A stretch of DNA of 64,000 bases from an alpha proteobacterium AAP38. GTDB taxonomy: Bacteria > Pseudomonadota > Alphaproteobacteria > Azospirillales > Azospirillaceae. The number at the start of each line of letters is the position of its first letter. The first letter of the stretch is position 1. Made by a program: the position numbers and the translations under genes. Location: NCBI GenBank assembly GCA_001296005.1, contig LJHR01000006.1, forward strand, positions 1 to 64,000. The letters run 5' to 3'. The notes under the pieces are model-generated. The model was not told the DNA's origin. It saw nothing but the letters and a program-made list of their open reading frames with translations, and ran no database searches. This document shows positions 1-64,000 of this stretch, piece after piece.

Positions 1-120
1 GTATAGGACACCCAAACACCCCAACGCAACAACTTTCTGCAGACATAAGTCACTTTTCTGAAACGACACCGTAACACCACAAACCCTGGGTCCATTGACC
101 CTATATATGGCGTTCAAAAC

Positions 121-154
121 AAAGCCCCCGGACCGCGATGGCCGGGGGCTTTTG
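121..154. terminator. Bidirectional rho-independent terminator
   Basis: The arms AAAGCCCCCGG and CCGGGGGCTTT flank a short loop. Read on the minus strand the stem runs into a T-rich tract, so it would end the methyltransferase transcript. Read on the plus strand it would stop anything entering from the left. Positions 1-120 hold no gene I can support. Confidence 0.8.
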
Positions 155-164
155 AAAAGGGGCC

Positions 165-1016
165 TCAGTTGGCCGGTTTCACGAAGCGCAGGGTCATGCG
201 GTCGCTTTCACCGATGGCCAGATATTTGTCGCGATCCTGGTCCTTCATGGTCAGGGTCGGCGGCAGCGTCCACACACCCTTGGGGTGATCCTTGGTGTCG
301 CGCGGGTTGGAGTTGATCTCCGACGTCGCCACCAGCTTGAAGCCGGCATCGGTGGCCAGCTTGATCACATAATCCTCACGCACATAACCGGTCGGGGCCT
401 TCGGGTCCTGCGGCTGATCCTTATTGGCGCGGTGTTCGACGACACCCAGCACGCCGCCGGGCTTCAGCGCCTTGAACATGGCCTTGAACGCATCCTCGGC
501 CCAGCCGGCCCCCATCCAGTTATGCACATTGCGGAAGGTCAGGACACGGTCAACGGAACCGGCGGGCACGAAATCCAGCGCCTTAGGCCCGAAACCCGTC
601 ACCTGGGTATTGGCGTAGAGGTCGGGACGGGCTGCCAGCTTATCCTTGAAGCGCTGAATGGCGGCCAGGGTGTTGGCCGACGCCCCGTTGGGATCAGCGG
701 CAGCCGCGATATAGCGGCCATTGGCGTTGAGGAGCGGCCCCAGCACCTCCGTGTACCAGCCGCCGCCAGGCCAGATCTCCACGACACTCATCCCCGGTTC
801 GACCCCGAAGAATTCCAGCGTCTCCACCGGATGGCGCCACTGGTCGCGCGCCTTATTGGTATCGGAGCGGTGATCACCGGCCAGAATCGGGGCCAGCAGG
901 TCCCGCACGGGGGCAGCAGCCAGCTGCGCAGCGGGGGTGTCGGCGGCCTGGGCCGGCAACAGAGGCAGGGAAAGGGCGGCGGCCAGCAGCAGCGGCACCG
1001 TCTTCTTGGAGATCAT
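165..1016 (-). CDS. Exported SAM-dependent methyltransferase-like protein (COG4798 type)
   Basis: A 283-residue protein starting MISKKTVPLLLAAALS, a clear Sec signal peptide ending near AQA. The ATG at 1016 is chosen because GGAAGGAAC lies just upstream and the signal peptide follows directly; the open frame runs further up without a ribosome site. The mature part has a class I methyltransferase fold: motif I is represented by VVEIWPGGGWYTEVL, followed by a VDRVLTFRNVHNW segment and a GGVLGVVEHR strand. This matches the family of predicted periplasmic methyltransferases (COG4798), whose substrate is not established. The gene stands alone between a terminator and tRNA-Leu. The family call is good; catalytic activity in the periplasm, where SAM is scarce, is uncertain. 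Confidence 0.8.
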   Translation of the reverse strand: MISKKTVPLLLAAALSLPLLPAQAADTPAAQLAAAPVRDLLAPILAGDHRSDTNKARDQWRHPVETLEFFGVEPGMSVVEIWPGGGWYTEVLGPLLNANGRYIAAAADPNGASANTLAAIQRFKDKLAARPDLYANTQVTGFGPKALDFVPAGSVDRVLTFRNVHNWMGAGWAEDAFKAMFKALKPGGVLGVVEHRANKDQPQDPKAPTGYVREDYVIKLATDAGFKLVATSEINSNPRDTKDHPKGVWTLPPTLTMKDQDRDKYLAIGESDRMTLRFVKPAN

Positions 1017-1193
1017 GGGCGTTCCTTCCGCGACAGAAGTACGGATGCCGACCCGGCATCCGGGTGGCGACACGCTAACCATGATGAGGCCTGAGGCCAA
1101 GAGGCCGTTCGGCCTATCCATGACAGGACCATGGGTCGGGCGCCGGATTGGCCCCACCAATGGCGGTCACATAGAGATGTCAGGGAAGGAAAT

Positions 1194-1279
1194 TGGTGCC
1201 CCCGGTCGGACTCGAACCAACACGCCCTTGCGGGCAACAGATTTTGAGTCTGCCGCGTCTACCATTTCGCCACGGAGGC
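1194..1279 (-). tRNA. tRNA-Leu (anticodon CAA)
   Basis: An 86-nt cloverleaf with encoded CCA. The acceptor GCCTCCG pairs with CGGGGGC (one T-G pair). The anticodon loop CTCAAAA gives CAA, reading UUG. A variable arm (TTGCCCGCAAGGGCGT) fits a class II tRNA, and the T loop is GGTTCGAGTCC. It is transcribed divergently from dsbB. Confidence 0.97.
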
Positions 1280-1304
1280 ACCGAGCGCTTCAACGCGAGG
1301 CGGC

Positions 1305-1332
1305 ACTATAATGATGAAAGACGGGCGGTCAA
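1305..1332 (-). promoter_or_regulatory. Promoter of tRNA-Leu
   Basis: On the minus strand, TTGACC (1327-1332) is followed after 16 bp by TATAGT (1305-1310). The predicted start is near 1298, about 19 nt before the tRNA. The -10 region is nearly the mirror image of that of dsbB. Confidence 0.65.
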
Positions 1333-1385
1333 TGAAATCCTGTGGGAGTGCCGCTTGCGGCCATCGGTCCCATCGGGGTGGCCCT

Positions 1386-1413
1386 TTGCGGAGGCGGGTA
1401 TCGTCATTATAGT
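1386..1413 (+). promoter_or_regulatory. Promoter of dsbB, predicted leaderless transcript
   Basis: TTGCGG (1386-1391) is followed after 16 bp by TATAGT (1408-1413). A start about seven bases downstream falls at 1420-1421, which is the dsbB ATG. That would explain why no Shine-Dalgarno lies before the gene. Confidence 0.5.
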
Positions 1414-1420
1414 GTCGGCC

Positions 1421-1945
1421 ATGATGAATAGGCCCCCCCCCTCCCCGCTCGCCCGCCTTACCGGCGCGCCCCGCCTCCCCTCCTTGCTGCTGATACTGGC
1501 GGCGCTTACGGCGCTGGGGACGGCGTTCGCCTCGCAATATTGGGGCGGGTTGAACCCGTGCGAGATGTGCTGGTGGCAGCGCTACGCCTATATGACTTCC
1601 GTCGTGCCGCTGCTGCCCTCGGCCTTTTTGCGGCTGACGGCGGCGCAGCGGCGGGTGTCGCTGCTGCTGGGCGGGCTGGTCTTTCTGGTGGGGGCCGGTA
1701 TTTCGCTGTTCCATGCCGGCGTGGAGCAGAAATGGTGGGAAGGCTTCACGGCCTGCACCGCCCCGATCAGCGCCGGCGGCCTGGATGATCTGCGCGCCGC
1801 GATCCTGGCCGCCCCCGTTGTACGCTGTGACGAGATCCCCTGGTCGCTGTTCGGCATATCCATTGCCGGGTTCAGCGCCATTGCCAGCCTGGTGCTGGCC
1901 CTGTTCGCCGTGAAGGCGGCCTTTTCCACGGAGACGGCACGATGA
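1421..1945 (+). CDS. dsbB: Disulfide bond formation protein DsbB
   Basis: A 174-residue inner-membrane protein that reoxidises DsbA and passes electrons to quinone. Four hydrophobic segments are visible (about residues 20-38, 60-72, 80-98 and 143-165). The first periplasmic loop carries the CEMC redox pair (C47/C50) in NPCEMCWWQR, and the second carries C112 and C136. The frame stays open back through the tRNA, but the double ATG at 1421/1424 is the only sensible start. No ribosome site is visible and the promoter predicts a leaderless mRNA. It overlaps coq7 by four bases (ATGA), so the two are translationally coupled; both concern the quinone pool. Confidence 0.93.
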   Translation: MMNRPPPSPLARLTGAPRLPSLLLILAALTALGTAFASQYWGGLNPCEMCWWQRYAYMTSVVPLLPSAFLRLTAAQRRVSLLLGGLVFLVGAGISLFHAGVEQKWWEGFTACTAPISAGGLDDLRAAILAAPVVRCDEIPWSLFGISIAGFSAIASLVLALFAVKAAFSTETAR

Positions 1946-2574
1946 GCCATCCCAATCCGACCCTGCCTGCCCATCTTCTGGCACCCCGCCCCCTGGCCGA
2001 CGGTCCCACCGCCGATGCAGGCGAGGTGCCGGCCTCGGCCCGTCCGCGCCGGCTGCCCGGTGATCCCGTGCCCAGCCTGGAACGCATGATCCGCGTCGAT
2101 CAGGCCGGTGAATATGGCGCCGTCCGCATCTATACGGGGCAGATGGCCGTTCTGGGCAAGGGGGATAAGGGCCCCATGCTGCGCCATATGACGGAGCAGG
2201 AGCAGGTCCATCTGGAGACGTTCAACAAACTGGCGCGGGAGCGGGGCGTGCGCCCCACGATGTTGCAGCCCGTCTGGCATCTGGCCGGCTGGGCGCTGGG
2301 TGCCGGCACCGCCGCCCTGGGCAGCCGGGCCGCCATGGCCTGTACGGTGGCGGTGGAAGAGGTGATCGACCAGCATTATGCCGAACAGGCCGAACAACTG
2401 GGGCCAGACGAAGCGCCCTTGAAGGCCACCATCGAGCAGTTCCGAGCCGAAGAGCTGGAGCACCGGGATATCGGTCTGGCGCATGAGGCGGAGCTGGCCA
2501 CCGGGTATCCGGTCCTGTCCGCCCTGATCAAGGCGGGGTCGCGCACCGCCATCTGGCTGTCACAGCGTATCTGA
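1942..2574 (+). CDS. coq7: Demethoxyubiquinone hydroxylase COQ7
   Basis: A 210-residue di-iron monooxygenase for a late ubiquinone ring hydroxylation. Iron ligands are visible in order: E57 in QAGEYGAV, E87/H90 in EQEQVH, E139 in VEEVIDQHY, and E171/H174 in ELEHRDIG, which gives the two ExxH pairs of the family. The first 40 residues are a Pro/Ala-rich extension ahead of the core that begins near RLPGDP, so a later start is possible. However, the ATG overlapping the dsbB stop is the natural coupled start. A 14-bp hairpin follows the stop. Confidence 0.93.
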   Translation: MSHPNPTLPAHLLAPRPLADGPTADAGEVPASARPRRLPGDPVPSLERMIRVDQAGEYGAVRIYTGQMAVLGKGDKGPMLRHMTEQEQVHLETFNKLARERGVRPTMLQPVWHLAGWALGAGTAALGSRAAMACTVAVEEVIDQHYAEQAEQLGPDEAPLKATIEQFRAEELEHRDIGLAHEAELATGYPVLSALIKAGSRTAIWLSQRI

Positions 2575-2576
2575 AA

Positions 2577-2610
2577 GACGATGGGGCGGCGACCACGCCG
2601 CCCCATCGTC
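2577..2610. terminator. Hairpin between convergent coq7 and yccF
   Basis: A perfect 14-bp stem (GACGATGGGGCGGC with its complement) and a 6-nt loop sit exactly between two convergent genes. There is no clear T-run, so it may act as a transcript 3' end or be rho-assisted. Confidence 0.6.
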
Positions 2611-2616
2611 CTGTCA

Positions 2617-3042
2617 TTACCGATAGCGCATCGCGTCCGCGATCTCGCGGTCGACAATGGTCTTGCCGATGGGGGCGAAGGCCAGGCCCGCGAATTTAAA
2701 ATGCTGCAGGCCGAACGGGATGCCGATGACCGTGATGCAGCAGGCCAGCCCGATGATCAGGTGGCCCAGGCCCAGCCAGATGCCACCGAACAGGAACCAG
2801 ATCACATTGCCGATGAAGCCCAGCGGGCCGGTGCCGATATCTTCGCGCCCCGTCAAATCATCACGCGGCACGGCCACCCGGCCAAAGGGCCAGAACATGA
2901 AGATGGCGATGTTCAGCGCGGCCCGTGCCCAGGGAATGCCGACAATGGAAATAACCATCACCAGCGTCGCCGTCAGCCAGGCCAGCCCGGCATTCCAGCC
3001 GAACAGCAGCAGCCACAGGATATTCATCAGCAGATTGATCAT
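2617..3042 (-). CDS. yccF: YccF family inner membrane protein
   Basis: A 141-residue protein with several hydrophobic stretches and the paired glycine-rich repeats typical of the YccF domain: VMVISIVGIPWARAALN near the N-terminus and ITVIGIPFGLQHFK near the C-terminus. The function of the family is unknown. The start has a strong ribosome site, GAAAGGAGGGACC, before the ATG. The next gene upstream on this strand is the NSS transporter, whose stop is only 43 bp away, so the two may be co-transcribed. Confidence 0.88.
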   Translation of the reverse strand: MINLLMNILWLLLFGWNAGLAWLTATLVMVISIVGIPWARAALNIAIFMFWPFGRVAVPRDDLTGREDIGTGPLGFIGNVIWFLFGGIWLGLGHLIIGLACCITVIGIPFGLQHFKFAGLAFAPIGKTIVDREIADAMRYR

Positions 3043-3085
3043 CGCGCGGTCCCTCCTTTCAGGACGTCCCTTTTAATGTGGGCGG

Positions 3086-4453
3086 TCAGAAGAAATTTGT
3101 AACGACCGCTGCGACGACTCCGATTGGTGCCACTACGCGCACCAGCAGGCGCCAGAGAGAATAGAAGAACGGGCTTTCAAACCCGACCGCCGCCACACTG
3201 TCCTGGCGCGTCACCACCCAGCCCGCGAACAAGGCCAGCATCACGCCGCCCAGCGGCAGCAGGATGTTGGAGGTGAGGAAGTCGATCCAGTCGAACCAGG
3301 TGCGGGTGCCGCCGAACGGATGCACATCCGACCAGATGTTGAAGGAGAACAGGGTCAGGAAGCCCAGCACCCAGGCGACGATGCCGCCGATCCAGGCCAG
3401 CGCCGAGCGCGACAGGCGCACACGGCCCGCAAACGCCGCCACGATCGGTTCCAGCAGCGAGACCGAGGACGTCAGAGCCGCGATGGCCAGCAGCACGAAA
3501 AACACCGCCCCGAAGATCGCCCCGCCCGGCATGGCGCCAAAGGCAACCGTTAGGGTGACGAACACCAGACCCGGCCCTTCCGAGGGGTTCAGGCCATTGG
3601 CAAAGACGATGGGGAAGATGGCGGCACCCGCCAGCACCGCCGTCAGAATGGCGGCAAAGACAATGACCACCGAGGTGCGGGGGATCGACACGCCGCCCGG
3701 CAGATAGGCGCCATAGGCCAGCATGGTGCCAAGCCCGATGGAGAGTGAAAAGAAGGCCTGACCGGTGGCGGCCAGCACCACATCCCAGGTCACGGCCCCG
3801 AAATCCGGCTTGAACAGGTAAACCATGCCAGCGGTGAAATCGCCCTCAATACCGGCATAGATGCACAGCACCACCAACAGCGCGAACAACAGCGGCATCA
3901 TCCAGACCACGGCCTTTTCAATGCCAGACTGGATGCCGCGCGCCACCGGGATGATGGTCAGCAGCATGAACAGGGCATGCCAGAAGGTCAGGGCCAGAGG
4001 ATCGGCCAGGAAATCATCGAAGGCCTTGCCCGTCTCCGCCCCCGACAGGCCGGTCATGCCGCCCATCAGCAGCTTGGGGATATAGGCCAGCGACCATCCC
4101 GCCACGACGGAGTAGAAGGACAGGATCAGCACCGCCGCCAGCACCCCGACGCAGCCGACCAATCCCCAGGTTGCCCGCCCAGAATAGCGGCGGCCCAGTT
4201 CGACCAACGTTTCGATGGGACCCTGCCGGCCCATGCGGCCCAGGGTCAGTTCGGCGATCAGGATGGGCAGGCCCACAGCCAGCACACAGATCAGATAGAC
4301 CAGCATGAAGGCAGACCCGCCGCCCGTGCCGATCATATAGGGGAATTTCCAGATATTGCCCAACCCGACCGAGGAGCCGATGGCGGCCATCAGAAAGGCG
4401 AAACGTGACGACCACTGGCCGGCGGCAGCGCCGGCATTGTCATTGGATTGCAA
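3086..4453 (-). CDS. Sodium-dependent transporter of the NSS (SNF) family
   Basis: A symporter of about 455 residues that would couple Na+ entry to uptake of an amino acid or similar solute. The first transmembrane segment carries the family signature SSVGLGNIWKFPY, followed by NGGG-like TGGGSAF. About 11 hydrophobic segments and the total length resemble the shorter bacterial NSS proteins such as MhsT. The open frame extends to an ATG at 4570, but that leader is unlike the family. The TTG at 4453, preceded by AGGGGTAGG, gives a normal short cytoplasmic N-terminus. The substrate cannot be read from sequence. Confidence 0.88.
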   Translation of the reverse strand: MQSNDNAGAAAGQWSSRFAFLMAAIGSSVGLGNIWKFPYMIGTGGGSAFMLVYLICVLAVGLPILIAELTLGRMGRQGPIETLVELGRRYSGRATWGLVGCVGVLAAVLILSFYSVVAGWSLAYIPKLLMGGMTGLSGAETGKAFDDFLADPLALTFWHALFMLLTIIPVARGIQSGIEKAVVWMMPLLFALLVVLCIYAGIEGDFTAGMVYLFKPDFGAVTWDVVLAATGQAFFSLSIGLGTMLAYGAYLPGGVSIPRTSVVIVFAAILTAVLAGAAIFPIVFANGLNPSEGPGLVFVTLTVAFGAMPGGAIFGAVFFVLLAIAALTSSVSLLEPIVAAFAGRVRLSRSALAWIGGIVAWVLGFLTLFSFNIWSDVHPFGGTRTWFDWIDFLTSNILLPLGGVMLALFAGWVVTRQDSVAAVGFESPFFYSLWRLLVRVVAPIGVVAAVVTNFF

Positions 4454-4656
4454 GAGGCCTACCCCTGTTCCGATCCGGCCATTATCCCCCGCATGACGGG
4501 GCCGGCCGGGTTTTGTCCGATATTTCAAGCAATAACCCTGGCCCCTAGCCAGGGGCAAGCCCCCCACCAATCGGGCGGCGGCGATTCCAGGACGATTCCA
4601 TTACGGAAATCCTAACACGCGCATGGATGCCGGCCCGGTCCTGCGTTGATGGCGGA

Positions 4657-4685
4657 TTGACGGGCTCTGTCACAGAGCATACTTT
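4657..4685 (+). promoter_or_regulatory. Promoter with palindromic spacer ahead of small gene
   Basis: TTGACG (4657-4662), a 17-bp spacer and TACTTT (4680-4685). The spacer holds a perfect 15-bp palindrome, GCTCTGTCACAGAGC (4664-4678), placed where a repressor would block polymerase. The predicted start near 4692 leaves a short leader to the ATG at 4709. Confidence 0.6.
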
Positions 4686-4708
4686 ATGCCCAACAACTGA
4701 GGTGTGTG

Positions 4709-4945
4709 ATGGCGATCAGCGGCGTTTCCTCCTATAGCTCTTCTGTCTTCCAGACCCCCGGCGTTCGCCCGGCGGAGAGCAATACGCGCGTTCAGCCGGT
4801 GCCCCCGTCTGATCAGCAGGCGCAGCAGACCGCCGCCACCCAGCAGGATAATCAGCAGACCAACACCAATCCGACCGACAATGAACGTCAGGAAGCGGTT
4901 GCCTCTGGTCGTACCCGTGGCAGCTTCGTGAATATCACCGCCTGA
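4709..4945 (+). CDS. Small Gln/Thr/Pro-rich protein of unknown function
   Basis: A 78-residue protein that I do not recognise. It begins MAISGVSSYSSSVFQ, has a disordered middle rich in Gln, Asn, Thr and Pro, and ends in SGRTRGSFVNITA. There is no signal peptide and no membrane segment. The reality of the gene rests on its setting: a good promoter, TGAGGT before the ATG, and a strong T-tailed terminator directly after the stop, so it is a complete monocistronic unit. Similar short low-complexity proteins are common as unannotated genes in related bacteria, but I cannot name a family. Confidence 0.7.
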   Translation: MAISGVSSYSSSVFQTPGVRPAESNTRVQPVPPSDQQAQQTAATQQDNQQTNTNPTDNERQEAVASGRTRGSFVNITA

Positions 4946-4961
4946 TTCGGTGATAGGTTCA

Positions 4962-5003
4962 AAAAAAGGCGCGGTGCCCACGGGTACCGCGCCTTTTGTT
5001 TTT
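4962..5003. terminator. Rho-independent terminator after small gene
   Basis: AAAAAGGCGCGGT pairs with ACCGCGCCTTTTT-like bases around a 9-nt loop, and the plus-strand exit is TTTTGTTTTTT. It is strong in the plus direction; the A-run makes it work in reverse too. Confidence 0.9.
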
Positions 5004-5041
5004 TGGGCCGGGTGAACCCCGGATCAGGCAAGCTGGCAAAA

Positions 5042-5064
5042 GGCGGCGGATGCCGCCGCTCGGC
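5042..5064 (-). repeat. Half copy (A) of dispersed structured element
   Basis: On the minus strand this reads AGCGCCGAGC then GGCGGC-ATCC-GCCGCC: the 5' box and first hairpin of the family also found at 17196, 26636, 28585 and 41838. The flank just 5' of it (AGGGAGAT.TC..GTTC) matches the flank of the 41838 copy. Confidence 0.65.
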
Positions 5065-5085
5065 GCTAAAGCGAACGTGAAATCT

Positions 5086-5109
5086 CCCTTGATCGGTTAC
5101 GATCAAGGG
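5086..5109. terminator. Hairpin just after the TPR gene stop
   Basis: CCCTTGATC and GATCAAGGG pair around the loop GGTTAC, two bases past the stop of the minus-strand gene. There is no T-run. AATCTCCCTTGATCG here recurs exactly at 41795. Confidence 0.5.
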
Positions 5110-5111
5110 GG

Positions 5112-5909
5112 TCACTGTTCTTTCTTTTTCTTCAATTCCCGCTTCTGGTCGGTCTGGGCGCGGTCAAGTGCGTTCAGGTTCTGCAGGGCGATATTGGCGG
5201 CGGACGTACCGGCGGCCACACGGCGTACCGATTCCCAATCCTGCTTGGCCCGTACCATATCGCTTTTGGCGGCGCGCAGATTGCCGCGCAGCAGCAGCGC
5301 CTCCCCGCTTTGCGGCGACAGGCGCAGCGCCTCTTCCACATCGTTCATCGACTTGCCATCCAGCGCCAGCAGATGGTGCGCCTGGGCCCTCAGCAGCCAG
5401 GCCTCCGCCATCTTTGGCGCCAGTTCGAGGACCTTGTCCAGATCGGCGATAACCTCCCAATAGCGTTCCATGCCCGCGCGCGCGATGGCACGGTCCATCA
5501 GGATCTGCGGGTCGCGCGGCGTCAGCTCCAGGGCCTTGCCGAACGCCGCCTCCGCCTGCGGCAGCTTATGGGCATTGGACCAGGCCGTGCCCGCCCGGCT
5601 CAGCAGATTGGCGCGCATGGCGGGGCGTTCACGCACCATCTCCGCCGCCACCGTCTCCAGCGCCGGTGCGGCCTGTTCCCAATCCCCGCGCAGCATCAGG
5701 GCCAGGGCCTGGCAAAGACGGGCATCCACACCCGCCCCCTGGCGTTCCCAGAGCTTTGCCTCTTCATAGGCGAAGTCAGGCAAGGCCTCGGCCCGGTCAA
5801 GGCAGGCGGTGCGGTTGGCGAAAATCGCCCCTTCCTGCGCCATAACGGACAGCGGCAGGCACAGGGTGGACAGGGCGATCAACGCCCCGGCATTGAGCAT
5901 TCGGTTCAT
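5112..5909 (-). CDS. Exported tetratricopeptide-repeat protein
   Basis: A 265-residue protein with a Sec signal peptide (to about residue 24, VMAQ) and then TPR-type helical pairs. The clearest repeats are at about 105-170 (AEAAFGKALELTPRDPQ, VIADLDKVLELAPKMAEAWLLRA) and 180-210 (MNDVEEALRLSPQSGEALLLRG). The tail is lysine-rich and charged. Such proteins act as scaffolds; the partner is unknown. It ends in convergence with the small gene and is divergent from the SDR gene at 5961. ATGs at 5909 and 5900 are both usable. Confidence 0.82.
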   Translation of the reverse strand: MNRMLNAGALIALSTLCLPLSVMAQEGAIFANRTACLDRAEALPDFAYEEAKLWERQGAGVDARLCQALALMLRGDWEQAAPALETVAAEMVRERPAMRANLLSRAGTAWSNAHKLPQAEAAFGKALELTPRDPQILMDRAIARAGMERYWEVIADLDKVLELAPKMAEAWLLRAQAHHLLALDGKSMNDVEEALRLSPQSGEALLLRGNLRAAKSDMVRAKQDWESVRRVAAGTSAANIALQNLNALDRAQTDQKRELKKKKEQ

Positions 5910-5960
5910 GACACGCTACAAATCCTGATCCGTCCCCTGCTGGCAAGTGTCAAAACGTTC

Positions 5961-6884
5961 ATGATCACAACACCCACCATGCCGGTCGGCCGGCTGTTCA
6001 TCTTCGGTCTGGGTTATACGGCCCTGCATCTGGCCGACCGTCTGCGCCATATGGGCTGGTCGCTGGCCGGCACGGTGCGGGGACAGGACAAGGCCGATGC
6101 CTTGCGCGCGCAGGGCATTGACGCCTTCACCTTTGACCGGGGCAGGCCCCTAGCGGATGTCGTATCCGCGCTGGATGGGGTCACCCATATCCTGTCATCA
6201 GTGCCGCCCGATGCCGATGGCGACGCCGTGCTGGACCATCACGGGGCCGATATCGCGGCGCGGGCATCTGGCCTGCGCTGGGTCGGATATCTGTCGACCA
6301 CCGGGGTCTATGGCGATACCGGCGGCGGCTGGGTGGATGAGGACAGCGCCTTGAACGCCACCGGCCCGCGCGGCCAGCGGCGGGTAGCGGCGGAGGCAGG
6401 CTGGCTGGCCCTGCACCGGCAGGCCGGCCTACCGGTGCATCTGTTCCGCCTGCCCGGCATCTATGGTCCGGGGCGCAGCGCCATTGATACGGTGCGGGCG
6501 GGCACGGCCCGGCGCATCGACAAGCCGGATCAGGTGTTCTGCCGCATCCATGTCGATGATATTGCCGGCGCCATTATCGCCTCCATGGCCGCGCCCCAGC
6601 CCGCCACAGCCTATAATATCGTCGATGATGAGCCCGCACCGGCCGCCCAGGTGGTGGAATATGCCGCAGCCCTGCTGGGGGTCGAGCCTCCCCCACTGGA
6701 ACCTTTCGATCCCGCAACAATGTCGGCCATGGCCGCCAGCTTTTATGCTGATAATCGCCGGGTCCGGAACGACCGGCTTAAATCCTGTCTTCAATATCGG
6801 CTGATCCACCCCACCTATCGGGAAGGACTGGCGGCGCAGTTGGCCGCAGAGACAAATAGTGTCAGGCCTGTAACGGCTGGGTAA
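5961..6884 (+). CDS. NAD(P)-dependent SDR/epimerase, YeeZ-like
   Basis: A 307-residue extended short-chain dehydrogenase. It opens with the nucleotide-binding strand and glycine loop LFIFGLGYTALHLA, then has the STTGVYGDTGGGWVDED segment shared with YeeZ-like proteins and a LPGIYGPGRSAID motif. No SYK-type catalytic Tyr-x-x-x-Lys is obvious, which is also true of the YeeZ group, so it may be a non-canonical reductase or NAD-binding protein. The ATG at 5961 lies 51 bp from the divergent TPR gene; a second ATG at 5979 is also possible. DUF445 follows 41 bp downstream, likely co-transcribed. Confidence 0.82.
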   Translation: MITTPTMPVGRLFIFGLGYTALHLADRLRHMGWSLAGTVRGQDKADALRAQGIDAFTFDRGRPLADVVSALDGVTHILSSVPPDADGDAVLDHHGADIAARASGLRWVGYLSTTGVYGDTGGGWVDEDSALNATGPRGQRRVAAEAGWLALHRQAGLPVHLFRLPGIYGPGRSAIDTVRAGTARRIDKPDQVFCRIHVDDIAGAIIASMAAPQPATAYNIVDDEPAPAAQVVEYAAALLGVEPPPLEPFDPATMSAMAASFYADNRRVRNDRLKSCLQYRLIHPTYREGLAAQLAAETNSVRPVTAG

Positions 6885-6925
6885 ATCCGCAGGCGGACCG
6901 TTGCCGTCCCGGTTAGGATCAAGGA

Positions 6926-8212
6926 ATGCACGACCCCGCCCCCCTGAACGACATCACCGCCCCCGTTGCCGCCGAAAGCGATGATGCGGCCCTGCGCCGC
7001 GATCTGTCGCGCCACCGCTGGATGGCGGGGTCCTGTCTGGCCCTGGCCGCCGGTGGCTGGGCCGTCAGCCATGCCCCTTTCATGCCGCCCGGCATCGCGC
7101 CTGCCCTGCGGGCCGTAGCCGAGGCGGGGATGATTGGCGGGTTGGCCGACTGGTTCGCGGTGACGGCCCTGTTCCGCCATCCGCTGGGTCTGCCCATCCC
7201 GCATACGGCCCTGGTGCCGCGCAACCGCGACCGCATCGCCGATGGCATCGCCGCCTATATCGACCGGGAATTCCTGGAACCCGCCATGCTGGTGGAACAG
7301 GTGCGGCGCATGGACCCGGCGGCCAAGCTGGCCAATCTGCTGGCGGATGAAGAGGATCGGGGGCGGCTGGTCGATCTGGTGGCCGGCATGCTGCCGGGGC
7401 TTCTGTCGCGGCAGGGCGATGCCCCGTTGGCCAATGCCCTGGGCCACGCGCTGGCCGCCGGCCTGTCACAGGCCGACCTGCGCCCGGCCCTGGCCGGCGC
7501 CCTGCGCCATTTCGTGAACAGCCCGTCACTGGAACCGCTGCTGCGGGAGATCGCGGACCGGCTGATCCATCTGATGCATGGGCAGCGTGGCTGGGTGGAG
7601 TCGGCGGTGGCCGGCAAGTCCCGCTGGTGGATGCCGTCTTCGGTCGACAAATCCCTGGCCGACACGATCAATGAGGCGATCCTGGGCCATCTCTGGGATC
7701 TGCGTTCCCCCCACGCCCCGGCGGGGCAGGAATTGCGCGACTGGCTGAAGTCCCTGCCGGATGAGGTGGAGGCCGGCAGCGAGCTGGCCCAGCGTCTGCT
7801 GGAGGCGCTGCGTCAGTTCACAGGTCCGGAGGTGGCGGGCCCCTTGCTGCATGACCTGTTGTCGGGTCTGCGCGACGCGGCGCTTGCCGATCTTGACCGG
7901 CCCGATGGCCATATCCGTTCGGCCCTGCATGGTGTGGCGGCGTCGTTGGCCGATGCCATGCGGGAGGCACCGGTGCGCGACCGCCTGAACCAGGCGGTGG
8001 AGCAGGCCTTCACGTCCGCCCTGCCCCGCTGGCGCGAGGCGATTCGCGATTTCGTGGCCCGGACCCTGAAGGCGCAGGATGTGAAGGAGTTCACGCAGCG
8101 CCTGGAACTGCGGGTCGGCCGCGACCTGCAATATATCCGCATCAACGGCACTCTGCTGGGTGCCGCGATCGGCGGGCTGCTATATGCCTTGAACCAATGG
8201 CTAGGCGGGTAA
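6926..8212 (+). CDS. DUF445 family protein (YjiN-like)
   Basis: A 428-residue protein with an N-terminal membrane segment (about residues 30-50) followed by the family hallmark GGLADWFAVTALFRHPLGLPIPHTALVP. Long amphipathic helical stretches follow, and a second hydrophobic segment sits at the very C-terminus (LLGAAIGGLLYALNQWL). This anchored-at-both-ends layout is usual for DUF445/YjiN; the function is unknown. AAGGA lies before the ATG. It converges with the glycosyltransferase gene, ending 9 bp apart. Confidence 0.9.
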   Translation: MHDPAPLNDITAPVAAESDDAALRRDLSRHRWMAGSCLALAAGGWAVSHAPFMPPGIAPALRAVAEAGMIGGLADWFAVTALFRHPLGLPIPHTALVPRNRDRIADGIAAYIDREFLEPAMLVEQVRRMDPAAKLANLLADEEDRGRLVDLVAGMLPGLLSRQGDAPLANALGHALAAGLSQADLRPALAGALRHFVNSPSLEPLLREIADRLIHLMHGQRGWVESAVAGKSRWWMPSSVDKSLADTINEAILGHLWDLRSPHAPAGQELRDWLKSLPDEVEAGSELAQRLLEALRQFTGPEVAGPLLHDLLSGLRDAALADLDRPDGHIRSALHGVAASLADAMREAPVRDRLNQAVEQAFTSALPRWREAIRDFVARTLKAQDVKEFTQRLELRVGRDLQYIRINGTLLGAAIGGLLYALNQWLGG

Positions 8213-8221
8213 CGGCGGCGG

Positions 8222-9097
8222 TTACGGTTCGAACAGCAGCCGGCCGGCGATATATTCTTCCTTCATGGCCCCCCACGCCGCCAGATGGATGACACAAACC
8301 TCACGCACCGGCTTGGCCGATACTGACAGGACCACTCCCGTCGTAAAGTCCCGGACAATGCCCCCCATATTGCAGTGATAATTATACAGCGGGTCCAGTA
8401 CCGTGACCATCCCGGTACGGCAAATCACACCGTTGAACGCCGTCTGCTCGGTAAAATGCATAAATCCGGGATTGCAGATATCCACCCTTGGTGCAATTTC
8501 CAGGATGTCCTGGAACCAGTTTTCCCAGAATGGGGAAGCACCTGAAAGAGCAAAGACACCGGAACTGAAGAAGGACCGCCCCGCCATTGCCCGTGCAAAC
8601 CGCACCTCATAGGTGCCATAGAGCCAGTTTTCCTGAACATTCCTTGTGATCGTCATGTCGTGCAGCACACTTGGATAGTAATGAGAGACCATCGGAGAGG
8701 CGACAGCCATATCCGGTCCAAACATCTGTGCCTGTTTGACCGCCGCAACCAGAGTATCGTTCTGAACCCAGGTGTCACAATCCATGTAGATATAATTGGC
8801 ATAGCCAGGGATGATTTTAGGAAACAGCGGCCGGATGAACTGTCCGAATGTATAGGCATGGCGGCTGACAATATCGGCGAGCACCGTAGGAAACACGTCC
8901 AAACCCAGCGGGACATAGCGCACACCGTACCGGGCCAGTTCGTCCTGGTGTTCAGGGGACAGGCCGGGGGACACACAGAACCGATCTTGTGCCGCCATGG
9001 TGGGCGCACTCTTGGCGATGGAGGCCAGGAGATTGCGGCAATGGAAGAAAAAATTGTCGTCGCAGGCGATGACAATGGCGAACTCTCTTTCCGACAC
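8222..9097 (-). CDS. Glycosyltransferase, GT8-like
   Basis: About 291 residues. The GT-A fold signature is visible: FAIVIACDDNFFFHCRNLL at the N-terminus, then YIYMDCDTW, whose DxD binds the metal and nucleotide sugar, and a C-terminal VIHLAAWG segment as in GT8 enzymes. The GTG at 9097 is chosen because GGAG lies seven bases upstream; further codons up to 9136 lack any ribosome site. It probably adds a hexose to a surface polysaccharide or lipid, but no partner genes are near. Codon use and base composition look less G+C-rich than the neighbours, suggesting recent acquisition. Confidence 0.8.
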   Translation of the reverse strand: MSEREFAIVIACDDNFFFHCRNLLASIAKSAPTMAAQDRFCVSPGLSPEHQDELARYGVRYVPLGLDVFPTVLADIVSRHAYTFGQFIRPLFPKIIPGYANYIYMDCDTWVQNDTLVAAVKQAQMFGPDMAVASPMVSHYYPSVLHDMTITRNVQENWLYGTYEVRFARAMAGRSFFSSGVFALSGASPFWENWFQDILEIAPRVDICNPGFMHFTEQTAFNGVICRTGMVTVLDPLYNYHCNMGGIVRDFTTGVVLSVSAKPVREVCVIHLAAWGAMKEEYIAGRLLFEP

Positions 9098-9209
9098 CTG
9101 CAATCTCCATATCATCACAAATGAGAATCCGCGCACCGGATGCCGACCCAGCGCGCGGATATCCTCAAACTACGTGATTACGAGAAAGACTGGCAAGCAT
9201 ATGCAATTC

Positions 9210-9908
9210 TCAGGGCGTCGCAAACGCCGACAGGGTCACCCGCGCCTCAAGCACCATCTGATCCTGCACGCCGGGCAGGGCGTCGGCCATCTGGGGTGCG
9301 GCCGCCATCACCATCTTCTCCCGATAGGCACTGGCCGGCATGGCCATACGCTGTTCAGTGAAACTGATATCGCCGGCCCGGTAATTGCGGCCTGGGAAGG
9401 CGGCGTTCAGGCGCTTCAGCTCGGCATTGACCTTGGCGTAGATCTTGTCACGCAGGGCCGACCGGGTTTCCTCCGTCTCCGCCAGGGTCGGGTCGAAGGC
9501 GACGCCACCCACCCGCACCTGCAGGCCGGGCTTGCTGGCCTTCTTGGCCCGGTCGCCCAGCGCCGACAGCTGGCCTTCCGGCAGACGGGCCTGCAACTGC
9601 GCCTGCCAGCGTTCCAGACCGGCGCTGTCGCTCTGCGGGTTCATGGCGACGATGCGCCATTCGGCCTTGTCCGCGATACCGGCCACCGCCTTCAGCACAT
9701 CCGACCGGACAGTGCCGCCATTGCCGTTGCCCGCGATATCGACGACCAGGGTGACCAGGGCCGTTTCCGTCTTCACCCAATCTTCCACCGAGACGTTGAA
9801 GGAAACGGTATCGATCACGGGCTGCACGGGCAGGGTCTGGGCCGACACAACCGGAACGGCGGTGAACAGCAGGCTGGCAAGGGCAAGGGGGACCAGCGAC
9901 CGGCGCAT
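9210..9908 (-). CDS. Exported protein of unknown function
   Basis: A 232-residue protein starting MRRSLVPLALASLLFTA with a signal peptide cleaved near VSAQ. GTGGAGAAATGA precedes the ATG. The mature protein alternates beta strands (VSFNVSVEDWVKTETALVTL) and helices and ends VLEARVTLSAFA, which recalls a compact periplasmic alpha/beta domain, distantly like SIMPL-type proteins. I cannot assign a family. It is flanked by unrelated genes on the same strand with sizeable gaps, so probably monocistronic. Confidence 0.72.
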   Translation of the reverse strand: MRRSLVPLALASLLFTAVPVVSAQTLPVQPVIDTVSFNVSVEDWVKTETALVTLVVDIAGNGNGGTVRSDVLKAVAGIADKAEWRIVAMNPQSDSAGLERWQAQLQARLPEGQLSALGDRAKKASKPGLQVRVGGVAFDPTLAETEETRSALRDKIYAKVNAELKRLNAAFPGRNYRAGDISFTEQRMAMPASAYREKMVMAAAPQMADALPGVQDQMVLEARVTLSAFATP

Positions 9909-10006
9909 TTCATTTCTCCACAACACGGCTATCCAGGGACGACATCGCCCAGCCCGCATCCTAGCCCATGGGTTGCGGCCAAATTGCGTCGGGATTGCGG
10001 AAAGGA

Positions 10007-10675
10007 TCAGAAATCCAGATCGGCGTAATGTTTGGGTGGCGGCAGGCCCGGCTGATGGTCGGTCAGCAGCGGGCGGAAGCTGGGCCGGCTTTTCACGCGG
10101 GCATAGAAATTCCGCGCCTCGGGATGATCATCCCAGGGCACATCGCCCAGATAATCGATGGAGGAAAGCTGTGCCGCCGCCGCGATATCGGCCCAGCTGA
10201 ACTGGTCGCCGGCCAGCCAGGTGCGCCGCTCGCACAGCCAGCCGATATAGTCGAGATGGTAATGGATATTGGCGAGGCCGGCGCGGATCGACTGTGTGTG
10301 CGGCGTACCCTGGCCGGAAAAACGCTTGAACAGCTTCTCGCCCACCAGCAGGTCCGTCACCTCGGCCCGGAATTTCACATCGAACCAGCCGACCAGCCGC
10401 CGCACCTCTGCCCGCAGCGCCACCTCGCGGCCCAGCAGGCTGCTCTCGGGATAGGCATCTTCCAGATATTCGCAGATGGCGGTCTGGTCGGCGATGACGC
10501 TGCCATCTTCCTCCACCAGAACCGGCACTTCGCCGGCGGGGTTCAACAGCATGAATTCCTCACGCCGCTCCCAGGGCTTTTCCAGCTCCAGCGCGAAATC
10601 CAGGCGTTTTTCGGCCAGCGCCACCCGCACCTTGCGTGAAAAGGGGGAGAGGGGATGGTGAAAAAGCGTCCGCAT
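10007..10675 (-). CDS. Glutathione S-transferase family protein, possibly FzlA
   Basis: A 222-residue GST fold: N-terminal thioredoxin-like domain (MRTLFHHPLSPFSRKVRVAL, with NPAGEVPVLVEEDG carrying the cis-Pro and ADQTAICEYLE the glutathione-site segment) and an all-helical C-terminal domain. Alphaproteobacteria carry a conserved GST homologue, FzlA, that binds FtsZ rather than glutathione. The conserved opening and single-copy setting make that plausible, but I cannot prove it. The ATG at 10675 is chosen because the fold begins there; the upstream open codons are not GST-like. Confidence 0.8.
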   Translation of the reverse strand: MRTLFHHPLSPFSRKVRVALAEKRLDFALELEKPWERREEFMLLNPAGEVPVLVEEDGSVIADQTAICEYLEDAYPESSLLGREVALRAEVRRLVGWFDVKFRAEVTDLLVGEKLFKRFSGQGTPHTQSIRAGLANIHYHLDYIGWLCERRTWLAGDQFSWADIAAAAQLSSIDYLGDVPWDDHPEARNFYARVKSRPSFRPLLTDHQPGLPPPKHYADLDF

Positions 10676-10909
10676 ATTGATCCCGATCCGCCGTCCGATC
10701 ACCGGCTGAGTTCAAGCTGTGCCACAGAGAATACCTGTCTGACAAGGGTTGGGCACCGTAACCTTATGGCCAGGGTCTTGTGATCACGGGGAAAATTGCG
10801 GCTGAACCCCGGTTCTGCCCCCAAATTGGCCCCCCGTATCGGGGTGGGGTGGACAGGCCCCCCTGCCCGATGCGATATCCGGTGCCGGTTCAGAGCGGGG
10901 GGATGGAAC

Positions 10910-11368
10910 ATGGACGGTGGCGTGACGGTGCGGGCGATCCAGGCGGATGACCGGGTGCAATGGCGGGGCCTGTGGGATGCCTACTGCACCTTCTACCGTG
11001 CCGATGTGCCAGCCGATGTCACCAATGCCCTGTGGGCCCGCATCCTGGACCCGTCCAGCACCGTGAACGGTCTGGTGGCCGTGGATGATGCGAGCGGACA
11101 GTTGCTGGGCCTGTGCCATTACGTCCTGCACCCGCATACATGGTCGGCCAAGCTGGTCTGTTACCTGGAGGACCTGTTCACGGCAGAGGCCGCGCGCGGC
11201 AAGGGTGTGGGCCGCGCCCTGATTACCCGGTTGACGGCGATGGGGCGTGAGGCCGGCTGGGGCCGCGTCTATTGGAATACCGAGGAAGACAATGCCCGCG
11301 CCCGCCACCTGTATGACAAGGTGACGGGCGGGGCCGATGGCTATGTGCGTTATATGATCAAGCTGTGA
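10910..11368 (+). CDS. GNAT family N-acetyltransferase
   Basis: A 152-residue protein. The acetyl-CoA binding motif A is RGKGVGRALI, preceded by the YLEDLFTAEAARG strand and followed by the WGRVYWNTEEDNARARHLYDKV helix typical of GNAT motif B. Start at 10910, after GGGGGG. It is a clear paralogue of the gene at 46468: both share DP.S..GL, GLCHYVLH/GFCHLVLH, RVYW.T, LYD.V.GG.D and the C-terminal Y..K. The substrate is unknown. Confidence 0.88.
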   Translation: MDGGVTVRAIQADDRVQWRGLWDAYCTFYRADVPADVTNALWARILDPSSTVNGLVAVDDASGQLLGLCHYVLHPHTWSAKLVCYLEDLFTAEAARGKGVGRALITRLTAMGREAGWGRVYWNTEEDNARARHLYDKVTGGADGYVRYMIKL

Positions 11369-11378
11369 GCGTAAGGCT

Positions 11379-12515
11379 TCACACAAACAGCACCAGCACA
11401 CCCGTATAGCCATAAAGCTGCGCGTTGGAGATTTCACCGCCCGCGAAAAAGCCGGTCAGCGGAAAGTCGCCCAGATGGCGGTGGATCAATTCCCGCTCAA
11501 CTCCTTCCCGCCCGAACAGCCGGCCCCCGCGCGCCACACAGGTGATGTAGATGCCGGCGCGCGGCACCTGCCCTACCGGCAGCCGTCGCTTCAGCCCTTC
11601 CAGCATGCGGACCGTGTCCGCCTCGGCGGCGGCCGCGTCGCGGCGGCAGAACTGGATCGGCTGCCCATCCGTCACATTCTCCCCGATGGCGATCCAGCCG
11701 CGTTCCAGGTCGATGGCTGTCAGATCACGGACCAGCCGGTCGCCGCGGTCATCGCCGGGAATGGGCAGGCCCGCCATGATCAGCCCCGAAATCCGGCGCA
11801 GATCAGCCGACAGTTCCGGCCCGATATCGGCCTTCAGCGCAGAAAGCGCCGGGGCACCGTCAATCTCCATCACCACATGCGCATCCGCCCTGGTGATGGT
11901 GCGCACCGGACCGATGGGGGTGCAGCCCTGGGTCAGGCCGGTGGCGACGGCGATATCGGCATCGAACATCACGCCCGCCAGGCCCGGCCCCGTTTCATGC
12001 CCGCACAGCACCGCCTGTTCCCCGCGCGAAGCCGTGAGGCCGCCCACAATGAACCCACCCGTCCGCCCCGCCACATCCAGCAGCAGCGACGGCAGCCGCG
12101 CATGGCGCGGATCGCCATGCATCAGCAGCAGCAGCGGCGCGTGATCACGCAGCCAGGGCTGGACCGCATCCACGGCCCCCGCGCCATCCGTCATCGGCCC
12201 CAGCAGTTGCACTGCCCCGTCGGGCAGCCGCCCGATCAGGACGGACAGGGCCGGGCGGTCATAATATTCGCCCCCCTGGCCCAGCACGCCGATGCCCACC
12301 GTGCCGACCCAGTCGCGCACGCCCGTCACCCCACGCAGCAGGGTGGCGATGCTGCCGATCTGGTCGGCCAGATGATCGGTGACATAGAGCACGCCGAAAT
12401 TGGCACCGGGCACCAGGGTCAGGTGATCCAAACAGTCCTTGGCGGCACTGGACCAGTCGGCCCCGGTGCCGGCCGCGCTGGCGAACAGGGGCGCGTCGTC
12501 GAGCATCTCCTCCAT
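11379..12515 (-). CDS. FIST domain protein (FIST_N + FIST_C)
   Basis: A 378-residue protein with the full FIST layout. The N-terminal domain (about 15-200) includes the GVTGVRDWVGTVGIGVLGQG segment. The C-terminal domain (about 225-365) ends in the hallmark GFFAGGEISNAQLYGYTGVLVLF. FIST proteins are thought to be cytoplasmic sensors of small ligands such as amino acids, often near signalling genes. The stop of tesA and the start of this gene share a base (TGATG), so it is translationally coupled to tesA. A GTG one codon earlier is an alternative start. Confidence 0.88.
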   Translation of the reverse strand: MEEMLDDAPLFASAAGTGADWSSAAKDCLDHLTLVPGANFGVLYVTDHLADQIGSIATLLRGVTGVRDWVGTVGIGVLGQGGEYYDRPALSVLIGRLPDGAVQLLGPMTDGAGAVDAVQPWLRDHAPLLLLMHGDPRHARLPSLLLDVAGRTGGFIVGGLTASRGEQAVLCGHETGPGLAGVMFDADIAVATGLTQGCTPIGPVRTITRADAHVVMEIDGAPALSALKADIGPELSADLRRISGLIMAGLPIPGDDRGDRLVRDLTAIDLERGWIAIGENVTDGQPIQFCRRDAAAAEADTVRMLEGLKRRLPVGQVPRAGIYITCVARGGRLFGREGVERELIHRHLGDFPLTGFFAGGEISNAQLYGYTGVLVLFV

Positions 12516-13219
12516 CACTTCGCCCCGGCCTTGATCTTGTCCAGCGTGGCGGTAACGGTGGGCAGGATATTCTTGACGATGACGGCCACCCCTTCCGTGG
12601 TCGGGTGCATCCCGTCTTCCTGGTTCAGCTTCGGGTCCATCGCCACCCCTTCCAGGAAGAACGGGTACAGCGTCACACCATGCTTCTTGGCAAGGTCAGG
12701 ATAGATGGCGTCGAACACCTTGCCATATTCACTGCCCAGGTTGCGGGGCGCCATCATGCCGGCCAGGATGACGGGCACGTTCTTTTCCGCCAGCTTGGTT
12801 AGGATCTTGTCCAGGTTCTCGCGGGTACGGGCCGGGTCGATGCCGCGCAACCCGTCATTGGCCCCCAGTTCCACGATCATCAGGCCCGGCTTGTCAGCCA
12901 GAATCCAGTCCAGCCGCGACAGGCCACCCGATGTCGTCTCCCCCGACACACCGGTATTGGGGACGGAAACGGCATAGCCCTTGGCCTTCAGCGCCGTTTC
13001 CAACTGGCTGGTGAACGCCGCCTCACGCGGCAATTTATAGCCGGCGGACAGGCTGTCCCCCAGGACGATGATCTTTAATGGCGCCGGTGTGACCTGCGCC
13101 ATCGCGCCCGACGGTGCCAATAGGCATGAAAGCAGCAGGATCAGTAGCCCGAGTCGGTTGAAAGCGGCCCCCACGGGGCCATATCGGTTCGGTTCACCCT
13201 TGCTGCGAAGGTTTGTCAT
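12515..13219 (-). CDS. tesA: TesA: arylesterase / acyl-CoA thioesterase I (SGNH hydrolase)
   Basis: A periplasmic lipase-like enzyme of about 234 residues. After a signal peptide (RLGLLILLLSCLLAPSGAMA) come the SGNH blocks: GDSLSAGY with the nucleophile Ser, the Gly block, ELGANDGLRG with the Asn, and DGMHPTTEG with the Asp/His pair. The start is uncertain. ATG at 13219 overlaps the divergent ABC gene start; GTG at 13174 would give a tidier signal peptide; neither has a clear ribosome site. The tesA / ybbA-ybbP divergent arrangement is the same as in E. coli. Confidence 0.9.
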   Translation of the reverse strand: MTNLRSKGEPNRYGPVGAAFNRLGLLILLLSCLLAPSGAMAQVTPAPLKIIVLGDSLSAGYKLPREAAFTSQLETALKAKGYAVSVPNTGVSGETTSGGLSRLDWILADKPGLMIVELGANDGLRGIDPARTRENLDKILTKLAEKNVPVILAGMMAPRNLGSEYGKVFDAIYPDLAKKHGVTLYPFFLEGVAMDPKLNQEDGMHPTTEGVAVIVKNILPTVTATLDKIKAGAK

Positions 13220-13949
13220 GGCGATGCCCATAGTTCCGGCCGACCCCGTCGTCCTGTTGCGCGATATCCACCTTAAGCTGGAGAGTGAGGCGGGCAGCGT
13301 CAACATCCTGAAAGGCATCAATCTGCATGTCGGCCGCGGAGAAAAGGTCGGCGTGGTCGGGCCCAGCGGGTCCGGCAAGTCCTCCATGATGATGATCCTG
13401 GGTGGTTTGCAGCCACCCACCTCAGGCTCGGTCAAGGTGAAGGGCCATGAACTGACCCGCATGAACGAGGATGAACTGGCGCGGTTCCGCCGGGATGAGG
13501 TGGGGATCGTGTTCCAGTCCTTCCACCTGATCCCCACCATGACGGCGCTGGAAAATGTCGCCATCCCGCTGGAATTTGCCGGTGCCCCCGACGCCTTTGA
13601 CCGCGCCCGCAAGGGGTTGGAAGCGGTCGGCCTGGGTCACCGCCTGACCCATTATCCCGGACAGTTGTCGGGCGGTGAACAGCAGCGCGTGGCGCTGGCC
13701 CGTGCCTTCGCGCCCGAACCCTCGCTGCTGCTGGCCGATGAGCCGACAGGCAATCTGGATGGCGATACCGGCAAGCGCATCATCGAACTGATGTTCACCA
13801 TGGCCGACCGGGTGGGCACCACCATCGTGATGATCACCCATGATCCGGGTCTGGCGCGGCAATGCGACCGCGTGATCCGACTAGTCGATGGTCTGATCGT
13901 GGATGACAGCGCCGGCGATGCCCGGCCCCTGGCGGCGGCGGGGCGTTGA
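13218..13949 (+). CDS. ybbA: ABC transporter ATP-binding protein, YbbA/LolD type
   Basis: A 243-residue ATPase. Walker A is GPSGSGKSS, the Q-loop region VGIVFQSFHL, the signature [14 protein letters not shown], Walker B LLLADEPTGNLD and the switch His is in MITHDPG. The sequence is of the LolD/MacB/YbbA class that powers FtsX-type permeases rather than substrate pores. GAAGG precedes the ATG by six bases. The permease follows one base after its stop, so the two form one exporter. The start codon overlaps the putative tesA ATG head to head. Confidence 0.92.
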   Translation: MAMPIVPADPVVLLRDIHLKLESEAGSVNILKGINLHVGRGEKVGVVGPSGSGKSSMMMILGGLQPPTSGSVKVKGHELTRMNEDELARFRRDEVGIVFQSFHLIPTMTALENVAIPLEFAGAPDAFDRARKGLEAVGLGHRLTHYPGQLSGGEQQRVALARAFAPEPSLLLADEPTGNLDGDTGKRIIELMFTMADRVGTTIVMITHDPGLARQCDRVIRLVDGLIVDDSAGDARPLAAAGR

Positions 13950-13950
13950 G

Positions 13951-16557
13951 ATGACGGCCACCACCCTGTCCACCAACAGCACCCAGACAGCACCACAAGC
14001 GGGCGGCTTCCTGTCGGAATGGAAACTGGCCTTTACCATCGCACGGCGTGAACTGCGCGGCGGCCTGTCAGGCTTCCGCATCTTCATCGCCTGTCTGGCC
14101 ATCGGCGTCGGCGCCATCGCGACGGTGCAATCGATCTCCAGCGGCATCGAGGATGCGATGCGCAGTGATGGCCGCGCCATCCTGGGCGGCGATGTTTCCG
14201 CCCGCATCCTGTATCAGCAGGCGACGCCCGAACAGATGGCGTTCCTGGCGGCGCGGGGCGAGGTGATGACCGCCGCCGAAATGCGCGCCATGGCCCGCGA
14301 CCCCAATGATGGCGGCAATACCGCGCTGGTGGAGCTGAAATCGGTCAGTGCCAATTACCCGCTCTATGGCAGTTTCGACATCCAGGGGCCGGACGGGCTG
14401 CCGCAGACCGTCGATATCCAATCCCTGCTGGCCGAACGCGAGGGGCGTTACGGTGCGGTCGTTGAGGATACGCTGGCCACCCGCCTGAACCTGAAGGTGG
14501 GATCACCGGTCAGCATCGGCGGACAGGTGGTGGAGGTGCGCGGCCTGATTGCGCGCGAGCCGGACAAGGCCGGGTCGGGCAGCTTCTCCCTTGGCCCCCG
14601 CCTGATGCTGTCGGAAGCGGCGCTCGCCAAGACAGAGCTGATCCAGCCGGGCAGCCTGATCACCTGGTCCTATCAGGTGAAGCTGCGGGACGGCATCACG
14701 CCCAAGGAATTCCGCGAACAGGCCAAGACGGAAATGGAGGGGGCACCCTGGCGCCTGCGTGACTACCTGAATGCGGCCCCACAGCTGTCGCGCTTCATCG
14801 ACCGCATGACCCTGTTCCTGACCCTGGTGGGGTTGACGGCCCTGCTGGTCGGCGGGGTGGGCGTGGGCAATGCCGTGCGCGCCTATATGGATGCCAAGTC
14901 GAACACCATCGCCATGCTGAAATGCGTGGGCGCGTCGGGTTCGCTGATCTTCAAGACCTATCTGATCCAGATCCTGGCCCTGGCATCGGTCGGCATCGCC
15001 ATCGGTCTGGCGGTCGGCACCGCCGGCCCCCTGGCCGCAGGGCAAGCGCTGGCGGAGGTGCTGCCCATCACGGCCCGTATCGGTGTCTATCCCGAGGCGC
15101 TGGCCGTGGCCGCCGGCTTCGGCTTCCTGACCGCGTTGGCCTTCTCGCTGTGGCCGCTGGGCCATGCGCGGGAGGTGCCGGCCATCGCCCTGTTCCGCGA
15201 ACTGGTGCAGAAGGCCAAGGGCCGTCCCCGCGCCTCGTACCTGCTGGGCATTGCCGCATCGGGCCTGGGCCTGGGTGCCCTGGCGGTGGCGACGGCGCAG
15301 GAAAAGGGCTTTGCCATTTCCTTCGTCATCGGGGCCGTGGTCGTGCTGGGCCTGTTCTGGCTGGCCGGGATCGGCGTGACCAAGGCGGCAAAGGCCGTGG
15401 GCCGGCCCCGCCTGCCCGTCCTGCGTCTGGCCTTCGCCAATATCCACCGGCCCGGTAGCCCGACCAGTGCGGTAGTGTTGTCACTAGGTCTTGGCCTGAC
15501 GGTGCTGGTTGCCATCGCTCTGATTGAGGCGAATTTCCAGAAGGAGGTTTCCGACCGCCTGCCCACCAACGCGCCGGCCTTCTTCTTCGTCGATATCCAA
15601 CCTGATCAGGTTGAGGAATTCCGTCAGACCGTGCTGGCCGTGCCGGGGACCGAGGATCTGGCGCTCACCCCCAACCTGCGCGCCCGCATCGTGGCCATCG
15701 ATGGGGTGGAGGCGGAAAAGGCCCTGAAGACCAAGGAATATTCCTGGGTCCTGAACGGCGACCGCGGCATCACCTGGCAGGCAAAGGCGCCCGCCAACGA
15801 TAAGGTACTGGCCGGCGAATGGTGGCCCGCCGATTACCAGGGTCCGCCCAAGCTGGCCGTTTCCAAGGAGATCGCCGAAAGCTTCGGCATCGGTCCCGGT
15901 GCCACCATGACCATCAATGTCCTGGGCCGCGATATCGAGGGTGAGGTGGCGGTGGTACGTGAACTGGACTGGGACACGATCACCATCAACTTCACCCTGG
16001 TCTTCTCCCCCGGCGTTCTGGAATCCGCGCCCCAGACCTATCTGGCGACGGTGCGTGCGCCGGTGGAGGCGGAACCGGCGGTGCAACGTAATGTCGCCGT
16101 GAAGTTCAGCAATATCAGCGCAGTGCGCGTGAAGGACGCGCTGGAGACGGTGTCGGAGATCCTGGTCAATGTCGGCTTGGCCGTGCGCCTGACAGCGGCG
16201 GTCACCCTGCTGGCCGGCACCCTGGTCCTGGCCGGTGCGGTTGCCGCCGGGCACCGCCGCCGTGTCTATGATGCGGTTGTGCTGAAGGTGCTGGGGGCGA
16301 CACGGGCGACCGTCCTGCGCGCCTTCCTGCTGGAATACGGCCTTCTGGGCCTGATCACGGCGGGTATTGCCGGCATTCTGGGCACCATCGTCGCCTGGAT
16401 CGTGGTCAGCAAAGTGATGGACTTCCCGTTTGTCTTCATGCCCTGGGCGGTAATCAGCACGGCCTTGATTTGTACCGCCATCACCCTGACCTTGGGCTTC
16501 ATTGGCACCTGGCGCGCTTTGGGTCAGCCCGCCGCACCTGTCCTTAGGATTGATTGA
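13951..16557 (+). CDS. ybbP: ABC permease of the YbbP/FtsX class, large form
   Basis: 868 residues. An N-terminal membrane segment (about 40-60) is followed by a large periplasmic domain, then a group of three segments (about 285-410), two further segments (about 435-490), a second periplasmic region, and a final FtsX triplet (about 750-850). This duplicated FtsX layout matches YbbP. E. coli YbbAP with TesA has been proposed to extract hydrophobic compounds from the membrane; substrate here is unknown. It starts one base after the ybbA stop. Confidence 0.9.
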   Translation: MTATTLSTNSTQTAPQAGGFLSEWKLAFTIARRELRGGLSGFRIFIACLAIGVGAIATVQSISSGIEDAMRSDGRAILGGDVSARILYQQATPEQMAFLAARGEVMTAAEMRAMARDPNDGGNTALVELKSVSANYPLYGSFDIQGPDGLPQTVDIQSLLAEREGRYGAVVEDTLATRLNLKVGSPVSIGGQVVEVRGLIAREPDKAGSGSFSLGPRLMLSEAALAKTELIQPGSLITWSYQVKLRDGITPKEFREQAKTEMEGAPWRLRDYLNAAPQLSRFIDRMTLFLTLVGLTALLVGGVGVGNAVRAYMDAKSNTIAMLKCVGASGSLIFKTYLIQILALASVGIAIGLAVGTAGPLAAGQALAEVLPITARIGVYPEALAVAAGFGFLTALAFSLWPLGHAREVPAIALFRELVQKAKGRPRASYLLGIAASGLGLGALAVATAQEKGFAISFVIGAVVVLGLFWLAGIGVTKAAKAVGRPRLPVLRLAFANIHRPGSPTSAVVLSLGLGLTVLVAIALIEANFQKEVSDRLPTNAPAFFFVDIQPDQVEEFRQTVLAVPGTEDLALTPNLRARIVAIDGVEAEKALKTKEYSWVLNGDRGITWQAKAPANDKVLAGEWWPADYQGPPKLAVSKEIAESFGIGPGATMTINVLGRDIEGEVAVVRELDWDTITINFTLVFSPGVLESAPQTYLATVRAPVEAEPAVQRNVAVKFSNISAVRVKDALETVSEILVNVGLAVRLTAAVTLLAGTLVLAGAVAAGHRRRVYDAVVLKVLGATRATVLRAFLLEYGLLGLITAGIAGILGTIVAWIVVSKVMDFPFVFMPWAVISTALICTAITLTLGFIGTWRALGQPAAPVLRID

Positions 16558-16649
16558 CGACAACTGCGCCTGTCTGTTGTAGATATATAAGGAAAGGCTT
16601 CCCACGCGTGATAGGCGTGGGAGGCCGCTTGGCACCGGATGGGACAGCG

Positions 16650-17102
16650 ATGCAGGTGGCAACGATGGAACCGGCGACGACGGTCGATAGCACCGGCCCG
16701 ATCCCGGATGAGGTGTTGAACGCCAAGCTGATCGCCTGCTGGCAGGCGGCGTTGAATACCGATGACCCTGATGAAAGCCAGCGCTGGGTGGATATGGCCG
16801 AATGGCTGGCCCATCGCGACGATGAACCTGCCCCCACTACGCGAAGCAAGCGCCCCGTCGGCGACCGCCGCCGTTTCCCCCGCGTGCCCGTGCGCAGCAC
16901 GGCGCTGCTGACCCTGGATGGTCGTGTCATCCGGGGTGAAACCGTCAACCTGTCGCGCACGGGCGCCTGTTTTGCCTGCACCGGCCCGGACGGGCTGGAG
17001 ATCGGCATGCAGGGCGTATTTTCGGTGCGCGGCTGGGTGGAGGATCGCCCCGCCCTTATCGTGGCCCTGGACCCCGGTCAGGTCCGCCTGCGGTTCGACT
17101 GA
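16650..17102 (+). CDS. PilZ domain protein (c-di-GMP receptor)
   Basis: A 150-residue protein. The C-terminal PilZ domain begins near residue 70 with RRRFPRVPVRS, giving the RxxxR motif, and continues to NLSRTGACF, giving (D/N)xSxxG. Both c-di-GMP contacts are therefore intact. The N-terminal part is a short helical region without a known domain. The start is chosen at MQVATMEP; the open frame begins at a TTG overlapping the ybbP stop but that leader looks non-coding. Other c-di-GMP-related genes in the window are the degenerate EAL protein and motA, not adjacent. Confidence 0.85.
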   Translation: MQVATMEPATTVDSTGPIPDEVLNAKLIACWQAALNTDDPDESQRWVDMAEWLAHRDDEPAPTTRSKRPVGDRRRFPRVPVRSTALLTLDGRVIRGETVNLSRTGACFACTGPDGLEIGMQGVFSVRGWVEDRPALIVALDPGQVRLRFD

Positions 17103-17148
17103 TACCAGCGGCACGAAATCATAACCCACGGTCAGGCTTTCGTGCTGT

Positions 17149-17183
17149 TAGAGCGTATTTCCGTTAACCGGAAATACGCTCTA
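17149..17183. repeat. 15-bp inverted repeat hairpin after the PilZ gene
   Basis: TAGAGCGTATTTCCG pairs perfectly with its complement around the loop TTAAC. It is the left flank of a composite structure that also holds element copy B and a second hairpin (17266-17295). It may end the PilZ transcript, though it lacks a T-run. Confidence 0.6.
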
Positions 17184-17195
17184 GACCTTCGTTTT

Positions 17196-17265
17196 CCTCA
17201 GGCGCCGGCGCGGCATCCGCCGCTTGGCTTACGCCGCATGTGCGGCGCGGCGGCGGTCGCCGCCG
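17196..17265 (+). repeat. Full copy (B) of dispersed structured element
   Basis: Opens with CTCAGGCGCCGG, then three hairpins: GCGGC-ATCC-GCCGC, the linker TTGGCTTA, CGCCGC-ATGT-GCGGCG, and CGGCGGC-GGTC-GCCGCCG. The stems differ from the copies at 28585 and 41838 but stay paired; first loop and linker are conserved. Confidence 0.75.
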
Positions 17266-17295
17266 GAGCTGTTTCCGGTCTACCGAAAACAGCTC
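17266..17295. repeat. Second flanking hairpin, near cysA 3' end
   Basis: GAGCTGTTTCCGGT and ACCGAAAACAGCTC pair with one mismatch around a 2-nt centre, 15 bp past the cysA stop on the minus strand. It likely marks the 3' end of the sulfate operon mRNA. Confidence 0.55.
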
Positions 17296-17309
17296 TAGTA
17301 TAGGCTCCC

Positions 17310-18353
17310 CTACCCCGCATAGACATTGGCCCGGCGCAGGCGCAACGAGACGGTCTGTCCCGGCGTCAGCGGCGTGGTGGTGGCGTGGCGGTCCAGGACC
17401 GCTTCCACCACCTTACCATCCAGGTTGAGGTCCAGGCGCAGCTGCGGCCCCACGGGCTGGATCAGGCGGATGGTGGCGGACAGGGTCCCCGCCTCTCCCG
17501 GTTCCGCCAGATCGATATCATGGGCGCGGATATAGGCCGTGGCCGGACCCGCCGGCGGCAAGGCGTTGACCACCGGTACACGCGCACCGGCGATGACCGC
17601 CGCACCGTCGGCCACCACGCAGTCCAGCCGCGTGCCACCGCCCAGGAAGTCGCAGACAAAGGCCGAGGCCGGGTTGTCATAGACCTCTGCCGGGGTGCCC
17701 ACCTGTTCGATGCGCCCCTTGTTCAGGATGGCGACGCGGTCGGCCAGTTCCAGTGCTTCTTCCTGGTCATGGGTCACGAATACCGTCGTCACGCCCATGC
17801 CCTTATGGATATCGCGCAGCCAGCGGCGCAATTCCTTGCGCACCTTGGCGTCCAGCGCCCCGAACGGTTCATCCAGCAGCAGGACGCGCGGTTCGGTGGC
17901 CAGCGCGCGGGCCAGCGCCACACGCTGCCGCTGCCCGCCTGAAAGCTGGTTGGGATAGCGGCCCGACAAGGGCGCCAACTGTACCAGTTCCAGAAGGTTC
18001 ATGACGCGCGTGCGGATGTCGGCGTCGGAAATCTTGGGCTTGCGGCGGGAGACGCGCAGACCGAAGGCCACATTCTCAAACACGCTCATATGCCGGAACA
18101 GGGCGTAATGCTGGAACACGAAGCCGACGCGCCGCGCGTGCGGCTCCGACACCGTCGCATCCTCCCCCTCGATCAGCAGGGTGCCTTCATCGGCAAAATC
18201 CAGCCCGCCGATCATGCGCAGCAAGGTGGTCTTGCCCGATCCCGAAGGGCCCAGCAGGGCCATCAGTTCACCGGACTGGATGTCCAGGTCAATCCCGTCC
18301 ACAGCCGCAAAGCCGCCGAAACGCTTGGTCAGGTTCTTGATATTGATGCTCAT
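17310..18353 (-). CDS. cysA: Sulfate/thiosulfate ABC transporter ATP-binding protein CysA
   Basis: 347 residues. Walker A is [12 protein letters not shown], signature [14 protein letters not shown], Walker [13 protein letters not shown] and switch His in [15 protein letters not shown]. The C-terminal third (about 240-347) is the regulatory beta domain (TOBE-like) of CysA-type importers. It is the last gene of sbp-cysT-cysW-cysA, 13 bp after cysW. Together they import sulfate for cysteine synthesis across the inner membrane. Confidence 0.95.
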
Positions 18354-18366
18354 GGGTCCGTTCCCA

Positions 18367-19230
18367 TCAATGGCGGCGGGCGGTAGCGGCCAGTTCGGCG
18401 CCGTGGCGCCATTCCAGCAGCGATTTGGCGACCAGCGTCACCAGGGCCAGGATGGCCAGCAGCGAGGCGACCGCAAAGGCGGCCACGAAATTATACTCGT
18501 TGTAGAGGATCTCCACATGCAGGGGCATGGTGTTGGTCTCCCCCCGAATATGGCCTGACACAACTGACACGGCCCCGAATTCCCCCATGGCGCGGGCATT
18601 ACACAGCAGCACGCCATAGAGCAGACCCCAGCGGATATTGGGCAGGGTCACGCGGCGAAAGGTCTGCCAGCCGCTGGCGCCCAGCGTGATCGCCGCCTCT
18701 TCCTCATCCACGCCCTGCGCCTGCATCAGCGGGATCAGTTCGCGGGCCACAAAGGGGAAGGTGATGAACATGGTGGCCAGCACCAGGCCCGGCACGGCAA
18801 AGACGATCTGCACCCCATGTTCACGCAAGAACGGCCCCATCAGGCCATGCGCGCCGAACAGCAGCACATAGACCAGACCGGAAATGACGGGACTGACCGA
18901 GAAGGGCAGGTCGATCAGGGTCAGCAGCAGGGATTTACCCGGAAACTTGTGCTTGGCGATGGCCCAGGCGGCGGCGACACCGAACACCACATTCACGGGC
19001 ACGGCGATGACCGCGACCAGCAGGGTCAGCTTGATAGCCGCCAGCGCGTCCGGTTCCACCAGCGCCTCAAAATAGGCGCCCAGGCCACGGCGCAACGCCT
19101 CGGTAAACACAGCCGCCAGCGGCAGCAGGATGAAAAAGCCCAGGAAGCCCAGGCCGGCCAGCATGATCAGCGCCTTGACCCAGCCGGGTTCGGCCACCGT
19201 CACGCGGGATTTGGGGGCATGTCCACTCAT
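18367..19230 (-). CDS. cysW: Sulfate ABC transporter permease CysW
   Basis: A 287-residue protein with six membrane segments and the permease EAA loop at about 190-210 ([24 protein letters not shown]), through which it contacts CysA. Its pairing with cysT one base away and cysA 13 bp downstream fixes the identity. The start MSGHAPKSR sits immediately after the cysT stop, which implies translational coupling. Confidence 0.95.
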
Positions 19231-19231
19231 C

Positions 19232-20086
19232 TCACACCCCCGCCCAGCGGCGCGACCAGCGCTGCAACAGATTGATCACCAGCAGCATGATGAAGGACAG
19301 GATCAGCATGGCGATACCGACTGAGGCGGCACCGGCATAATTGAACTGTTCCAGCTTGATCACGATCAGCAGCGGCGCGATTTCCGACACCATGGGCATG
19401 TTGCCGGCGATGAAGATCACCGATCCGTATTCCCCAACCGCCCGCGCCAGGGCCAGCGCGAAACCCGTCAGCAGGGCCGGGAAGATCACGGGGAAAATGA
19501 CGCGGATGAAGGTTTCAAACCGCGTGGCGCCCAGGCATGCCGCCGCCTCCTCCAGCTCCGTATCCAGTTCCTCCAGCACGGGCTGCACGGTCCGCACCAC
19601 AAAGGGCAGGCCGATAAAGGTCAGCGCCACCACCACGCCCAGCGGCGTATAGGCGACCTTGATGCCCAGCGGGTCCAGATACTGCCCCACCCAGCCATTG
19701 GGCGCATAGAGCGAGGTCAGCGCGATGCCGGCCACCGCCGTGGGCAGGGCGAAGGGCAGATCGACAATGGCATCCACCACCCGCTTGCCCCAGAAATCAT
19801 AGCGCACCAGCATCCAGGCCACGGCCAGCCCGAAAACGGCATTGATCGCCGCCGCCACGAACGCCGCGCCAAAGGACAGGCGCAATGCCGCCAGCACGCG
19901 CGTTTCCGTCACCTGATGCCAGAAGCCGGACAGGCCAATATCCCACGGGCGGATCATCAGGGCCGCCAGCGGGATCAGCACGATCAGGGTCAGATGGGTG
20001 AGCGTAATGCCCAGCGTCAGGCCAAAGCCCGGAATGATGGAGCGGTTGCGCCGTTTGAACAGCGAGAAGCCGGAAGCACCGCTCAT
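19232..20086 (-). CDS. cysT: Sulfate ABC transporter permease CysT (CysU)
   Basis: A 284-residue six-segment permease. The EAA loop is [22 protein letters not shown], and the conserved [19 protein letters not shown] segment is typical of CysT. The ATG overlaps the stop of a 25-codon ORF (ATGA), so its translation may depend on that ORF. It lies between the binding-protein gene, after a 9-bp-stem hairpin, and cysW. Confidence 0.95.
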
Positions 20087-20160
20087 GCTGCGCCCCCTTT
20101 GGTGGCACCCGCCGAACGGCGAAGGGAAGGCAATGAAGGCAAGGCGAAATTCCTGTCCAT
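20083..20160 (-). CDS. 25-residue ORF coupled to cysT
   Basis: ATG at 20160 with AGGGGGG six bases upstream, 25 codons, and a stop overlapping the cysT start as ATGA. The peptide begins MDRNFALPSLPSLRRSAG and has no known family. Position and overlap suggest a coupling or leader peptide. It contains no Cys or Met run that would make it an obvious sulfur-sensing attenuator. Whether it is translated is inference. Confidence 0.45.
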   Translation of the reverse strand: MDRNFALPSLPSLRRSAGATKGGAA

Positions 20161-20187
20161 GACCACCCCCCTGTTTTGACGCGCATG

Positions 20188-20216
20188 CCCCGCCGGTCCT
20201 GTCGGGGCCGGCGGGG
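20188..20216. terminator. Hairpin between sbp and cysT
   Basis: CCCCGCCGG and CCGGCGGGG pair around an 11-nt loop, with no T-run. In a binding-protein-first operon such a stem usually protects the upstream message, giving excess binding protein over permease. Confidence 0.5.
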
Positions 20217-20281
20217 ATGGCTGGGGGTCAGACTAGTCTGGTTTGCCACCACCACAAAGGGTGCAGTGGTTAACGGCCTTA

Positions 20282-21289
20282 TTACTGACCGGGCTTGTAA
20301 ATCTCGTCAAACACACCGCCATCGGCGAAGTGGGTCTTCTGGGCCGTGGCCCAGCCGCCGAACTTGGTGATGTCGAACAGTTTGATGTTGGGGAACTGGG
20401 TCGCGTATTTCTGCGCCAGGGCCGGCAGACGCGGACGGTAATAGTTCTTGGCCGCAATCTCCTGCCCTTCGGGGGTGTAGAGATAGGTCAGGTAGGCCTC
20501 GGCCACCTTGCGGGTGCCCTTGCGGTCAACATTCTTGTCCAGCACGGCGACCGGCGGTTCGGCCAGAATGGAGACGGAGGGAACCACGATCTCCAGCTTG
20601 TCGGCGCCCAGTTCGTTGATGGCCAGGAACGCTTCATTCTCCCAGGCCAGCAGCACGTCACCGATGCCACGCTGCACGAAGGTGGTGGTGGAGCCACGGG
20701 CACCGGTATCCAGAACCGGCACATTCCGGAACAGCTTGGCGACGAAATCCTTGCCCGCCGCATCGCTGCCGCCGGCCTTGTCCGCCGCATAGCCCCAGGC
20801 CGCCAGATAGTTCCAGCGCGCCCCGCCAGAGGTCTTGGGGTTGGGCGTGATCACCTGGATGCCCGGCTTGATCAGATCATCCCAGTCCTTGATGGCCTTG
20901 GGATTGCCCTTGCGGACCAGGAAGACGATGGTGCTGGTATAGGGTGTGGAATTATAGGGCAGCTTGGCCTGCCACTGCTTGGACAGCAGGTCCGTATTCT
21001 CGGCAATCGCATCAATGTCAGACGCCAGCGCCAGGGTAACGACATCGGCGTCCAGCCCGTCAATGACAGAGCGCGCCTGCTTGCCTGAGCCGCCATGCGA
21101 GGCCTTGATCTCGATATCCTCGCCCGTGGTCGCCTTCCAATGCTTGGCGAAGGCCGCGTTGAACTCCTTATAGAGTTCGCGGGTCGGGTCGTAGGAAACG
21201 TTCAGAATCTGTCCGCTGCCCCACACGGGCGACACGGCAAGGCCAACCAGGGCGGCGGTGGTGATGGCGACACGTTTGAACCATTTCAT
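20282..21289 (-). CDS. sbp: Sulfate/thiosulfate-binding periplasmic protein
   Basis: 335 residues with a signal peptide ([18 protein letters not shown], cleaved about residue 24). Landmarks of the Sbp/CysP family follow: [45 protein letters not shown] and the [21 protein letters not shown] block, which form the sulfate pocket. A near-ideal AAGGAG lies eight bases before the ATG. It is the first gene of the sulfate operon, with a long A+T-rich region upstream. Sulfate (sbp) and thiosulfate (cysP) binding cannot be told apart here. Confidence 0.94.
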
Positions 21290-21423
21290 CGTGGAAACTC
21301 CTTCATCCATCAGGCGGCTGCCACGAAGCATGGTTCGTGGCGCTTTAGCGTTTGGTGACGCGGCGCAAGCTGCGCGATCAAATTGCCGCGACCGTCGGGT
21401 TAATCCCTATTGGTGAAATGGAC

Positions 21424-21450
21424 TTTGTACCCACCTTGATATGCTGTCAA
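21424..21450 (-). promoter_or_regulatory. Candidate promoter of the sulfate operon
   Basis: On the minus strand TTGACA (21445-21450), a short 15-bp spacer and TACAAA (21424-21429). The perfect -35 and suboptimal spacing suggest an activator-dependent promoter such as one driven by a CysB-like regulator, which is inference. Confidence 0.4.
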
Positions 21451-21696
21451 TACGGATTTTTAACGGATACCAAATGTTGATTGCGAAACAACAGCGACTT
21501 TTCACTGTTGAAATATGTGAAATATTGGTTAACTATTTAATATCAGATACTTAGTTACAATGTCACCCTGTATCTGGTTGGTATGGCATCAGAGATGGCA
21601 GGCGCGATCGCGCAAAAATGCCCGGACCTGTTTGGGGATATCCCGTATCCATCGGCCTGGGCGCTGCCTATTCTCCACTAAATTCAGGTAAATAAA

Positions 21697-21717
21697 AAGG
21701 GCGCCGGTGGCGCCCTT
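21697..21717 (-). terminator. Rho-independent terminator
   Basis: AAGGGCGCC-ACC-GGCGCCCTT on the minus strand, followed by TTTATTT: a strong terminator for the gene ending at 21758. Confidence 0.9.
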
Positions 21718-21757
21718 GTCTGCGGAGATATCAGGGGTCGGGTCGGGCCTTAGGCTC

Positions 21758-22774
21758 TCAGCCTCCGCGCTGCCAGACCTTGCTGATCAGGAAGTTCTTG
21801 GCCAGGAACTGATAGGTACGCTTCAACCGGTTTTCGGTTTCAGGTTCCTTATCGATATCGTTGCCATCCCACATATCGATCATTTCATCCCACACCATCA
21901 GCATGGTGTGCAGTTCGTCGCGCATGCGCCGGATGAAGGCGACCTGGGCGTCGAAGGTGCGCAGCATGGCCATCACCTCGGCCGTCTGCCCGTCCACCTG
22001 ATCGAAGATATCGTCGAAATTGGCGACGGGTGTCTTGGCCAGAGCCTGCATGCGCCCCACATCGGCCACTACCTGCCCCTCACCCTTGAAGGTACGCTTG
22101 GCCTGACCGAGCTTCGACATGATCTTCTGAACATGGCTGTAACGGTCGCGCAGCGCCTCGATATAGGAGAGTTCGCGGGCCAGATAATCGACCTTGTCGA
22201 CCATCTCCTGCTTGCGGTCTTCGGGCAGGCCGAACTGCTTGGCCAGCTTGGAAAAGGCTTCCTGGGCCTTCTGCTTGGTCTGCGGGTCTTCCACGATCTG
22301 TTCCAGTTGGAACCGGTCAGTGATCATGGATTCGCGTCCCGTGATCCAGGACACGAGCTGCAGCGTCAGGCGGCCACGGGCGATGGTCAGGTGACGTTCA
22401 TCCACCCGCCACGACGCCGAACCATCCAGCAACTCGCGCGGGATGCTGTCGCCCGGACGGATTTCCTTGACGAATTTCAGCCCCTTCTCGACGATGGTCA
22501 GCAGACGTGCATCGTCACTCTTGTCTTCGATCTGAAAACTCTCGCGAAGGGTGCGGAAAGGGATCTTCCCCCAGACATCGCCCAGATGAACATTGAAGAC
22601 GGGATCGTTATTATCCTTGGACAAGGCGAAATAGCCGCCCGGAAGCTGAAAGACCTTGGAGGTGAACAGGAAATGGGTGCTGGTGTCGCCCTTCTGGTCA
22701 CCCTGGTCCTTGCCCTGGCCTTCTGTCGCGTTTCTTTCAGACACTGAAACCATCCGGGCTGACCCGGTCCCCAT
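21758..22774 (-). CDS. Uncharacterised helical protein paired with degenerate EAL gene
   Basis: Up to 338 residues. I do not recognise a domain. The N-terminal 35 residues are polar and probably disordered. The body has a beta-rich start (FQLPGGYFALSKDNND) and then long helices, with regions such as KQKAQEAFSKLAKQFGLPEDRKQEM and IEALRDRYSHVQKIMSKL that could form coiled coils. There is no signal peptide or membrane segment. It lies 178 bp downstream of the degenerate EAL gene on the same strand and ends in a strong terminator. The start is uncertain (ATG 22774 or 22753; no clear ribosome site). Confidence 0.65.
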   Translation of the reverse strand: MGTGSARMVSVSERNATEGQGKDQGDQKGDTSTHFLFTSKVFQLPGGYFALSKDNNDPVFNVHLGDVWGKIPFRTLRESFQIEDKSDDARLLTIVEKGLKFVKEIRPGDSIPRELLDGSASWRVDERHLTIARGRLTLQLVSWITGRESMITDRFQLEQIVEDPQTKQKAQEAFSKLAKQFGLPEDRKQEMVDKVDYLARELSYIEALRDRYSHVQKIMSKLGQAKRTFKGEGQVVADVGRMQALAKTPVANFDDIFDQVDGQTAEVMAMLRTFDAQVAFIRRMRDELHTMLMVWDEMIDMWDGNDIDKEPETENRLKRTYQFLAKNFLISKVWQRGG

Positions 22775-22952
22775 CTTCCGCGATCATTGCAACGGCCAGT
22801 ATAGCCTGCCCGTCCCCTTTTACGACACGAACCATATCACCCAAAGGGTGGGTTGACGAACCCTTATCTGGATTTCCGGGATGTATCGTATTGGAAATGG
22901 ACAGACCCTTGTAACCTTGCCGGCCCGCGTTACAGACGACCGGCAACTGCCA

Positions 22953-24239
22953 TCAATCATTCATCATCTTGGCGCTCTTGATGGCGTCGCGCAGCAGCAC
23001 GCCCTTGCGCAGGATATTGTCAACGATACGACCCTGGACCATCTGGATGCCCGCCTTTTCCGCGAACATCAGGCCCGATACCGACCCGCAGCGGGCCAGG
23101 ATGAACCGGCAATTGCTCTGCGCCTTGATCTTTTCGGAAAACACCTCGAACTCATGGTCCGACATCATGTCCATTTCGTCGTTCCAGAAGATCTTGGCAT
23201 AGTCGCAGGCCATATATTCCAGGTCCATATGCGTGACCCAGAAGTCGTTCAGCCCGTCGATACAGATCTGGTAGCCCTTGGAAGAGGCGAAATCGACCAC
23301 CTCCTTATAGGTGTCGATATTCTCCACCAGATCGGCCTTGTTGATCTCCAGGATCACATTGCCGCGCAGGTCCGCCGTCAGACGTTCGTCAAATTTCACG
23401 AACGAGGCCGACATGATGGTGGACAGGTTCAGGTTCAACCCGATGCGCCGACCGCGCAGGAAATCCACACCGTAATTCAGCGCCTTCAGCACCGAATTAT
23501 CGAGATTGGCCGTGAAGTAGCTGAACAGCCACTTGTTGGCGGTGATGTCGTAATTGGGCGACAGCCGTTCTTCCAGCGCCTTGATGGCGATATACAGCTC
23601 GAAATATTCGAACTGGTTCTGTTCACCATTGGTGATATCGACCACCGGCTGGTTCAGCATGAAGGGCGACAGGTCGAACATCTGCACGGCGCGTTCGATC
23701 TTGCCCAGTTCCTCCAGCGTGATGGGCGGCTTCGTCTCCGCCTTGGCCGCGTCGGCATTGCTCTCCCGCGCCAGACCTTCGATGAACCGGATCACGTTCA
23801 CGAAGTTCAGCGACAGTTCCATGATGGAATAGAGGCTGTCTTCCCCATAGGGATTGCGCTTCACCATGGAGGTGCGCGACAGCATCAGCTTTTCGATCTT
23901 GGAACAGACGTCGGAGATCAGGGAAAATTTGATGCCCTTGTACAGGACGATGACGTCGTCGTTGGACAGGGAGAAAAGCTGGAGATAGGCGGACTGATCA
24001 GCGGTTTCCTGCATGGCCCGCTTGATGGAGATCAGGTCAAGCTGGCTCTTATCCTTCAGAAGCGACATATGCAAATGGATCAGGCGCAGCCCCTGCACCT
24101 CGCGCTTGGCGCTTTGGAGCAGCGTCAGCAGCTTCTGATCGTCATATTCGGGCTTTTCATTCATCGCAGTGGCAGACGAACGCTCGCCCGGCTTTACCCG
24201 GACCCAGTCGCGTTTCGGTGCATTCGGTTGGCGATTCAT
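22953..24239 (-). CDS. Degenerate EAL-domain protein, predicted inactive
   Basis: 428 residues. From about residue 190 the EAL phosphodiesterase fold can be traced: PFMLNQPVVDITNGE (usual yQPIvdl.tg), GLNLNLSTIMSASF (usual NlS), VILEINKADLVENIDTY (usual leLTE), YQICIDGL (usual DDFG), DYAKIFW (usual IKID) and GIQMVQGRIVD (usual vQGy.f). The EAL motif itself reads FEL in an altered context, the second Asp of DDFG is Gly, and the catalytic AEGVE segment is ARCGS. Hydrolysis of c-di-GMP is therefore unlikely; it may bind a nucleotide or a protein partner. The N-terminal 180 residues are unassigned. AAGGG lies seven bases before the ATG. Confidence 0.75.
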   Translation of the reverse strand: MNRQPNAPKRDWVRVKPGERSSATAMNEKPEYDDQKLLTLLQSAKREVQGLRLIHLHMSLLKDKSQLDLISIKRAMQETADQSAYLQLFSLSNDDVIVLYKGIKFSLISDVCSKIEKLMLSRTSMVKRNPYGEDSLYSIMELSLNFVNVIRFIEGLARESNADAAKAETKPPITLEELGKIERAVQMFDLSPFMLNQPVVDITNGEQNQFEYFELYIAIKALEERLSPNYDITANKWLFSYFTANLDNSVLKALNYGVDFLRGRRIGLNLNLSTIMSASFVKFDERLTADLRGNVILEINKADLVENIDTYKEVVDFASSKGYQICIDGLNDFWVTHMDLEYMACDYAKIFWNDEMDMMSDHEFEVFSEKIKAQSNCRFILARCGSVSGLMFAEKAGIQMVQGRIVDNILRKGVLLRDAIKSAKMMND

Positions 24240-24508
24240 GAAGTTGCCCTTGCGCCCTTCCGCTTGGAATGTGCCAGTACCGGCCTTTGCCTGCGATGGT
24301 GGTTAATCAGCCATTAAAGGGGCTTATACCCCAAAGGCATAGATTTCACTATCCACCATCGGACAAGTATACAAAATTTTATCTATTCCTCCTACCGTGA
24401 TTTTCCCCCCGAACGACCCGAACCGCAAGATGACCGGTCGCATATATGCGGAAGATGGAACGCCACGGCGTACCATCCTTGATAACAGGCGATAGGGAGG
24501 AAGAGGGG

Positions 24509-24583
24509 TGGCTGGGGCGCCAGGATTCGAACCTGGGAATGGCGGTACCAAAAACCGCTGCCTTACCGCTTGGCGACGCCCCA
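24509..24583 (-). tRNA. tRNA-Gln (anticodon UUG)
   Basis: A 75-nt cloverleaf with encoded CCA. The acceptor TGGGGCG pairs with CGCCCCA, a U1-A72 end typical of tRNA-Gln. The anticodon loop TTTTGG- gives UUG. The T arm is CCAGGTTCGAATCCTGG. The stretch between it and the EAL gene (24240-24508) is A+T-rich with no gene seen. Confidence 0.97.
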
Positions 24584-24611
24584 ACATTGTCCCGTCTGAC
24601 GGGCGGCGCGC

Positions 24612-24640
24612 ACCATAGTCAGTTTGCCATCGCTGTGCAA
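24612..24640 (-). promoter_or_regulatory. Promoter of tRNA-Gln
   Basis: Minus-strand TTGCAC (24635-24640), 17-bp spacer, TATGGT (24612-24617). The start would lie about 20 nt before the tRNA, followed by a G+C-rich discriminator typical of stable-RNA promoters. Confidence 0.7.
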
Positions 24641-24766
24641 TAGCTTCGCGAAAGGCTGCGCCCATTGCTGCGGAAGCACTGGCGGGCGCTGGTAATCGTG
24701 TTAGTGTCGCGTTCATCCTACCACCTCTTGTGGCTGAAAGACCGGCTCCGCCCGGATACGCGAAGA

Positions 24767-26005
24767 ATGCCCAAATACGCCGCCCGCCCCTTGCGCCGAT
24801 TCGTTCCCGCCCTTCTGGCCCCCCTGCTGCTGTCGGGCCTGACACTGGCGCCCGCCGCGGCCCCCGCTGCGGCGCAGGAGGTGAAGAAGCCGACGGTGCA
24901 GAAGCCCGTGAAACCCACCGTGAAGAAGCCAGCCACCACTGCGCCCAAGAAGTCGGCGGCGGCGCCCAGCAAGCCGCGCCGCAAGGCCGGTGCCACCGCC
25001 GCCGGAGCGGCAGCCGCTGCCGGGGGGGCGGCCGCCCTGGCTGCCGGCACGCAGGTTCCGGCCCTGCTACCCGCCGGGACCGACCCGGAATTGAAGGCGC
25101 TGGAAGGGAAGGCCCGGGAAGGCGACGCCGATTCGCAGATGGCCCTGGCTGATGCCCTGTCCTCACAGACGCCGACCAGCGCGCAGGATCTGCGCCGCGC
25201 CATCTACTGGTACGGGCAGGCGGCGACCAAGGGCGACGCCGATGCTGCCTGGACCCTGGCAGAGCTGTTCCGGGGCGATATTGGCATTCCCGACGATATG
25301 GAGCAGGCCGCCAACTGGTATCGCAAGGCCGCCGAAATGGGCCATGCCGAGGCCGCGTTCGATCTGGGCCTGCTCTACACCGAAGGCTATGGTGTGGAGC
25401 GGGATACGGGCGAAGCCGCACGCTGGTTCCAGCAGGCCGCCGATGCCGGGGTGGCCCGCGCGCTCTATATGCTGGGCACGCTCTATGAACAGGGCGTGGA
25501 CGGCGCCCCCGACCTGGATGCCGCGCGGGCCTGGTATGGACAGGCGGCGGAGACCGGCGACCCCGGCGCCCGTCAGGCCCTGCGCCGCCTGGATGCCGGG
25601 GGCCGCAATGTGGAAGTGGCGGAAGGTCCGCCTGCCGGCATGTTGGGCGGCCCGCCGGGCAGCGCCACTATCCGCCGGTCCACCGTGTCCGGCGTCCTGC
25701 CCCGCAGTGACCAGGATGGGGACGATGATGAGGATGGGGCCGCCCCGACCGCCGCCGCCAGCCCCGTCACGGCGATGATCAGCGGCGCTGCCGCCGGCAC
25801 CGGTGCCCGCGCTATCCCCGTCGATCAGGCCGGCGTGCGCGAAATCCAGACCCGTCTGATCAAGCTGGGCTTGCAGAAGGGCAAGGCCGACGGGTTCCTG
25901 GGCAAACGGACGGTCGCGGCCATCCGCGCCTATCAGAAATCCGTGGGCCTGCCCGTGGATGGCAAGGCCAGCCAGACCCTGCTGCGCCGCCTGCGGCAGG
26001 GATAG
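24767..26005 (+). CDS. Sel1-repeat protein with C-terminal peptidoglycan-binding domain
   Basis: 412 residues. A signal peptide (LLAPLLLSGLTLAPAAAPAAAQ) is followed by a Lys/Pro/Ala linker (about 40-110). Next come at least three Sel1-like repeats (about 120-285) with the GDA.AAW.LAELFRGD, GHAEAAFDLGLLYTEGYGV and GVARALYMLGTLYEQG cores. A low-complexity stretch leads to a PG_binding_1 domain (about 345-410: VREIQTRLIKLGLQKGKADGFLGKRTVAAIRAYQ). It probably acts in the periplasm at the cell wall. ATG 24767 is chosen because the signal peptide follows. Confidence 0.87.
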   Translation: MPKYAARPLRRFVPALLAPLLLSGLTLAPAAAPAAAQEVKKPTVQKPVKPTVKKPATTAPKKSAAAPSKPRRKAGATAAGAAAAAGGAAALAAGTQVPALLPAGTDPELKALEGKAREGDADSQMALADALSSQTPTSAQDLRRAIYWYGQAATKGDADAAWTLAELFRGDIGIPDDMEQAANWYRKAAEMGHAEAAFDLGLLYTEGYGVERDTGEAARWFQQAADAGVARALYMLGTLYEQGVDGAPDLDAARAWYGQAAETGDPGARQALRRLDAGGRNVEVAEGPPAGMLGGPPGSATIRRSTVSGVLPRSDQDGDDDEDGAAPTAAASPVTAMISGAAAGTGARAIPVDQAGVREIQTRLIKLGLQKGKADGFLGKRTVAAIRAYQKSVGLPVDGKASQTLLRRLRQG

Positions 26006-26006
26006 G

Positions 26007-26507
26007 CTAAACCCGGCGTTCCATCAGGATCTCCATGCCGTCGTCGCGGACCTTGGTAAAGCCCGCCCGCGACAGCAGGTGGCGGGCCGGGCTGTCATAG
26101 AACAGGGTAGCGCGGATAACCTGTCTGCGTGCGTCAGCGACGGTGGTCAGACCCGACAGTACCCGTGCACCCCGCCCCTGCCCGCGCAGATGCGGCAGGA
26201 ACAGGAATTCCAGCAGCGTCACCGGCCCCTGAACCGGCCAGTCCAGGACCAGCAGACCCGTGGTGCGCATATCCTCCCCCATCAGCAGGGTGACGGCATC
26301 GGGATGGGACCGCCGGACCGCGTTCAACCTGCCCTCCACCTGTGCGGAGACGAGAACGCCACGGGCAGACGCCGGCACATCGGCCAGCATCTGTGCCGCA
26401 TCCGCCCCAACAATCTGACGCAGCAGGGCGCGGTCACCCGCCTGGGCGAGCCGCGTCTGCATGCCGTCAACAGCGCCGATAAGGGCGGCAATAGGGTCCG
26501 GTTTCAT
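26007..26507 (-). CDS. GNAT family N-acetyltransferase
   Basis: 166 residues. The core has LLEFLFLPHLRGQGRGARVLSGL (beta4 and the acetyl-CoA loop RGQGRG) and a C-terminal SPARHLLSRAGFTKVRDDG segment, both typical of GNAT. The first half is divergent. The gene converges with the Sel1 gene, their stops one base apart. It is not close to the other GNATs in the window. Substrate unknown. Confidence 0.83.
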   Translation of the reverse strand: MKPDPIAALIGAVDGMQTRLAQAGDRALLRQIVGADAAQMLADVPASARGVLVSAQVEGRLNAVRRSHPDAVTLLMGEDMRTTGLLVLDWPVQGPVTLLEFLFLPHLRGQGRGARVLSGLTTVADARRQVIRATLFYDSPARHLLSRAGFTKVRDDGMEILMERRV

Positions 26508-26635
26508 GAAGCGGCCATTTTGGGTTGCGCACTACCCACACGATAGCCGCCAAATGACAGGATGCCCCTGTGAACTGCTTCACGTCACGCGATGTGAAAT
26601 GCCACTTTTCCCGCCCAACGCATCATGATTTCATG

Positions 26636-26668
26636 TCCCCTCAATCGCCGGGGGCGGCATCCGCCGCC
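26636..26668 (+). repeat. Half copy (C) of dispersed structured element
   Basis: CCCTCAATCGCCGGGG followed by GGCGGC-ATCC-GCCGCC. The 5' flank GATTTCATGTC matches GATGTCGTGTT of the 41838 copy. The second and third hairpins are missing and are replaced by the unrelated hairpin TACCAACG/CGTTGGTA (26670-26700), which touches the ligase stop. Confidence 0.7.
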
Positions 26669-26669
26669 G

Positions 26670-26700
26670 TACCAACGTTCAAAGGATTTTACCGTTGGTA
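26670..26700 (-). terminator. Hairpin at the 3' end of the acyl-CoA ligase gene
   Basis: TACCAACG and CGTTGGTA pair around a 15-nt loop directly past the stop at 26701. There is no T-run, so it is a processed or rho-dependent 3' end at best. Confidence 0.35.
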
Positions 26701-28356
<1,656 letters not shown>

Positions 28357-28502
28357 TCGGATCTTCCTCCCAAGCGTATCCGTCACCTGTGTTTTCCACA
28401 GTCTTGTTGACGATAGCTTGGGGCTTTCCGACGCCGGTTTCCAGAGGGATTTAAACGCTTGTTCCAAATTTTTCCGATGGCGGAGACATGCCGCACAGCA
28501 AC

Positions 28503-28539
28503 AAAAAACCCGGCCGCCGTTGCCGGGGCCGGGTTTTTT
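28503..28539. terminator. Bidirectional rho-independent terminator downstream of motA
   Basis: AAAAAACCCGGCC pairs with GGCCGGGTTTTTT (13 bp, 11-nt loop). It ends the motA transcript on the minus strand and separates it from the ligase gene. The whole 28357-28670 gap holds only this terminator, the hairpin at 28549 and element copy D. Confidence 0.9.
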
Positions 28540-28548
28540 GATCTGACA

Positions 28549-28583
28549 CCAAACTGACAAAGGTTTGAACTTTGTCAGTTTGG
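28549..28583. repeat. 14-bp perfect hairpin beside element copy D
   Basis: CCAAACTGACAAAG and its exact complement enclose the loop GTTTGAA. It abuts the third hairpin of element D at 28585, as other hairpins flank copies A, B and C. Confidence 0.7.
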
Positions 28584-28584
28584 A

Positions 28585-28657
28585 GGCCGCCGACTGGCGG
28601 CCCGGCGCTCGTGCGCCGTAAGCCAAGGGCGCGGATGCGCCCGCCCGGCGATTGAGG
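28585..28657 (-). repeat. Full copy (D) of dispersed structured element
   Basis: Minus-strand order: CCTCAATCGCCGGGC, GGGCGC-ATCC-GCGCCC, linker TTGGCTTAC, GGCGC-ACGA-GCGCC, and GGCCGCC-AGTC-GGCGGCC. It lies 14 bp past the motA stop, in the same orientation as motA. Confidence 0.8.
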
Positions 28658-28670
28658 GGCATGAGCACTA

Positions 28671-29531
28671 TCAACTGATCTGGGAGAGGAGTTCTTCCAG
28701 CTCGTTGAAGTCAGGCATATATTCCGAGGGCACCTTTTTTCGGGCTGCTTCGATGGAGACCTGTGGGGCGTATCCGCCCAGATGGGCCACCACCGCCGTC
28801 TTGATCACGCCATAGAACAGACTGTCCTCTTCCGCGATGCCCTTCAGCCGCCCGGCAATGGGAGCGGCCAGGCAATAGGCCAGGAAGATGCCCATGAAGG
28901 TGCCGACCAGCGCGCCGCCGATCAGCTTGCCCAGCACTTCCGGCGGTTCGGAGATCGAGGCCATGGTCTTGATCACGCCCAGCACGGCAGCCACGATGCC
29001 AAGGGCGGGCAATGCGTCGGCCAGACCCTGGATGGCATGGGACGAATGCTGGTCCTCATGCTTCATCTTGTCGATCTCGGCCTCCATCAGGCTTTCCATT
29101 TCCATCGGGTTATCGACGCCGATGGAATACATGCGCAGATAGTCGGCGATGAACTTCACCGTCGTGTTGCTTTTCATCACAGCGGGATAAGCGTTGAAGA
29201 TGTTGCTTTCCAACGGCTTTTCGATGTGCTGCTCAATGGCCAGCACACCCTTGCTCTTCATGGTCTTCAGGATCTGATAGAGCAGGGACAGAAGCTCAAT
29301 ATATTCCTTCTTGTGGAAGGGAGAGCCCGCGAAGATCTTCTTGATGTCCTTGCCCGACGCCTTGACCGTGTGCGTGGAATTGGTGATCAGGAAGGAAGAC
29401 AGGCCGGACCCGCCGATGATCATGATCTCCTTCGGCAGGGCCTCAACGATGATGCCCATCTTGCCGCCGAAGATGACGTAACCGCCGAACACACAGAAAA
29501 ACACGCCGACAAGGCCGATGATGGCGAACAT
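28671..29531 (-). CDS. motA: Flagellar motor stator protein MotA
   Basis: 286 residues with four membrane segments (about 3-22, 34-52, 170-190 and 200-225) and the large cytoplasmic loop between the second and third. The loop has the KSNTTVKFIADYLRMYSIGVDNPMEMESLMEAEID stretch that contains the charged torque-generating region. The PALGIVAAVLGVIKTM motif with its conserved proline precedes the third segment. motB is not adjacent, as in several alphaproteobacteria. Upstream is aroB, 122 bp away. Confidence 0.94.
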   Translation of the reverse strand: MFAIIGLVGVFFCVFGGYVIFGGKMGIIVEALPKEIMIIGGSGLSSFLITNSTHTVKASGKDIKKIFAGSPFHKKEYIELLSLLYQILKTMKSKGVLAIEQHIEKPLESNIFNAYPAVMKSNTTVKFIADYLRMYSIGVDNPMEMESLMEAEIDKMKHEDQHSSHAIQGLADALPALGIVAAVLGVIKTMASISEPPEVLGKLIGGALVGTFMGIFLAYCLAAPIAGRLKGIAEEDSLFYGVIKTAVVAHLGGYAPQVSIEAARKKVPSEYMPDFNELEELLSQIS

Positions 29532-29653
29532 GCGCTACCCCGGAATGGTGGGTCCCGCCCTGGACCGATGGGTGAAGGTAAACCAACGGCTTGGCAAAAC
29601 CAACCCGGCATAGGGATGGGGTTTGTAGAAGGTTTGGGGGGTGGGTGTTGCCC

Positions 29654-30775
29654 TCACCCCACCAGCGAGGCCGCCAGCACCGCCTTCACATCCTCCAGCG
29701 CCACATCGGCACAGCGGAAGGCCTTGCCGATGCCGCGCGCCAGGATAAAGGTGACGCGGCCATCCTTGACCTTCTTGTCCTTGGCCATGTGGGCCACCAG
29801 CTTTTCCGCCGTCCAGGCACCACCGCCCAGATGGGCCGCCGACACGGGCAGGCCCACCGACGACAGATGCGCCTTCACCCGCGCCAGATCCTCGGCGGGG
29901 CACAGGCCCATGCGGACCGACAGGTCAAAGGCCATGACCATGCCGATGGCCACCGACTCGCCATGCAGCAAGGCCGTGCCATACCCGGCCTCCGCCTCCA
30001 GCGCATGGCCGAACGTGTGGCCCAGGTTCAGCAGTTCGCGCAGGCCGCCTTCGCGTTCATCCTTGGCCACGATGTCGGCCTTGGCATCGCACGAAACCCG
30101 GATCGCCTCGGTCAGAAGGGCGTCGTCGCCATCGACCAGCGCCTTGCCGTTGGCCTCCAGCCAGGTGAAGAAATCCGGCCGGTCGATCAGCCCGTATTTC
30201 ACCACCTCCGCGTACCCGGCCAGAACCTCGCGCTTCGGTAGCGTCTTCAGGCTGTCAGTATCGGCCAGCACCAGACGCGGCTGGTGGAAGGCGCCGATCA
30301 GGTTCTTGCCATGGCGGCTGTTGATGCCGGTCTTGCCGCCGACCGAACTGTCCACCTGGGACAGCAGCGTGGTCGGCACCTGGACGAAGTCGATGCCGCG
30401 CAGGGCAATGGCCGCCGCGAAGCCGCCGAGGTCGCCTACGACCCCGCCGCCCAGCGCCACCAGCACCGTCTTGCGCTCAATCCCGCGCGACAGCAAGGCG
30501 TCCATCACCTCGCCCAGCTTTTCCATATCCTTGCTGGCCTCGCCCGACGGCACCACGATCGGGTCCAGGACCCGCGCCCCCGCGGTGCGCAAACTGTCCA
30601 GCAGCGGCGACAGGTGCAATTCGGCCACGGCACTGTCGGTCAGCACCACCAGCGGGCGGTTGCCCACCGCGTCGCGGATCAAGGTGCCGGCATTGCGGAT
30701 CAGGCCCGGCCCGATATGGATGTCATAGGAACGGTCGCCCAGGGCGACGGGGACGATGGTGCTCGGGCGGGTCAT
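29654..30775 (-). CDS. aroB: 3-dehydroquinate synthase AroB
   Basis: 373 residues. Cyclises DAHP to 3-dehydroquinate, step two of the shikimate pathway, in the cytoplasm with NAD+ and a divalent metal. Visible landmarks are the NAD site GGGVVGDLGGFAAA, the VQVPTTLLSQVDSSVGGKTGIN block, and metal ligands in the KADIVAKDERE and LNLGHTFGHALE segments. It follows aroK by 27 bp in one operon. Confidence 0.96.
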   Translation of the reverse strand: MTRPSTIVPVALGDRSYDIHIGPGLIRNAGTLIRDAVGNRPLVVLTDSAVAELHLSPLLDSLRTAGARVLDPIVVPSGEASKDMEKLGEVMDALLSRGIERKTVLVALGGGVVGDLGGFAAAIALRGIDFVQVPTTLLSQVDSSVGGKTGINSRHGKNLIGAFHQPRLVLADTDSLKTLPKREVLAGYAEVVKYGLIDRPDFFTWLEANGKALVDGDDALLTEAIRVSCDAKADIVAKDEREGGLRELLNLGHTFGHALEAEAGYGTALLHGESVAIGMVMAFDLSVRMGLCPAEDLARVKAHLSSVGLPVSAAHLGGGAWTAEKLVAHMAKDKKVKDGRVTFILARGIGKAFRCADVALEDVKAVLAASLVG

Positions 30776-30802
30776 GGTCGGTTCCGGATGCTGTCGGATC
30801 GG

Positions 30803-31360
30803 TCAGGCGGCGGTGCTGTCGGCATCGCCCAGCCAATGGCGAAGGGCGGCGATGACGCGGTCGGTGGTGACGTCGGGTGGGCTGTCGTCGCTGTCCACGG
30901 TCAGGTCGGCCTGGGCATAGACGGGATAACGGACATCCATCAGCCGGCCCAGAACCGCGCGCGGGTCGCCCTGGCGCAGTAGCGGCCGGTGATCGCGTCG
31001 GGCGGTACGGTGGACCAGCAGATCCAGATCGGCGCGCAGCCAGATGGAGATGCCATGGTCGCGGATGGTCTGGCGCGTCGCCTCATCCATGAAGGCGCCG
31101 CCGCCCGTGGACAGGACCTGCACCGGCTGGTCCAGCAGGCGGGCGATGACGCGGCGTTCGCCGTCGCGAAAGCCCGCTTCCCCGAACCGGTCAAAGATTT
31201 CCTGGATGGTGCAGCCGGCGGCCCGCTCGATCTCGTGATCGGCATCGACGAAGGGCAGGCCCAGCTTGGCGGCCAGGCGCTTGCCGATGCTGGTCTTGCC
31301 GGCCCCCATCAGGCCGATCAGCACCAGTGTCTTGGGGATGGGCAGCACCGTCACGGACAT
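30803..31360 (-). CDS. aroK: Shikimate kinase AroK
   Basis: 185 residues. P-loop [17 protein letters not shown], shikimate-binding [24 protein letters not shown] and [10 protein letters not shown], and a LID arginine in RRDHRPLL. Phosphorylates shikimate with ATP. The start is a choice among ATG 31360, TTG 31369 and GTG 31354; GGAG is best spaced for the GTG, so the ends are soft by three codons. Located 27 bp ahead of aroB and divergent from the xerD cluster. The 31361-31619 gap shows no other gene. Confidence 0.95.
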
Positions 31361-31619
31361 GGGCTCCAAGGTCCAGCTTGCCGGCAGACCCAGACGGGGG
31401 ACAACCGGGATGGCGGATGGTGGCGTGATTGCCAGCCCATGGCGCGGGCGCTATGGTGCGGGTCAAGGCCACCGGAACGGACGTTTCCATAGCACGAGGG
31501 GGTGGGGTCACCCAACCCTGGGAGCCAAGGGAAAAGCGGAGCCGGCACTGGTCGCCGACGCATGGCTGGACCATCTATCCATGCGACTGTCTGTCAATCT
31601 GGTTCGGGACCTGTTTTCC

Positions 31620-31757
31620 ATGAGCATGCTGGTGAAGATTCTGCTGCTGGTCGTTGTGCTTGTCGGTGTCGGCGGTTTCGCCGTGCTGGCCAGCGTCGAT
31701 CTGCCCGCCCCCTCGCAGCCGGTGGAACGGGTGATCCCGAATGACCGTTTCAAGTAA
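31620..31757 (+). CDS. Small single-span membrane protein, 45 residues
   Basis: MSMLVKILLLVVVLVGVGGFAVLA is one membrane helix, followed by a short tail DLPAPSQPVERVIPNDRFK. The tail motif (D.PAP...VEKVIPNDRF) recurs, as I recall, at this locus in related Rhodospirillales, which supports it as a real gene. Its last 17 bases overlap the next gene, implying coupled translation. It lies divergent from aroK and heads the cluster ending in xerD and a histidine phosphatase. Function unknown. Confidence 0.65.
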   Translation: MSMLVKILLLVVVLVGVGGFAVLASVDLPAPSQPVERVIPNDRFK

Positions 31758-33501
31758 CCGGCACCGCCGACCGGGTGGCCCCCTGAGTGGAATTGCGGCC
31801 CTGGGCCTGACGCTGCTGGCCGGCCCCGCGCTGGCACAGCAAGCGGAGCCTGTGCCCTCCATCCCCACAGGCGCCCCTGTCTCCCTGTTCCCGTCGCCGC
31901 CGCCCGCCACGGACCCGGCACCCGCGCCCGATGCCGCCGCCAGTCCGGATGCAGCGGCGGCCCCCACCGCCGATGCCCGCTCGCCCAAGGGCGTGATGGT
32001 GGAGGAGTTGAAGGCGCAGGACCCCGAACTGGCCGGTACCCTGGGCCCCGACAATGGCGGCCTGCCGCCCGACCTCTGGCACGGGCTGCCGCGCGCCGAT
32101 GTGGAGGCGCTGGTGGCTGGCATCCCCGCCGGCCTGACCAGCCCGGCCCTGCGGGATATGACCCGTGGCCTGCTGCTGACCAGCGCCGACGGCTTGGGTG
32201 CGGGGGAAAAGACCCGGAATTTCGCGGCCCTACGGACCGAGGCGCTGCTGCGTATCGGCGATGCCGACGGGGCCGATGCCCTGCGCAATGTCGCCCCTGC
32301 CGTGCTGGAGGATGAAGGGGCAGCACTCGCCTGGCTGGAGATGCGCTTCTTCGCGGGTGACCGGCAATCGGCCTGTGATCAGGTACCGGGTCTGCTGTCG
32401 CGGTTCCAGCATCCCGTCTGGCAGAAATGGCAGATCGTCTGCCAGATCGCCAATGGACAGATGGATGGCGTCTTTCTGGGCCTGGATCTGATGCGCGAGC
32501 AGGGCGACAAGGACGACCTGTTCGCCCGTCTGGCCGAAGGGGCCGCCAACGCGGTGAAGACGCCCGTGAAGGGCGTTCTGGAACCGACGCCCACGCAGTT
32601 GGCCTTGATCCTTGTGTCAGGCCGGCCCTTCCCCCCGGAAACCAAGATCAGCGGCGCCGGCCCGCTGGCCGCCTTGGCGCGGCTTGGTACCCTGCCGGTG
32701 CCACAGCGTCTGGCCGCCGCCGAACGCGCCGTGGCGCAGGGCGGGCTGGACGGTCCCGGCCTGCTGTCGGTCTATGAGGCGGTGGCCGACGCCGATCCCA
32801 AGGCCCTGACCGTCGCCGCCGCCAAGAAGCCGACGCCGCTGCTGCGCGCCCAATTGCTGAAGGCCCTGCGCGCCGAACCGACGCCCGCCGCCAAGGCCGG
32901 GTTGTTCAAGGTGGCGATGCTGGCCAGTTCCACCGAACAGCAGGCGGGCGCTTACGGCGCTTTGCTGCTGGAAGAGGCGCGGCAATTCCGCCTGACGGTC
33001 GGTTTCGCCTCCATCGCACCACTGGTTGCCCGCCTGCATCTGTTGCAGGGGGAGGCCACCGCCGCCGGCCCCTGGATCAATCTGGCGCGCGATGATTTCA
33101 ACGCGTCGAAAGATGAAGGGGCCTTTGCCCGGCTCTGGCCGCTGGCCGCCGCCCATGGATTGCTGCGGGAGACGGACTTTGACCGCGCCCGCTGGGTCCG
33201 CGACCTGGGTGGCGATACCGCCCGCGACAAGGCGGAAGAGGTGCTGATCCTGCTGACCGCCTTGCATGGTGGCAAGGATGCGCCCCTGCCGCCGCTGGCC
33301 GATGGCGGCGCCCCGCCGGGTCAGGTGAAGGGGGCGGTTCTGCTGGACGCCGTCACGGCACTGGGCAGTGACGGGGCCGTGGGCACGCCGGCCTTCGACC
33401 TTGCCGCCATCCTGACCGATCTGACCCGCGCCGGCCTGTCCGATCAGGCCCGCCAGATCGGGGCGGAGGCGATTGCCGGCCTGCTGCGGCCGGGGGCGTG
33501 A
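31741..33501 (+). CDS. Exported Ala-rich protein of unknown function, likely helical solenoid
   Basis: 586 residues. Signal peptide (GIAALGLTLLAGPALAQQ, cleaved about residue 33), a Pro/Ala linker (about 40-85), then about 480 residues of short amphipathic helices with no obvious motif, rich in Ala, Leu and Asp. The pattern (e.g. RTEALLRIGDADGADALRNV, LAWLEMRFFAGDRQSACDQV) suggests TPR-like solenoid packing. It starts inside the preceding small gene and its stop overlaps xerD (GTGA), so all are co-translated. The conserved location next to xerD and aroK is notable, but the function is unknown. Confidence 0.78.
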   Translation: MTVSSNRHRRPGGPLSGIAALGLTLLAGPALAQQAEPVPSIPTGAPVSLFPSPPPATDPAPAPDAAASPDAAAAPTADARSPKGVMVEELKAQDPELAGTLGPDNGGLPPDLWHGLPRADVEALVAGIPAGLTSPALRDMTRGLLLTSADGLGAGEKTRNFAALRTEALLRIGDADGADALRNVAPAVLEDEGAALAWLEMRFFAGDRQSACDQVPGLLSRFQHPVWQKWQIVCQIANGQMDGVFLGLDLMREQGDKDDLFARLAEGAANAVKTPVKGVLEPTPTQLALILVSGRPFPPETKISGAGPLAALARLGTLPVPQRLAAAERAVAQGGLDGPGLLSVYEAVADADPKALTVAAAKKPTPLLRAQLLKALRAEPTPAAKAGLFKVAMLASSTEQQAGAYGALLLEEARQFRLTVGFASIAPLVARLHLLQGEATAAGPWINLARDDFNASKDEGAFARLWPLAAAHGLLRETDFDRARWVRDLGGDTARDKAEEVLILLTALHGGKDAPLPPLADGGAPPGQVKGAVLLDAVTALGSDGAVGTPAFDLAAILTDLTRAGLSDQARQIGAEAIAGLLRPGA

Positions 33502-34517
33502 CCAGGATGGCGGGGGCAGCGGCCACAGCAGGGGCGGCAAAGGCACGGCCGGGCCGGCCCCGCAAGGCCCCTGCCCCGCCGCCGCCCTGGGTCGATGCCT
33601 TTCTGGACATGATGGTGGCCGAGCGCGCCGCCAGCCCCAACACGCGCGATGCCTATCGCCGCGACCTGACGGATGTGGCGTCGTTCCTGACACAGGCCAA
33701 GCGGCCCGGCTTGGATCAGGCCAGCAGCGATGATCTGCGGGCATATCTGGAGCATCTGGCCGCCACCCGCATCAAGGATGCATCAGCAGCAAAGACCGTA
33801 GCCCGCCGCCTGTCGGCCCTGCGCCAGTACTACAAATTCCTGGTGTCGGAAGGGCACCGGGCGGAGGACCCGGCCAGCGTGCTGGATACGCCCAAACAGG
33901 GCCGGTCCCTGCCCAAGATCCTGTCGGAAGGCGACGTCGCCGCCATGCTGACGGCGGCGGCAGCGCTGGGCGCGCCGGAGGGGCGGCGCCTGAATGCCCT
34001 GCTGGAGGTGCTGTACGCCACGGGCCTGCGCGTGTCGGAACTGGTGGGCCTGCCCATGAACGCGCTCACCCGTGACGCCCGCGCCCTGATCGTGCGCGGC
34101 AAGGGCGGCAAGGAACGGCTGGTGCCCTTGTCGGCCCCGGCCCGCGACGCCATCGCAGCATATCTGCCCGACCGGCCCTATTTCATGACCAAGGGACGGG
34201 AAGGCAAGCAGCAGGCCTATCTTTTCCCCTCGCGCGCCACCGCCGGAATCCTGACGCGGCAGCGGTTCGGGCAATTGCTGAAGGAACTGGCCATCCGCGC
34301 TGGGCTGGACCCCGCCAAGGTCAGCCCCCATGTCCTGCGCCATTGCTTTGCCACCCACCTTCTGGACCATGGCGCCGATCTGCGCTCAGTGCAGAAGATG
34401 CTGGGCCATGCCGATATCGGCACGACGCAGATTTACACCCATGTCGTGGGCGAACGCCTGAAACAGGCGGTGGAACAGCATCACCCCCTGTCGGCCAAAC
34501 GAAAGGCAAAGGCATGA
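33498..34517 (+). CDS. xerD: Tyrosine recombinase XerD
   Basis: 339 residues. N-terminal SAM-like DNA-binding domain (about 30-120), then the catalytic domain with the full tyrosine-recombinase set: Arg in ATGLRVSELVGL, Lys in GKGGKERLVPL, HVLRHCFA (His-x-x-Arg), His in LGHADI, and the Tyr nucleophile in TQIYTHV. It resolves chromosome dimers at dif with XerC. GTG at 33498 overlaps the previous stop; ATG at 33507 is an alternative. The long Ala/Pro/Arg-rich N-terminus is usual for this group. Not a phage integrase: no phage genes or att sites nearby. Confidence 0.93.
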   Translation: MTRMAGAAATAGAAKARPGRPRKAPAPPPPWVDAFLDMMVAERAASPNTRDAYRRDLTDVASFLTQAKRPGLDQASSDDLRAYLEHLAATRIKDASAAKTVARRLSALRQYYKFLVSEGHRAEDPASVLDTPKQGRSLPKILSEGDVAAMLTAAAALGAPEGRRLNALLEVLYATGLRVSELVGLPMNALTRDARALIVRGKGGKERLVPLSAPARDAIAAYLPDRPYFMTKGREGKQQAYLFPSRATAGILTRQRFGQLLKELAIRAGLDPAKVSPHVLRHCFATHLLDHGADLRSVQKMLGHADIGTTQIYTHVVGERLKQAVEQHHPLSAKRKAKA

Positions 34518-35032
34518 TCCGTCTCGTCGCCGCACTGGCCCTGACCGTCGCCCTGTCCCTGCCATCCTTGGCGCAGGAGGTGATCTTGGTCCGCCACGCG
34601 GAGAAGGCAGCGGAAGCCGATCCCGGCCTGACCCCGGACGGCCAGGCCCGCGCCGAGGCCCTGGCCAGCCTGCTGCGCGCCACCCCGCCCGCGATGATCC
34701 TGACCAGCCACGCACGCCGCACCCGCGACACCGCCGCACCCACAGCGGCAGCCCTGGGCGTGACGCCGGAAGTGGTGCCCATCCCGCCCGGCGATATGCC
34801 GGCCCATATCCGCATGACGGCGGAGAAGCTGGCAGCCCTGAAACCGGGTCAGGTGGCCTTGGTGGTCGGCCATTCCAACACTGTGCCCGCCATCATCAAG
34901 GCCCTGGGCGGCCCAGCCGTCCCCGACCTGCCGGAATGCGCCTTTGGTCGGTTGTACCGCTGGGACGTGGCGGAGAAGACGCTGCGGATTGAGCGGTATG
35001 GGGTGGAGAGTGCGTGCCCCTTGATGGAGTAA
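34514..35032 (+). CDS. Exported histidine phosphatase family protein
   Basis: 172 residues. A short signal peptide (MIRLVAALALTVALSLPSLAQ) leads to the phosphatase core: EVILVRHAEKA with the RHG-type catalytic His, SHARRTRDTA with a second Arg, and VVGHSNTVPA with the second catalytic His. The small size resembles SixA-like or periplasmic phosphohistidine phosphatases; substrate unknown. It overlaps xerD by four bases and ends before a strong bidirectional terminator. Confidence 0.88.
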   Translation: MIRLVAALALTVALSLPSLAQEVILVRHAEKAAEADPGLTPDGQARAEALASLLRATPPAMILTSHARRTRDTAAPTAAALGVTPEVVPIPPGDMPAHIRMTAEKLAALKPGQVALVVGHSNTVPAIIKALGGPAVPDLPECAFGRLYRWDVAEKTLRIERYGVESACPLME

Positions 35033-35061
35033 CGCGCACGAAATCCGCGCGCTACGAAACA

Positions 35062-35093
35062 AAAAAGCCCGCCTCGTTGGAGGCGGGCTTTTT
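35062..35093. terminator. Bidirectional terminator
   Basis: AAAAAGCCCGCCTC-GTTG-GAGGCGGGCTTTTT: a 14-bp stem with A- and T-runs, between the convergent histidine phosphatase and aspS genes. Confidence 0.95.
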
Positions 35094-35098
35094 CATTC

Positions 35099-36916
35099 TC
35101 AGGCGGGGTCCGCCGTCGTGATCTTCGGCTTGGGAAGGTCCAGCTTGATGTGCAGTTCCTTCAGCCGATCCGGCGTGGTGGCGTTGGGGGCCTGCATCAG
35201 CAGATCTTCGGCGCGCTGGTTCAGCGGGAAGACGATGACCTCGCGGATGTTCGGCTCGTCGGCCAGCAGCATGACCATGCGGTCGATACCGGGGGCCGAA
35301 CCGCCGTGCGGCGGGGCGCCCAGCTTGAAGGCCGACAGCATGCCGCCGAACTTGGCTTCCAGAACCTCCGGCGGATATCCGGCGATCTCGAACGCCTTGT
35401 ACATAATCTCCGGTTTGTGGTTACGGATGGCGCCGGACGACAGCTCAACCCCGTTACAGACGATGTCGTACTGATAGGCGTTGATGGTCAGCGGGTCCTG
35501 GTTCAGCAGCGCGTCCAGCCCACCCTGCGGCATGGAGAACGGGTTGTGGCTGAAATCGATCTTCTTACGCTCTTCGTCATATTCGAACATCGGGAAATCG
35601 ACGATCCAGCAGAACTTGTAGGTGTCCTTCTCGATCAGGTCCAATTCCTCGGCAATCTTGGTGCGGGCCAGACCGGCTAGCTTGGCGGCGGGGCCGACCT
35701 GATCGCAGACGAAGAAGACGGCATCGCCATCCTTCAGACCCACCAACTCACGCAAGGCCGCCTGGGCTGCTTCCGGCACGAACTTGGCGATGGGACCCTT
35801 GCCGCCCGCCGCCTCGAACAGGATATAGCCGAGGCCCGGCGCGCCCAGGCCACGGGCCCAGTCGTTCAGCTTGTCGAAGAAGCTGCGCGGACGGTCGCTG
35901 ACCGAGGGGGCGCGGATGGCGCGAACCACGCCGCCCTTCTCGATCACACCCTTGAAGGCCTTGAACTCCACATCGTCGCGCTTGAACACTTCCGTCACGT
36001 CGGTGATCAGCAGCGGGTTGCGCAGGTCCGGCTTGTCATTGCCGTATTTCAGCATGGATTCAGCGTACGGAATGCGCACGAACGGGTACGGGGACACGGC
36101 CCGCTTGGTGCCCGTGAAGCTGCTGAATTCCTCAAAAATGCCGTGGATCACCGGCTCAATGGCGGCGAACACGTCTTCCTGGGTGACGAAGCTCATCTCG
36201 AAATCGAGCTGGTAGAACTCACCCGGCGAACGGTCGGCGCGGCTGTCTTCGTCACGGAAGCAGGGGGCGATCTGGAAATAGCGATCAAAGCCCGACACCA
36301 TCAGCAGCTGCTTGAACTGCTGCGGCGCCTGCGGCAGGGCGTAGAACTTGCCGGGGTGGTTACGGCTCGGCACCAGGAAGTCGCGGGCACCCTCCGGGCT
36401 GCTGGCCGTCAGGATCGGGGTCTGGAACTCGACAAACCCCTGCTCGATCATGCGGCGGCGGGCCGACGCGATGACGTTGGAGCGCAGAAGGATGTTCTTC
36501 TGCATCTTCTCGCGGCGCAGGTCCAGGAAACGGTAGCGCAGGCGCAGCTCTTCACCGGCATCCTGCTCGCTGTTGACCTGCAGGGGCAGCGGGTCGGCGG
36601 CAGACTGCAACGACACATCGCGCACCACCACCTCGATATGGCCGGTGGGCAGGTTCTCGTTCACCGTCTCGCCCGTGCGGGCCACCACTTCACCGGTGAT
36701 GGTCACCACCGATTCCAGGCGCAGACCTTCCAGCACCTTGAAATGCGGGGAGGAGGTGTCGACGACCAGCTGCGTGATGCCGAAATGGTCGCGCAGATCG
36801 ACGAACAGCAACTGCCCATGGTCGCGCTTGCGGTTGATCCAGCCGGACAGGCGGACGGTCTGACCGGCATGGTCCAGGCGGAGTTGGCCACAATTATGCG
36901 AGCGATAGGCGTGCAT
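35099..36916 (-). CDS. aspS: Aspartate--tRNA ligase
   Basis: 605 residues. N-terminal OB fold for the anticodon (about 1-105: [23 protein letters not shown]), then the class II catalytic core. Motif 2 appears as [24 protein letters not shown], the bacterial GAD insertion occupies about 290-430, and motif 3 is [16 protein letters not shown]. The ATG at 36916 is where the family begins; the open frame upstream overlaps the next gene and is not coding. The ribosome site is weak. Whether it is discriminating or also charges tRNA-Asn cannot be judged. Confidence 0.96.
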
Positions 36917-37040
36917 GGCGGATCGATCCCAGATGCGAACAGGCAACAGAAAGGGGACACCGGCGGCAAAGCCTCCGGCACTTGTCGCGCACACCACACC
37001 GGACGGGCCTTGCTTGTCAAGGCCGGCAAGCGATGTGCTG

Positions 37041-37829
37041 CTACCCGGTTTCCCGCCAGCGCTGAACAATCGCATCGATGGCCCCTTCAACCCGCAACGC
37101 CATCAGCGCCGCCTCCAGCCGGGCCGCCTTGTCCGACCGGTTGAAAGGAAGGCCAATATAATGCGGCGACACGACCAACGGCTTGGGCAACAACCGCACC
37201 TGATCGGCCACGCCGAGGTGCCGCGCCTTCCATTCCAGGGCGAAACGATCCCCCACCACCATGTCGACCCGGCCGGCCGCCAGTTTCAGCAGGGACAGTT
37301 CATCGTTGCGGGCCGGATCGCGGCTGAAATGGGTGGCGCGGTCGAAATCGGAGCCATAGGAATTGCGAAGGGCCGTGCCGATGGTCAGGCCCTGCAGATC
37401 ATCCAGCGTGTTGAAGGTCAGGACGCTGTCGGCGCGCACGGCAAAGGCGATCTCCCCATCCCGGAACGACCCGACAAGGTGGTAATCCCGCCGCCGCTCC
37501 GGCGTTGCCACCATACCGAACAGCAGATCGCACCGCGCCTGCTCCAGCCCCACAATCGCCCGTGACCAGGCCATCTGTTCAATGATGTAGGGCGCGCGGG
37601 CGCGTTGCAGCAGGGCGCGGACGATCTCCACATCCATGCCCACCGCTCCCTTCACGGGGTCGGCCCAGCAATAGGGTGGGAAATCGTTGCTGCAATAGAC
37701 CAGCCAGGGCGGCTCGGCGGCATGGGCGGTGCCGGCGATAAGCAGACCGACGGCACAGACCAGAACATCACGCCGGCCAGAGACCGGCATGGGGGCGGCC
37801 ACTGCATCGCCTGATCCCCGCCTGTTCAC
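37041..37829 (-). CDS. Periplasmic solute-binding protein (SBP_bac_3), possibly Tat-exported
   Basis: 262 residues. Start at GTG 37829, chosen for AAGGA eight bases upstream. A long N-region carries [21 protein letters not shown]; the twin arginine and weak hydrophobic core suggest Tat export, cleaved after AHA. The mature part is an amino-acid-binding-like fold: [44 protein letters not shown] and [15 protein letters not shown]. No transporter genes are near, so it may be an orphan receptor. It is divergent from rnd. Confidence 0.82.
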
Positions 37830-37963
37830 GGTCAACGTCCTTTCAACGTCGTCCTGCGCGGCATTATATACCGTCCCGGCGGGGGCCGGTTATCAATCTG
37901 CATGCCGGATTGCCGGATATCCGCATTCGACAGCGGCGATGGCGTGTTGTATCACATCCGGCC

Positions 37964-39115
<1,152 letters not shown>

Positions 39116-39124
39116 CGGTGATCC

Positions 39125-39223
39125 AGCGTAGGTCAGGTCGAGCCAAAGGCGAGCCCTGACAGAGTAGGCCTTCGATCCATATACCTGTCAGGGCGCGGCT
39201 TCTGCCGCGACCTGACCTACGCT
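39125..39223. repeat. Three-way-junction inverted repeat element
   Basis: Outer stem of 16 bp (AGCGTAGGTCAGGTCG with its exact complement at 39208-39223). Inside are a 9-bp stem GCCCTGACA/TGTCAGGGC (39153-39161 with 39186-39194) and a hairpin GCGGC-TTCT-GCCGC (39195-39208). It lies just after rnd and is unrelated in sequence to the other element family. Confidence 0.75.
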
Positions 39224-39238
39224 TTACCGCCAAAAAGA

Positions 39239-39268
39239 AAAACCGCCGAGGTTTCCCCCGGCGGTTTT
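39239..39268. terminator. Bidirectional terminator between rnd and ndk
   Basis: AAAACCGCCG and CGGCGGTTTT pair over 10 bp with a 10-nt loop, with A-rich and T-rich sides. It serves both convergent genes. Confidence 0.85.
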
Positions 39269-39311
39269 CTTCAGATGCGCGTTCCTGTCGGAACCGTCAA
39301 CCGTGGCTGAA

Positions 39312-39734
39312 TCAGCCGACGATCTCGGTACCTGCGAAGAAGTAGGCGATCTCGATCTTGGCGTTGTCCAGGCTGTCGGAGCCATGGACGGAGTTCGCCT
39401 CGATGCTCTCGGCGAAGTCCTTGCGGATCGTGCCGGCGGCGGCGTTGGCCGGGTTGGTGGCGCCCATGATCTCGCGGTTGCGAGCCACAGCGTTCTCACC
39501 TTCCAGAACCTGCACGACCACCGGGCCGGAGATCATGAAGGACACCAGCTCGCCGAAGAACGGACGCTCGCGGTGAACGTCGTAGAACTGCTCGGCCTGC
39601 TGCTTGGACAGCCAGACGCGCTTCTGGGCAACGATGCGCAGGCCGGCTTCTTCGAAGCGGGCGTTGATCTTGCCGGTCAGGTTGCGGCGGGTCGCGTCGG
39701 GCTTGACGATCGACAGCGTCCGTTCGACAGCCAT
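39312..39734 (-). CDS. ndk: Nucleoside diphosphate kinase
   Basis: 140 residues. Equilibrates NTP and NDP pools through a phosphohistidine. The active His is H117 in [10 protein letters not shown], and the family block [18 protein letters not shown] opens the protein. GGAGAT lies five bases before the ATG at 39734. Monocistronic, converging with rnd. Confidence 0.97.
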
Positions 39735-39873
39735 GGGTATCTCCATAAGACATAAGGCTTGAAACTGCGGCGGCTTATACAGGGGGACTTTCCGCGCCGC
39801 AACGCCGAATCCGGCGGGCCATGTATGCGTCCCGCTTCTGCACCTGTCCGCTTTATGCTATGGGGCGGGCATC

Positions 39874-41790
39874 ATGCTGCAGATCACCGACCTCACCTAT
39901 CGCATCGCCGGCCGCCTGTTGCTGGATCAGGCCTCTGTCACCATCCCCGCCGGCCACCGTGTGGCGCTGGTGGGCAGGAACGGCACGGGCAAATCCACCC
40001 TGCTGCGCCTGATTGCCGGCGAGGTGCAGGGCGATGCCGGGTCCATCACCCTGCCCACCGGCCTGAAGATGGGTTGGGTGAAACAGGAAGCGCCGGGCAG
40101 CGAGATGTCGCTGATCGATGCCGTGCTGGCCGCCGATACTGAACGCACCGCGTTGCTGGCCGAGGCGGAGACAGCGACCGATCCGTTGCGCATCGCGGAA
40201 ATCCATCACCGCCTGTCCGATATCCAGGCCCATTCGGCAGAGGCGCGGGCCGCGCGCATTCTGTCGGGCCTGGGTTTTGATGCCGACGCACAGCGGCGGC
40301 CCTGTTCGGATTTCTCCGGCGGTTGGCGCATGCGTGTGGCGCTGGCCGGCGTGCTGTTTGCCGAACCCGACCTGCTGCTGCTGGACGAGCCGACCAACCA
40401 TCTGGATCTGGAAGCGACCCTGTGGCTGGAGGAATATCTACGCAACTACCCGCACACGATGCTGATCGTGTCCCATGACCGTGGCCTGCTGAACCGCGTG
40501 CCGACCAGCATCGTGCATCTGGATCAGTTGAAGCTGACCGCCTATGGCGGCAATTACGATCAGTTCGTGCAGGTCCGCACCATGCGGATGGAGCATGCCA
40601 AGGCCCAGGCCGCCAAGCAGGACGCCCAGCGCGCGCACCTGCAGGCCTTCGTGGACCGGTTCCGCGCCAAGGCCAGCAAGGCCACCCAGGCGCAATCGAA
40701 ACTGAAAGCGATTGAACGGCTGGGCCCGCGCATCCAGGTCATTGACGACACGCCCGTCAATTTCAACTTCCCCTCGCCCGACGAACTGGCCCCGCCGCTG
40801 ATTCGGCTGGACGATGTTTCCGTCGGTTATGGCGACAGGGTGGTGTTGCGAAAGCTGGGCCTGCGCATCGATGCCGATGACCGCATCGCGCTCTTGGGCG
40901 CCAACGGCAATGGCAAGTCGACGCTGGTCAAGCTGCTGGCCGGTCGCCTGGGCACCATGGGCGGGGAGATGTTCCGCTCAAGCAAGCTGCGTGTCGGCTA
41001 TTTTGCACAACATCAGTCAGATGAGCTGAACCTGGGTTGGACGGCCCTGCAACAGATGCAGTCGGTGATGCCGGCGGGTACACTGGAGGGGCAGGCGCGG
41101 TCGCATCTGGGCCGCTTCGGCTTTACCCAGCCCAAGGCCGATACCAAGATCAGCAGCCTGTCGGGCGGGGAGAAGGCCAAGCTGCTGCTGGCCATGATGA
41201 CCCGCGACGCGCCGCATATCCTGATGCTGGACGAACCGACCAACCATCTGGATATCGACAGCCGCGAGGCGCTGGTCGAGGCGCTGAACGAGTATGAAGG
41301 CGCGGTGATCGTCATCAGCCACGACCCTTATCTGGTGGAGCTGACCGCCGACCGCCTGTGGCTGGTAAATGACGGCACCTGCAAGCCGTTCGAGGGCGAC
41401 CTGGACGATTACAAGCGCCTGCTGCTGGAGAAAAGCCGGGCAGAGCGCGCGGCTGCCGCTGGCGTCGGCGGGGGTACTGCCGCCGACAAGTCCGGCGGGC
41501 GCGATGCGCGCAAGGACGAACGCCGGGCAGCGGCAGAGTTGCGTCAGCAACTGGCCCCGCTGCGCCGGCAGATCGAGGCGCTTGAGAAGAAAATGGCCAC
41601 CCTGACCAAGCGCAAGACGGAGCTGGAGGCCAAACTGGCCGATCCCAAGCTTTATGAAGGGCCGTCGGACAAGGTGTCGAAGTTGCAGATTGAGCTGGGT
41701 TCCGTCGCCAACGACCTGGAGGGCGTGGAAATGGAATGGCTGGACCTGTCCGAACAGATGGAAACGGCGCTGGCGGCGGGCGGGGTATAG
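39874..41790 (+). CDS. ABC-F family ATPase (YheS/Uup type)
   Basis: 638 residues, a soluble protein with two ABC domains and no membrane segment. Domain 1: Walker A GRNGTGKSTLLR, signature FSGGWRMRVALA, Walker B LLLLDEPTNHLD. Domain 2: GANGNGKSTLVK, SLSGGEKAKLLLA, ILMLDEPTNHLDI. Between them lies the P-site tRNA-interaction linker (about 225-295), and the C-terminus is a charged coiled coil (about 550-625). ABC-F proteins act on the ribosome. The exact subfamily is uncertain. Confidence 0.93.
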   Translation: MLQITDLTYRIAGRLLLDQASVTIPAGHRVALVGRNGTGKSTLLRLIAGEVQGDAGSITLPTGLKMGWVKQEAPGSEMSLIDAVLAADTERTALLAEAETATDPLRIAEIHHRLSDIQAHSAEARAARILSGLGFDADAQRRPCSDFSGGWRMRVALAGVLFAEPDLLLLDEPTNHLDLEATLWLEEYLRNYPHTMLIVSHDRGLLNRVPTSIVHLDQLKLTAYGGNYDQFVQVRTMRMEHAKAQAAKQDAQRAHLQAFVDRFRAKASKATQAQSKLKAIERLGPRIQVIDDTPVNFNFPSPDELAPPLIRLDDVSVGYGDRVVLRKLGLRIDADDRIALLGANGNGKSTLVKLLAGRLGTMGGEMFRSSKLRVGYFAQHQSDELNLGWTALQQMQSVMPAGTLEGQARSHLGRFGFTQPKADTKISSLSGGEKAKLLLAMMTRDAPHILMLDEPTNHLDIDSREALVEALNEYEGAVIVISHDPYLVELTADRLWLVNDGTCKPFEGDLDDYKRLLLEKSRAERAAAAGVGGGTAADKSGGRDARKDERRAAAELRQQLAPLRRQIEALEKKMATLTKRKTELEAKLADPKLYEGPSDKVSKLQIELGSVANDLEGVEMEWLDLSEQMETALAAGGV

Positions 41791-41837
41791 GCCCAATCTC
41801 CCTTGATCGTGCCCGACCCAGGGAGATGTCGTGTTCC

Positions 41838-41909
41838 CTCAATCGCCGGGCGCCCGCATCCGCGGGCTTGGCTTTCGGCGCATGAGCGCCGGGCTGGCAG
41901 TCGCCAGCC
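41838..41909 (+). repeat. Full copy (E) of dispersed structured element
   Basis: CCTCAATCGCCGGGC, GCCCGC-ATCC-GCGGGC, linker TTGGCTTTC, GGCGC-ATGA-GCGCC, and GGCTGGC-AGTC-GCCAGCC. A further 7-bp stem ATCTCCC/GGGAGAT (41796-41827) lies upstream. It follows the ABC-F gene in the same orientation. Confidence 0.8.
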
Positions 41910-42015
41910 TGCAAGCAGATGCGGCGAGACATCCCAGGCTTGTCACGGGGCTGTCGTTGCATTGCGGCATTGGGCATGCCATGTCTGATGCTGGTATCAC
42001 CGTCAGGTTGACAGA

Positions 42016-42612
42016 ATGATCCATCGCCACGCCACGGTCCGCACGCATCAAGACGCCAGCGCCGCCTGGCTGTTCTTCAAGCGCTGGCTGGCCAATCCGC
42101 TGAGCATGGCGTCCATCACCCCATCCGCCCCGTCCCTGTCGCGCCTGATGGCCGAACAGATCACACGCGGACCGGACGAGGTGGTGGTGGAGTTTGGTGG
42201 CGGCACCGGATCGGTGACCCGCGCCATCCTGGAAGCGGGTGTGCCCGCCGACAAGCTCTACACCGTCGAGCGCGACCCCGAGCTGGCGGATTATCTGCGC
42301 CGGCATTATCCCGGCATCCATGTGCTGGAAGGCGACGTGGCCGATATCCGCACCATGCTGCCCGATGATGTGAAGGGCAAGGTGGGCACGGTCCTGGTCT
42401 GCCTGCCCATGATCTTGATCCCGGCAGAGGATCAGGGCCGCATCGTCGACGCCATCTTCGACATTATGCCGCCGGGCCGCGCCTTCTATTCCTACACCTA
42501 TTCCGCCCGTTCCCCAGTGAAGCGCCGGGCGCTGAGCCTAAAGGGCCGCCGCGTTGGCTTCACCATCGCCAATATCCCGCCGGCCAGCGTCTGGCGGTTC
42601 TGGCGGGAATAG
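42016..42612 (+). CDS. Phospholipid N-methyltransferase-like SAM methyltransferase
   Basis: 198 residues. Class I methyltransferase: motif I VVVEFGGGTGSVTRAIL, YTVERDPELADYLR (acidic ribose contact), HVLEGDVADI and VLVCLPMILI. The early FFKRWLANPLSMASITPSAPSLSRLMA segment is typical of the COG3963 group that includes phospholipid N-methyltransferase PmtA. Phosphatidylcholine synthesis is plausible but not proven, since the group also holds rRNA-dimethylase-like members. Confidence 0.8.
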   Translation: MIHRHATVRTHQDASAAWLFFKRWLANPLSMASITPSAPSLSRLMAEQITRGPDEVVVEFGGGTGSVTRAILEAGVPADKLYTVERDPELADYLRRHYPGIHVLEGDVADIRTMLPDDVKGKVGTVLVCLPMILIPAEDQGRIVDAIFDIMPPGRAFYSYTYSARSPVKRRALSLKGRRVGFTIANIPPASVWRFWRE

Positions 42613-42690
42613 GGTTACCGCCACACAACCGCTTGCATAGACGACCCCGCATGGCATCCTGGCTCTGGTCGGGAATGGTGGAGAAGCCGC

Positions 42691-44307
42691 ATGCGGGTTC
42701 TGTCGGGATTACTTGTGGCCATCTGCTTGGCAAACGCACACCCCGCACAGGCCTGGGCGCCGCAACGGCTGGGTGTCAGCGAAGAGACCTTGCTCAGTCA
42801 TCTGGAAAATGGCTGGCCGATCGAACAGGCGCATTACTCGTTCTGCATCCATGTAGATATCGACCGGGAGGGCCGCGTCCTGCCGGGCACCAAGCTGTCA
42901 TCGCGATGGGCGGGGGACAGGCCGCCGCCGCCACCCGAGCCAACAACCCAGGACATCTGGCGCAAGGACAGGGACAGGATGCTGGAACTGGCAAAAGGCC
43001 TGCGCTTCCGGCCCGTCACCTGGCAGGGCGCCCCCGTCATGGCCGCCGGCAGGTTGTGTTTTCCCCGTTCCATGGTCCGGGTAGAGGATTGGCTGCCGAA
43101 CCCACCGGCCTTCCCGGGCATCAAACAGTGGGACGATGTAGAAATCGGCATGCGCCGTGCCCGTTGTCTGGGCTGCTCCATTTACGATGTTTGGATCACG
43201 GGAGCCGGCACGGTGGTTTTCAGCGGTCATTCCACGGCATTGTCAGGCAAGTTCAAGACCAGCATCCCGCCTTCCAAGGTCCAGGAACTGGTGGAGCGTT
43301 TTCGGCAGGCCCGGTTTTTGGCCATGCGTGATCGATACGATATGCGCTTTCCCCATCAGGGCTACACGACCCTTTGGCTCAGGATCGGCAAGCTGGAAAA
43401 AACTGTGTACAGCAGCACCTACAGCGAGGAACTGGGCCGCCCTGCCATATTCAATGATCTGGCGAACGCGATTGATGATACCACCGGCACGGTGCGTTGG
43501 GTGAAAGGTGACCCCGGGACGGTTCCTTTCCTGGTGACATCCGGAACTGACTTAGCCTCGCCGGCGGTCGTGGCGCTGGCGCAGGAAATGATCCGCACGG
43601 GTAACGCGCAGGTCCTGATTGGCTTGGTCGATCAGGACCTGCCACTGGATCAGGTCGTGGACGCAAACGGACTGAATTTCTGGTCAGACAGCCCTATAGG
43701 AAATCTGCCGCTGGGTCAGGCCCTGCTGATGATGTCGTTACGGGATAACCTGCCCGACCTGTTCAGCAGGATGCAGGCGAAAGGATGGGTGAAACGGACC
43801 CCTCCCCCCTTTCTCCAACGGTTCAGGCTGACCAATCCCGATATTATCCGCGCTCTTGACGCCGCTGGGATCGAGCAGCCCTACTGGCCGCCGGAGCAGG
43901 TGGTTTCCTCTCCTGAAAAATGCTCGATCATGTCCTGGCCAAGCGCAAGCCAGGTCAGCGGGGCGGAGGAAACGCAACTCCTGGAATGCACACAGGAACT
44001 GCTGCGGCGTGGCGTCAAGCTGGACCGACCGGAAATGGACGGCTATCGCTATGTGGACCATGCTGCCCTGTCCAGCCTGAAAGTAGCGCGATACCTGCTG
44101 TCAAACGGACCGCAGCCGCGCCTGCCGCCCGACGACAATGGCTATCACAATCTCGATATCGGCCATGACGCCACCATCCTGACCCTGCTGGAGGCCGGCA
44201 TAGACCCGCGCGGACGCGACGGTACCGCGAGCGCGCTGCGCAAGGCCGCCACCAAAAAGCCCCTTCCCGCCACCCTGGAATGGCTGGACGCACACGGTAT
44301 TCATTGA
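42691..44307 (+). CDS. Exported DUF6438 protein with TonB-C-like and ankyrin-like parts
   Basis: 538 residues. Signal peptide to about residue 21 (AHPAQA). Residues about 45-125 resemble a TonB C-terminal-like beta module (FCIHVDIDREGRVLPGT ... LRFRPVTWQGAPVMA). About 145-265 match DUF6438 (RRARCLGCSIYDVWITGAGTVVFSG then FRQARFLAMRDRYD and TTLWLRIGKLEKTVY). The C-terminal half has ankyrin-like helical pairs (DIIRALDAAGIEQP, VARYLLSNGPQPRLP, ILTLLEAGIDPRGRDG). GGAGAAG precedes the ATG. Role unknown; domain limits are by eye. Confidence 0.75.
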   Translation: MRVLSGLLVAICLANAHPAQAWAPQRLGVSEETLLSHLENGWPIEQAHYSFCIHVDIDREGRVLPGTKLSSRWAGDRPPPPPEPTTQDIWRKDRDRMLELAKGLRFRPVTWQGAPVMAAGRLCFPRSMVRVEDWLPNPPAFPGIKQWDDVEIGMRRARCLGCSIYDVWITGAGTVVFSGHSTALSGKFKTSIPPSKVQELVERFRQARFLAMRDRYDMRFPHQGYTTLWLRIGKLEKTVYSSTYSEELGRPAIFNDLANAIDDTTGTVRWVKGDPGTVPFLVTSGTDLASPAVVALAQEMIRTGNAQVLIGLVDQDLPLDQVVDANGLNFWSDSPIGNLPLGQALLMMSLRDNLPDLFSRMQAKGWVKRTPPPFLQRFRLTNPDIIRALDAAGIEQPYWPPEQVVSSPEKCSIMSWPSASQVSGAEETQLLECTQELLRRGVKLDRPEMDGYRYVDHAALSSLKVARYLLSNGPQPRLPPDDNGYHNLDIGHDATILTLLEAGIDPRGRDGTASALRKAATKKPLPATLEWLDAHGIH

Positions 44308-44323
44308 TGTCCCCGAACGCAAA

Positions 44324-44349
44324 ACGGGGCGCTGTTGCCAGCGCCCCGT
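44324..44349. terminator. Terminator-like hairpin between DUF6438 gene and phasin
   Basis: ACGGGGCGCTG-TTGC-CAGCGCCCCGT, an 11-bp stem between two convergent genes, with AAAA on its left giving a T-run in the phasin direction. Confidence 0.75.
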
Positions 44350-44381
44350 CCGCGAATTCAAAAGGCCTGTGAGGCGCCGTA

Positions 44382-45197
44382 TCAGGCGGCCTTCAGCTTC
44401 GACAGCTTTTCGACCGTCGCGTTGACGCGGGCGGTGATCGGCTCGGCGGCCTCGTTGGCGACCTTGATGCCGGCTTCGGAGACCTTGGTGGCCTCGGCGA
44501 CGATGGCGTCGAAGGAGGACTTGGCGAATTCGGTCTGCAGGTCGACCAGTTCCTTCACCGACTTCACGGCGAACAGGGCCTTGGTGGTCGCGACCGACTG
44601 CTCATACTGGGCCTGGGTGAAGGCGGCGATTTCCTTCGACAGGGCTTCAAAGCCCTTGGACAGGATCGTGGAAGAAGCCACGAAAGCCTCCACATTCTCC
44701 TTCTGGAAGCCGACGACATCTTCGAACGTGGCGAAAACCTGCTTGCTCATCTTTTCCACCTTTTCCTTGGTATAGGCGACAGCCTGGACAACGTCTTTTG
44801 CCGCAGGAGCGGCGGGTTCAATGGCCGCTGGAACGGCCGGGGCGGCCACCGCTTCCGGGGTCGGGGCGGAGGCAGGGGCGGCCTTGGGGGCCGCCGATTT
44901 CGCTTCTTTGGGCGCCGCCGGCTTCACCGCCGCCTTGGGCGCGGCTGCCTTCGGCACCTCGGGGGCCACGGCCACCGGGGTCTCTACGGCCACAGGCGTC
45001 GGCGCTGCTTCAGCGGGGGCGGTCTTCACCTCCTCCACCGCATGCGCGACAACCGGGGTCAGCGTTTCGACCGCCACGGGCGCGGGGGCCACAGGAGCTT
45101 CTGTAATCTTTTCAGCCGGCGGAACCACCGCAGGCTTCGCAACGACTTTCTTGGGCGTCGTGCCAGCCACGGGCCCCTTCGGCGTGCGGGTTGCCAT
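44382..45197 (-). CDS. Phasin family protein (PHA granule coat)
   Basis: 271 residues. The C-terminal 130 residues are the phasin domain: long amphipathic helices with FATFEDVVGFQKENVEAFV and VKELVDLQTEFAKSSFDAIVA. The N-terminal 135 are a low-complexity Ala/Pro/Lys/Val linker, as in several alphaproteobacterial phasins. It coats polyhydroxyalkanoate granules and points to carbon storage in this organism. AAGGAG precedes the ATG. Its promoter carries two PhaR-like sites. Confidence 0.9.
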   Translation of the reverse strand: MATRTPKGPVAGTTPKKVVAKPAVVPPAEKITEAPVAPAPVAVETLTPVVAHAVEEVKTAPAEAAPTPVAVETPVAVAPEVPKAAAPKAAVKPAAPKEAKSAAPKAAPASAPTPEAVAAPAVPAAIEPAAPAAKDVVQAVAYTKEKVEKMSKQVFATFEDVVGFQKENVEAFVASSTILSKGFEALSKEIAAFTQAQYEQSVATTKALFAVKSVKELVDLQTEFAKSSFDAIVAEATKVSEAGIKVANEAAEPITARVNATVEKLSKLKAA

Positions 45198-45302
45198 ATG
45201 CTATCTCCTTCGCGCTCTGTCGTTGCCGGTCCGCTGGTGCAGCCCCGGCACCGGTCGCCGCCTCATTGTCCCGTCGCGGGCCTGTCGGCCTGGACCTGGA
45301 CG

Positions 45303-45317
45303 TGCTGCAATGCAGCA
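45303..45317. promoter_or_regulatory. PhaR-like operator at phasin transcription start
   Basis: TGCTGCAATGCAGCA contains CTGC-N3-GCAG, the motif reported for the PHA-responsive repressor PhaR. It covers the predicted start point (about 45318) of the phasin promoter. Confidence 0.55.
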
Positions 45318-45325
45318 TGTGGATA

Positions 45326-45354
45326 GATATATCGGCACGATGGAGATGAGTCAA
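45326..45354 (-). promoter_or_regulatory. Phasin promoter
   Basis: Minus-strand TTGACT (45349-45354), exactly 17 bp, TATATC (45326-45331). The 45198-45526 gap also serves the divergent protease gene; nothing else is seen in it. Confidence 0.7.
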
Positions 45355-45364
45355 GGCGCTTTTG

Positions 45365-45373
45365 TGCAGTGCA
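45365..45373. promoter_or_regulatory. Second PhaR-like half-matching site
   Basis: TGC-AGT-GCA within TTGTGCAGTGCAACAA, just upstream of the phasin -35 box. It has the same TGC-N3-GCA core as the downstream site, so the promoter is bracketed. Confidence 0.4.
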
Positions 45374-45526
45374 ACAAAAATGAAGCCCGTCCATTCGGAT
45401 AGGGTCCGTGGCCCGCCCGCACATGCCGTGCCGTCGCGGCGGGGATGTTCGCTTTTTGGTTTCGCGGGTGGGGGTGGGCATGACAGGATGCCGGCCCTTC
45501 CGCATCGCACCCGGAGCCGCTGGCCC

Positions 45527-46258
45527 ATGACCTATTGTCTCGGCATCAAGATCAAGGATGGGCTGATCGCCCTGGCCGATGGCCGCATCACCGCCGGCAC
45601 CCAGGTGACGGCGGCGCGCAAGGTCACCTTGATGAAGAACGGCAAGGAGCAGTTCTTCGTCATGACCTCGGGCCTGCGCTCCGTCCGCGACAAGACGTTG
45701 GCCTATCTGCGCCGGGAAATGGCGGACAAGAAAGCCAAGCCGTTTCCCACCATGCTGGACGCGGCCAACGCCTTTGCCCGCTGCCTGCGCACGGTCGCCA
45801 AGGAGGACAAGGAGGCGCTGGAGGCGTCGAACCTGAAGTTCAACCTGCATGCCATCATCGGCGGCCAACTGTCCAAGGATGAGGAACCGACCATGTTCCT
45901 GATCTATCCAGAGGGCAATTGGATCGAGGTGGATGAGCGCACGCCCTATCTGTCCATCGGCGCCACCACCTATGGCAAGCCGATCCTGGACCGCGCGTTG
46001 AAGCATGACACGACCATGACGATGGCGCTGAAACTGGCCTATCTGTCCTTCGACAGCACGCGCTATTCCTCCGCCGATGTCGGCTATCCTATTGATGTGC
46101 TGACCTACCACCCGTCCGACCGCAAATGGCGGGAGGATCAGTTCGACTATGATCATCTGGTCGAACAGCGCCATTGGTGGAACAAGCACATCACCGATCT
46201 GGCCAACCGCCTGCCCAACGGCCCCTGGATGGATACGCTGCTGCCCGATCAGAAATAA
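45527..46258 (+). CDS. Anbu: proteasome-type protease homologue (BPH)
   Basis: 243 residues of the Ntn-hydrolase proteasome fold. It begins MTYCLGIKIKDGLIALADGR, so removal of Met would expose Thr as nucleophile, with the conserved Asp-x-Arg after strand S2 and a lysine in ARKVTLM. The length and opening match Anbu, the bacterial ancestral beta-type subunit, rather than HslV. Anbu usually sits in an operon with a transglutaminase, an alpha-E and an ATP-grasp gene; none is here, where the neighbours are a phasin and a GNAT. Activity and substrate are unknown. Confidence 0.85.
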   Translation: MTYCLGIKIKDGLIALADGRITAGTQVTAARKVTLMKNGKEQFFVMTSGLRSVRDKTLAYLRREMADKKAKPFPTMLDAANAFARCLRTVAKEDKEALEASNLKFNLHAIIGGQLSKDEEPTMFLIYPEGNWIEVDERTPYLSIGATTYGKPILDRALKHDTTMTMALKLAYLSFDSTRYSSADVGYPIDVLTYHPSDRKWREDQFDYDHLVEQRHWWNKHITDLANRLPNGPWMDTLLPDQK

Positions 46259-46282
46259 GCAGCCGATTCGCCCGTACCCCCA

Positions 46283-46312
46283 GCCCGCCGCCGGTCACCG
46301 ACAGCGGCGGGC
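46283..46312. terminator. Hairpin after the Anbu gene
   Basis: GCCCGCCGC and GCGGCGGGC pair over 9 bp around a 12-nt loop, 25 bp past the stop. There is no T-run. The rest of 46259-46467 shows no gene. Confidence 0.4.
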
Positions 46313-46467
46313 CGGGCAGGGCCGTCAAAGGCCTGCATACATGCATGTGCGGATGATTGCCCGACAGCGCAATCAGATGGCGGACCACGCCATGGGCGTG
46401 CATAAAACTTGAACCTGAACACGCCGAAAGCGTAGTTTACCACCATAGATATAGTTAACGGGAGTCC

Positions 46468-46932
46468 GTGGCCGTGACGGATTTCACCATCGTTCCACCC
46501 GCTTCGCAGGACGAAGAAGGCTGGCGCCGTAACTGGGCCGCCTATCAGACACGGTATGATGTCATTGTTCAGCCACTGACCACGGATGTCATCTGGGCCC
46601 GGCTGCTGGACCCCGCATCCTCCATGCGGGGGCTGATCGCCCGTGACGAACAGGGCAACGGCATCGGTTTCTGCCATCTGGTCCTGCATGACAATGCCTG
46701 GACCCTGCACCCCTTCTGCAATCTGGCCGACATGTTCGTGGCCGCCAGCCACCGCCGGCGCGGTGTGGGGCGCGCCATGCTGAAGCGTATCATTGCCATG
46801 GCGGAGGAGAACCAGTGGGCCCGCGTCTATTGGACCACGGGCAGGGGCAATGAGCCGGCCCGCGCCCTTTATGACAGCGTCGCTGGCGGTCCCGACCAGA
46901 TGGTGCAGTACACGGTCAAGATGAAGCCCTGA
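46468..46932 (+). CDS. GNAT family N-acetyltransferase, paralogue of 10910 gene
   Basis: About 154 residues. Motif A is RRRGVGRAMLKRII, preceded by NLADMFVAASHR and followed by the QWARVYWTTGRGNEPARALYDSV helix. It shares long matching blocks with the gene at 10910, so both come from one family. GGGAG lies three bases before GTG 46468 and nine before GTG 46474, so the second may be the true start. Substrate unknown. Confidence 0.87.
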   Translation: MAVTDFTIVPPASQDEEGWRRNWAAYQTRYDVIVQPLTTDVIWARLLDPASSMRGLIARDEQGNGIGFCHLVLHDNAWTLHPFCNLADMFVAASHRRRGVGRAMLKRIIAMAEENQWARVYWTTGRGNEPARALYDSVAGGPDQMVQYTVKMKP

Positions 46933-47197
46933 CCGCATCCCTTCCATCAGTGCCGATGATTTTCGACAGCGCTGTCGTTCCCCTTTGGTTCGCGCGGTAA
47001 CCATGTTAGGCTGCTGCCCGCCGGAAGGGTCGGGGGAGCCCTGTCCGGCGGGCCGGTCCGTTTCACGAAACCGCGAACCCGTTTCGCGTAATCGACCGTG
47101 AAAAGACCGCCCCCTTTACCGATATCCAAGCCGCCCCACCCTTATCGCCACGCCGCATGCCGGCGGGGAATGTCTGGATGCTGGACGGAAAACAACG

Positions 47198-48271
47198 ATG
47201 ACCGATAAACGTGACCTGCTGCGCTCCCTGACCATCGACCGCCCGGCGGATATGCCGGCGGCGGGGATGGCCCCGCCCCGATCCGGTCTGCCGGGCTGGG
47301 CCAAGGGGGTGGGTGTGGTGGCCTTGCTAGCCCTGGGTGTTGCAGGTGGCGTCTATGGCCCGGCCCTGCTGGGGGGCAAGGATGCCGCTGCCCCGGCCAA
47401 GGTGGCGGCATCGGGTGCGCAGGCCACAGCACCTGCAAGCGGCGGTGCATCTGCCGCGGCACCCGCGGCCACACCACGTCCCACCAACACGCTGGTGGCG
47501 TCGGGCTATATCGTGGCGCGGCGCACGGCCACGGTTTCAGCAGAGATCACGGGACGGGTACAGGATGTGCTGGTCGATGAAGGCATGGTGGTGACCAAGG
47601 GCCAGGAGTTAGCCCGGCTGGACGCCACGCTGGCCGGCATCGACCTGGAGCTTTCCAAGGCGCGCGTAACTGCGGCCCAGGCGCAGATCGAAGGTTTCTC
47701 CGCCGATCTGCGCGATGCCGAACGAATCCTAACCCGCACCGCGTCGCTATCCAGGGCGTCCAACGCGTCGGAAGCCGAACTGACCCGCGCCCAGGCCCGC
47801 GCCGAAACCCTGCGTGCCCAGTTGAAGGGAGCCAGGGCCGATCTGGAAATTGCGCGCATTTCCGTGGCCCGGCAGACGGAAACGGTCGATCGCCATATCG
47901 TGCGCGCGCCCTTCAACGGCGTTGTCATCGACAAGAATGCGCAGCCGGGGGAAATCATCTCCCCCATGTCGTCGGGCGGCTTTACCCGTACTGGTGTCTG
48001 TACCCTGGTCGATATGGACAGCCTGGAGGTGGAGGTGGACGTGAACGAGGCCAATATCGGCCGCGTCCGCAGCGGCCAGAAGGTGGAGGCGGTGCTGGAC
48101 GCCTATCCCGACTGGAAAATCCCGGCCAGCGTCATCGCCGTGGTTCCGCGTGCCAACCGCGACAAGGCGACCATCAAGGTCCGTATCAAGCTGGAACAGC
48201 GTGATGGCCGCGTGCTGCCCGACATGGGGGCCAAGGTCACTTTCCTGGACGCGCGTCCGGCGGGCAACTGA
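47198..48271 (+). CDS. Periplasmic adaptor (HlyD/MFP) of an ABC exporter
   Basis: 357 residues. One N-terminal membrane segment (about 38-57), an Ala-rich linker, then the membrane-fusion fold. The first half-lipoyl is ASGYIVARRTATVSAEITGRVQDV, followed by a coiled-coil hairpin (about 145-215), the second half-lipoyl in VRAPFNGVVIDKNAQPGEII, and a beta-barrel with EVDVNEANIGRVRSGQ. It is followed by a MacB-type ATPase and two FtsX-type permeases, so all four form one efflux system. The outer-membrane partner is not in the window. The 46933-47197 gap shows no gene. Confidence 0.92.
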   Translation: MTDKRDLLRSLTIDRPADMPAAGMAPPRSGLPGWAKGVGVVALLALGVAGGVYGPALLGGKDAAAPAKVAASGAQATAPASGGASAAAPAATPRPTNTLVASGYIVARRTATVSAEITGRVQDVLVDEGMVVTKGQELARLDATLAGIDLELSKARVTAAQAQIEGFSADLRDAERILTRTASLSRASNASEAELTRAQARAETLRAQLKGARADLEIARISVARQTETVDRHIVRAPFNGVVIDKNAQPGEIISPMSSGGFTRTGVCTLVDMDSLEVEVDVNEANIGRVRSGQKVEAVLDAYPDWKIPASVIAVVPRANRDKATIKVRIKLEQRDGRVLPDMGAKVTFLDARPAGN

Positions 48272-48328
48272 ACCTGTTTCATCGATATTCAACCGGCTTC
48301 GGGAATGGCCGGCAACTGGGGGAATACC

Positions 48329-49015
48329 ATGACAGCACTGATCAGCATCCAGGGTGGGGCCAAGCGCTTCGTGAAGGGGCGTGAGACCATCACCATCTTC
48401 GACCATCTGGACATGACCATCGAGGCGGGCGACTTCATCGCCATCATGGGTCCGTCGGGTTCGGGCAAGACCACGCTGCTGAACCTGCTGGGCGGCATTG
48501 ACCGCGCCACCGCCGGCAGCATCACCTTTGCCGGCCAGCGCCTGGACCAGATGAGCGAGGGGCAGCTGTCGGCCTGGCGGGCCGCCAATGTCGGCTTCAT
48601 CTTCCAGTTCTACAATCTGATGCCGGCCCTGAACGCCGCCCGCAATGTCGAACTGCCCCTGCTGCTGACCAGCCTGGGGGGCGGTGAACGCAAGCGCCGG
48701 GTGGAAACCGCACTGCAGATCGTCGGCCTGGCCGAACGGGCCAAGCATTTCCCCCGCGAAATGTCGGGCGGTCAGCAGCAGCGCGTGGCCATCGCGCGCG
48801 CCATCGTGGCCGACCCCAAGATGCTGCTCTGCGACGAGCCGACGGGCGATCTGGACCGCAAGACGGCGGACGAGATCCTGTCCATGCTCCAGCTTCTGAA
48901 CAAGGAAATGGGCAAGACCATCATCATGGTCACCCATGACCCGGAGGCCGCGCGCTATGCCAACCGCGTCCTGCATCTGGACAAGGGCCGCTTCGTCGAA
49001 CAGGTGGCCGCATGA
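48329..49015 (+). CDS. ABC exporter ATP-binding protein (MacB/LolD class)
   Basis: 228 residues. Walker [29 protein letters not shown], signature MSGGQQQRVAIARA, Walker B MLLCDEPTGDLD, switch His in IMVTHDPEAA. The ATG at 48329 follows GGGGGAA at good spacing; ATG 48305 is also in frame. It overlaps the next permease by four bases. Contains the tell-tale features of ATPases that drive mechanotransmission rather than uptake. Confidence 0.93.
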   Translation: MTALISIQGGAKRFVKGRETITIFDHLDMTIEAGDFIAIMGPSGSGKTTLLNLLGGIDRATAGSITFAGQRLDQMSEGQLSAWRAANVGFIFQFYNLMPALNAARNVELPLLLTSLGGGERKRRVETALQIVGLAERAKHFPREMSGGQQQRVAIARAIVADPKMLLCDEPTGDLDRKTADEILSMLQLLNKEMGKTIIMVTHDPEAARYANRVLHLDKGRFVEQVAA

Positions 49016-50169
49016 CCGACTTCTCCCTGATCCTGGCCAATCTGTTCAGCCGGAAACTGCGCGCGATCCTGATGCTGGTGGCGATCTTCTTCGCCTTCCT
49101 GATCTTCGGCGTGCTGGCCGGTGTGCAGAACGGCTTCAACAGCATCGGTGGCGGGGCTGGTGAGAACCGGCTGGTCACCATCAACAAGATCAACTTCACC
49201 CAGCCCCTGCCCGTCGCCTATGTGGAGCGTATCCGCGCGGTGAACGGGGTGGCCCGCGCCACCTATGCCAACTGGTTCGGCGGCTATTACCAGGATGGCA
49301 AGAACCAGGTCGTGACCTTCGCCATCGACCCGGAATTCTATCTGGATGTCTTTGCCAGCGAATTCACCCTGACCCCGGAAGAGCGTGCAGCCTTCATGGC
49401 CGACCGCACAGGCCTGCTGGTCGGGCGCAAGACGGCGGATCAACAGGGCTGGAAGCTGGGTGACCGCATCCCGCTGTCTTCCAACATCTACACCAACAAG
49501 AATACCGGCAAGCAGACCTGGGATTTCACCATTGTCGGCATCCTGGAACCGGCGCGGGAGGATGCGGGCACCAATGTCACCTTCTTCCACCACGCCTATT
49601 TCAACGAATCGGTGACCTTTGGCCAGGATACGGTGGGCTGGATCGTCATCGAGACGGCTGACAAGGCCCAGAATACCGCCGTATCGAAGGCGATTGACGA
49701 GATGTTCGCCAATTCCCCCGCCGAAACGGCGACCGACACGGAGAAGGCCTTCAATCAGGCCTTCGTGGGTCAGCTGGGCAATATCACGCTGATCGTGACG
49801 CTGGTGGTGGGGGCCGCCTTCATCACCATCCTGATGATCGTGGGCAACACCATGGTCATGGCGGTACGCGAACGGACCAAGGAGATCGGCGTGATGAAGA
49901 CGCTGGGCTTCCCGTCGGGCCGCATCTTCAAGATGGTGCTGGGCGAATCGCTGATGCTGTCGCTGCTGGGCGGTCTTCCGGCCCTGGGCGTGGCCGCCCT
50001 GCTGCTGCATCTGATGCGCAAGGCGGTGGGTTTTCCGGGCCTGGCCCTGTCGTCGGACTTCGTGGCAATGGGCATCGCCATCATGCTGGCCCTGGGCCTT
50101 CTGACCGGGATCATTCCGGCCTGGAACGCGCTGCGGCTGAATATCGTGACCGCGCTCGGTCGGCAGTAA
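49012..50169 (+). CDS. ABC exporter permease 1 (FtsX/MacB class)
   Basis: 385 residues. Membrane segment at about 17-40, a periplasmic domain (about 45-255), then three segments (about 262-285, 310-335 and 345-370) with the FtsX block MAVRERTKEIGVMKTLGFPSGRIFKMVLGESL. Start overlaps the ATPase stop as ATGA. Pairing with the second permease gives a heterodimeric exporter. Confidence 0.92.
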   Translation: MTDFSLILANLFSRKLRAILMLVAIFFAFLIFGVLAGVQNGFNSIGGGAGENRLVTINKINFTQPLPVAYVERIRAVNGVARATYANWFGGYYQDGKNQVVTFAIDPEFYLDVFASEFTLTPEERAAFMADRTGLLVGRKTADQQGWKLGDRIPLSSNIYTNKNTGKQTWDFTIVGILEPAREDAGTNVTFFHHAYFNESVTFGQDTVGWIVIETADKAQNTAVSKAIDEMFANSPAETATDTEKAFNQAFVGQLGNITLIVTLVVGAAFITILMIVGNTMVMAVRERTKEIGVMKTLGFPSGRIFKMVLGESLMLSLLGGLPALGVAALLLHLMRKAVGFPGLALSSDFVAMGIAIMLALGLLTGIIPAWNALRLNIVTALGRQ

Positions 50170-50184
50170 GGACAGGGGGCAAGG

Positions 50185-51372
50185 ATGCGTATCCTCAATC
50201 AGATCATCGCCGTCTGTTCCATCAATCTGAAAAGCCTGCCGCAGCGTTTCTGGCTGTCCTTTTCCACCGTGGTCGCGGTGGCCATGGTGGTGACCGTGCT
50301 GCTGGGCTTCCTGGCGCTGGCCGCCGGGTTCAAACGCACGCTGGACGGCACCGGCTCCGATACTATCGCCATCCTGCTGCGCGACGGCTCGCAGCAGGAG
50401 GTGAACTCCGTCGTCATGCTGGATCAGATCCGCCTGATCGGCGAGGCGCCGGGCATCGTCCGTAAGCCGGACGGCAACCCGCTGATATCGGGTGAGCTTT
50501 ACGTCATCGTCGATGGTGTGAAGCGCTCAACCGGGTTGAAGGCCAACCTGCCCCTGCGCGGGATCGGCAAGGATGGTGCGGCCCTTCGCGACGACCTGAC
50601 CATCACCCAGGGCCGCATGTTCGAACCGGGCAGCAACGAGATCGTGGTGGGCGAAGGCCTGGTGCGGGAATTTGCAGGCTTCGACCTGGGCAGCGAGGTC
50701 CGTCTGGGCACCGGCACCTGGAAGGTGGTGGGCGTCTTCTCCATGAAGGGGTCGGTTTTCGAAAGCGAGCTGTGGGGTGACGCGGCGGTGGTGCAGAGCC
50801 TGTTCCGCCGTGGCTCCTCGTTCCAGACGGTGCGCGTCCGCCTGGAAAGCCCGGAAGCCATCGACCAGTTGCGTGACTATGTGGCGGGCGAACCCCGCCT
50901 GAAACTGGAAGTATTTTCGGAGAAGGGCTATTTCGCGGGCCAGTCGTCCAACACCGTCAAGCTGATCCAGAATGCCGGATGGCCGCTGGCCATCGCCATG
51001 GCGCTGGGTGCGCTCGCCGGGGCACTGAACACCATGTACAGCTCTGTCGCATCCCGCGCGCGGGAGATCGCGACCCTGCGCTGCCTGGGGTTCGGCGGCT
51101 TCCCCAGCTTTGTCGCCACCTTGCTGGAAAGTCTGGTGCTGGCCGGCATCGGCGGCGTGATCGGGTCGATGGGCATTTTCCTGTTCTTTGACGGGTTCAG
51201 CACCTCGACCCTGGGTCAAGGCTTCACGCAGATCGTCTTCTCGGTCAGCCTGACGCCCGCCCTGGTGAAGCAGGGTATTATCCTGGCCCTGCTGGTCGGT
51301 TTGATTGGCGGCTTCTTCCCGGCCCTGCGCGCCGCCCGCGTGCCCATCGTGACGGCCTATTCACAGGGTTAA
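50185..51372 (+). CDS. ABC exporter permease 2 (FtsX/MacB class)
   Basis: 395 residues with the same plan as permease 1: segment at about 25-50, periplasmic domain, then three segments with SSVASRAREIATLRCLGFGGFPSFVATLLESL and a C-terminal GLIGGFFPALRAARV. GGGGGCAAGG precedes the ATG. Its TAA stop lies in TTAA, which also gives the stop of the convergent lipoprotein gene. Confidence 0.92.
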   Translation: MRILNQIIAVCSINLKSLPQRFWLSFSTVVAVAMVVTVLLGFLALAAGFKRTLDGTGSDTIAILLRDGSQQEVNSVVMLDQIRLIGEAPGIVRKPDGNPLISGELYVIVDGVKRSTGLKANLPLRGIGKDGAALRDDLTITQGRMFEPGSNEIVVGEGLVREFAGFDLGSEVRLGTGTWKVVGVFSMKGSVFESELWGDAAVVQSLFRRGSSFQTVRVRLESPEAIDQLRDYVAGEPRLKLEVFSEKGYFAGQSSNTVKLIQNAGWPLAIAMALGALAGALNTMYSSVASRAREIATLRCLGFGGFPSFVATLLESLVLAGIGGVIGSMGIFLFFDGFSTSTLGQGFTQIVFSVSLTPALVKQGIILALLVGLIGGFFPALRAARVPIVTAYSQG

Positions 51373-52616
51373 TTCCCCATATCCCCCATGATGGTCCTGA
51401 AATGGGCCATCACGGGAGATGGCGCGTAGTAGGGGGCGGGATCGCCGGGCAGTGCCTTTGCGCCCCGCAGGGCCGCCAACCGCCCCTCTTCATCCAGCAG
51501 TATCCAGGGCGGGTTGCGCCATAACTCTTCGTCCAGGTCCAGAAGCAGGGACGGTATCTCCGTCGCCTGCGCGCGGACGGGTCCGGTATGGGCCGCCACC
51601 ATGGCGACCGGCCCCCTGCCCTCCCCATCCAGGCGGTGCAGCCACTGGCTGACCGCTGGGCGCTGACGACGGATGGCAAGGGCGGGCCAGTTCCCTTCCG
51701 GCAGGCGGACCAGCAGGAAACCGAAGGCACGCGCCGCCAACTGCCCCGTCACCACCTGCCCATCCGCCAGCAGCAGCGGCAATGGATCGGCCAGATCGGC
51801 ACTGGTATCGGGCAGCAGCACCCATCCACGCGGATCGACGATCACCCCGGCATTCGCCCCCATCTGCACCCGCGCCGCCCCCGGCGCCACGGGCGTTGCG
51901 ACCTGCATCGCCGGCTCCGGTTCCGGCGTTTCATCTGCTTCCACAGTTTCAACGAACGCGGCAGGCTGACCAGGCGATGATACCGGCAAGGCCGGGACCG
52001 GCCCGGCGGCGGCAGGCCCCTCACCCCCCATCGGCGACATCACCAGCTGGCGGAATTCCGGCATTGCGGCCAGACGACGGGCGGCATCGGCGGCGGCATT
52101 GCGCAGGATGATATCGTACTGACCATTCAGGGACGGGATATCGGTCTCCCCCTCACCCACCGTGGTGAAACGGCGGACGGGTTCCGGCGGGTCGGTCAGT
52201 TCCCAGTCGATGCGGACATTGCCTTCACCCGTGATGCCGATCGGCTTCTGCGACAGGGCGTCGCGCTGCCGGCACAGCGACAGTTCCACATCGACCAGCC
52301 GCCCCGTCAGCACACGTGCCGCCCCCGCCGTCAGGCCCAAACCGCCCAGGCCGACCCCATCGCGCGCCGCCTGGGTCAGCAGTCCGGGCGTCCGCCCCTC
52401 CGTGATCCAGGCCACCTCGTTGAAGGGCGCCACGCAGCTCCAGTCCCAGCGCCAGCCATAGGCGCCGGCCTTGTGCCCCACGGGAAGATCGACCTGTATC
52501 CGCCCCAGGCTCAACGCCACCGGCACCCGTGGCCCCGGCGGCGGCGGTGCCTCCGCACAGGCCGTCAGCAGCAGGATCAGACAGAGGGCAAGGAACGAAC
52601 CAGCGGAATGGCGCAT
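51369..52616 (-). CDS. Lipoprotein with a degenerate trypsin/HtrA-like C-terminal domain
   Basis: 415 residues. Lipoprotein signal with lipobox LLTACAEA (Cys at about 19). The first 180 residues form an unassigned beta-rich domain (LGRIQVDLPVGHKAG ... VRIDWELTDPPEPVRR). After a Pro/Glu linker, about 255-400 resemble an S1C protease barrel: NAGVIVDPRGWVLLPD recalls the HtrA GVIVD..G.ILTN strand and LADGQVVTGQLAARAFGFLLVRL the DG.....V...D...DLALL strand. The His, Asp and GNSGGP-type Ser motifs are absent, so it would be inactive. The ATG at 52616 is chosen for the lipobox. Confidence 0.65.
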   Translation of the reverse strand: MRHSAGSFLALCLILLLTACAEAPPPPGPRVPVALSLGRIQVDLPVGHKAGAYGWRWDWSCVAPFNEVAWITEGRTPGLLTQAARDGVGLGGLGLTAGAARVLTGRLVDVELSLCRQRDALSQKPIGITGEGNVRIDWELTDPPEPVRRFTTVGEGETDIPSLNGQYDIILRNAAADAARRLAAMPEFRQLVMSPMGGEGPAAAGPVPALPVSSPGQPAAFVETVEADETPEPEPAMQVATPVAPGAARVQMGANAGVIVDPRGWVLLPDTSADLADPLPLLLADGQVVTGQLAARAFGFLLVRLPEGNWPALAIRRQRPAVSQWLHRLDGEGRGPVAMVAAHTGPVRAQATEIPSLLLDLDEELWRNPPWILLDEEGRLAALRGAKALPGDPAPYYAPSPVMAHFRTIMGDMGN

Positions 52617-52755
52617 GCGACACAATCTGAAATGATCAAGCCTCCATAAAATTACAATTATAATCCGCCCTGCGTCCAGGCCCGCGCAAGGGAACGGACG
52701 CTGCCTTGCAAAAGGGCCGGATGACAGGGACGGCCCCGGTTGATAGGACATTCCC

Positions 52756-53388
52756 ATGTCGAACGCAGCCGCCCCCTCCGCCCGTTCTCCGCGCCGTGCC
52801 GTTGTCGAACGCACGACGAAGGAGACCCGCATCCGTGTCGCCGTCGACCTGGACGGCACCGGGGTCTACAAGGTGTCCACCGGCATCGGGTTCCTGGACC
52901 ATATGCTGGAACAGCTGTCGCGCCATTCGCTGATCGACCTGGAGGTTGAGGCGGTGGGCGATCTGCATATCGACTTCCACCATACGACCGAGGATACGGG
53001 CATCGCCATCGGCGAGGCCGTGGCCAAGGCGCTGGGCGACCGCAAGGGTATCCAGCGCTATGGCGACGCCCTGATCCCCATGGATGAGACGCTGACCCGC
53101 GTCGCCATCGACCTGTCGAATCGCCCCTACCTGATCTGGAAGGTCAATTTCACCCGCGACAAGCTGGGTGACATGGACACCGAACTGTTCAAGGAATGGT
53201 TCCAGGCCTTTGCGCAGGCCGCGGGCGCGACGCTGCATGTCGAGAACCTGTATGGTGAGAATAACCACCATATCGTGGAGAGCAGCTACAAGGCACTGGC
53301 CCGCGCCTTCCGCGCTGCGGTTGAGATCGACCCGCGCAAGGCTGATGCCGTGCCCTCCACCAAGGGTGTGCTGGGCGGGTCGCTGTAA
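52756..53388 (+). CDS. hisB: Imidazoleglycerol-phosphate dehydratase HisB
   Basis: 210 residues. Step six of histidine synthesis. Two manganese-binding blocks are visible, [16 protein letters not shown] and the matching [14 protein letters not shown], with a third in [17 protein letters not shown]. It is the single-domain form, without the phosphatase half found in E. coli. AGGA lies eight bases before the ATG. It opens the operon hisB-hisH-GNAT-hisA-hisF-hisE-HIT. Confidence 0.97.
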
Positions 53389-53435
53389 GCGCCCTCCCCT
53401 TTTCCCTTCCCTTCCCGTCGCATGGGCAAGGCACC

Positions 53436-54086
53436 ATGACCGATAGCGTCGCCCTGATCGATTACGGCTCCGGCAATCTGCGTTCCGCCGCCAAGGCCCT
53501 GGAACGTGCCGTGGCCGATGGCGGGCTGGATGCCCGCATCATCGTCACCAATGACCCGGATGTGGTGCGCGGTGCTGCCCGCGTCGTCCTGCCCGGCGTC
53601 GGCGCGTTTGCCGATTGCAAGGCGGGGCTGGACGCCGTGCCCGGCATGGTCGATGCCCTGACCGAACGCGTTATCCGACAAGGTGCCCCCTTCCTGGGCA
53701 TCTGCGTCGGCATGCAGCTGATGGCCAAGGCCGGGGTGGAGCATGGCGTGCATCCGGGCCTGGGCTGGCTGGATGCGACGGTGGAGGCGCTGACGCCCGC
53801 CGATCCCGCCCTGAAAATCCCGCATATGGGCTGGAACGAGTTGATCGTGAAGGCACCGGCGCACCCGGTTCTGGCCGGCATCACGCCCGGCACGCACACC
53901 TATTACGTCCATTCCTATGCCATGAAGGTCGCCGATCCGGCCCTGGTCCTGGCCGCCTGCGATTATGCGGGCGAGTTTCCGGCCATTGTCGGGCGCGACA
54001 ATCTGGTTGGCATGCAGTTCCACCCCGAGAAAAGCCAGGCCGCCGGCCTGTCCATCATTGGCAATTTCCTGCGGTGGCGGCCATGA
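53436..54086 (+). CDS. hisH: Imidazole glycerol phosphate synthase glutaminase subunit HisH
   Basis: 216 residues. Class I glutamine amidotransferase: the nucleophile elbow is [11 protein letters not shown] with the Cys, and the His/Glu pair is in [10 protein letters not shown]. It feeds ammonia to HisF. GNAT starts within its stop codon. Confidence 0.97.
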
Positions 54087-54667
54087 GCACGCAGCATCAG
54101 AACCCGCTGGCCGGGTCCGACAGCATCGTGACCGTGGAAAAGGTGACGGAGCTGAAGCGTTCCGACCTGTACGACCTGTGCGACGCGGCAGAGGCGGCCA
54201 TCATTGATGGCGGCGGTTTCGGTTGGGTCACCCCGCCCGACCGCGAGGTGATGGAGCGCTACTGGAAGGGTGTGATGGCCGTTCCTGAACGCACCCTGGT
54301 CGTGGGGCGTCTGGATGGGGTTATCGCCGGTTCGGCGCAGTTGGTGCGCCCGACCCGCAATAATGAGGCGCAGGCCTTTGCCTGCAACCTGACCACCAGC
54401 TTTGTCGCCCCCTGGGCGCGCGGCCATGGCATGGCGCGCAGGCTGACCCAGGCGATCATCGATGAGGCGACGGCTCTGGGCTTCGGCATCCTGAACCTGG
54501 ATGTGCGGGAGACGCAGCGGGCCGCCATCACGCTATACGACCATATGGGGTTCACGCGCTGGGGCACGCATCCGCATTATGCCCGCGCCAAGGGCCGGAC
54601 CATCGCCGGCCATTTCTATTACAAGGTCTTGGAACGGCCGGAAGACGAGACGGAGCCGCAAGCATGA
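54083..54667 (+). CDS. GNAT acetyltransferase embedded in the his operon
   Basis: 194 residues. GNAT motif A is [18 protein letters not shown], motif B the [25 protein letters not shown] segment. It overlaps hisH at its start and hisA at its end, both by ATGA, so it is translated as part of the operon. It has no known role in histidine synthesis. Related alphaproteobacteria keep a GNAT at this place, which suggests a linked function, such as metabolite repair or N-acetyl protection. Confidence 0.87.
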
Positions 54668-55392
54668 TCCTCTACCCCGCTATCGACCTGAAGGATGGCA
54701 ATGCCGTCCGCCTGCTGCGCGGCGAGATGGATCAGGCGACCATCTTCAACACCGATCCCGCCGCCCAGGCCGAGACGTTCCAGGCCCAGGGCTTTGAATG
54801 GCTGCATCTGGTGGACCTGAACGGCGCCTTCGCCGGATCGCCCGTCAATGGTGCGGCGGTTGAGTCTATACTCAAGCGCGTGAAGCTGCCGACCCAGTTG
54901 GGTGGCGGTATCCGCGATCTGGACACGATCGGTTTCTGGCTGGAACGCGGGCTGACCCGCGTCATTCTGGGCACGGTCGCCGTCAAGAACCCGACCCTGG
55001 TGAAGGAAGCCTGCAAGGCCTTCCCCGGCCATGTCGCCGTCGGCATCGACGCCCGCGACGGCTATGTCGCCGTCGAAGGTTGGGCGGAGACCAGCAGTCT
55101 GAAGGCGCTGGACCTGGCCCTGAAGTTTGAGGATTGCGGCGTCGCCGCCATCATCTATACCGATATTGACCGCGACGGCGCCCTGGGCGGGGTGAATGTG
55201 GAGGCGACGGCCGATCTGGCCAGCCACCTGACCACCCCCGTCATCGCGTCGGGCGGCGTGTCCTCGCTGGCCGATCTGCGGGCGCTGAAAGAGGTGGAGC
55301 ATACGGGGATCAACGGCGTCATCTCCGGTCGCGCGCTTTATGACGGGCGCATCGACCCGGCGGCGGCGCTGGCCGTCCTGCGAGGGGAATGA
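54664..55392 (+). CDS. hisA: ProFAR isomerase HisA
   Basis: 242 residues, TIM barrel. The catalytic acids are in [20 protein letters not shown] and in [12 protein letters not shown], and phosphate sites are GGGIR and [11 protein letters not shown]. It converts ProFAR to PRFAR, the substrate of HisH-HisF. Confidence 0.97.
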
Positions 55393-55396
55393 GCCG

Positions 55397-56170
55397 ATGC
55401 TGAAGGCCCGCATCATCCCCTGCCTGGACGTGAAGGATGGCCGCGTCGTCAAGGGCGTGAACTTTGTCGACCTGATCGATGCCGGCGATCCCGTGGAACA
55501 GGCCCGTCTCTATGATGCCGCTGGTGCCGACGAGCTGACCTTTCTCGACATCACGGCCAGCAGCGACAATCGCGAGACCATTTTCGATGTGGTCCGCCGC
55601 ACCGCCGAACAGGTCTTCATGCCGCTGACGGTCGGCGGCGGCGTGCGCACAGTTGAGGATATCCGCAAACTTCTGCTGGCCGGTGCCGACAAGGTGTCGA
55701 TCAACACCGCCGCCGTCCACCGCCCGGAATTCGTGCAGGAAGGGGCGCAGAAGTTCGGCGCGCAATGCATCGTGGTCGCCATCGACGCCAAGGAGGTCGA
55801 GCGCGGCCCCAATGGTGAGCAGCGCTGGGAAGTGTTCACCCATGGCGGGCGCAACCGCACCGGCATCGACGCCGTCCAATGGGCGCGGCGCATGGCGGAA
55901 TACGGGGCCGGTGAGATCCTGCTGACCTCCATGGATCGCGACGGCACCAAGCAGGGCTTCAACCTGGAACTGACCCGCGCCGTGGCCGACGCCGTGACCA
56001 TCCCCGTCATCGCCTCTGGCGGCGTCGGGAACCTCGACCATCTGGTCGATGGCGTGAAGTTGGGCCATGCCTCCGCCGTTCTGGCCGCCAGCATCTTCCA
56101 TTTCGGCACCTACACCATCGCCCAGGCCAAGGAACACATGGCCAAGGCGGGGATACCGATCCGACTGTAA
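55397..56170 (+). CDS. hisF: Imidazole glycerol phosphate synthase cyclase subunit HisF
   Basis: 257 residues, TIM barrel. [21 protein letters not shown] opens the protein with the catalytic Asp, [12 protein letters not shown] and [11 protein letters not shown] bind phosphate, and [13 protein letters not shown] holds the second Asp. Partner of HisH. ATG 55397 is four bases past the hisA stop. Confidence 0.97.
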
Positions 56171-56181
56171 AGGGAACGCCG

Positions 56182-56508
56182 ATGTCCAATCCCGCCATCC
56201 TGGACGATCTCTACGCCACCATCCTGTCGCGCAAGGGCGGCGATCCCGACAGTTCGCATACCGCGCGCCTGTTCCATAAGGGCCGCGCCAAGATCGCCCA
56301 GAAGGTGGGGGAAGAGGCGGTGGAAACGGTGATCGAGGCCATGGCGGGAACGCCGGAAAAACTGGCTTCGGAATCCGCCGATCTTCTTTACCATCTTCTG
56401 GTGCTTTGGGCCGATGCCGGGGTGCAACCTGCCGATGTCTATGCCATCCTGGAAGGACGGAAGGGCGTCAGCGGGATCGAGGAAAAGAAGAACCGCACAC
56501 AAGCCTGA
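56182..56508 (+). CDS. hisE: Phosphoribosyl-ATP pyrophosphatase HisE
   Basis: 108 residues, MazG-like helical fold. Metal-binding acids are in KVGEEAVETVIEA and ASESADLLYHLLVLW. Step two of histidine synthesis; separate from HisI, as in most alphaproteobacteria. AAGGGA precedes the ATG. Confidence 0.96.
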   Translation: MSNPAILDDLYATILSRKGGDPDSSHTARLFHKGRAKIAQKVGEEAVETVIEAMAGTPEKLASESADLLYHLLVLWADAGVQPADVYAILEGRKGVSGIEEKKNRTQA

Positions 56509-56555
56509 AACGGCGTTCCCATAACAGTGGCCAAAACAGCGGAAGGATCGGTGCC

Positions 56556-56912
56556 TTGATCTATGATCGCAGCAATATCTTTGCCCGTATCCTGCGCGGG
56601 GAAATTCCCTGCAAGAAGGTGTACGAGGACCCGTACGCCCTGGCCTTCCACGATATCAATCCCCAGGCCCCAACCCATATCCTGGTGATCCCCAAGGGCC
56701 CCTTCACCAGCTTCGCCGATTTCTCATCCCAGGCCACGATTGAGGAAATCGCCGGCTTCGTGCGCGCCGCCGGTCTGGTGGCCCGTCAGGCGGGGGTGGA
56801 GGATAGCGGCTATCGCCTGCTCGCCAATCACGGCCCTGACAGCCACCAGGAAGTCCCGCATTTCCACATCCACATCGTGGGCGGAAAGCCGCTGGGTCCG
56901 TTGCTGGCTTAG
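56556..56912 (+). CDS. HIT family nucleotide hydrolase
   Basis: 118 residues with the histidine triad VPHFHIHIVGG near the C-terminus and NIFARILRGEIPCKKVYED at the start, typical of Hint/PKCI-like enzymes that cleave AMP-amine or acyl-AMP bonds. TTG at 56556 is taken as start, with AAGGA eight bases upstream and no ATG before the fold. Placement after hisE is common in alphaproteobacteria. Confidence 0.92.
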   Translation: MIYDRSNIFARILRGEIPCKKVYEDPYALAFHDINPQAPTHILVIPKGPFTSFADFSSQATIEEIAGFVRAAGLVARQAGVEDSGYRLLANHGPDSHQEVPHFHIHIVGGKPLGPLLA

Positions 56913-56947
56913 TTAGGGGCTATTAAAGTTCATCTGACATTGAAAGC

Positions 56948-56981
56948 CCGCCTCCTCGGCGAAGTTTCGCCGGGGAGGCGG
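56948..56981. terminator. 16-bp hairpin between HIT and the kinase gene
   Basis: CCGCCTCCTCGGCGAA and TTCGCCGGGGAGGCGG pair with one T-G pair at a tight loop, between convergent genes. No T-run, yet the stem is very stable. Confidence 0.6.
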
Positions 56982-57018
56982 CCAGGCTCAAGCTGAGATC
57001 AATCTCAACAGTCCCTCA

Positions 57019-58029
57019 TCAAGCCGCCATACCTGCCGGCAGGGCGATGCGGATGCGGGTTCCCTGGCCGTTGTCGGGGCGGTCTGCCGACAGGCGTCCG
57101 CCATGGCGGCTGGTCAGCAGGGTGGCGAGATAGAGGCCCAGGCCCAGCCCGCCGACACTGGCCGTCAGCGGATCGCCGCCGCGCAGGAAGGGGCGGCCCA
57201 TGCCCATCACCACTTCCGGCGGCAGGCCCGGCCCGTCATCGACGATACTGACCACCACCTCGCCCGCCGGCGTCGCCTCCCCATCGATGCGGACATGGCT
57301 ATGTTCGGGCGTATGGGTGACGGCATTGTCCAGCAGCGCGAACAGGATTTGACGCAGGGCCAGCGGGTCGGCCTTCACAATCAACCCGTCGGGCACCAGA
57401 TTCTCCACCGAAGTGCGGCGATGCTGTGCCCGCACCCGCGCCTGCCCTGCGACGCGGCCCACCTCTTCGCGCAGGTTCACCAGTTCGGGCGCCAGGGTGT
57501 GGCCCGTCTCGGCCTCCGCGCAGGCCACGATGCTTTCCACCAGTTCCAGCAGGTGATGGCCGGCGGCCGAAATCTCCCCCGCATAATCGCGCACCCGGTC
57601 CGCTGGCATGGGCAGGGTCGGGTCGCCCAGCATGTCGGCAAAGCCAATGACGGCGTTCAAGGGCGTGCGCAATTCATGGCTGACCGATGACAGGAACTGG
57701 CTTTTGGCGCGTTCCAGGGCGCGACTTTCAATACCGGCCTGACGCATCGCCTCCGCCGCTGCCTCGCGTGCGCCCAGCGCCTCCGTCGTTCGGTCGGCCA
57801 GACGGCCCACCAGAAACCGGACCAGCAGGAACAGCATCAGCCCCGTCACGCCGACATAGAACAGGCCCTTGACCGTCTGAAAGGCCGACAGGTCGGCAAC
57901 ATCCCCGAACATGGCTTTGGCCGCCTGATCGGAAAAGATGATCCACAGGGCCGAGACGGCGACAAATGCAAAGGCCACCCGAAAGGCCGCCTTGTTAGGC
58001 GCAGATGCCAGCCAGCGTACCGTGTCCAT
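57019..58029 (-). CDS. Membrane sensor histidine kinase
   Basis: 336 residues. Two membrane segments (about 17-35 and 57-77) with only a short loop between, so sensing is likely in the membrane. The HisKA box is FLSSVSHELRTPLNAVIGFADML (phospho-His), then the ATPase: LLDNAVTHT (N box), VDDGPGLPPE (G1) and GGLGLGLYLA (G2). GGAGG lies before the ATG at 58029. No response regulator is adjacent, so its partner is elsewhere. Confidence 0.9.
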   Translation of the reverse strand: MDTVRWLASAPNKAAFRVAFAFVAVSALWIIFSDQAAKAMFGDVADLSAFQTVKGLFYVGVTGLMLFLLVRFLVGRLADRTTEALGAREAAAEAMRQAGIESRALERAKSQFLSSVSHELRTPLNAVIGFADMLGDPTLPMPADRVRDYAGEISAAGHHLLELVESIVACAEAETGHTLAPELVNLREEVGRVAGQARVRAQHRRTSVENLVPDGLIVKADPLALRQILFALLDNAVTHTPEHSHVRIDGEATPAGEVVVSIVDDGPGLPPEVVMGMGRPFLRGGDPLTASVGGLGLGLYLATLLTSRHGGRLSADRPDNGQGTRIRIALPAGMAA

Positions 58030-58175
58030 GGCGCCTCCGCGCATCAGGGCAGCGAATAGGGGAGAAAGCATAATCCACAATGGTCGGGTGAAGAAAGTGT
58101 GTCAGTGGACACGCGACGCGCGATCTGTTCGTCTGTCTGGACCCGTGGGGTATGGTGCCTGTAGGCTGCGCCCTC

Positions 58176-61100
58176 ATGAATGACATCCGCCCCACCGATC
58201 CCAATGTCCTGCAACGGCTGGCCTCCGATCCTGAAAGTTCGGTGTGGGTGGGCGCGTCGGCGGGAACGGGCAAGACCAAGGTCCTGACCGACCGCGTGCT
58301 GCGCCTGATGCTGGCGGGCACTGACCCGTCGCGCATCCTGTGCCTGACCTTCACCAAGGCGGCGGCGGCGGAAATGGCCAACCGTATCGCCGACCGTCTG
58401 TCGGTCTGGGCGGTGCAGGACGAGGATAAGCTGCGCGCCAACCTGCACGCGCTGACGGGGCGGGAACCGTCGCGCGGGGATGTGGTGGCGGCCCGCCGCC
58501 TGTTCGCCCGCGTGCTGGATACGGCCGGCGGCATGAAGATCCAGACCATCCATGCCTTCTGCCAATCGCTGCTGCGCCGCTTCCCCCTGGAGGCCGGGCT
58601 TGCCCCGAACTTCGAGGTCATGGACGACCGCACGGCAGAGGAATTGCTTGCGGAGGCAAAACAATCCGTTCTGCTGGCTGGTCGTTTCGAACCCGGAAGC
58701 CTTTTAGCGAACGCGGTAGATCTGCTGACCGGGTCGGTGTCGGAGGATGAGTTCAATGATCTTCTGGCCAGCCTGACGGCGGAACGCGGGCGGCTGAAAC
58801 GCATCCTGGACGCCCAGGGCGGGCTGGAACCCGCCATCGCGGCCCTGCGCAGCAGCCTGCGCGTGCCCGCCGGGGAGACAGACCTGTCGGTGCTGTCGCG
58901 CGCCTGCGCCGCCGGCACCGTGGATGAGATGGGGTTACGCCGCGCCTGCGGAACCCTGGCCACAGGCACCAAGACGGATGTGGAACGGGGGATCGGCATC
59001 CAGGCCTGGCTGGACGGTGATGAACCGCACCGCCTGCGCGGCTGGTCCGATTATACGTCGCTGTACCTGACCAATGAGGGGGAGCCGCGCAAGGCCCTGA
59101 TGACCAAGAAGCCGTCGGAAGCCGATCCGATGGCGCTGGAGATTTTGCAGCGGGAGGCGGCGCGTCTTGTCGCCGTGATGGAGGAACGGCGGCGGGTGGC
59201 CGTGGCGGCCCATACATCTGCCCTGCTGGTGCTGGGTGAGGCGCTGCTGGGCCGGTATCAGCGGTTGAAGGATGCGCGCGGGGTCCTGGATTTCGACGAT
59301 CTGATCCTGGCGGCCTCAAGCCTGCTGTCGGGCGGGGCGGGGGCGGATGCCTGCGCCTGGGTACTGTTCAAGCTGGATGGTGGCCTGGATCATGTCCTGA
59401 TCGATGAGGCGCAGGACACCAACCCCGAACAATGGGCCGTGGTGTCGGCCATCGCGGAGGAATTCTTCGCTGGCCTGGGGGCGCGTGATGACCGGGTGCG
59501 CACCCTGTTCGTGGTGGGCGACGACAAGCAATCGATCTTCAGTTTTCAGCGCGCCGACCCCGCCGAATTTGCCCGCATGCGCCGGCATTTCGACGCCAAG
59601 GTCAATGCGGCCCAGCGGACATGGCGGGTGGTTGACCTGCAGACCAGTTTCCGGTCGGTGGGGGCCGTCCTGTCGGCGGTGGACAAGGTGTTTGCCAGCG
59701 GTCTGGCCCGTGACGGTGTGGCCGGGCCAGAGGTGGAGGTGCGGCACATCCCGCACCGGCGCGGCCACGCGGGACGGGTGGAAATCTGGCCCCTGGTCAG
59801 CCCGAATGAGGCCACCGATCCCGACCCCTGGTCCTTGCCGCTGAAACCCGAACAGGCGGACAAGCCCGTGGCGCGGCTGGCCCGCACCATGGCGGATCAG
59901 ATTGCCCGCTGGCTGGCCGATGGCGAGATGCTGGTGTCGCGCAACCGGCCCCTGCGGCCCGGTGACATCATGGTGCTGGTCCGCAGCCGGGATCAGTTCG
60001 TGGGCCATCTGGTCCGCGCCCTGAAGGACCGGGATGTGCCTGTGGCCGGCGTTGACCGCATGGTGTTGACCGAGCAACTGGCGGTGATGGACCTGATGGC
60101 GCTGGCCCGGTTCCTGGTCCTGCCGGAGGATGATCTGAACCTCGCCATCCTGCTGAAATCCCCGCTGGTGGGGTTGAGCGAGGAGCAGTTGTTCCAGGTG
60201 GCGCATGAGCGGCCAGGGCGGCTGTGGGCGGCCCTGACGGAGAAGGCCAAGGAGGATGCGGCCCTGACCACGGCCTGGGATTATCTGCGCGCCATCCTGA
60301 ACGATACCGATTACCGGGCACCCTATGAGCTGTTTGCCGGCGTGCTGTCGCGGCCCTGTCCGCCCGATCCCGCCGGGTCGGGGCGGCGGGCCATCCTGTC
60401 CCGTCTGGGGGCGGAGGCGCAGGACCCGCTGGAGGAGTTCCTGACCGCCTGCCTGCTGTTCGAGCGGGAGCATGTGGCCTCCCTGCAAGGCTTCCTGCAT
60501 TGGCTGGAGGCATCGGAGGCGGAGATCAAGCGCGAGCTGGATACCGGTGGCGGCGACGGTCCGGGGCAGGTGCGCATCATGACGGTGCATGGATCGAAGG
60601 GGTTGCAGGCCCCCATCGTCTTCCTGCCCGACACCATGCGCGAACCGGACAAAAGCCCGAAAATCCTGTGGCCGGAAAAGCCGCTGGCAGGCGAGGCGCA
60701 GGCCGATCCCGGCCCGCCCTTGCCGCTTTATGCACCAAGGCGGGGGATGGAGGATGCGACGGCGGGCGTGCGCCGGGCCATCGCCAACCGCCGGCGCGAT
60801 CAGGAATATCGCCGCCTGCTCTATGTCGCGCTGACCCGCGCCGAGGATCGGCTGATCGTCTGCGGCTGGGAACAGCAACGCAAGACGGGCGGTCCCGGTT
60901 CCTGGTACCGGCTGATCGAAAGCGCGCTGGAGGGGATGGCGCGACCGGAACCGTTTGATTTCACGGCCCTGTCGCCCGCCGGCTGGACCGGAACCGGACT
61001 GGTTTTGCATGAGGCGCAGACGGTGCCGGTGCGCGACGAGGCCGTGGCTGTGGCGGCAACGGCGACGGGGGTGGAGTTGCCGGCCTGGGCGCTGGAACCG

Positions 61101-61691
61101 GCACCGCGCGATCCCAGCCCGTCCAAGCCGCTGGCCCCGTCACAGCCCGATGCGCCGGAACCGTCCCTGCGCTCCCCCCTGGGGCCCGATGATGGCTTGC
61201 GGTTCAAGCGCGGGAACCTGATCCATACGCTGTTGCAGGTGCTGCCGGAGACAGAGCCGGCGCGGTGGACCGATGTGGCGGCGGCCTGGCTGGCGCGACC
61301 CGCCCACAACCTGACCGGCGTGCAGCAGGCGGAGATCGGGGCGGAGGCGCTGCGCGTCCTGAATGACCCGACCTTTGCGCCCCTGTTCGCGCCCGGCAGC
61401 CGGGCGGAGGTGCCGCTGGTCGGTCTGGTCGGCGGTCGCGCCCTGTCGGGCCGGATCGACCGGCTGTGCGTGACCGACGATGCCGTCTGGATCGTGGATT
61501 ACAAAACCAACCGCCCACCCCCGCGCGAGGTGGAGAAGGTGCCGGCTATTTATCTTCAGCAGATGGCCGCCTATCGCGCCGCCCTGTCGCGGATCTATCC
61601 GGGCAAGGATGTGCGCTGTGTCCTGCTCTGGACCGATGGGCCGTTCATGATGGAACTGCCGGGCGATCTGATGGATGCGCATGCACCGTAA
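58176..61691 (+). CDS. addA: AddA: double-strand break repair helicase-nuclease
   Basis: 1171 residues. UvrD-type helicase: Walker A WVGASAGTGKTKVLTDR, motif Ia CLTFTKAAAAEM, motif II LIDEAQDTNPEQW, motif III VVGDDKQSIFSFQ, motif V VRIMTVHGSKGLQAPIVFLP, motif VI LLYVALTRAEDRL. The C-terminal nuclease is intact: GRIDRLCV, WIVDYKTNR and the YLQQMAAYR helix. Partner of AddB in Chi-regulated resection. In alphaproteobacteria addB normally lies directly upstream and trxA downstream; neither is here, where the flanks are a kinase and DUF1801. Confidence 0.95.
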   Translation: MNDIRPTDPNVLQRLASDPESSVWVGASAGTGKTKVLTDRVLRLMLAGTDPSRILCLTFTKAAAAEMANRIADRLSVWAVQDEDKLRANLHALTGREPSRGDVVAARRLFARVLDTAGGMKIQTIHAFCQSLLRRFPLEAGLAPNFEVMDDRTAEELLAEAKQSVLLAGRFEPGSLLANAVDLLTGSVSEDEFNDLLASLTAERGRLKRILDAQGGLEPAIAALRSSLRVPAGETDLSVLSRACAAGTVDEMGLRRACGTLATGTKTDVERGIGIQAWLDGDEPHRLRGWSDYTSLYLTNEGEPRKALMTKKPSEADPMALEILQREAARLVAVMEERRRVAVAAHTSALLVLGEALLGRYQRLKDARGVLDFDDLILAASSLLSGGAGADACAWVLFKLDGGLDHVLIDEAQDTNPEQWAVVSAIAEEFFAGLGARDDRVRTLFVVGDDKQSIFSFQRADPAEFARMRRHFDAKVNAAQRTWRVVDLQTSFRSVGAVLSAVDKVFASGLARDGVAGPEVEVRHIPHRRGHAGRVEIWPLVSPNEATDPDPWSLPLKPEQADKPVARLARTMADQIARWLADGEMLVSRNRPLRPGDIMVLVRSRDQFVGHLVRALKDRDVPVAGVDRMVLTEQLAVMDLMALARFLVLPEDDLNLAILLKSPLVGLSEEQLFQVAHERPGRLWAALTEKAKEDAALTTAWDYLRAILNDTDYRAPYELFAGVLSRPCPPDPAGSGRRAILSRLGAEAQDPLEEFLTACLLFEREHVASLQGFLHWLEASEAEIKRELDTGGGDGPGQVRIMTVHGSKGLQAPIVFLPDTMREPDKSPKILWPEKPLAGEAQADPGPPLPLYAPRRGMEDATAGVRRAIANRRRDQEYRRLLYVALTRAEDRLIVCGWEQQRKTGGPGSWYRLIESALEGMARPEPFDFTALSPAGWTGTGLVLHEAQTVPVRDEAVAVAATATGVELPAWALEPAPRDPSPSKPLAPSQPDAPEPSLRSPLGPDDGLRFKRGNLIHTLLQVLPETEPARWTDVAAAWLARPAHNLTGVQQAEIGAEALRVLNDPTFAPLFAPGSRAEVPLVGLVGGRALSGRIDRLCVTDDAVWIVDYKTNRPPPREVEKVPAIYLQQMAAYRAALSRIYPGKDVRCVLLWTDGPFMMELPGDLMDAHAP

Positions 61692-61706
61692 GGGGGCGGC
61701 CGCCCT

Positions 61707-62090
61707 CTACGCGCCAACCCAGCGCCGGACCATGGCCACGAGCGGTTCGGCCTTCGCGGCCATCTCTGTACTGTTCTTGATCACCACCACGCCCCGGTCG
61801 GGTGCGGGCCAGTCGGCCAGCCCGTCCGGGTCGTCGAAGCGGAAGTCGCTATTGTCCTTGGCCTTGGCCCCCCGGTGCAGCACCAGCCGGGCGGTGCCGT
61901 CGCGTTGCAGCCCAAGGGTGACAAGGTCGGTGCCGTCCAGGGCGAAGCTGGGGGCGTTCCACTTGATCCCCTCCACCAGCCCTGGATGGGCGGCCCGGAT
62001 CAGGGCGCTCAGTTCCTGCACAACCGCCAGCGTTTCCGTCGGCAGGTCCGCCAGGAACGCCTCTACAGTTTTATAGGCCTTGGGCGGCAT
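61707..62090 (-). CDS. DUF1801 domain protein
   Basis: 127 residues of the YdhG-like DUF1801 fold: LSALIRAAHPGLVEGIKWNAPSFAL is the conserved block, followed by LHRGAKAK and a C-terminal VVVIKNSTEM. The function of the family is unknown. Its ATG shares a base with the pspF stop (TGATG), implying translational coupling to pspF. It converges with addA, 15 bp apart. Confidence 0.87.
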   Translation of the reverse strand: MPPKAYKTVEAFLADLPTETLAVVQELSALIRAAHPGLVEGIKWNAPSFALDGTDLVTLGLQRDGTARLVLHRGAKAKDNSDFRFDDPDGLADWPAPDRGVVVIKNSTEMAAKAEPLVAMVRRWVGA

Positions 62091-63220
62091 CAGCCTTCAT
62101 CCCCGTCATCGCCATCATCGACCTCACGCGGGCCATGGCGGCGTTCCAGAAGGCCGTATTTGCGAAGATAGCCCCGGAACTGGTGATAGTTCAGGCCCAG
62201 ATCGGCGGCGGCGCGCTTCTGGTGGAACTGGTTGCGTTCCAGGGCATTGCGCAGCAGCACCTTCTCATAATCCGCAACCAGACCCAGGAAGTCGCACGGA
62301 CCCTCGGGCAGGGCGGGGCCGGTGCTGTCCGCAGGTGCGGCGGCGGCGGGCGTGCTGGGCGTGGATGCGGGCTGGGGCATCGTGACGACGATGGGGGCGG
62401 GTGCCGCATCAGCATAGATCGACATTTGCTTGGGCCGCCAGGGCGACTGGAACGGGTCGAAATGGATGTCGGTGATGGGACTTTCCGGGTCGCCGGCACG
62501 ATAGACGGCGCGTTCCACCACATTCTTCAGTTCACGCACATTGCCGGGCCAGTCATAGGCCAGCATCTGCTGCATCGCATCGGGCGTGAAGCCGCCGAAA
62601 AAGGGCCTGCCCAGTTCGCGGGCCATGGCCACGCCGAAATGCTCGGCCAAGATCGGAATATCCTCCGGCCTTGCGCGCATGGGCGGGATGGTGACCACGT
62701 CGAAGGACAGCCGGTCCAGAAGGTCGGCGCGGAACTTTCCCTGATCGGCCAGGTGCGGCAGGTCGGCGTTGGTGGCGCCTACGACGCGCACATCGATCTG
62801 GATGGTGGTGTTCCCGCCCACCCGCTCAAACTCCCCATATTCGATGACGCGCAGGATCTTCTCCTGCACGCGCAGGGTGGCGGTCGCAATCTCGTCCAGG
62901 AACAGGGTGCCGCCATCGGCCAGTTCGAACCGGCCCACATGCCGCTTGGCGGCCCCCGTGAAGGACCCGGCCTCATGCCCGAACAGTTCGGTTTCCAGAA
63001 GCGTGTCGGACAAAGCCGCACAGTTCAGCTTCACGAACGGCTTGTCCCAGCGGGGCGACAGGTAATGCAGGCGGGCGGCCACCAGTTCCTTGCCCGTCCC
63101 GCGTTCCCCGATCACCAGGGTCGGGCGGTTCAGGGGGGCGGCCTGCGAGACATGTTCCATCAGACCCAGGAAGGAGGGGGCCTGACCGATCAGCGACGGG
63201 GGGGAAACGGCGGGAGACAT
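62090..63220 (-). CDS. pspF: PspF: sigma-54-dependent activator of the psp operon
   Basis: 376 residues. AAA+ core from about residue 10: Walker A GERGTGKELVAAR, the sigma-54 contact loop reads GSFTGA in place of the usual GAFTGA, Walker B GGTLFLDEIA, sensor and R-finger region FRADLLDRLSFDVV, and WPGNVRELKNV. There is no N-terminal receiver domain, as for PspF. After a Pro/Ala-rich linker (about 270-310) the C-terminal Fis-type HTH is KRAAADLGLNYHQFRGYLRKYG. Divergent from the psp genes it would control. Confidence 0.94.
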   Translation of the reverse strand: MSPAVSPPSLIGQAPSFLGLMEHVSQAAPLNRPTLVIGERGTGKELVAARLHYLSPRWDKPFVKLNCAALSDTLLETELFGHEAGSFTGAAKRHVGRFELADGGTLFLDEIATATLRVQEKILRVIEYGEFERVGGNTTIQIDVRVVGATNADLPHLADQGKFRADLLDRLSFDVVTIPPMRARPEDIPILAEHFGVAMARELGRPFFGGFTPDAMQQMLAYDWPGNVRELKNVVERAVYRAGDPESPITDIHFDPFQSPWRPKQMSIYADAAPAPIVVTMPQPASTPSTPAAAAPADSTGPALPEGPCDFLGLVADYEKVLLRNALERNQFHQKRAAADLGLNYHQFRGYLRKYGLLERRHGPREVDDGDDGDEG

Positions 63221-63269
63221 GGGGCCGGTGCCACTCTTTTTTGACTGCCAATATCAGCATCTTAGCGAA

Positions 63270-63329
63270 GAGTGGGCGGATTGGCGAGCGAGTGGTGAGA
63301 ATCGCCAACGAGTGGGTTGATTGCCACCC
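63270..63329. promoter_or_regulatory. Three 20-bp-period repeats: putative PspF upstream activating sites
   Basis: GAGTGG begins at 63270, 63290 and 63310, each followed by a related tail (consensus GAGTGGG..GATTGCCA). TTGGCGA and TCGCCAA also form an inverted pair across the first two units. The site lies about 100-160 bp upstream of the predicted start, where PspF sites are expected, and about 50 bp before pspF itself. Confidence 0.65.
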
Positions 63330-63362
63330 ATCCCCCGATCGCCGTAGAATCCTCAATTCCAC

Positions 63363-63375
63363 TAAGCTATTGATA
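63363..63375 (-). promoter_or_regulatory. IHF-type site between activator sites and sigma-54 promoter
   Basis: Minus strand TATCAATAGCTTA fits WATCAANNNNTTR at every position. It lies in an A+T-rich patch between the triple repeat and the -24 box, as in the E. coli psp control region. Confidence 0.6.
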
Positions 63376-63404
63376 TTAAACAAAAGTGCGATTGTGGTGG
63401 AGAG

Positions 63405-63421
63405 TTGGCACACCCCTTGCT
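63405..63421 (+). promoter_or_regulatory. Sigma-54 promoter of the psp operon
   Basis: TTGGCACACCCCTTGCT: GG (63407-63408), ten bases, GC (63419-63420). Matches TGGCAC-N5-TTGC exactly. Start predicted near 63432. Confidence 0.9.
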
Positions 63422-63472
63422 CTTACTGTTTTCAGACACCGGGGAAACAACGAGATCGCAAGGAAGCCAGCC

Positions 63473-63673
63473 ATGACCGACTTCACCTACGACAATGGGA
63501 TGTCCGATCAGCCGGCAACCGGCTATACCAAGTCCGCTGACGGGTTCTTTGCCCGGCCCGCGGGCGGCATGTTCCGGGACCTCTATGAGGATTTCCGGGC
63601 TGTGCCGGTAGAAGCCTGGATCATCCTTGCGGTGGCCACCGGTTTGAGCAACCTTTTCATTGCCCTTGCCTGA
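63473..63673 (+). CDS. Small membrane protein, first gene of psp operon
   Basis: 66 residues: a polar N-terminal half ([18 protein letters not shown]) and a C-terminal hydrophobic helix [21 protein letters not shown], giving a tail-anchored layout. It is not PspB or PspC, which have an N-terminal helix or PspC fold. AAGGA lies eight bases before the ATG. It is the first gene after the sigma-54 promoter and lies 13 bp before pspA, so it should be strongly induced with pspA. I do not recognise a family. Confidence 0.75.
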
Positions 63674-63686
63674 AGGAGACCCCGAC

Positions 63687-64000
63687 ATGGGCATTTTTTC
63701 CCGCCTCGGCGACATCGTCAATTCGAACATCAACGCCATCCTGGATCGCGCTGAGGACCCGGAAAAGCTGGTCCGGCTGATCATCCAGGAAATGGAAGAC
63801 ACGCTGGTCGAAGTCCGCTCTTCTGCCGTCAAGACGGTCGCGGAGAAGAAGGAGATCGAACGCCGCCTCTCCGAAATCCGCCGCGAGTCGGAGGATTGGC
63901 AGCGCAAGGCCGAATTCGCGCTGTCCAAGGACCGCGAAGATCTGGCCAAGGGTGCCCTGGTTGCCAAGGCCAAGCTGGCCGAAGCCGCCGAGCAGATGGC
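63687..64000 (+). CDS. pspA: Phage shock protein A, 5' part (cut by window end)
   Basis: The first 104 residues are visible. [20 protein letters not shown] is the amphipathic membrane-binding helix, followed by [26 protein letters not shown] and long coiled-coil helices typical of PspA/IM30. It forms membrane-protecting oligomers and restrains PspF. GAAGGAG precedes the ATG. The remaining 3' half lies beyond the window. Confidence 0.96.

Follow-up and report, generated by a model that had tools for sequence, protein, structure and literature searches.

A dispersed multi-hairpin repeat near gene 3' ends in Niveispirillum and other Alphaproteobacteria, with stems probably exchanged between copies

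The window analyzed here, a stretch of 64,000 nt of contig LJHR01000006.1 (assembly GCA_001296005.1) from the alphaproteobacterium AAP38 of the genus Niveispirillum, contains at position 28585 an array of hairpins with a motA-like gene on one side and an intrinsic-terminator-like hairpin on the other. A preliminary description of this DNA, made from its letters alone, had listed five copies of such an element, three full and two half. All five places proved to be real, the full copies being matched with 74.0–99.4 bits and the half copies weakly (E 0.12 and E 0.28). The loops ATCC and (A/G)GTC, the TTGGCTT linker, and the four words of stem 1 (GCGGC, GGGCGC, GCCCGC, and GGCGGC) were also found as described. 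The features are given below with the hairpins of the element numbered 0 to 4; G006 is Niveispirillum cyanobacteriorum (copy coordinates identical in NZ_CP025613.1), of the same genus as the window, and G005 is another genome used for comparison.

5010 to 5072, minus strand: degenerate half copy (the 5042 copy), box and hairpin 1 remaining, E 0.28; orthologue complete in G005, site empty in G006
5086 to 5109, minus strand: hairpin 0 of the 5042 copy, CCTTGATCG...CGATCAAGG, immediately after a TGA stop codon
17149 to 17183, plus strand: hairpin 0 of the 17196 copy, TAGAGCGTATTTCCGT...
17196 to 17265, plus strand: full core copy of the short-stem type (hairpin 1 GCGGC with loop ATCC; hairpin 2 CGCCGC; hairpin 3 loop GGTC), 74.0 bits, E 1.3e-10
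17266 to 17295, plus strand: hairpin 4 of the 17196 copy, GAGCTGTTTCCGG TCTA CCGAAAACAGCTC
26639 to 26697, plus strand: half copy, box and hairpin 1 fused to hairpin 4 (TACCAACG...CGTTGGTA), E 0.12
28549 to 28583, minus strand: hairpin 4 of the 28585 copy, a 14-bp palindrome beside the core, CCAAACTGACAAAG...CTTTGTCAGTTTGG
28585 to 28657, minus strand: full core copy with CCTCA box, hairpin 1 (GGGCGC, loop ATCC), TTGGCTT, hairpin 2 and hairpin 3 (loop AGTC), 96.5 bits, E 5.8e-15
28671 to 29531: motA-like gene upstream of the 28585 copy (Pfam matches MotA_N and MotA_ExbB), stop codon 13 nt from the copy
39874 to 41790: ABC-ATPase gene, 5' neighbor of the 41837 copy
41796 to 41827, plus strand: hairpin 0 of the 41837 copy, ATCTCCCTTG...CCAGGGAGAT
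41837 to 41909, plus strand: full core copy, hairpin 1 GCCCGC with loop ATCC, 99.4 bits, E 1.6e-15

An extra palindrome-like stretch (TGATACCAGCGGCACGAAATC..) was observed at 17102-17140, running from the TGA of a PilZ gene and lying before hairpin 0 of the 17196 copy. In place of the element at 17116-17311, G006 carried different sequence of about 2.5 kb that seems to be coding. At 26639-26697 the window kept the hairpin with the ATCC loop and G006 had, at the same place, a hairpin with an AGTC loop resembling hairpin 3, as if different hairpins had been lost from one ancestral copy.

The full element measured about 145–160 nt and comprised up to five hairpins in the order (hairpin 0), CCTCA box, hairpin 1, TTGGCTT, hairpin 2, hairpin 3, (hairpin 4). 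Its core followed the pattern CCTCA(A/G)NCGCCGGGCG - stem - ATCC - stem - CTTGGCTT - hairpin 2 - hairpin 3, the last with the loop (A/G)GTC. Hairpin 0, before the core, was optional, and hairpin 4 adjoined the core directly in most copies. The hairpins beside the copies had been called unrelated to them, and for the one after the core this had to be revised: a palindrome with an arm of at least 10 within 60 nt after the core was present in 78 of 110 copies vs 27 of 150 control intergenic stretches, and it is part of the unit. Before the core, palindromes with such arms were found in 32/110 copies vs the same 27/150 controls, with arms closely alike in several copies (GGCACGAAATC.., AGAGCGTRTTTCC.., CCCTTGATCG..). 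The ends of the element were variable (ATACC..GGTAT or GAGC..GCTC), and the 5' end CCTC was seen in four alignments in 91/95 and 14/20 rows from AAP38 and in 77/80 and 32/32 further rows.

In single-stranded DNA folds of the three full copies in the window, GCC of the box paired with GGC of the linker around hairpin 1, leaving a bulge that was followed by a stem of 5–6 bp; further copies were judged by eye. This pairing is without support from covariation because both partners are nearly invariant. Two of the three copies folded better than all of 200 shuffled sequences (z -3.7 each), and the copy at 17196 reached z -1.27, with 21 of the 200 shuffles folding equally well. The 28585 copy together with its hairpin 4 gave z -7.7.

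A BLAST search of the AAP38 genome with the 28585 copy returned at least 40 matches (40 of 87 candidates scored), and 23 copies from this genome were aligned (alignment A1) and converted into a covariance model (R1). The preliminary description had proposed such a search for further copies, and about 100 more were found, with stems that pair. With R1, 120 matches at E<=1 and 109 at E<=1e-3 were obtained in AAP38 (150 candidates scored), 94 at E<=0.01 in G006, 80 at E<=1e-3 in G005, and 103 at E<=1e-3 in a genome of another genus (g2). Across the order, 52 of 82 genomes gave matches at E<=1e-3, including 11/11 of Niveispirillum and 7/7 of g2, and at least 14 element copies were present in each of ten congeners among the matches listed. 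Copy numbers were high in these two genera, and most genomes of g12 had few or no copies. At class level, stricter filters and E<=1e-4 left 30 matching genomes in a sample of 385, three of these 30 belonging to Niveispirillum. The combination of box, hairpin 1, and linker was found, among the matches listed, in Nitrospirillum, Roseomonas, Falsiroseomonas, Roseococcus, Rhodovarius, Erythrobacter, Sphingorhabdus, Aquisediminimonas, Magnetospirillum, Telmatospirillum, Novispirillum, Oleisolibacter, and Aerophototrophica. Between lineages, as judged by eye, hairpin 2 varied and hairpin 1 and mostly hairpin 3 were retained. The element was confirmed as a real dispersed repeat with about 100 copies in the genome and scattered copies across Alphaproteobacteria. 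In a gap between urtE and fmdA on pTM2 of Tistrella mobilis (L269, 1365-1650), three tandem units shared TTGGC and hairpin 1, which was identical in two of the three, and had a second hairpin that differed from the Niveispirillum type.

Nearly all stem cells of the family were paired. In A1, 97.6% of 421 cells were paired and 64 were changed on both sides, vs 78.0% and 18.7 after shuffling the 3' letters and 30–58% and 6–12 with slid structures; the figure for A1 leans to pairing because its rows were BLAST hits of one copy and its structure was set by hand. A pattern scan with box, loop, and linker fixed and eight stem letters left free found at least 118 stretches; among the matches listed there were 133 distinct copies, 121 of them with four fully complementary stem pairs, carrying 29 different 5' words with 2 G-U and 3 A-C in 532 cells. 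The earlier statement that stems vary and yet pair was borne out in this way. Among 94 distinct rows from AAP38, 1673 of 1741 letter-bearing cells were Watson-Crick, 10 G-U, 23 A-C, and 35 other; 70 distinct rows from other genomes gave 1304 Watson-Crick, 8 G-U, 9 A-C, and 2 other cells. A G-C pair becomes G-U or A-C by one transition each, and RNA read from the sense strand should therefore give an excess of G-U. No such excess over A-C was observed in any of five partly overlapping sets: AAP38 (10 vs 23), other genomes (8 vs 9), pattern scan (2 vs 3), orthologues (10 vs 17), and hairpin 4 (7 vs 13).

The comparison of close species showed the element to be present or missing as a unit. The window was syntenic with G006 over 12 blocks (59.4 kb), and the element was missing there at sites 5042, 28585, and 41837, the 28585 element being missing also in G005. 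Elsewhere in the compared stretches, four places held it in G006 only, and at 86.7 kb of C56 dissimilar copies were found in AAP38 and G006. From G006 to AAP38, both flanks were located for 46 of 80 rows; a match was present in 24 of these and missing in 22, the latter count possibly one too high since the 80 rows contain one copy twice (L126 and L145, outside the shared pairs). From G005 to AAP38 the figures were 22 of 32 rows (15 with a match, 7 without), and from AAP38 to G006 they were 34 of 115 (23 with, 11 without). Flanks of shared pairs were 89–99% identical. At the sites without a match the gap was at least 60 nt shorter in 19/22, 6/7, and 6/11 cases, respectively, and the remainder held other sequence or a degenerate copy. 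The cleanest empty sites differed by 161 nt directly after a TGA stop codon (L031) and by 145 nt (L326), hairpin 0, core, and hairpin 4 being absent together, and no clear target duplication was seen at clean presence/absence sites.

At the motA locus, the two nearest species (motA-like gene 94–95% identical) had the gene and the terminator and lacked the 28585 element. With R1, only weak matches were obtained there in 10 congeners, two of the 10 contigs ending less than 100 nt from the gene. One of them, in G007 (L080), lay just behind the motA-like gene at chance level (17.2 bits, E 0.062), and a remnant at that place is therefore possible. Parts of the element had also been lost: at 51.9 kb of C7, the core was missing from G006 and the hairpins on either side of it were retained, and the half copy at 5042 was internally deleted, as seen from the complete, half, and empty states in G005, the window, and G006. 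Absence in a relative can be the result of deletion.

To see how the stems change, 46 co-oriented orthologous pairs with 831 cells were compared, after three pairs in opposite orientation and 43 gap cells had been dropped; five targets were used more than once among the 49 pairs. The cells comprised 758 unchanged, 28 changed on both sides from one Watson-Crick pair to another, 2 with other two-sided changes, and 43 changed on one side (10 G-U, 17 A-C, 15 other, and 1 unclassed). One-sided changes outnumbered two-sided ones and stems therefore do decay. Simple arithmetic from the one-sided rate predicts about 0.6 two-sided cells vs the 28 observed. Of 138 orthologous hairpins, 85 were identical, 34 had one-sided changes only, 6 had one two-sided change, 8 had at least two, and 5 were not comparable. 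Two of those eight hairpins belonged to locus L167, two to a single copy that was unlike throughout (L143/L093), and a fifth (L127/L237) was confounded by a deletion, which left about four clean swaps. These were hairpin 2 of L167 in AAP38, where G005 and G006 share the other word, and hairpin 1 of L133/L109, L356/L153, and L361/L096. The AAP38 words at these four loci occurred 10, 21, 21, and 4 times in the AAP38 set, the copy itself counted. The remaining differences at swap loci were mostly scattered single bases, and in L361/L096 hairpin 2 differed as well. At orthologous loci, two-sided changes were concentrated in hairpins swapped for words that are present at other places in the genome. 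The preliminary description had called the changes compensatory; the pairing stood, and a base-by-base reading of it calls for revision, since no G-U excess was seen and the two-sided changes cluster in swaps beside scattered one-sided decay.

In hairpin 4, 34 one-sided and 4 two-sided Watson-Crick changes were counted in 31 pairs, after dropping six pairs less than 70% alike; hairpin 4 of L311 and AAP38 L160 differed by one change of a G-C to an A-T pair and was otherwise the same over 63 nt. For hairpin 0, four comparable pairs gave three A-C changes and zero two-sided ones. Furthermore, 70 combinations of stem words occurred among 95 copies, unparsed hairpins being treated as one class. The words of hairpins 1 and 2 were nearly unlinked (mutual information 0.91 vs 0.82 after shuffling, 61 of 500 shuffles being as high; 69 of the 95 copies parsed). 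Those of hairpins 2 and 3 were linked (0/500 shuffles), as were those of hairpins 1 and 3 (6/500), so reassortment is not free. These patterns may be read to mean that copies exchange hairpins as cassettes, that some template switching takes place as well, and that ordinary decay forms the background.

The position of the copies relative to genes was analyzed with gene calls from a custom script (1295 genes in 1.35 Mb, 88% coding). Of 110 placed copies only one lay inside a predicted gene; this one and two at contig edges were excluded from the context count (n = 107). The box side faced a stop codon in 72 of the 107 copies (median distance 15 nt) and a start codon in 35, in agreement with the placement at gene 3' ends noted before, and 44 of the 72 stop-facing copies started 5–19 nt past the stop codon. 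Convergent gene pairs held 34/107 copies vs 214/1212 of all pairs, element-bearing pairs included (p 7e-4). In tandem pairs, copies lay near the stop codon in either orientation, the median distance being 13 nt where the box faced it and 33.5 nt where hairpin 3 did, the latter spacing leaving room for hairpin 4; the orientation bias was weak (38 vs 24, p 0.098). Neighboring copies less than 300 nt apart formed two pairs among the 110, of which one was co-oriented and the other had its members in opposite orientation.

Two copies in other genomes were found beside RNA genes. A Falsiroseomonas copy (L370, 7049-7087) directly followed a tmRNA gene as delimited by ARAGORN, the Rfam end of the gene lying about 40 nt earlier, and a copy in a Sphingomonadales MAG (L392, 3310-3330) lay about 10 nt past a tRNA-Leu gene. 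The 3'-end preference therefore needs no stop codon, and stop-codon specificity was weakened as a rule. A role as intrinsic terminator was rejected as well: with a simple rule, terminator-like sites were scored after 9 of 72 sense copies and between stop codon and element in 4, vs 30 of 512 control genes, and hence the element is not generally a terminator. Six AAP38 copies had a start codon within 18 nt on the box side, and at about position 1500 of L003 and L027 the reversed element end TGAGGGAG stood shortly upstream of an ATG, where it may be the Shine-Dalgarno sequence of the downstream gene.

The search for a mover covered transposase domains, neighboring genes, and a possible master element. 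The preliminary description had suggested a REP-type transposase, a link that found no support: PF01797 (Y1/RAYT) had no match in any of 10 congeners, all ten carrying the element, and one marginal match in AAP38 (24.5 bits, cut-off 23), and an association with a RAYT was discarded for the genus. By eye, nothing transposase-like was seen among the genes between neighboring copies. Pairs of TGATACCA...TGGTATCA not more than 4 kb apart numbered two in 1.35 Mb, both from one hairpin end at L241, and TGATACCA showed no strong enrichment (25 seen, 16 expected). No further candidate for the mover emerged from these scans.

Taken as a whole, the element is probably a dispersed, non-autonomous REP/BIME-like DNA element with hairpins that are exchanged as cassettes. 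At some orthologous loci single hairpins were replaced, both arms together, by stem words of the family, the neighboring hairpins being unchanged. On this reading the element would spread as DNA folded from a single strand or extruded as a cruciform, and what is read in this form would be the constant loops, the box, and the linker. By pairing of box GCC with linker GGC, hairpin 1 would become a bulged palindrome carrying a 5' tag, as in REPs. Copies would exchange hairpin words through short-tract conversion or through template switching, an exchange that could keep the stems perfect palindromes without stepwise compensation. Insertions would persist mostly in places past a gene, and there they may furnish the RNA with a passive 3' hairpin. 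The mover would be some enzyme other than a RAYT in Niveispirillum. A wider form of the proposal is advanced only tentatively: a class-wide single-stranded DNA hairpin family of Alphaproteobacteria with interchangeable cassettes and a mover enzyme so far unrecognized, in which loops and joints are read and stems are rewritten as arm pairs by exchange between copies, giving covariation without selection on each pair.

The preliminary description had inferred selection on structure, either as RNA or as extruded DNA, and of these extruded DNA fits better. As a cis-acting structure of the 3' UTR (an mRNA stabilizer or a barrier to Rho or ribosomes), with its RNA fold under selection, the element would explain why the 44 stop-facing copies begin so close behind the stop codon and why the loops are constant across genera, and other REPs in such places are thought to act in RNA (accessible text of PMC3733652). 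Nevertheless, G-U was not commoner than A-C in any set, 24 of 62 copies in tandem pairs were antisense, two copies elsewhere follow tRNA and tmRNA genes, a third to half of the placed copies were unmatched in a near relative, and the two-sided changes were clustered in swaps, so that this explanation appears unlikely. Slightly less weight is given to template switching that would homogenize the arms within one copy only, with neither exchange between copies nor mobility of its own: the single pair change in hairpin 4 of L311/L160 is what it predicts and the mechanism has been proposed for perfect hairpins (PMC8794818, as far as its text is accessible), but the clean swaps of hairpins 1 and 2 land on words present elsewhere in the same genome, one-sided changes prevail in hairpin 4, and whole units are present or missing. 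A DNA palindrome bound by a protein (a nucleoid protein, gyrase, or similar), spread by recombination with its binding under selection, would account for a constant box, loops, and linker beside free stems and for both orientations; the high turnover between species makes it improbable. Transposition by a RAYT, suggested by a tagged, bulged, extragenic palindrome in high copy and by the joint occurrence of REPs and RAYTs in many genomes (PMC2817692, accessible part), is very improbable and within the genus largely refuted, given the PF01797 counts above in congeners with at least 14 copies each among the matches listed, the marginal match in AAP38, and the absence of the GTAG tag.

A covarying stem is usually treated as proof that an RNA is under selection. 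In this family covariation was strong, yet the two-sided changes at orthologous loci clustered in hairpin swaps and G-U was not favored, and the usual inference of an RNA could therefore mislead. With about 100 copies per genome and several close species, stepwise change, template switching, and conversion between copies become directly countable.

The absence of a named family, as supposed at the outset, held in Rfam: at the gathering score there were no hits at the elements of the window or at 18 other loci, the best match below threshold being Cis52_sRNA (22.5 bits vs 56). No prior description was found in the open literature, including by sequence strings, although subscription papers lay mostly outside this search and an earlier description is possible. 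Relative to MITEs, the element has short inverted ends, no clear target duplication at clean sites, and no partner in the 1.35 Mb scanned. RIME and other rhizobial intergenic mosaics are palindrome mosaics of Alphaproteobacteria too, a likeness drawn from their general description. The general features of REPs and BIMEs were all found, namely short palindromic units in high copy, extragenic and close to gene 3' ends. As far as the accessible parts of PMC2817692, PMC8266576, and PMC3116915 describe them, GTAG REPs, BIMEs, and REPINs share with the element the high copy number, the mosaic of palindromes, the bulged hairpin with a 5' motif, and the extragenic location; unlike them, the element is without a GTAG tag and without a RAYT match in 10 congeners, and its hairpins differ from one another and keep one order. 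The hairpins attributed to template switching in the accessible text of PMC8794818 show the same two-sided stem changes without intermediates, but they lie within RNA genes, whereas here a repeat family has stem words common to several copies.

The nearest likeness in the same class is with CGTC-tagged REPs, which the accessible text of PMC3733652 describes as mainly alphaproteobacterial, extragenic, near ORF 3' ends (in convergent pairs of the two species shown, mostly less than 20 bp away), and without a dedicated transposase. They have a stem of 8–9 bp almost always starting with AT, a loop of 4–5 nt, mostly a CCA tail, and tag variants including TGTC and CCTC, and they are largely arranged as head-to-head dimers (same source). 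The element resembles them in starting with CCTCA, in lying near gene 3' ends, and in having no known transposase; it differs in that GCC and a bulge come after its tag, with a free stem of 5–6 bp, the loop ATCC, and more hairpins behind them, and in that the AAP38 copies are not mainly head-to-head dimers (one opposite-orientation pair within 300 nt among 110). Since its stem departs from the rule for CGTC REPs, the element is regarded as a variant of the REP/BIME kind and a member of neither REP superfamily. In a class from which the accessible text of PMC3733652 already reports extragenic repeat families with no known mover, it is a further large one.
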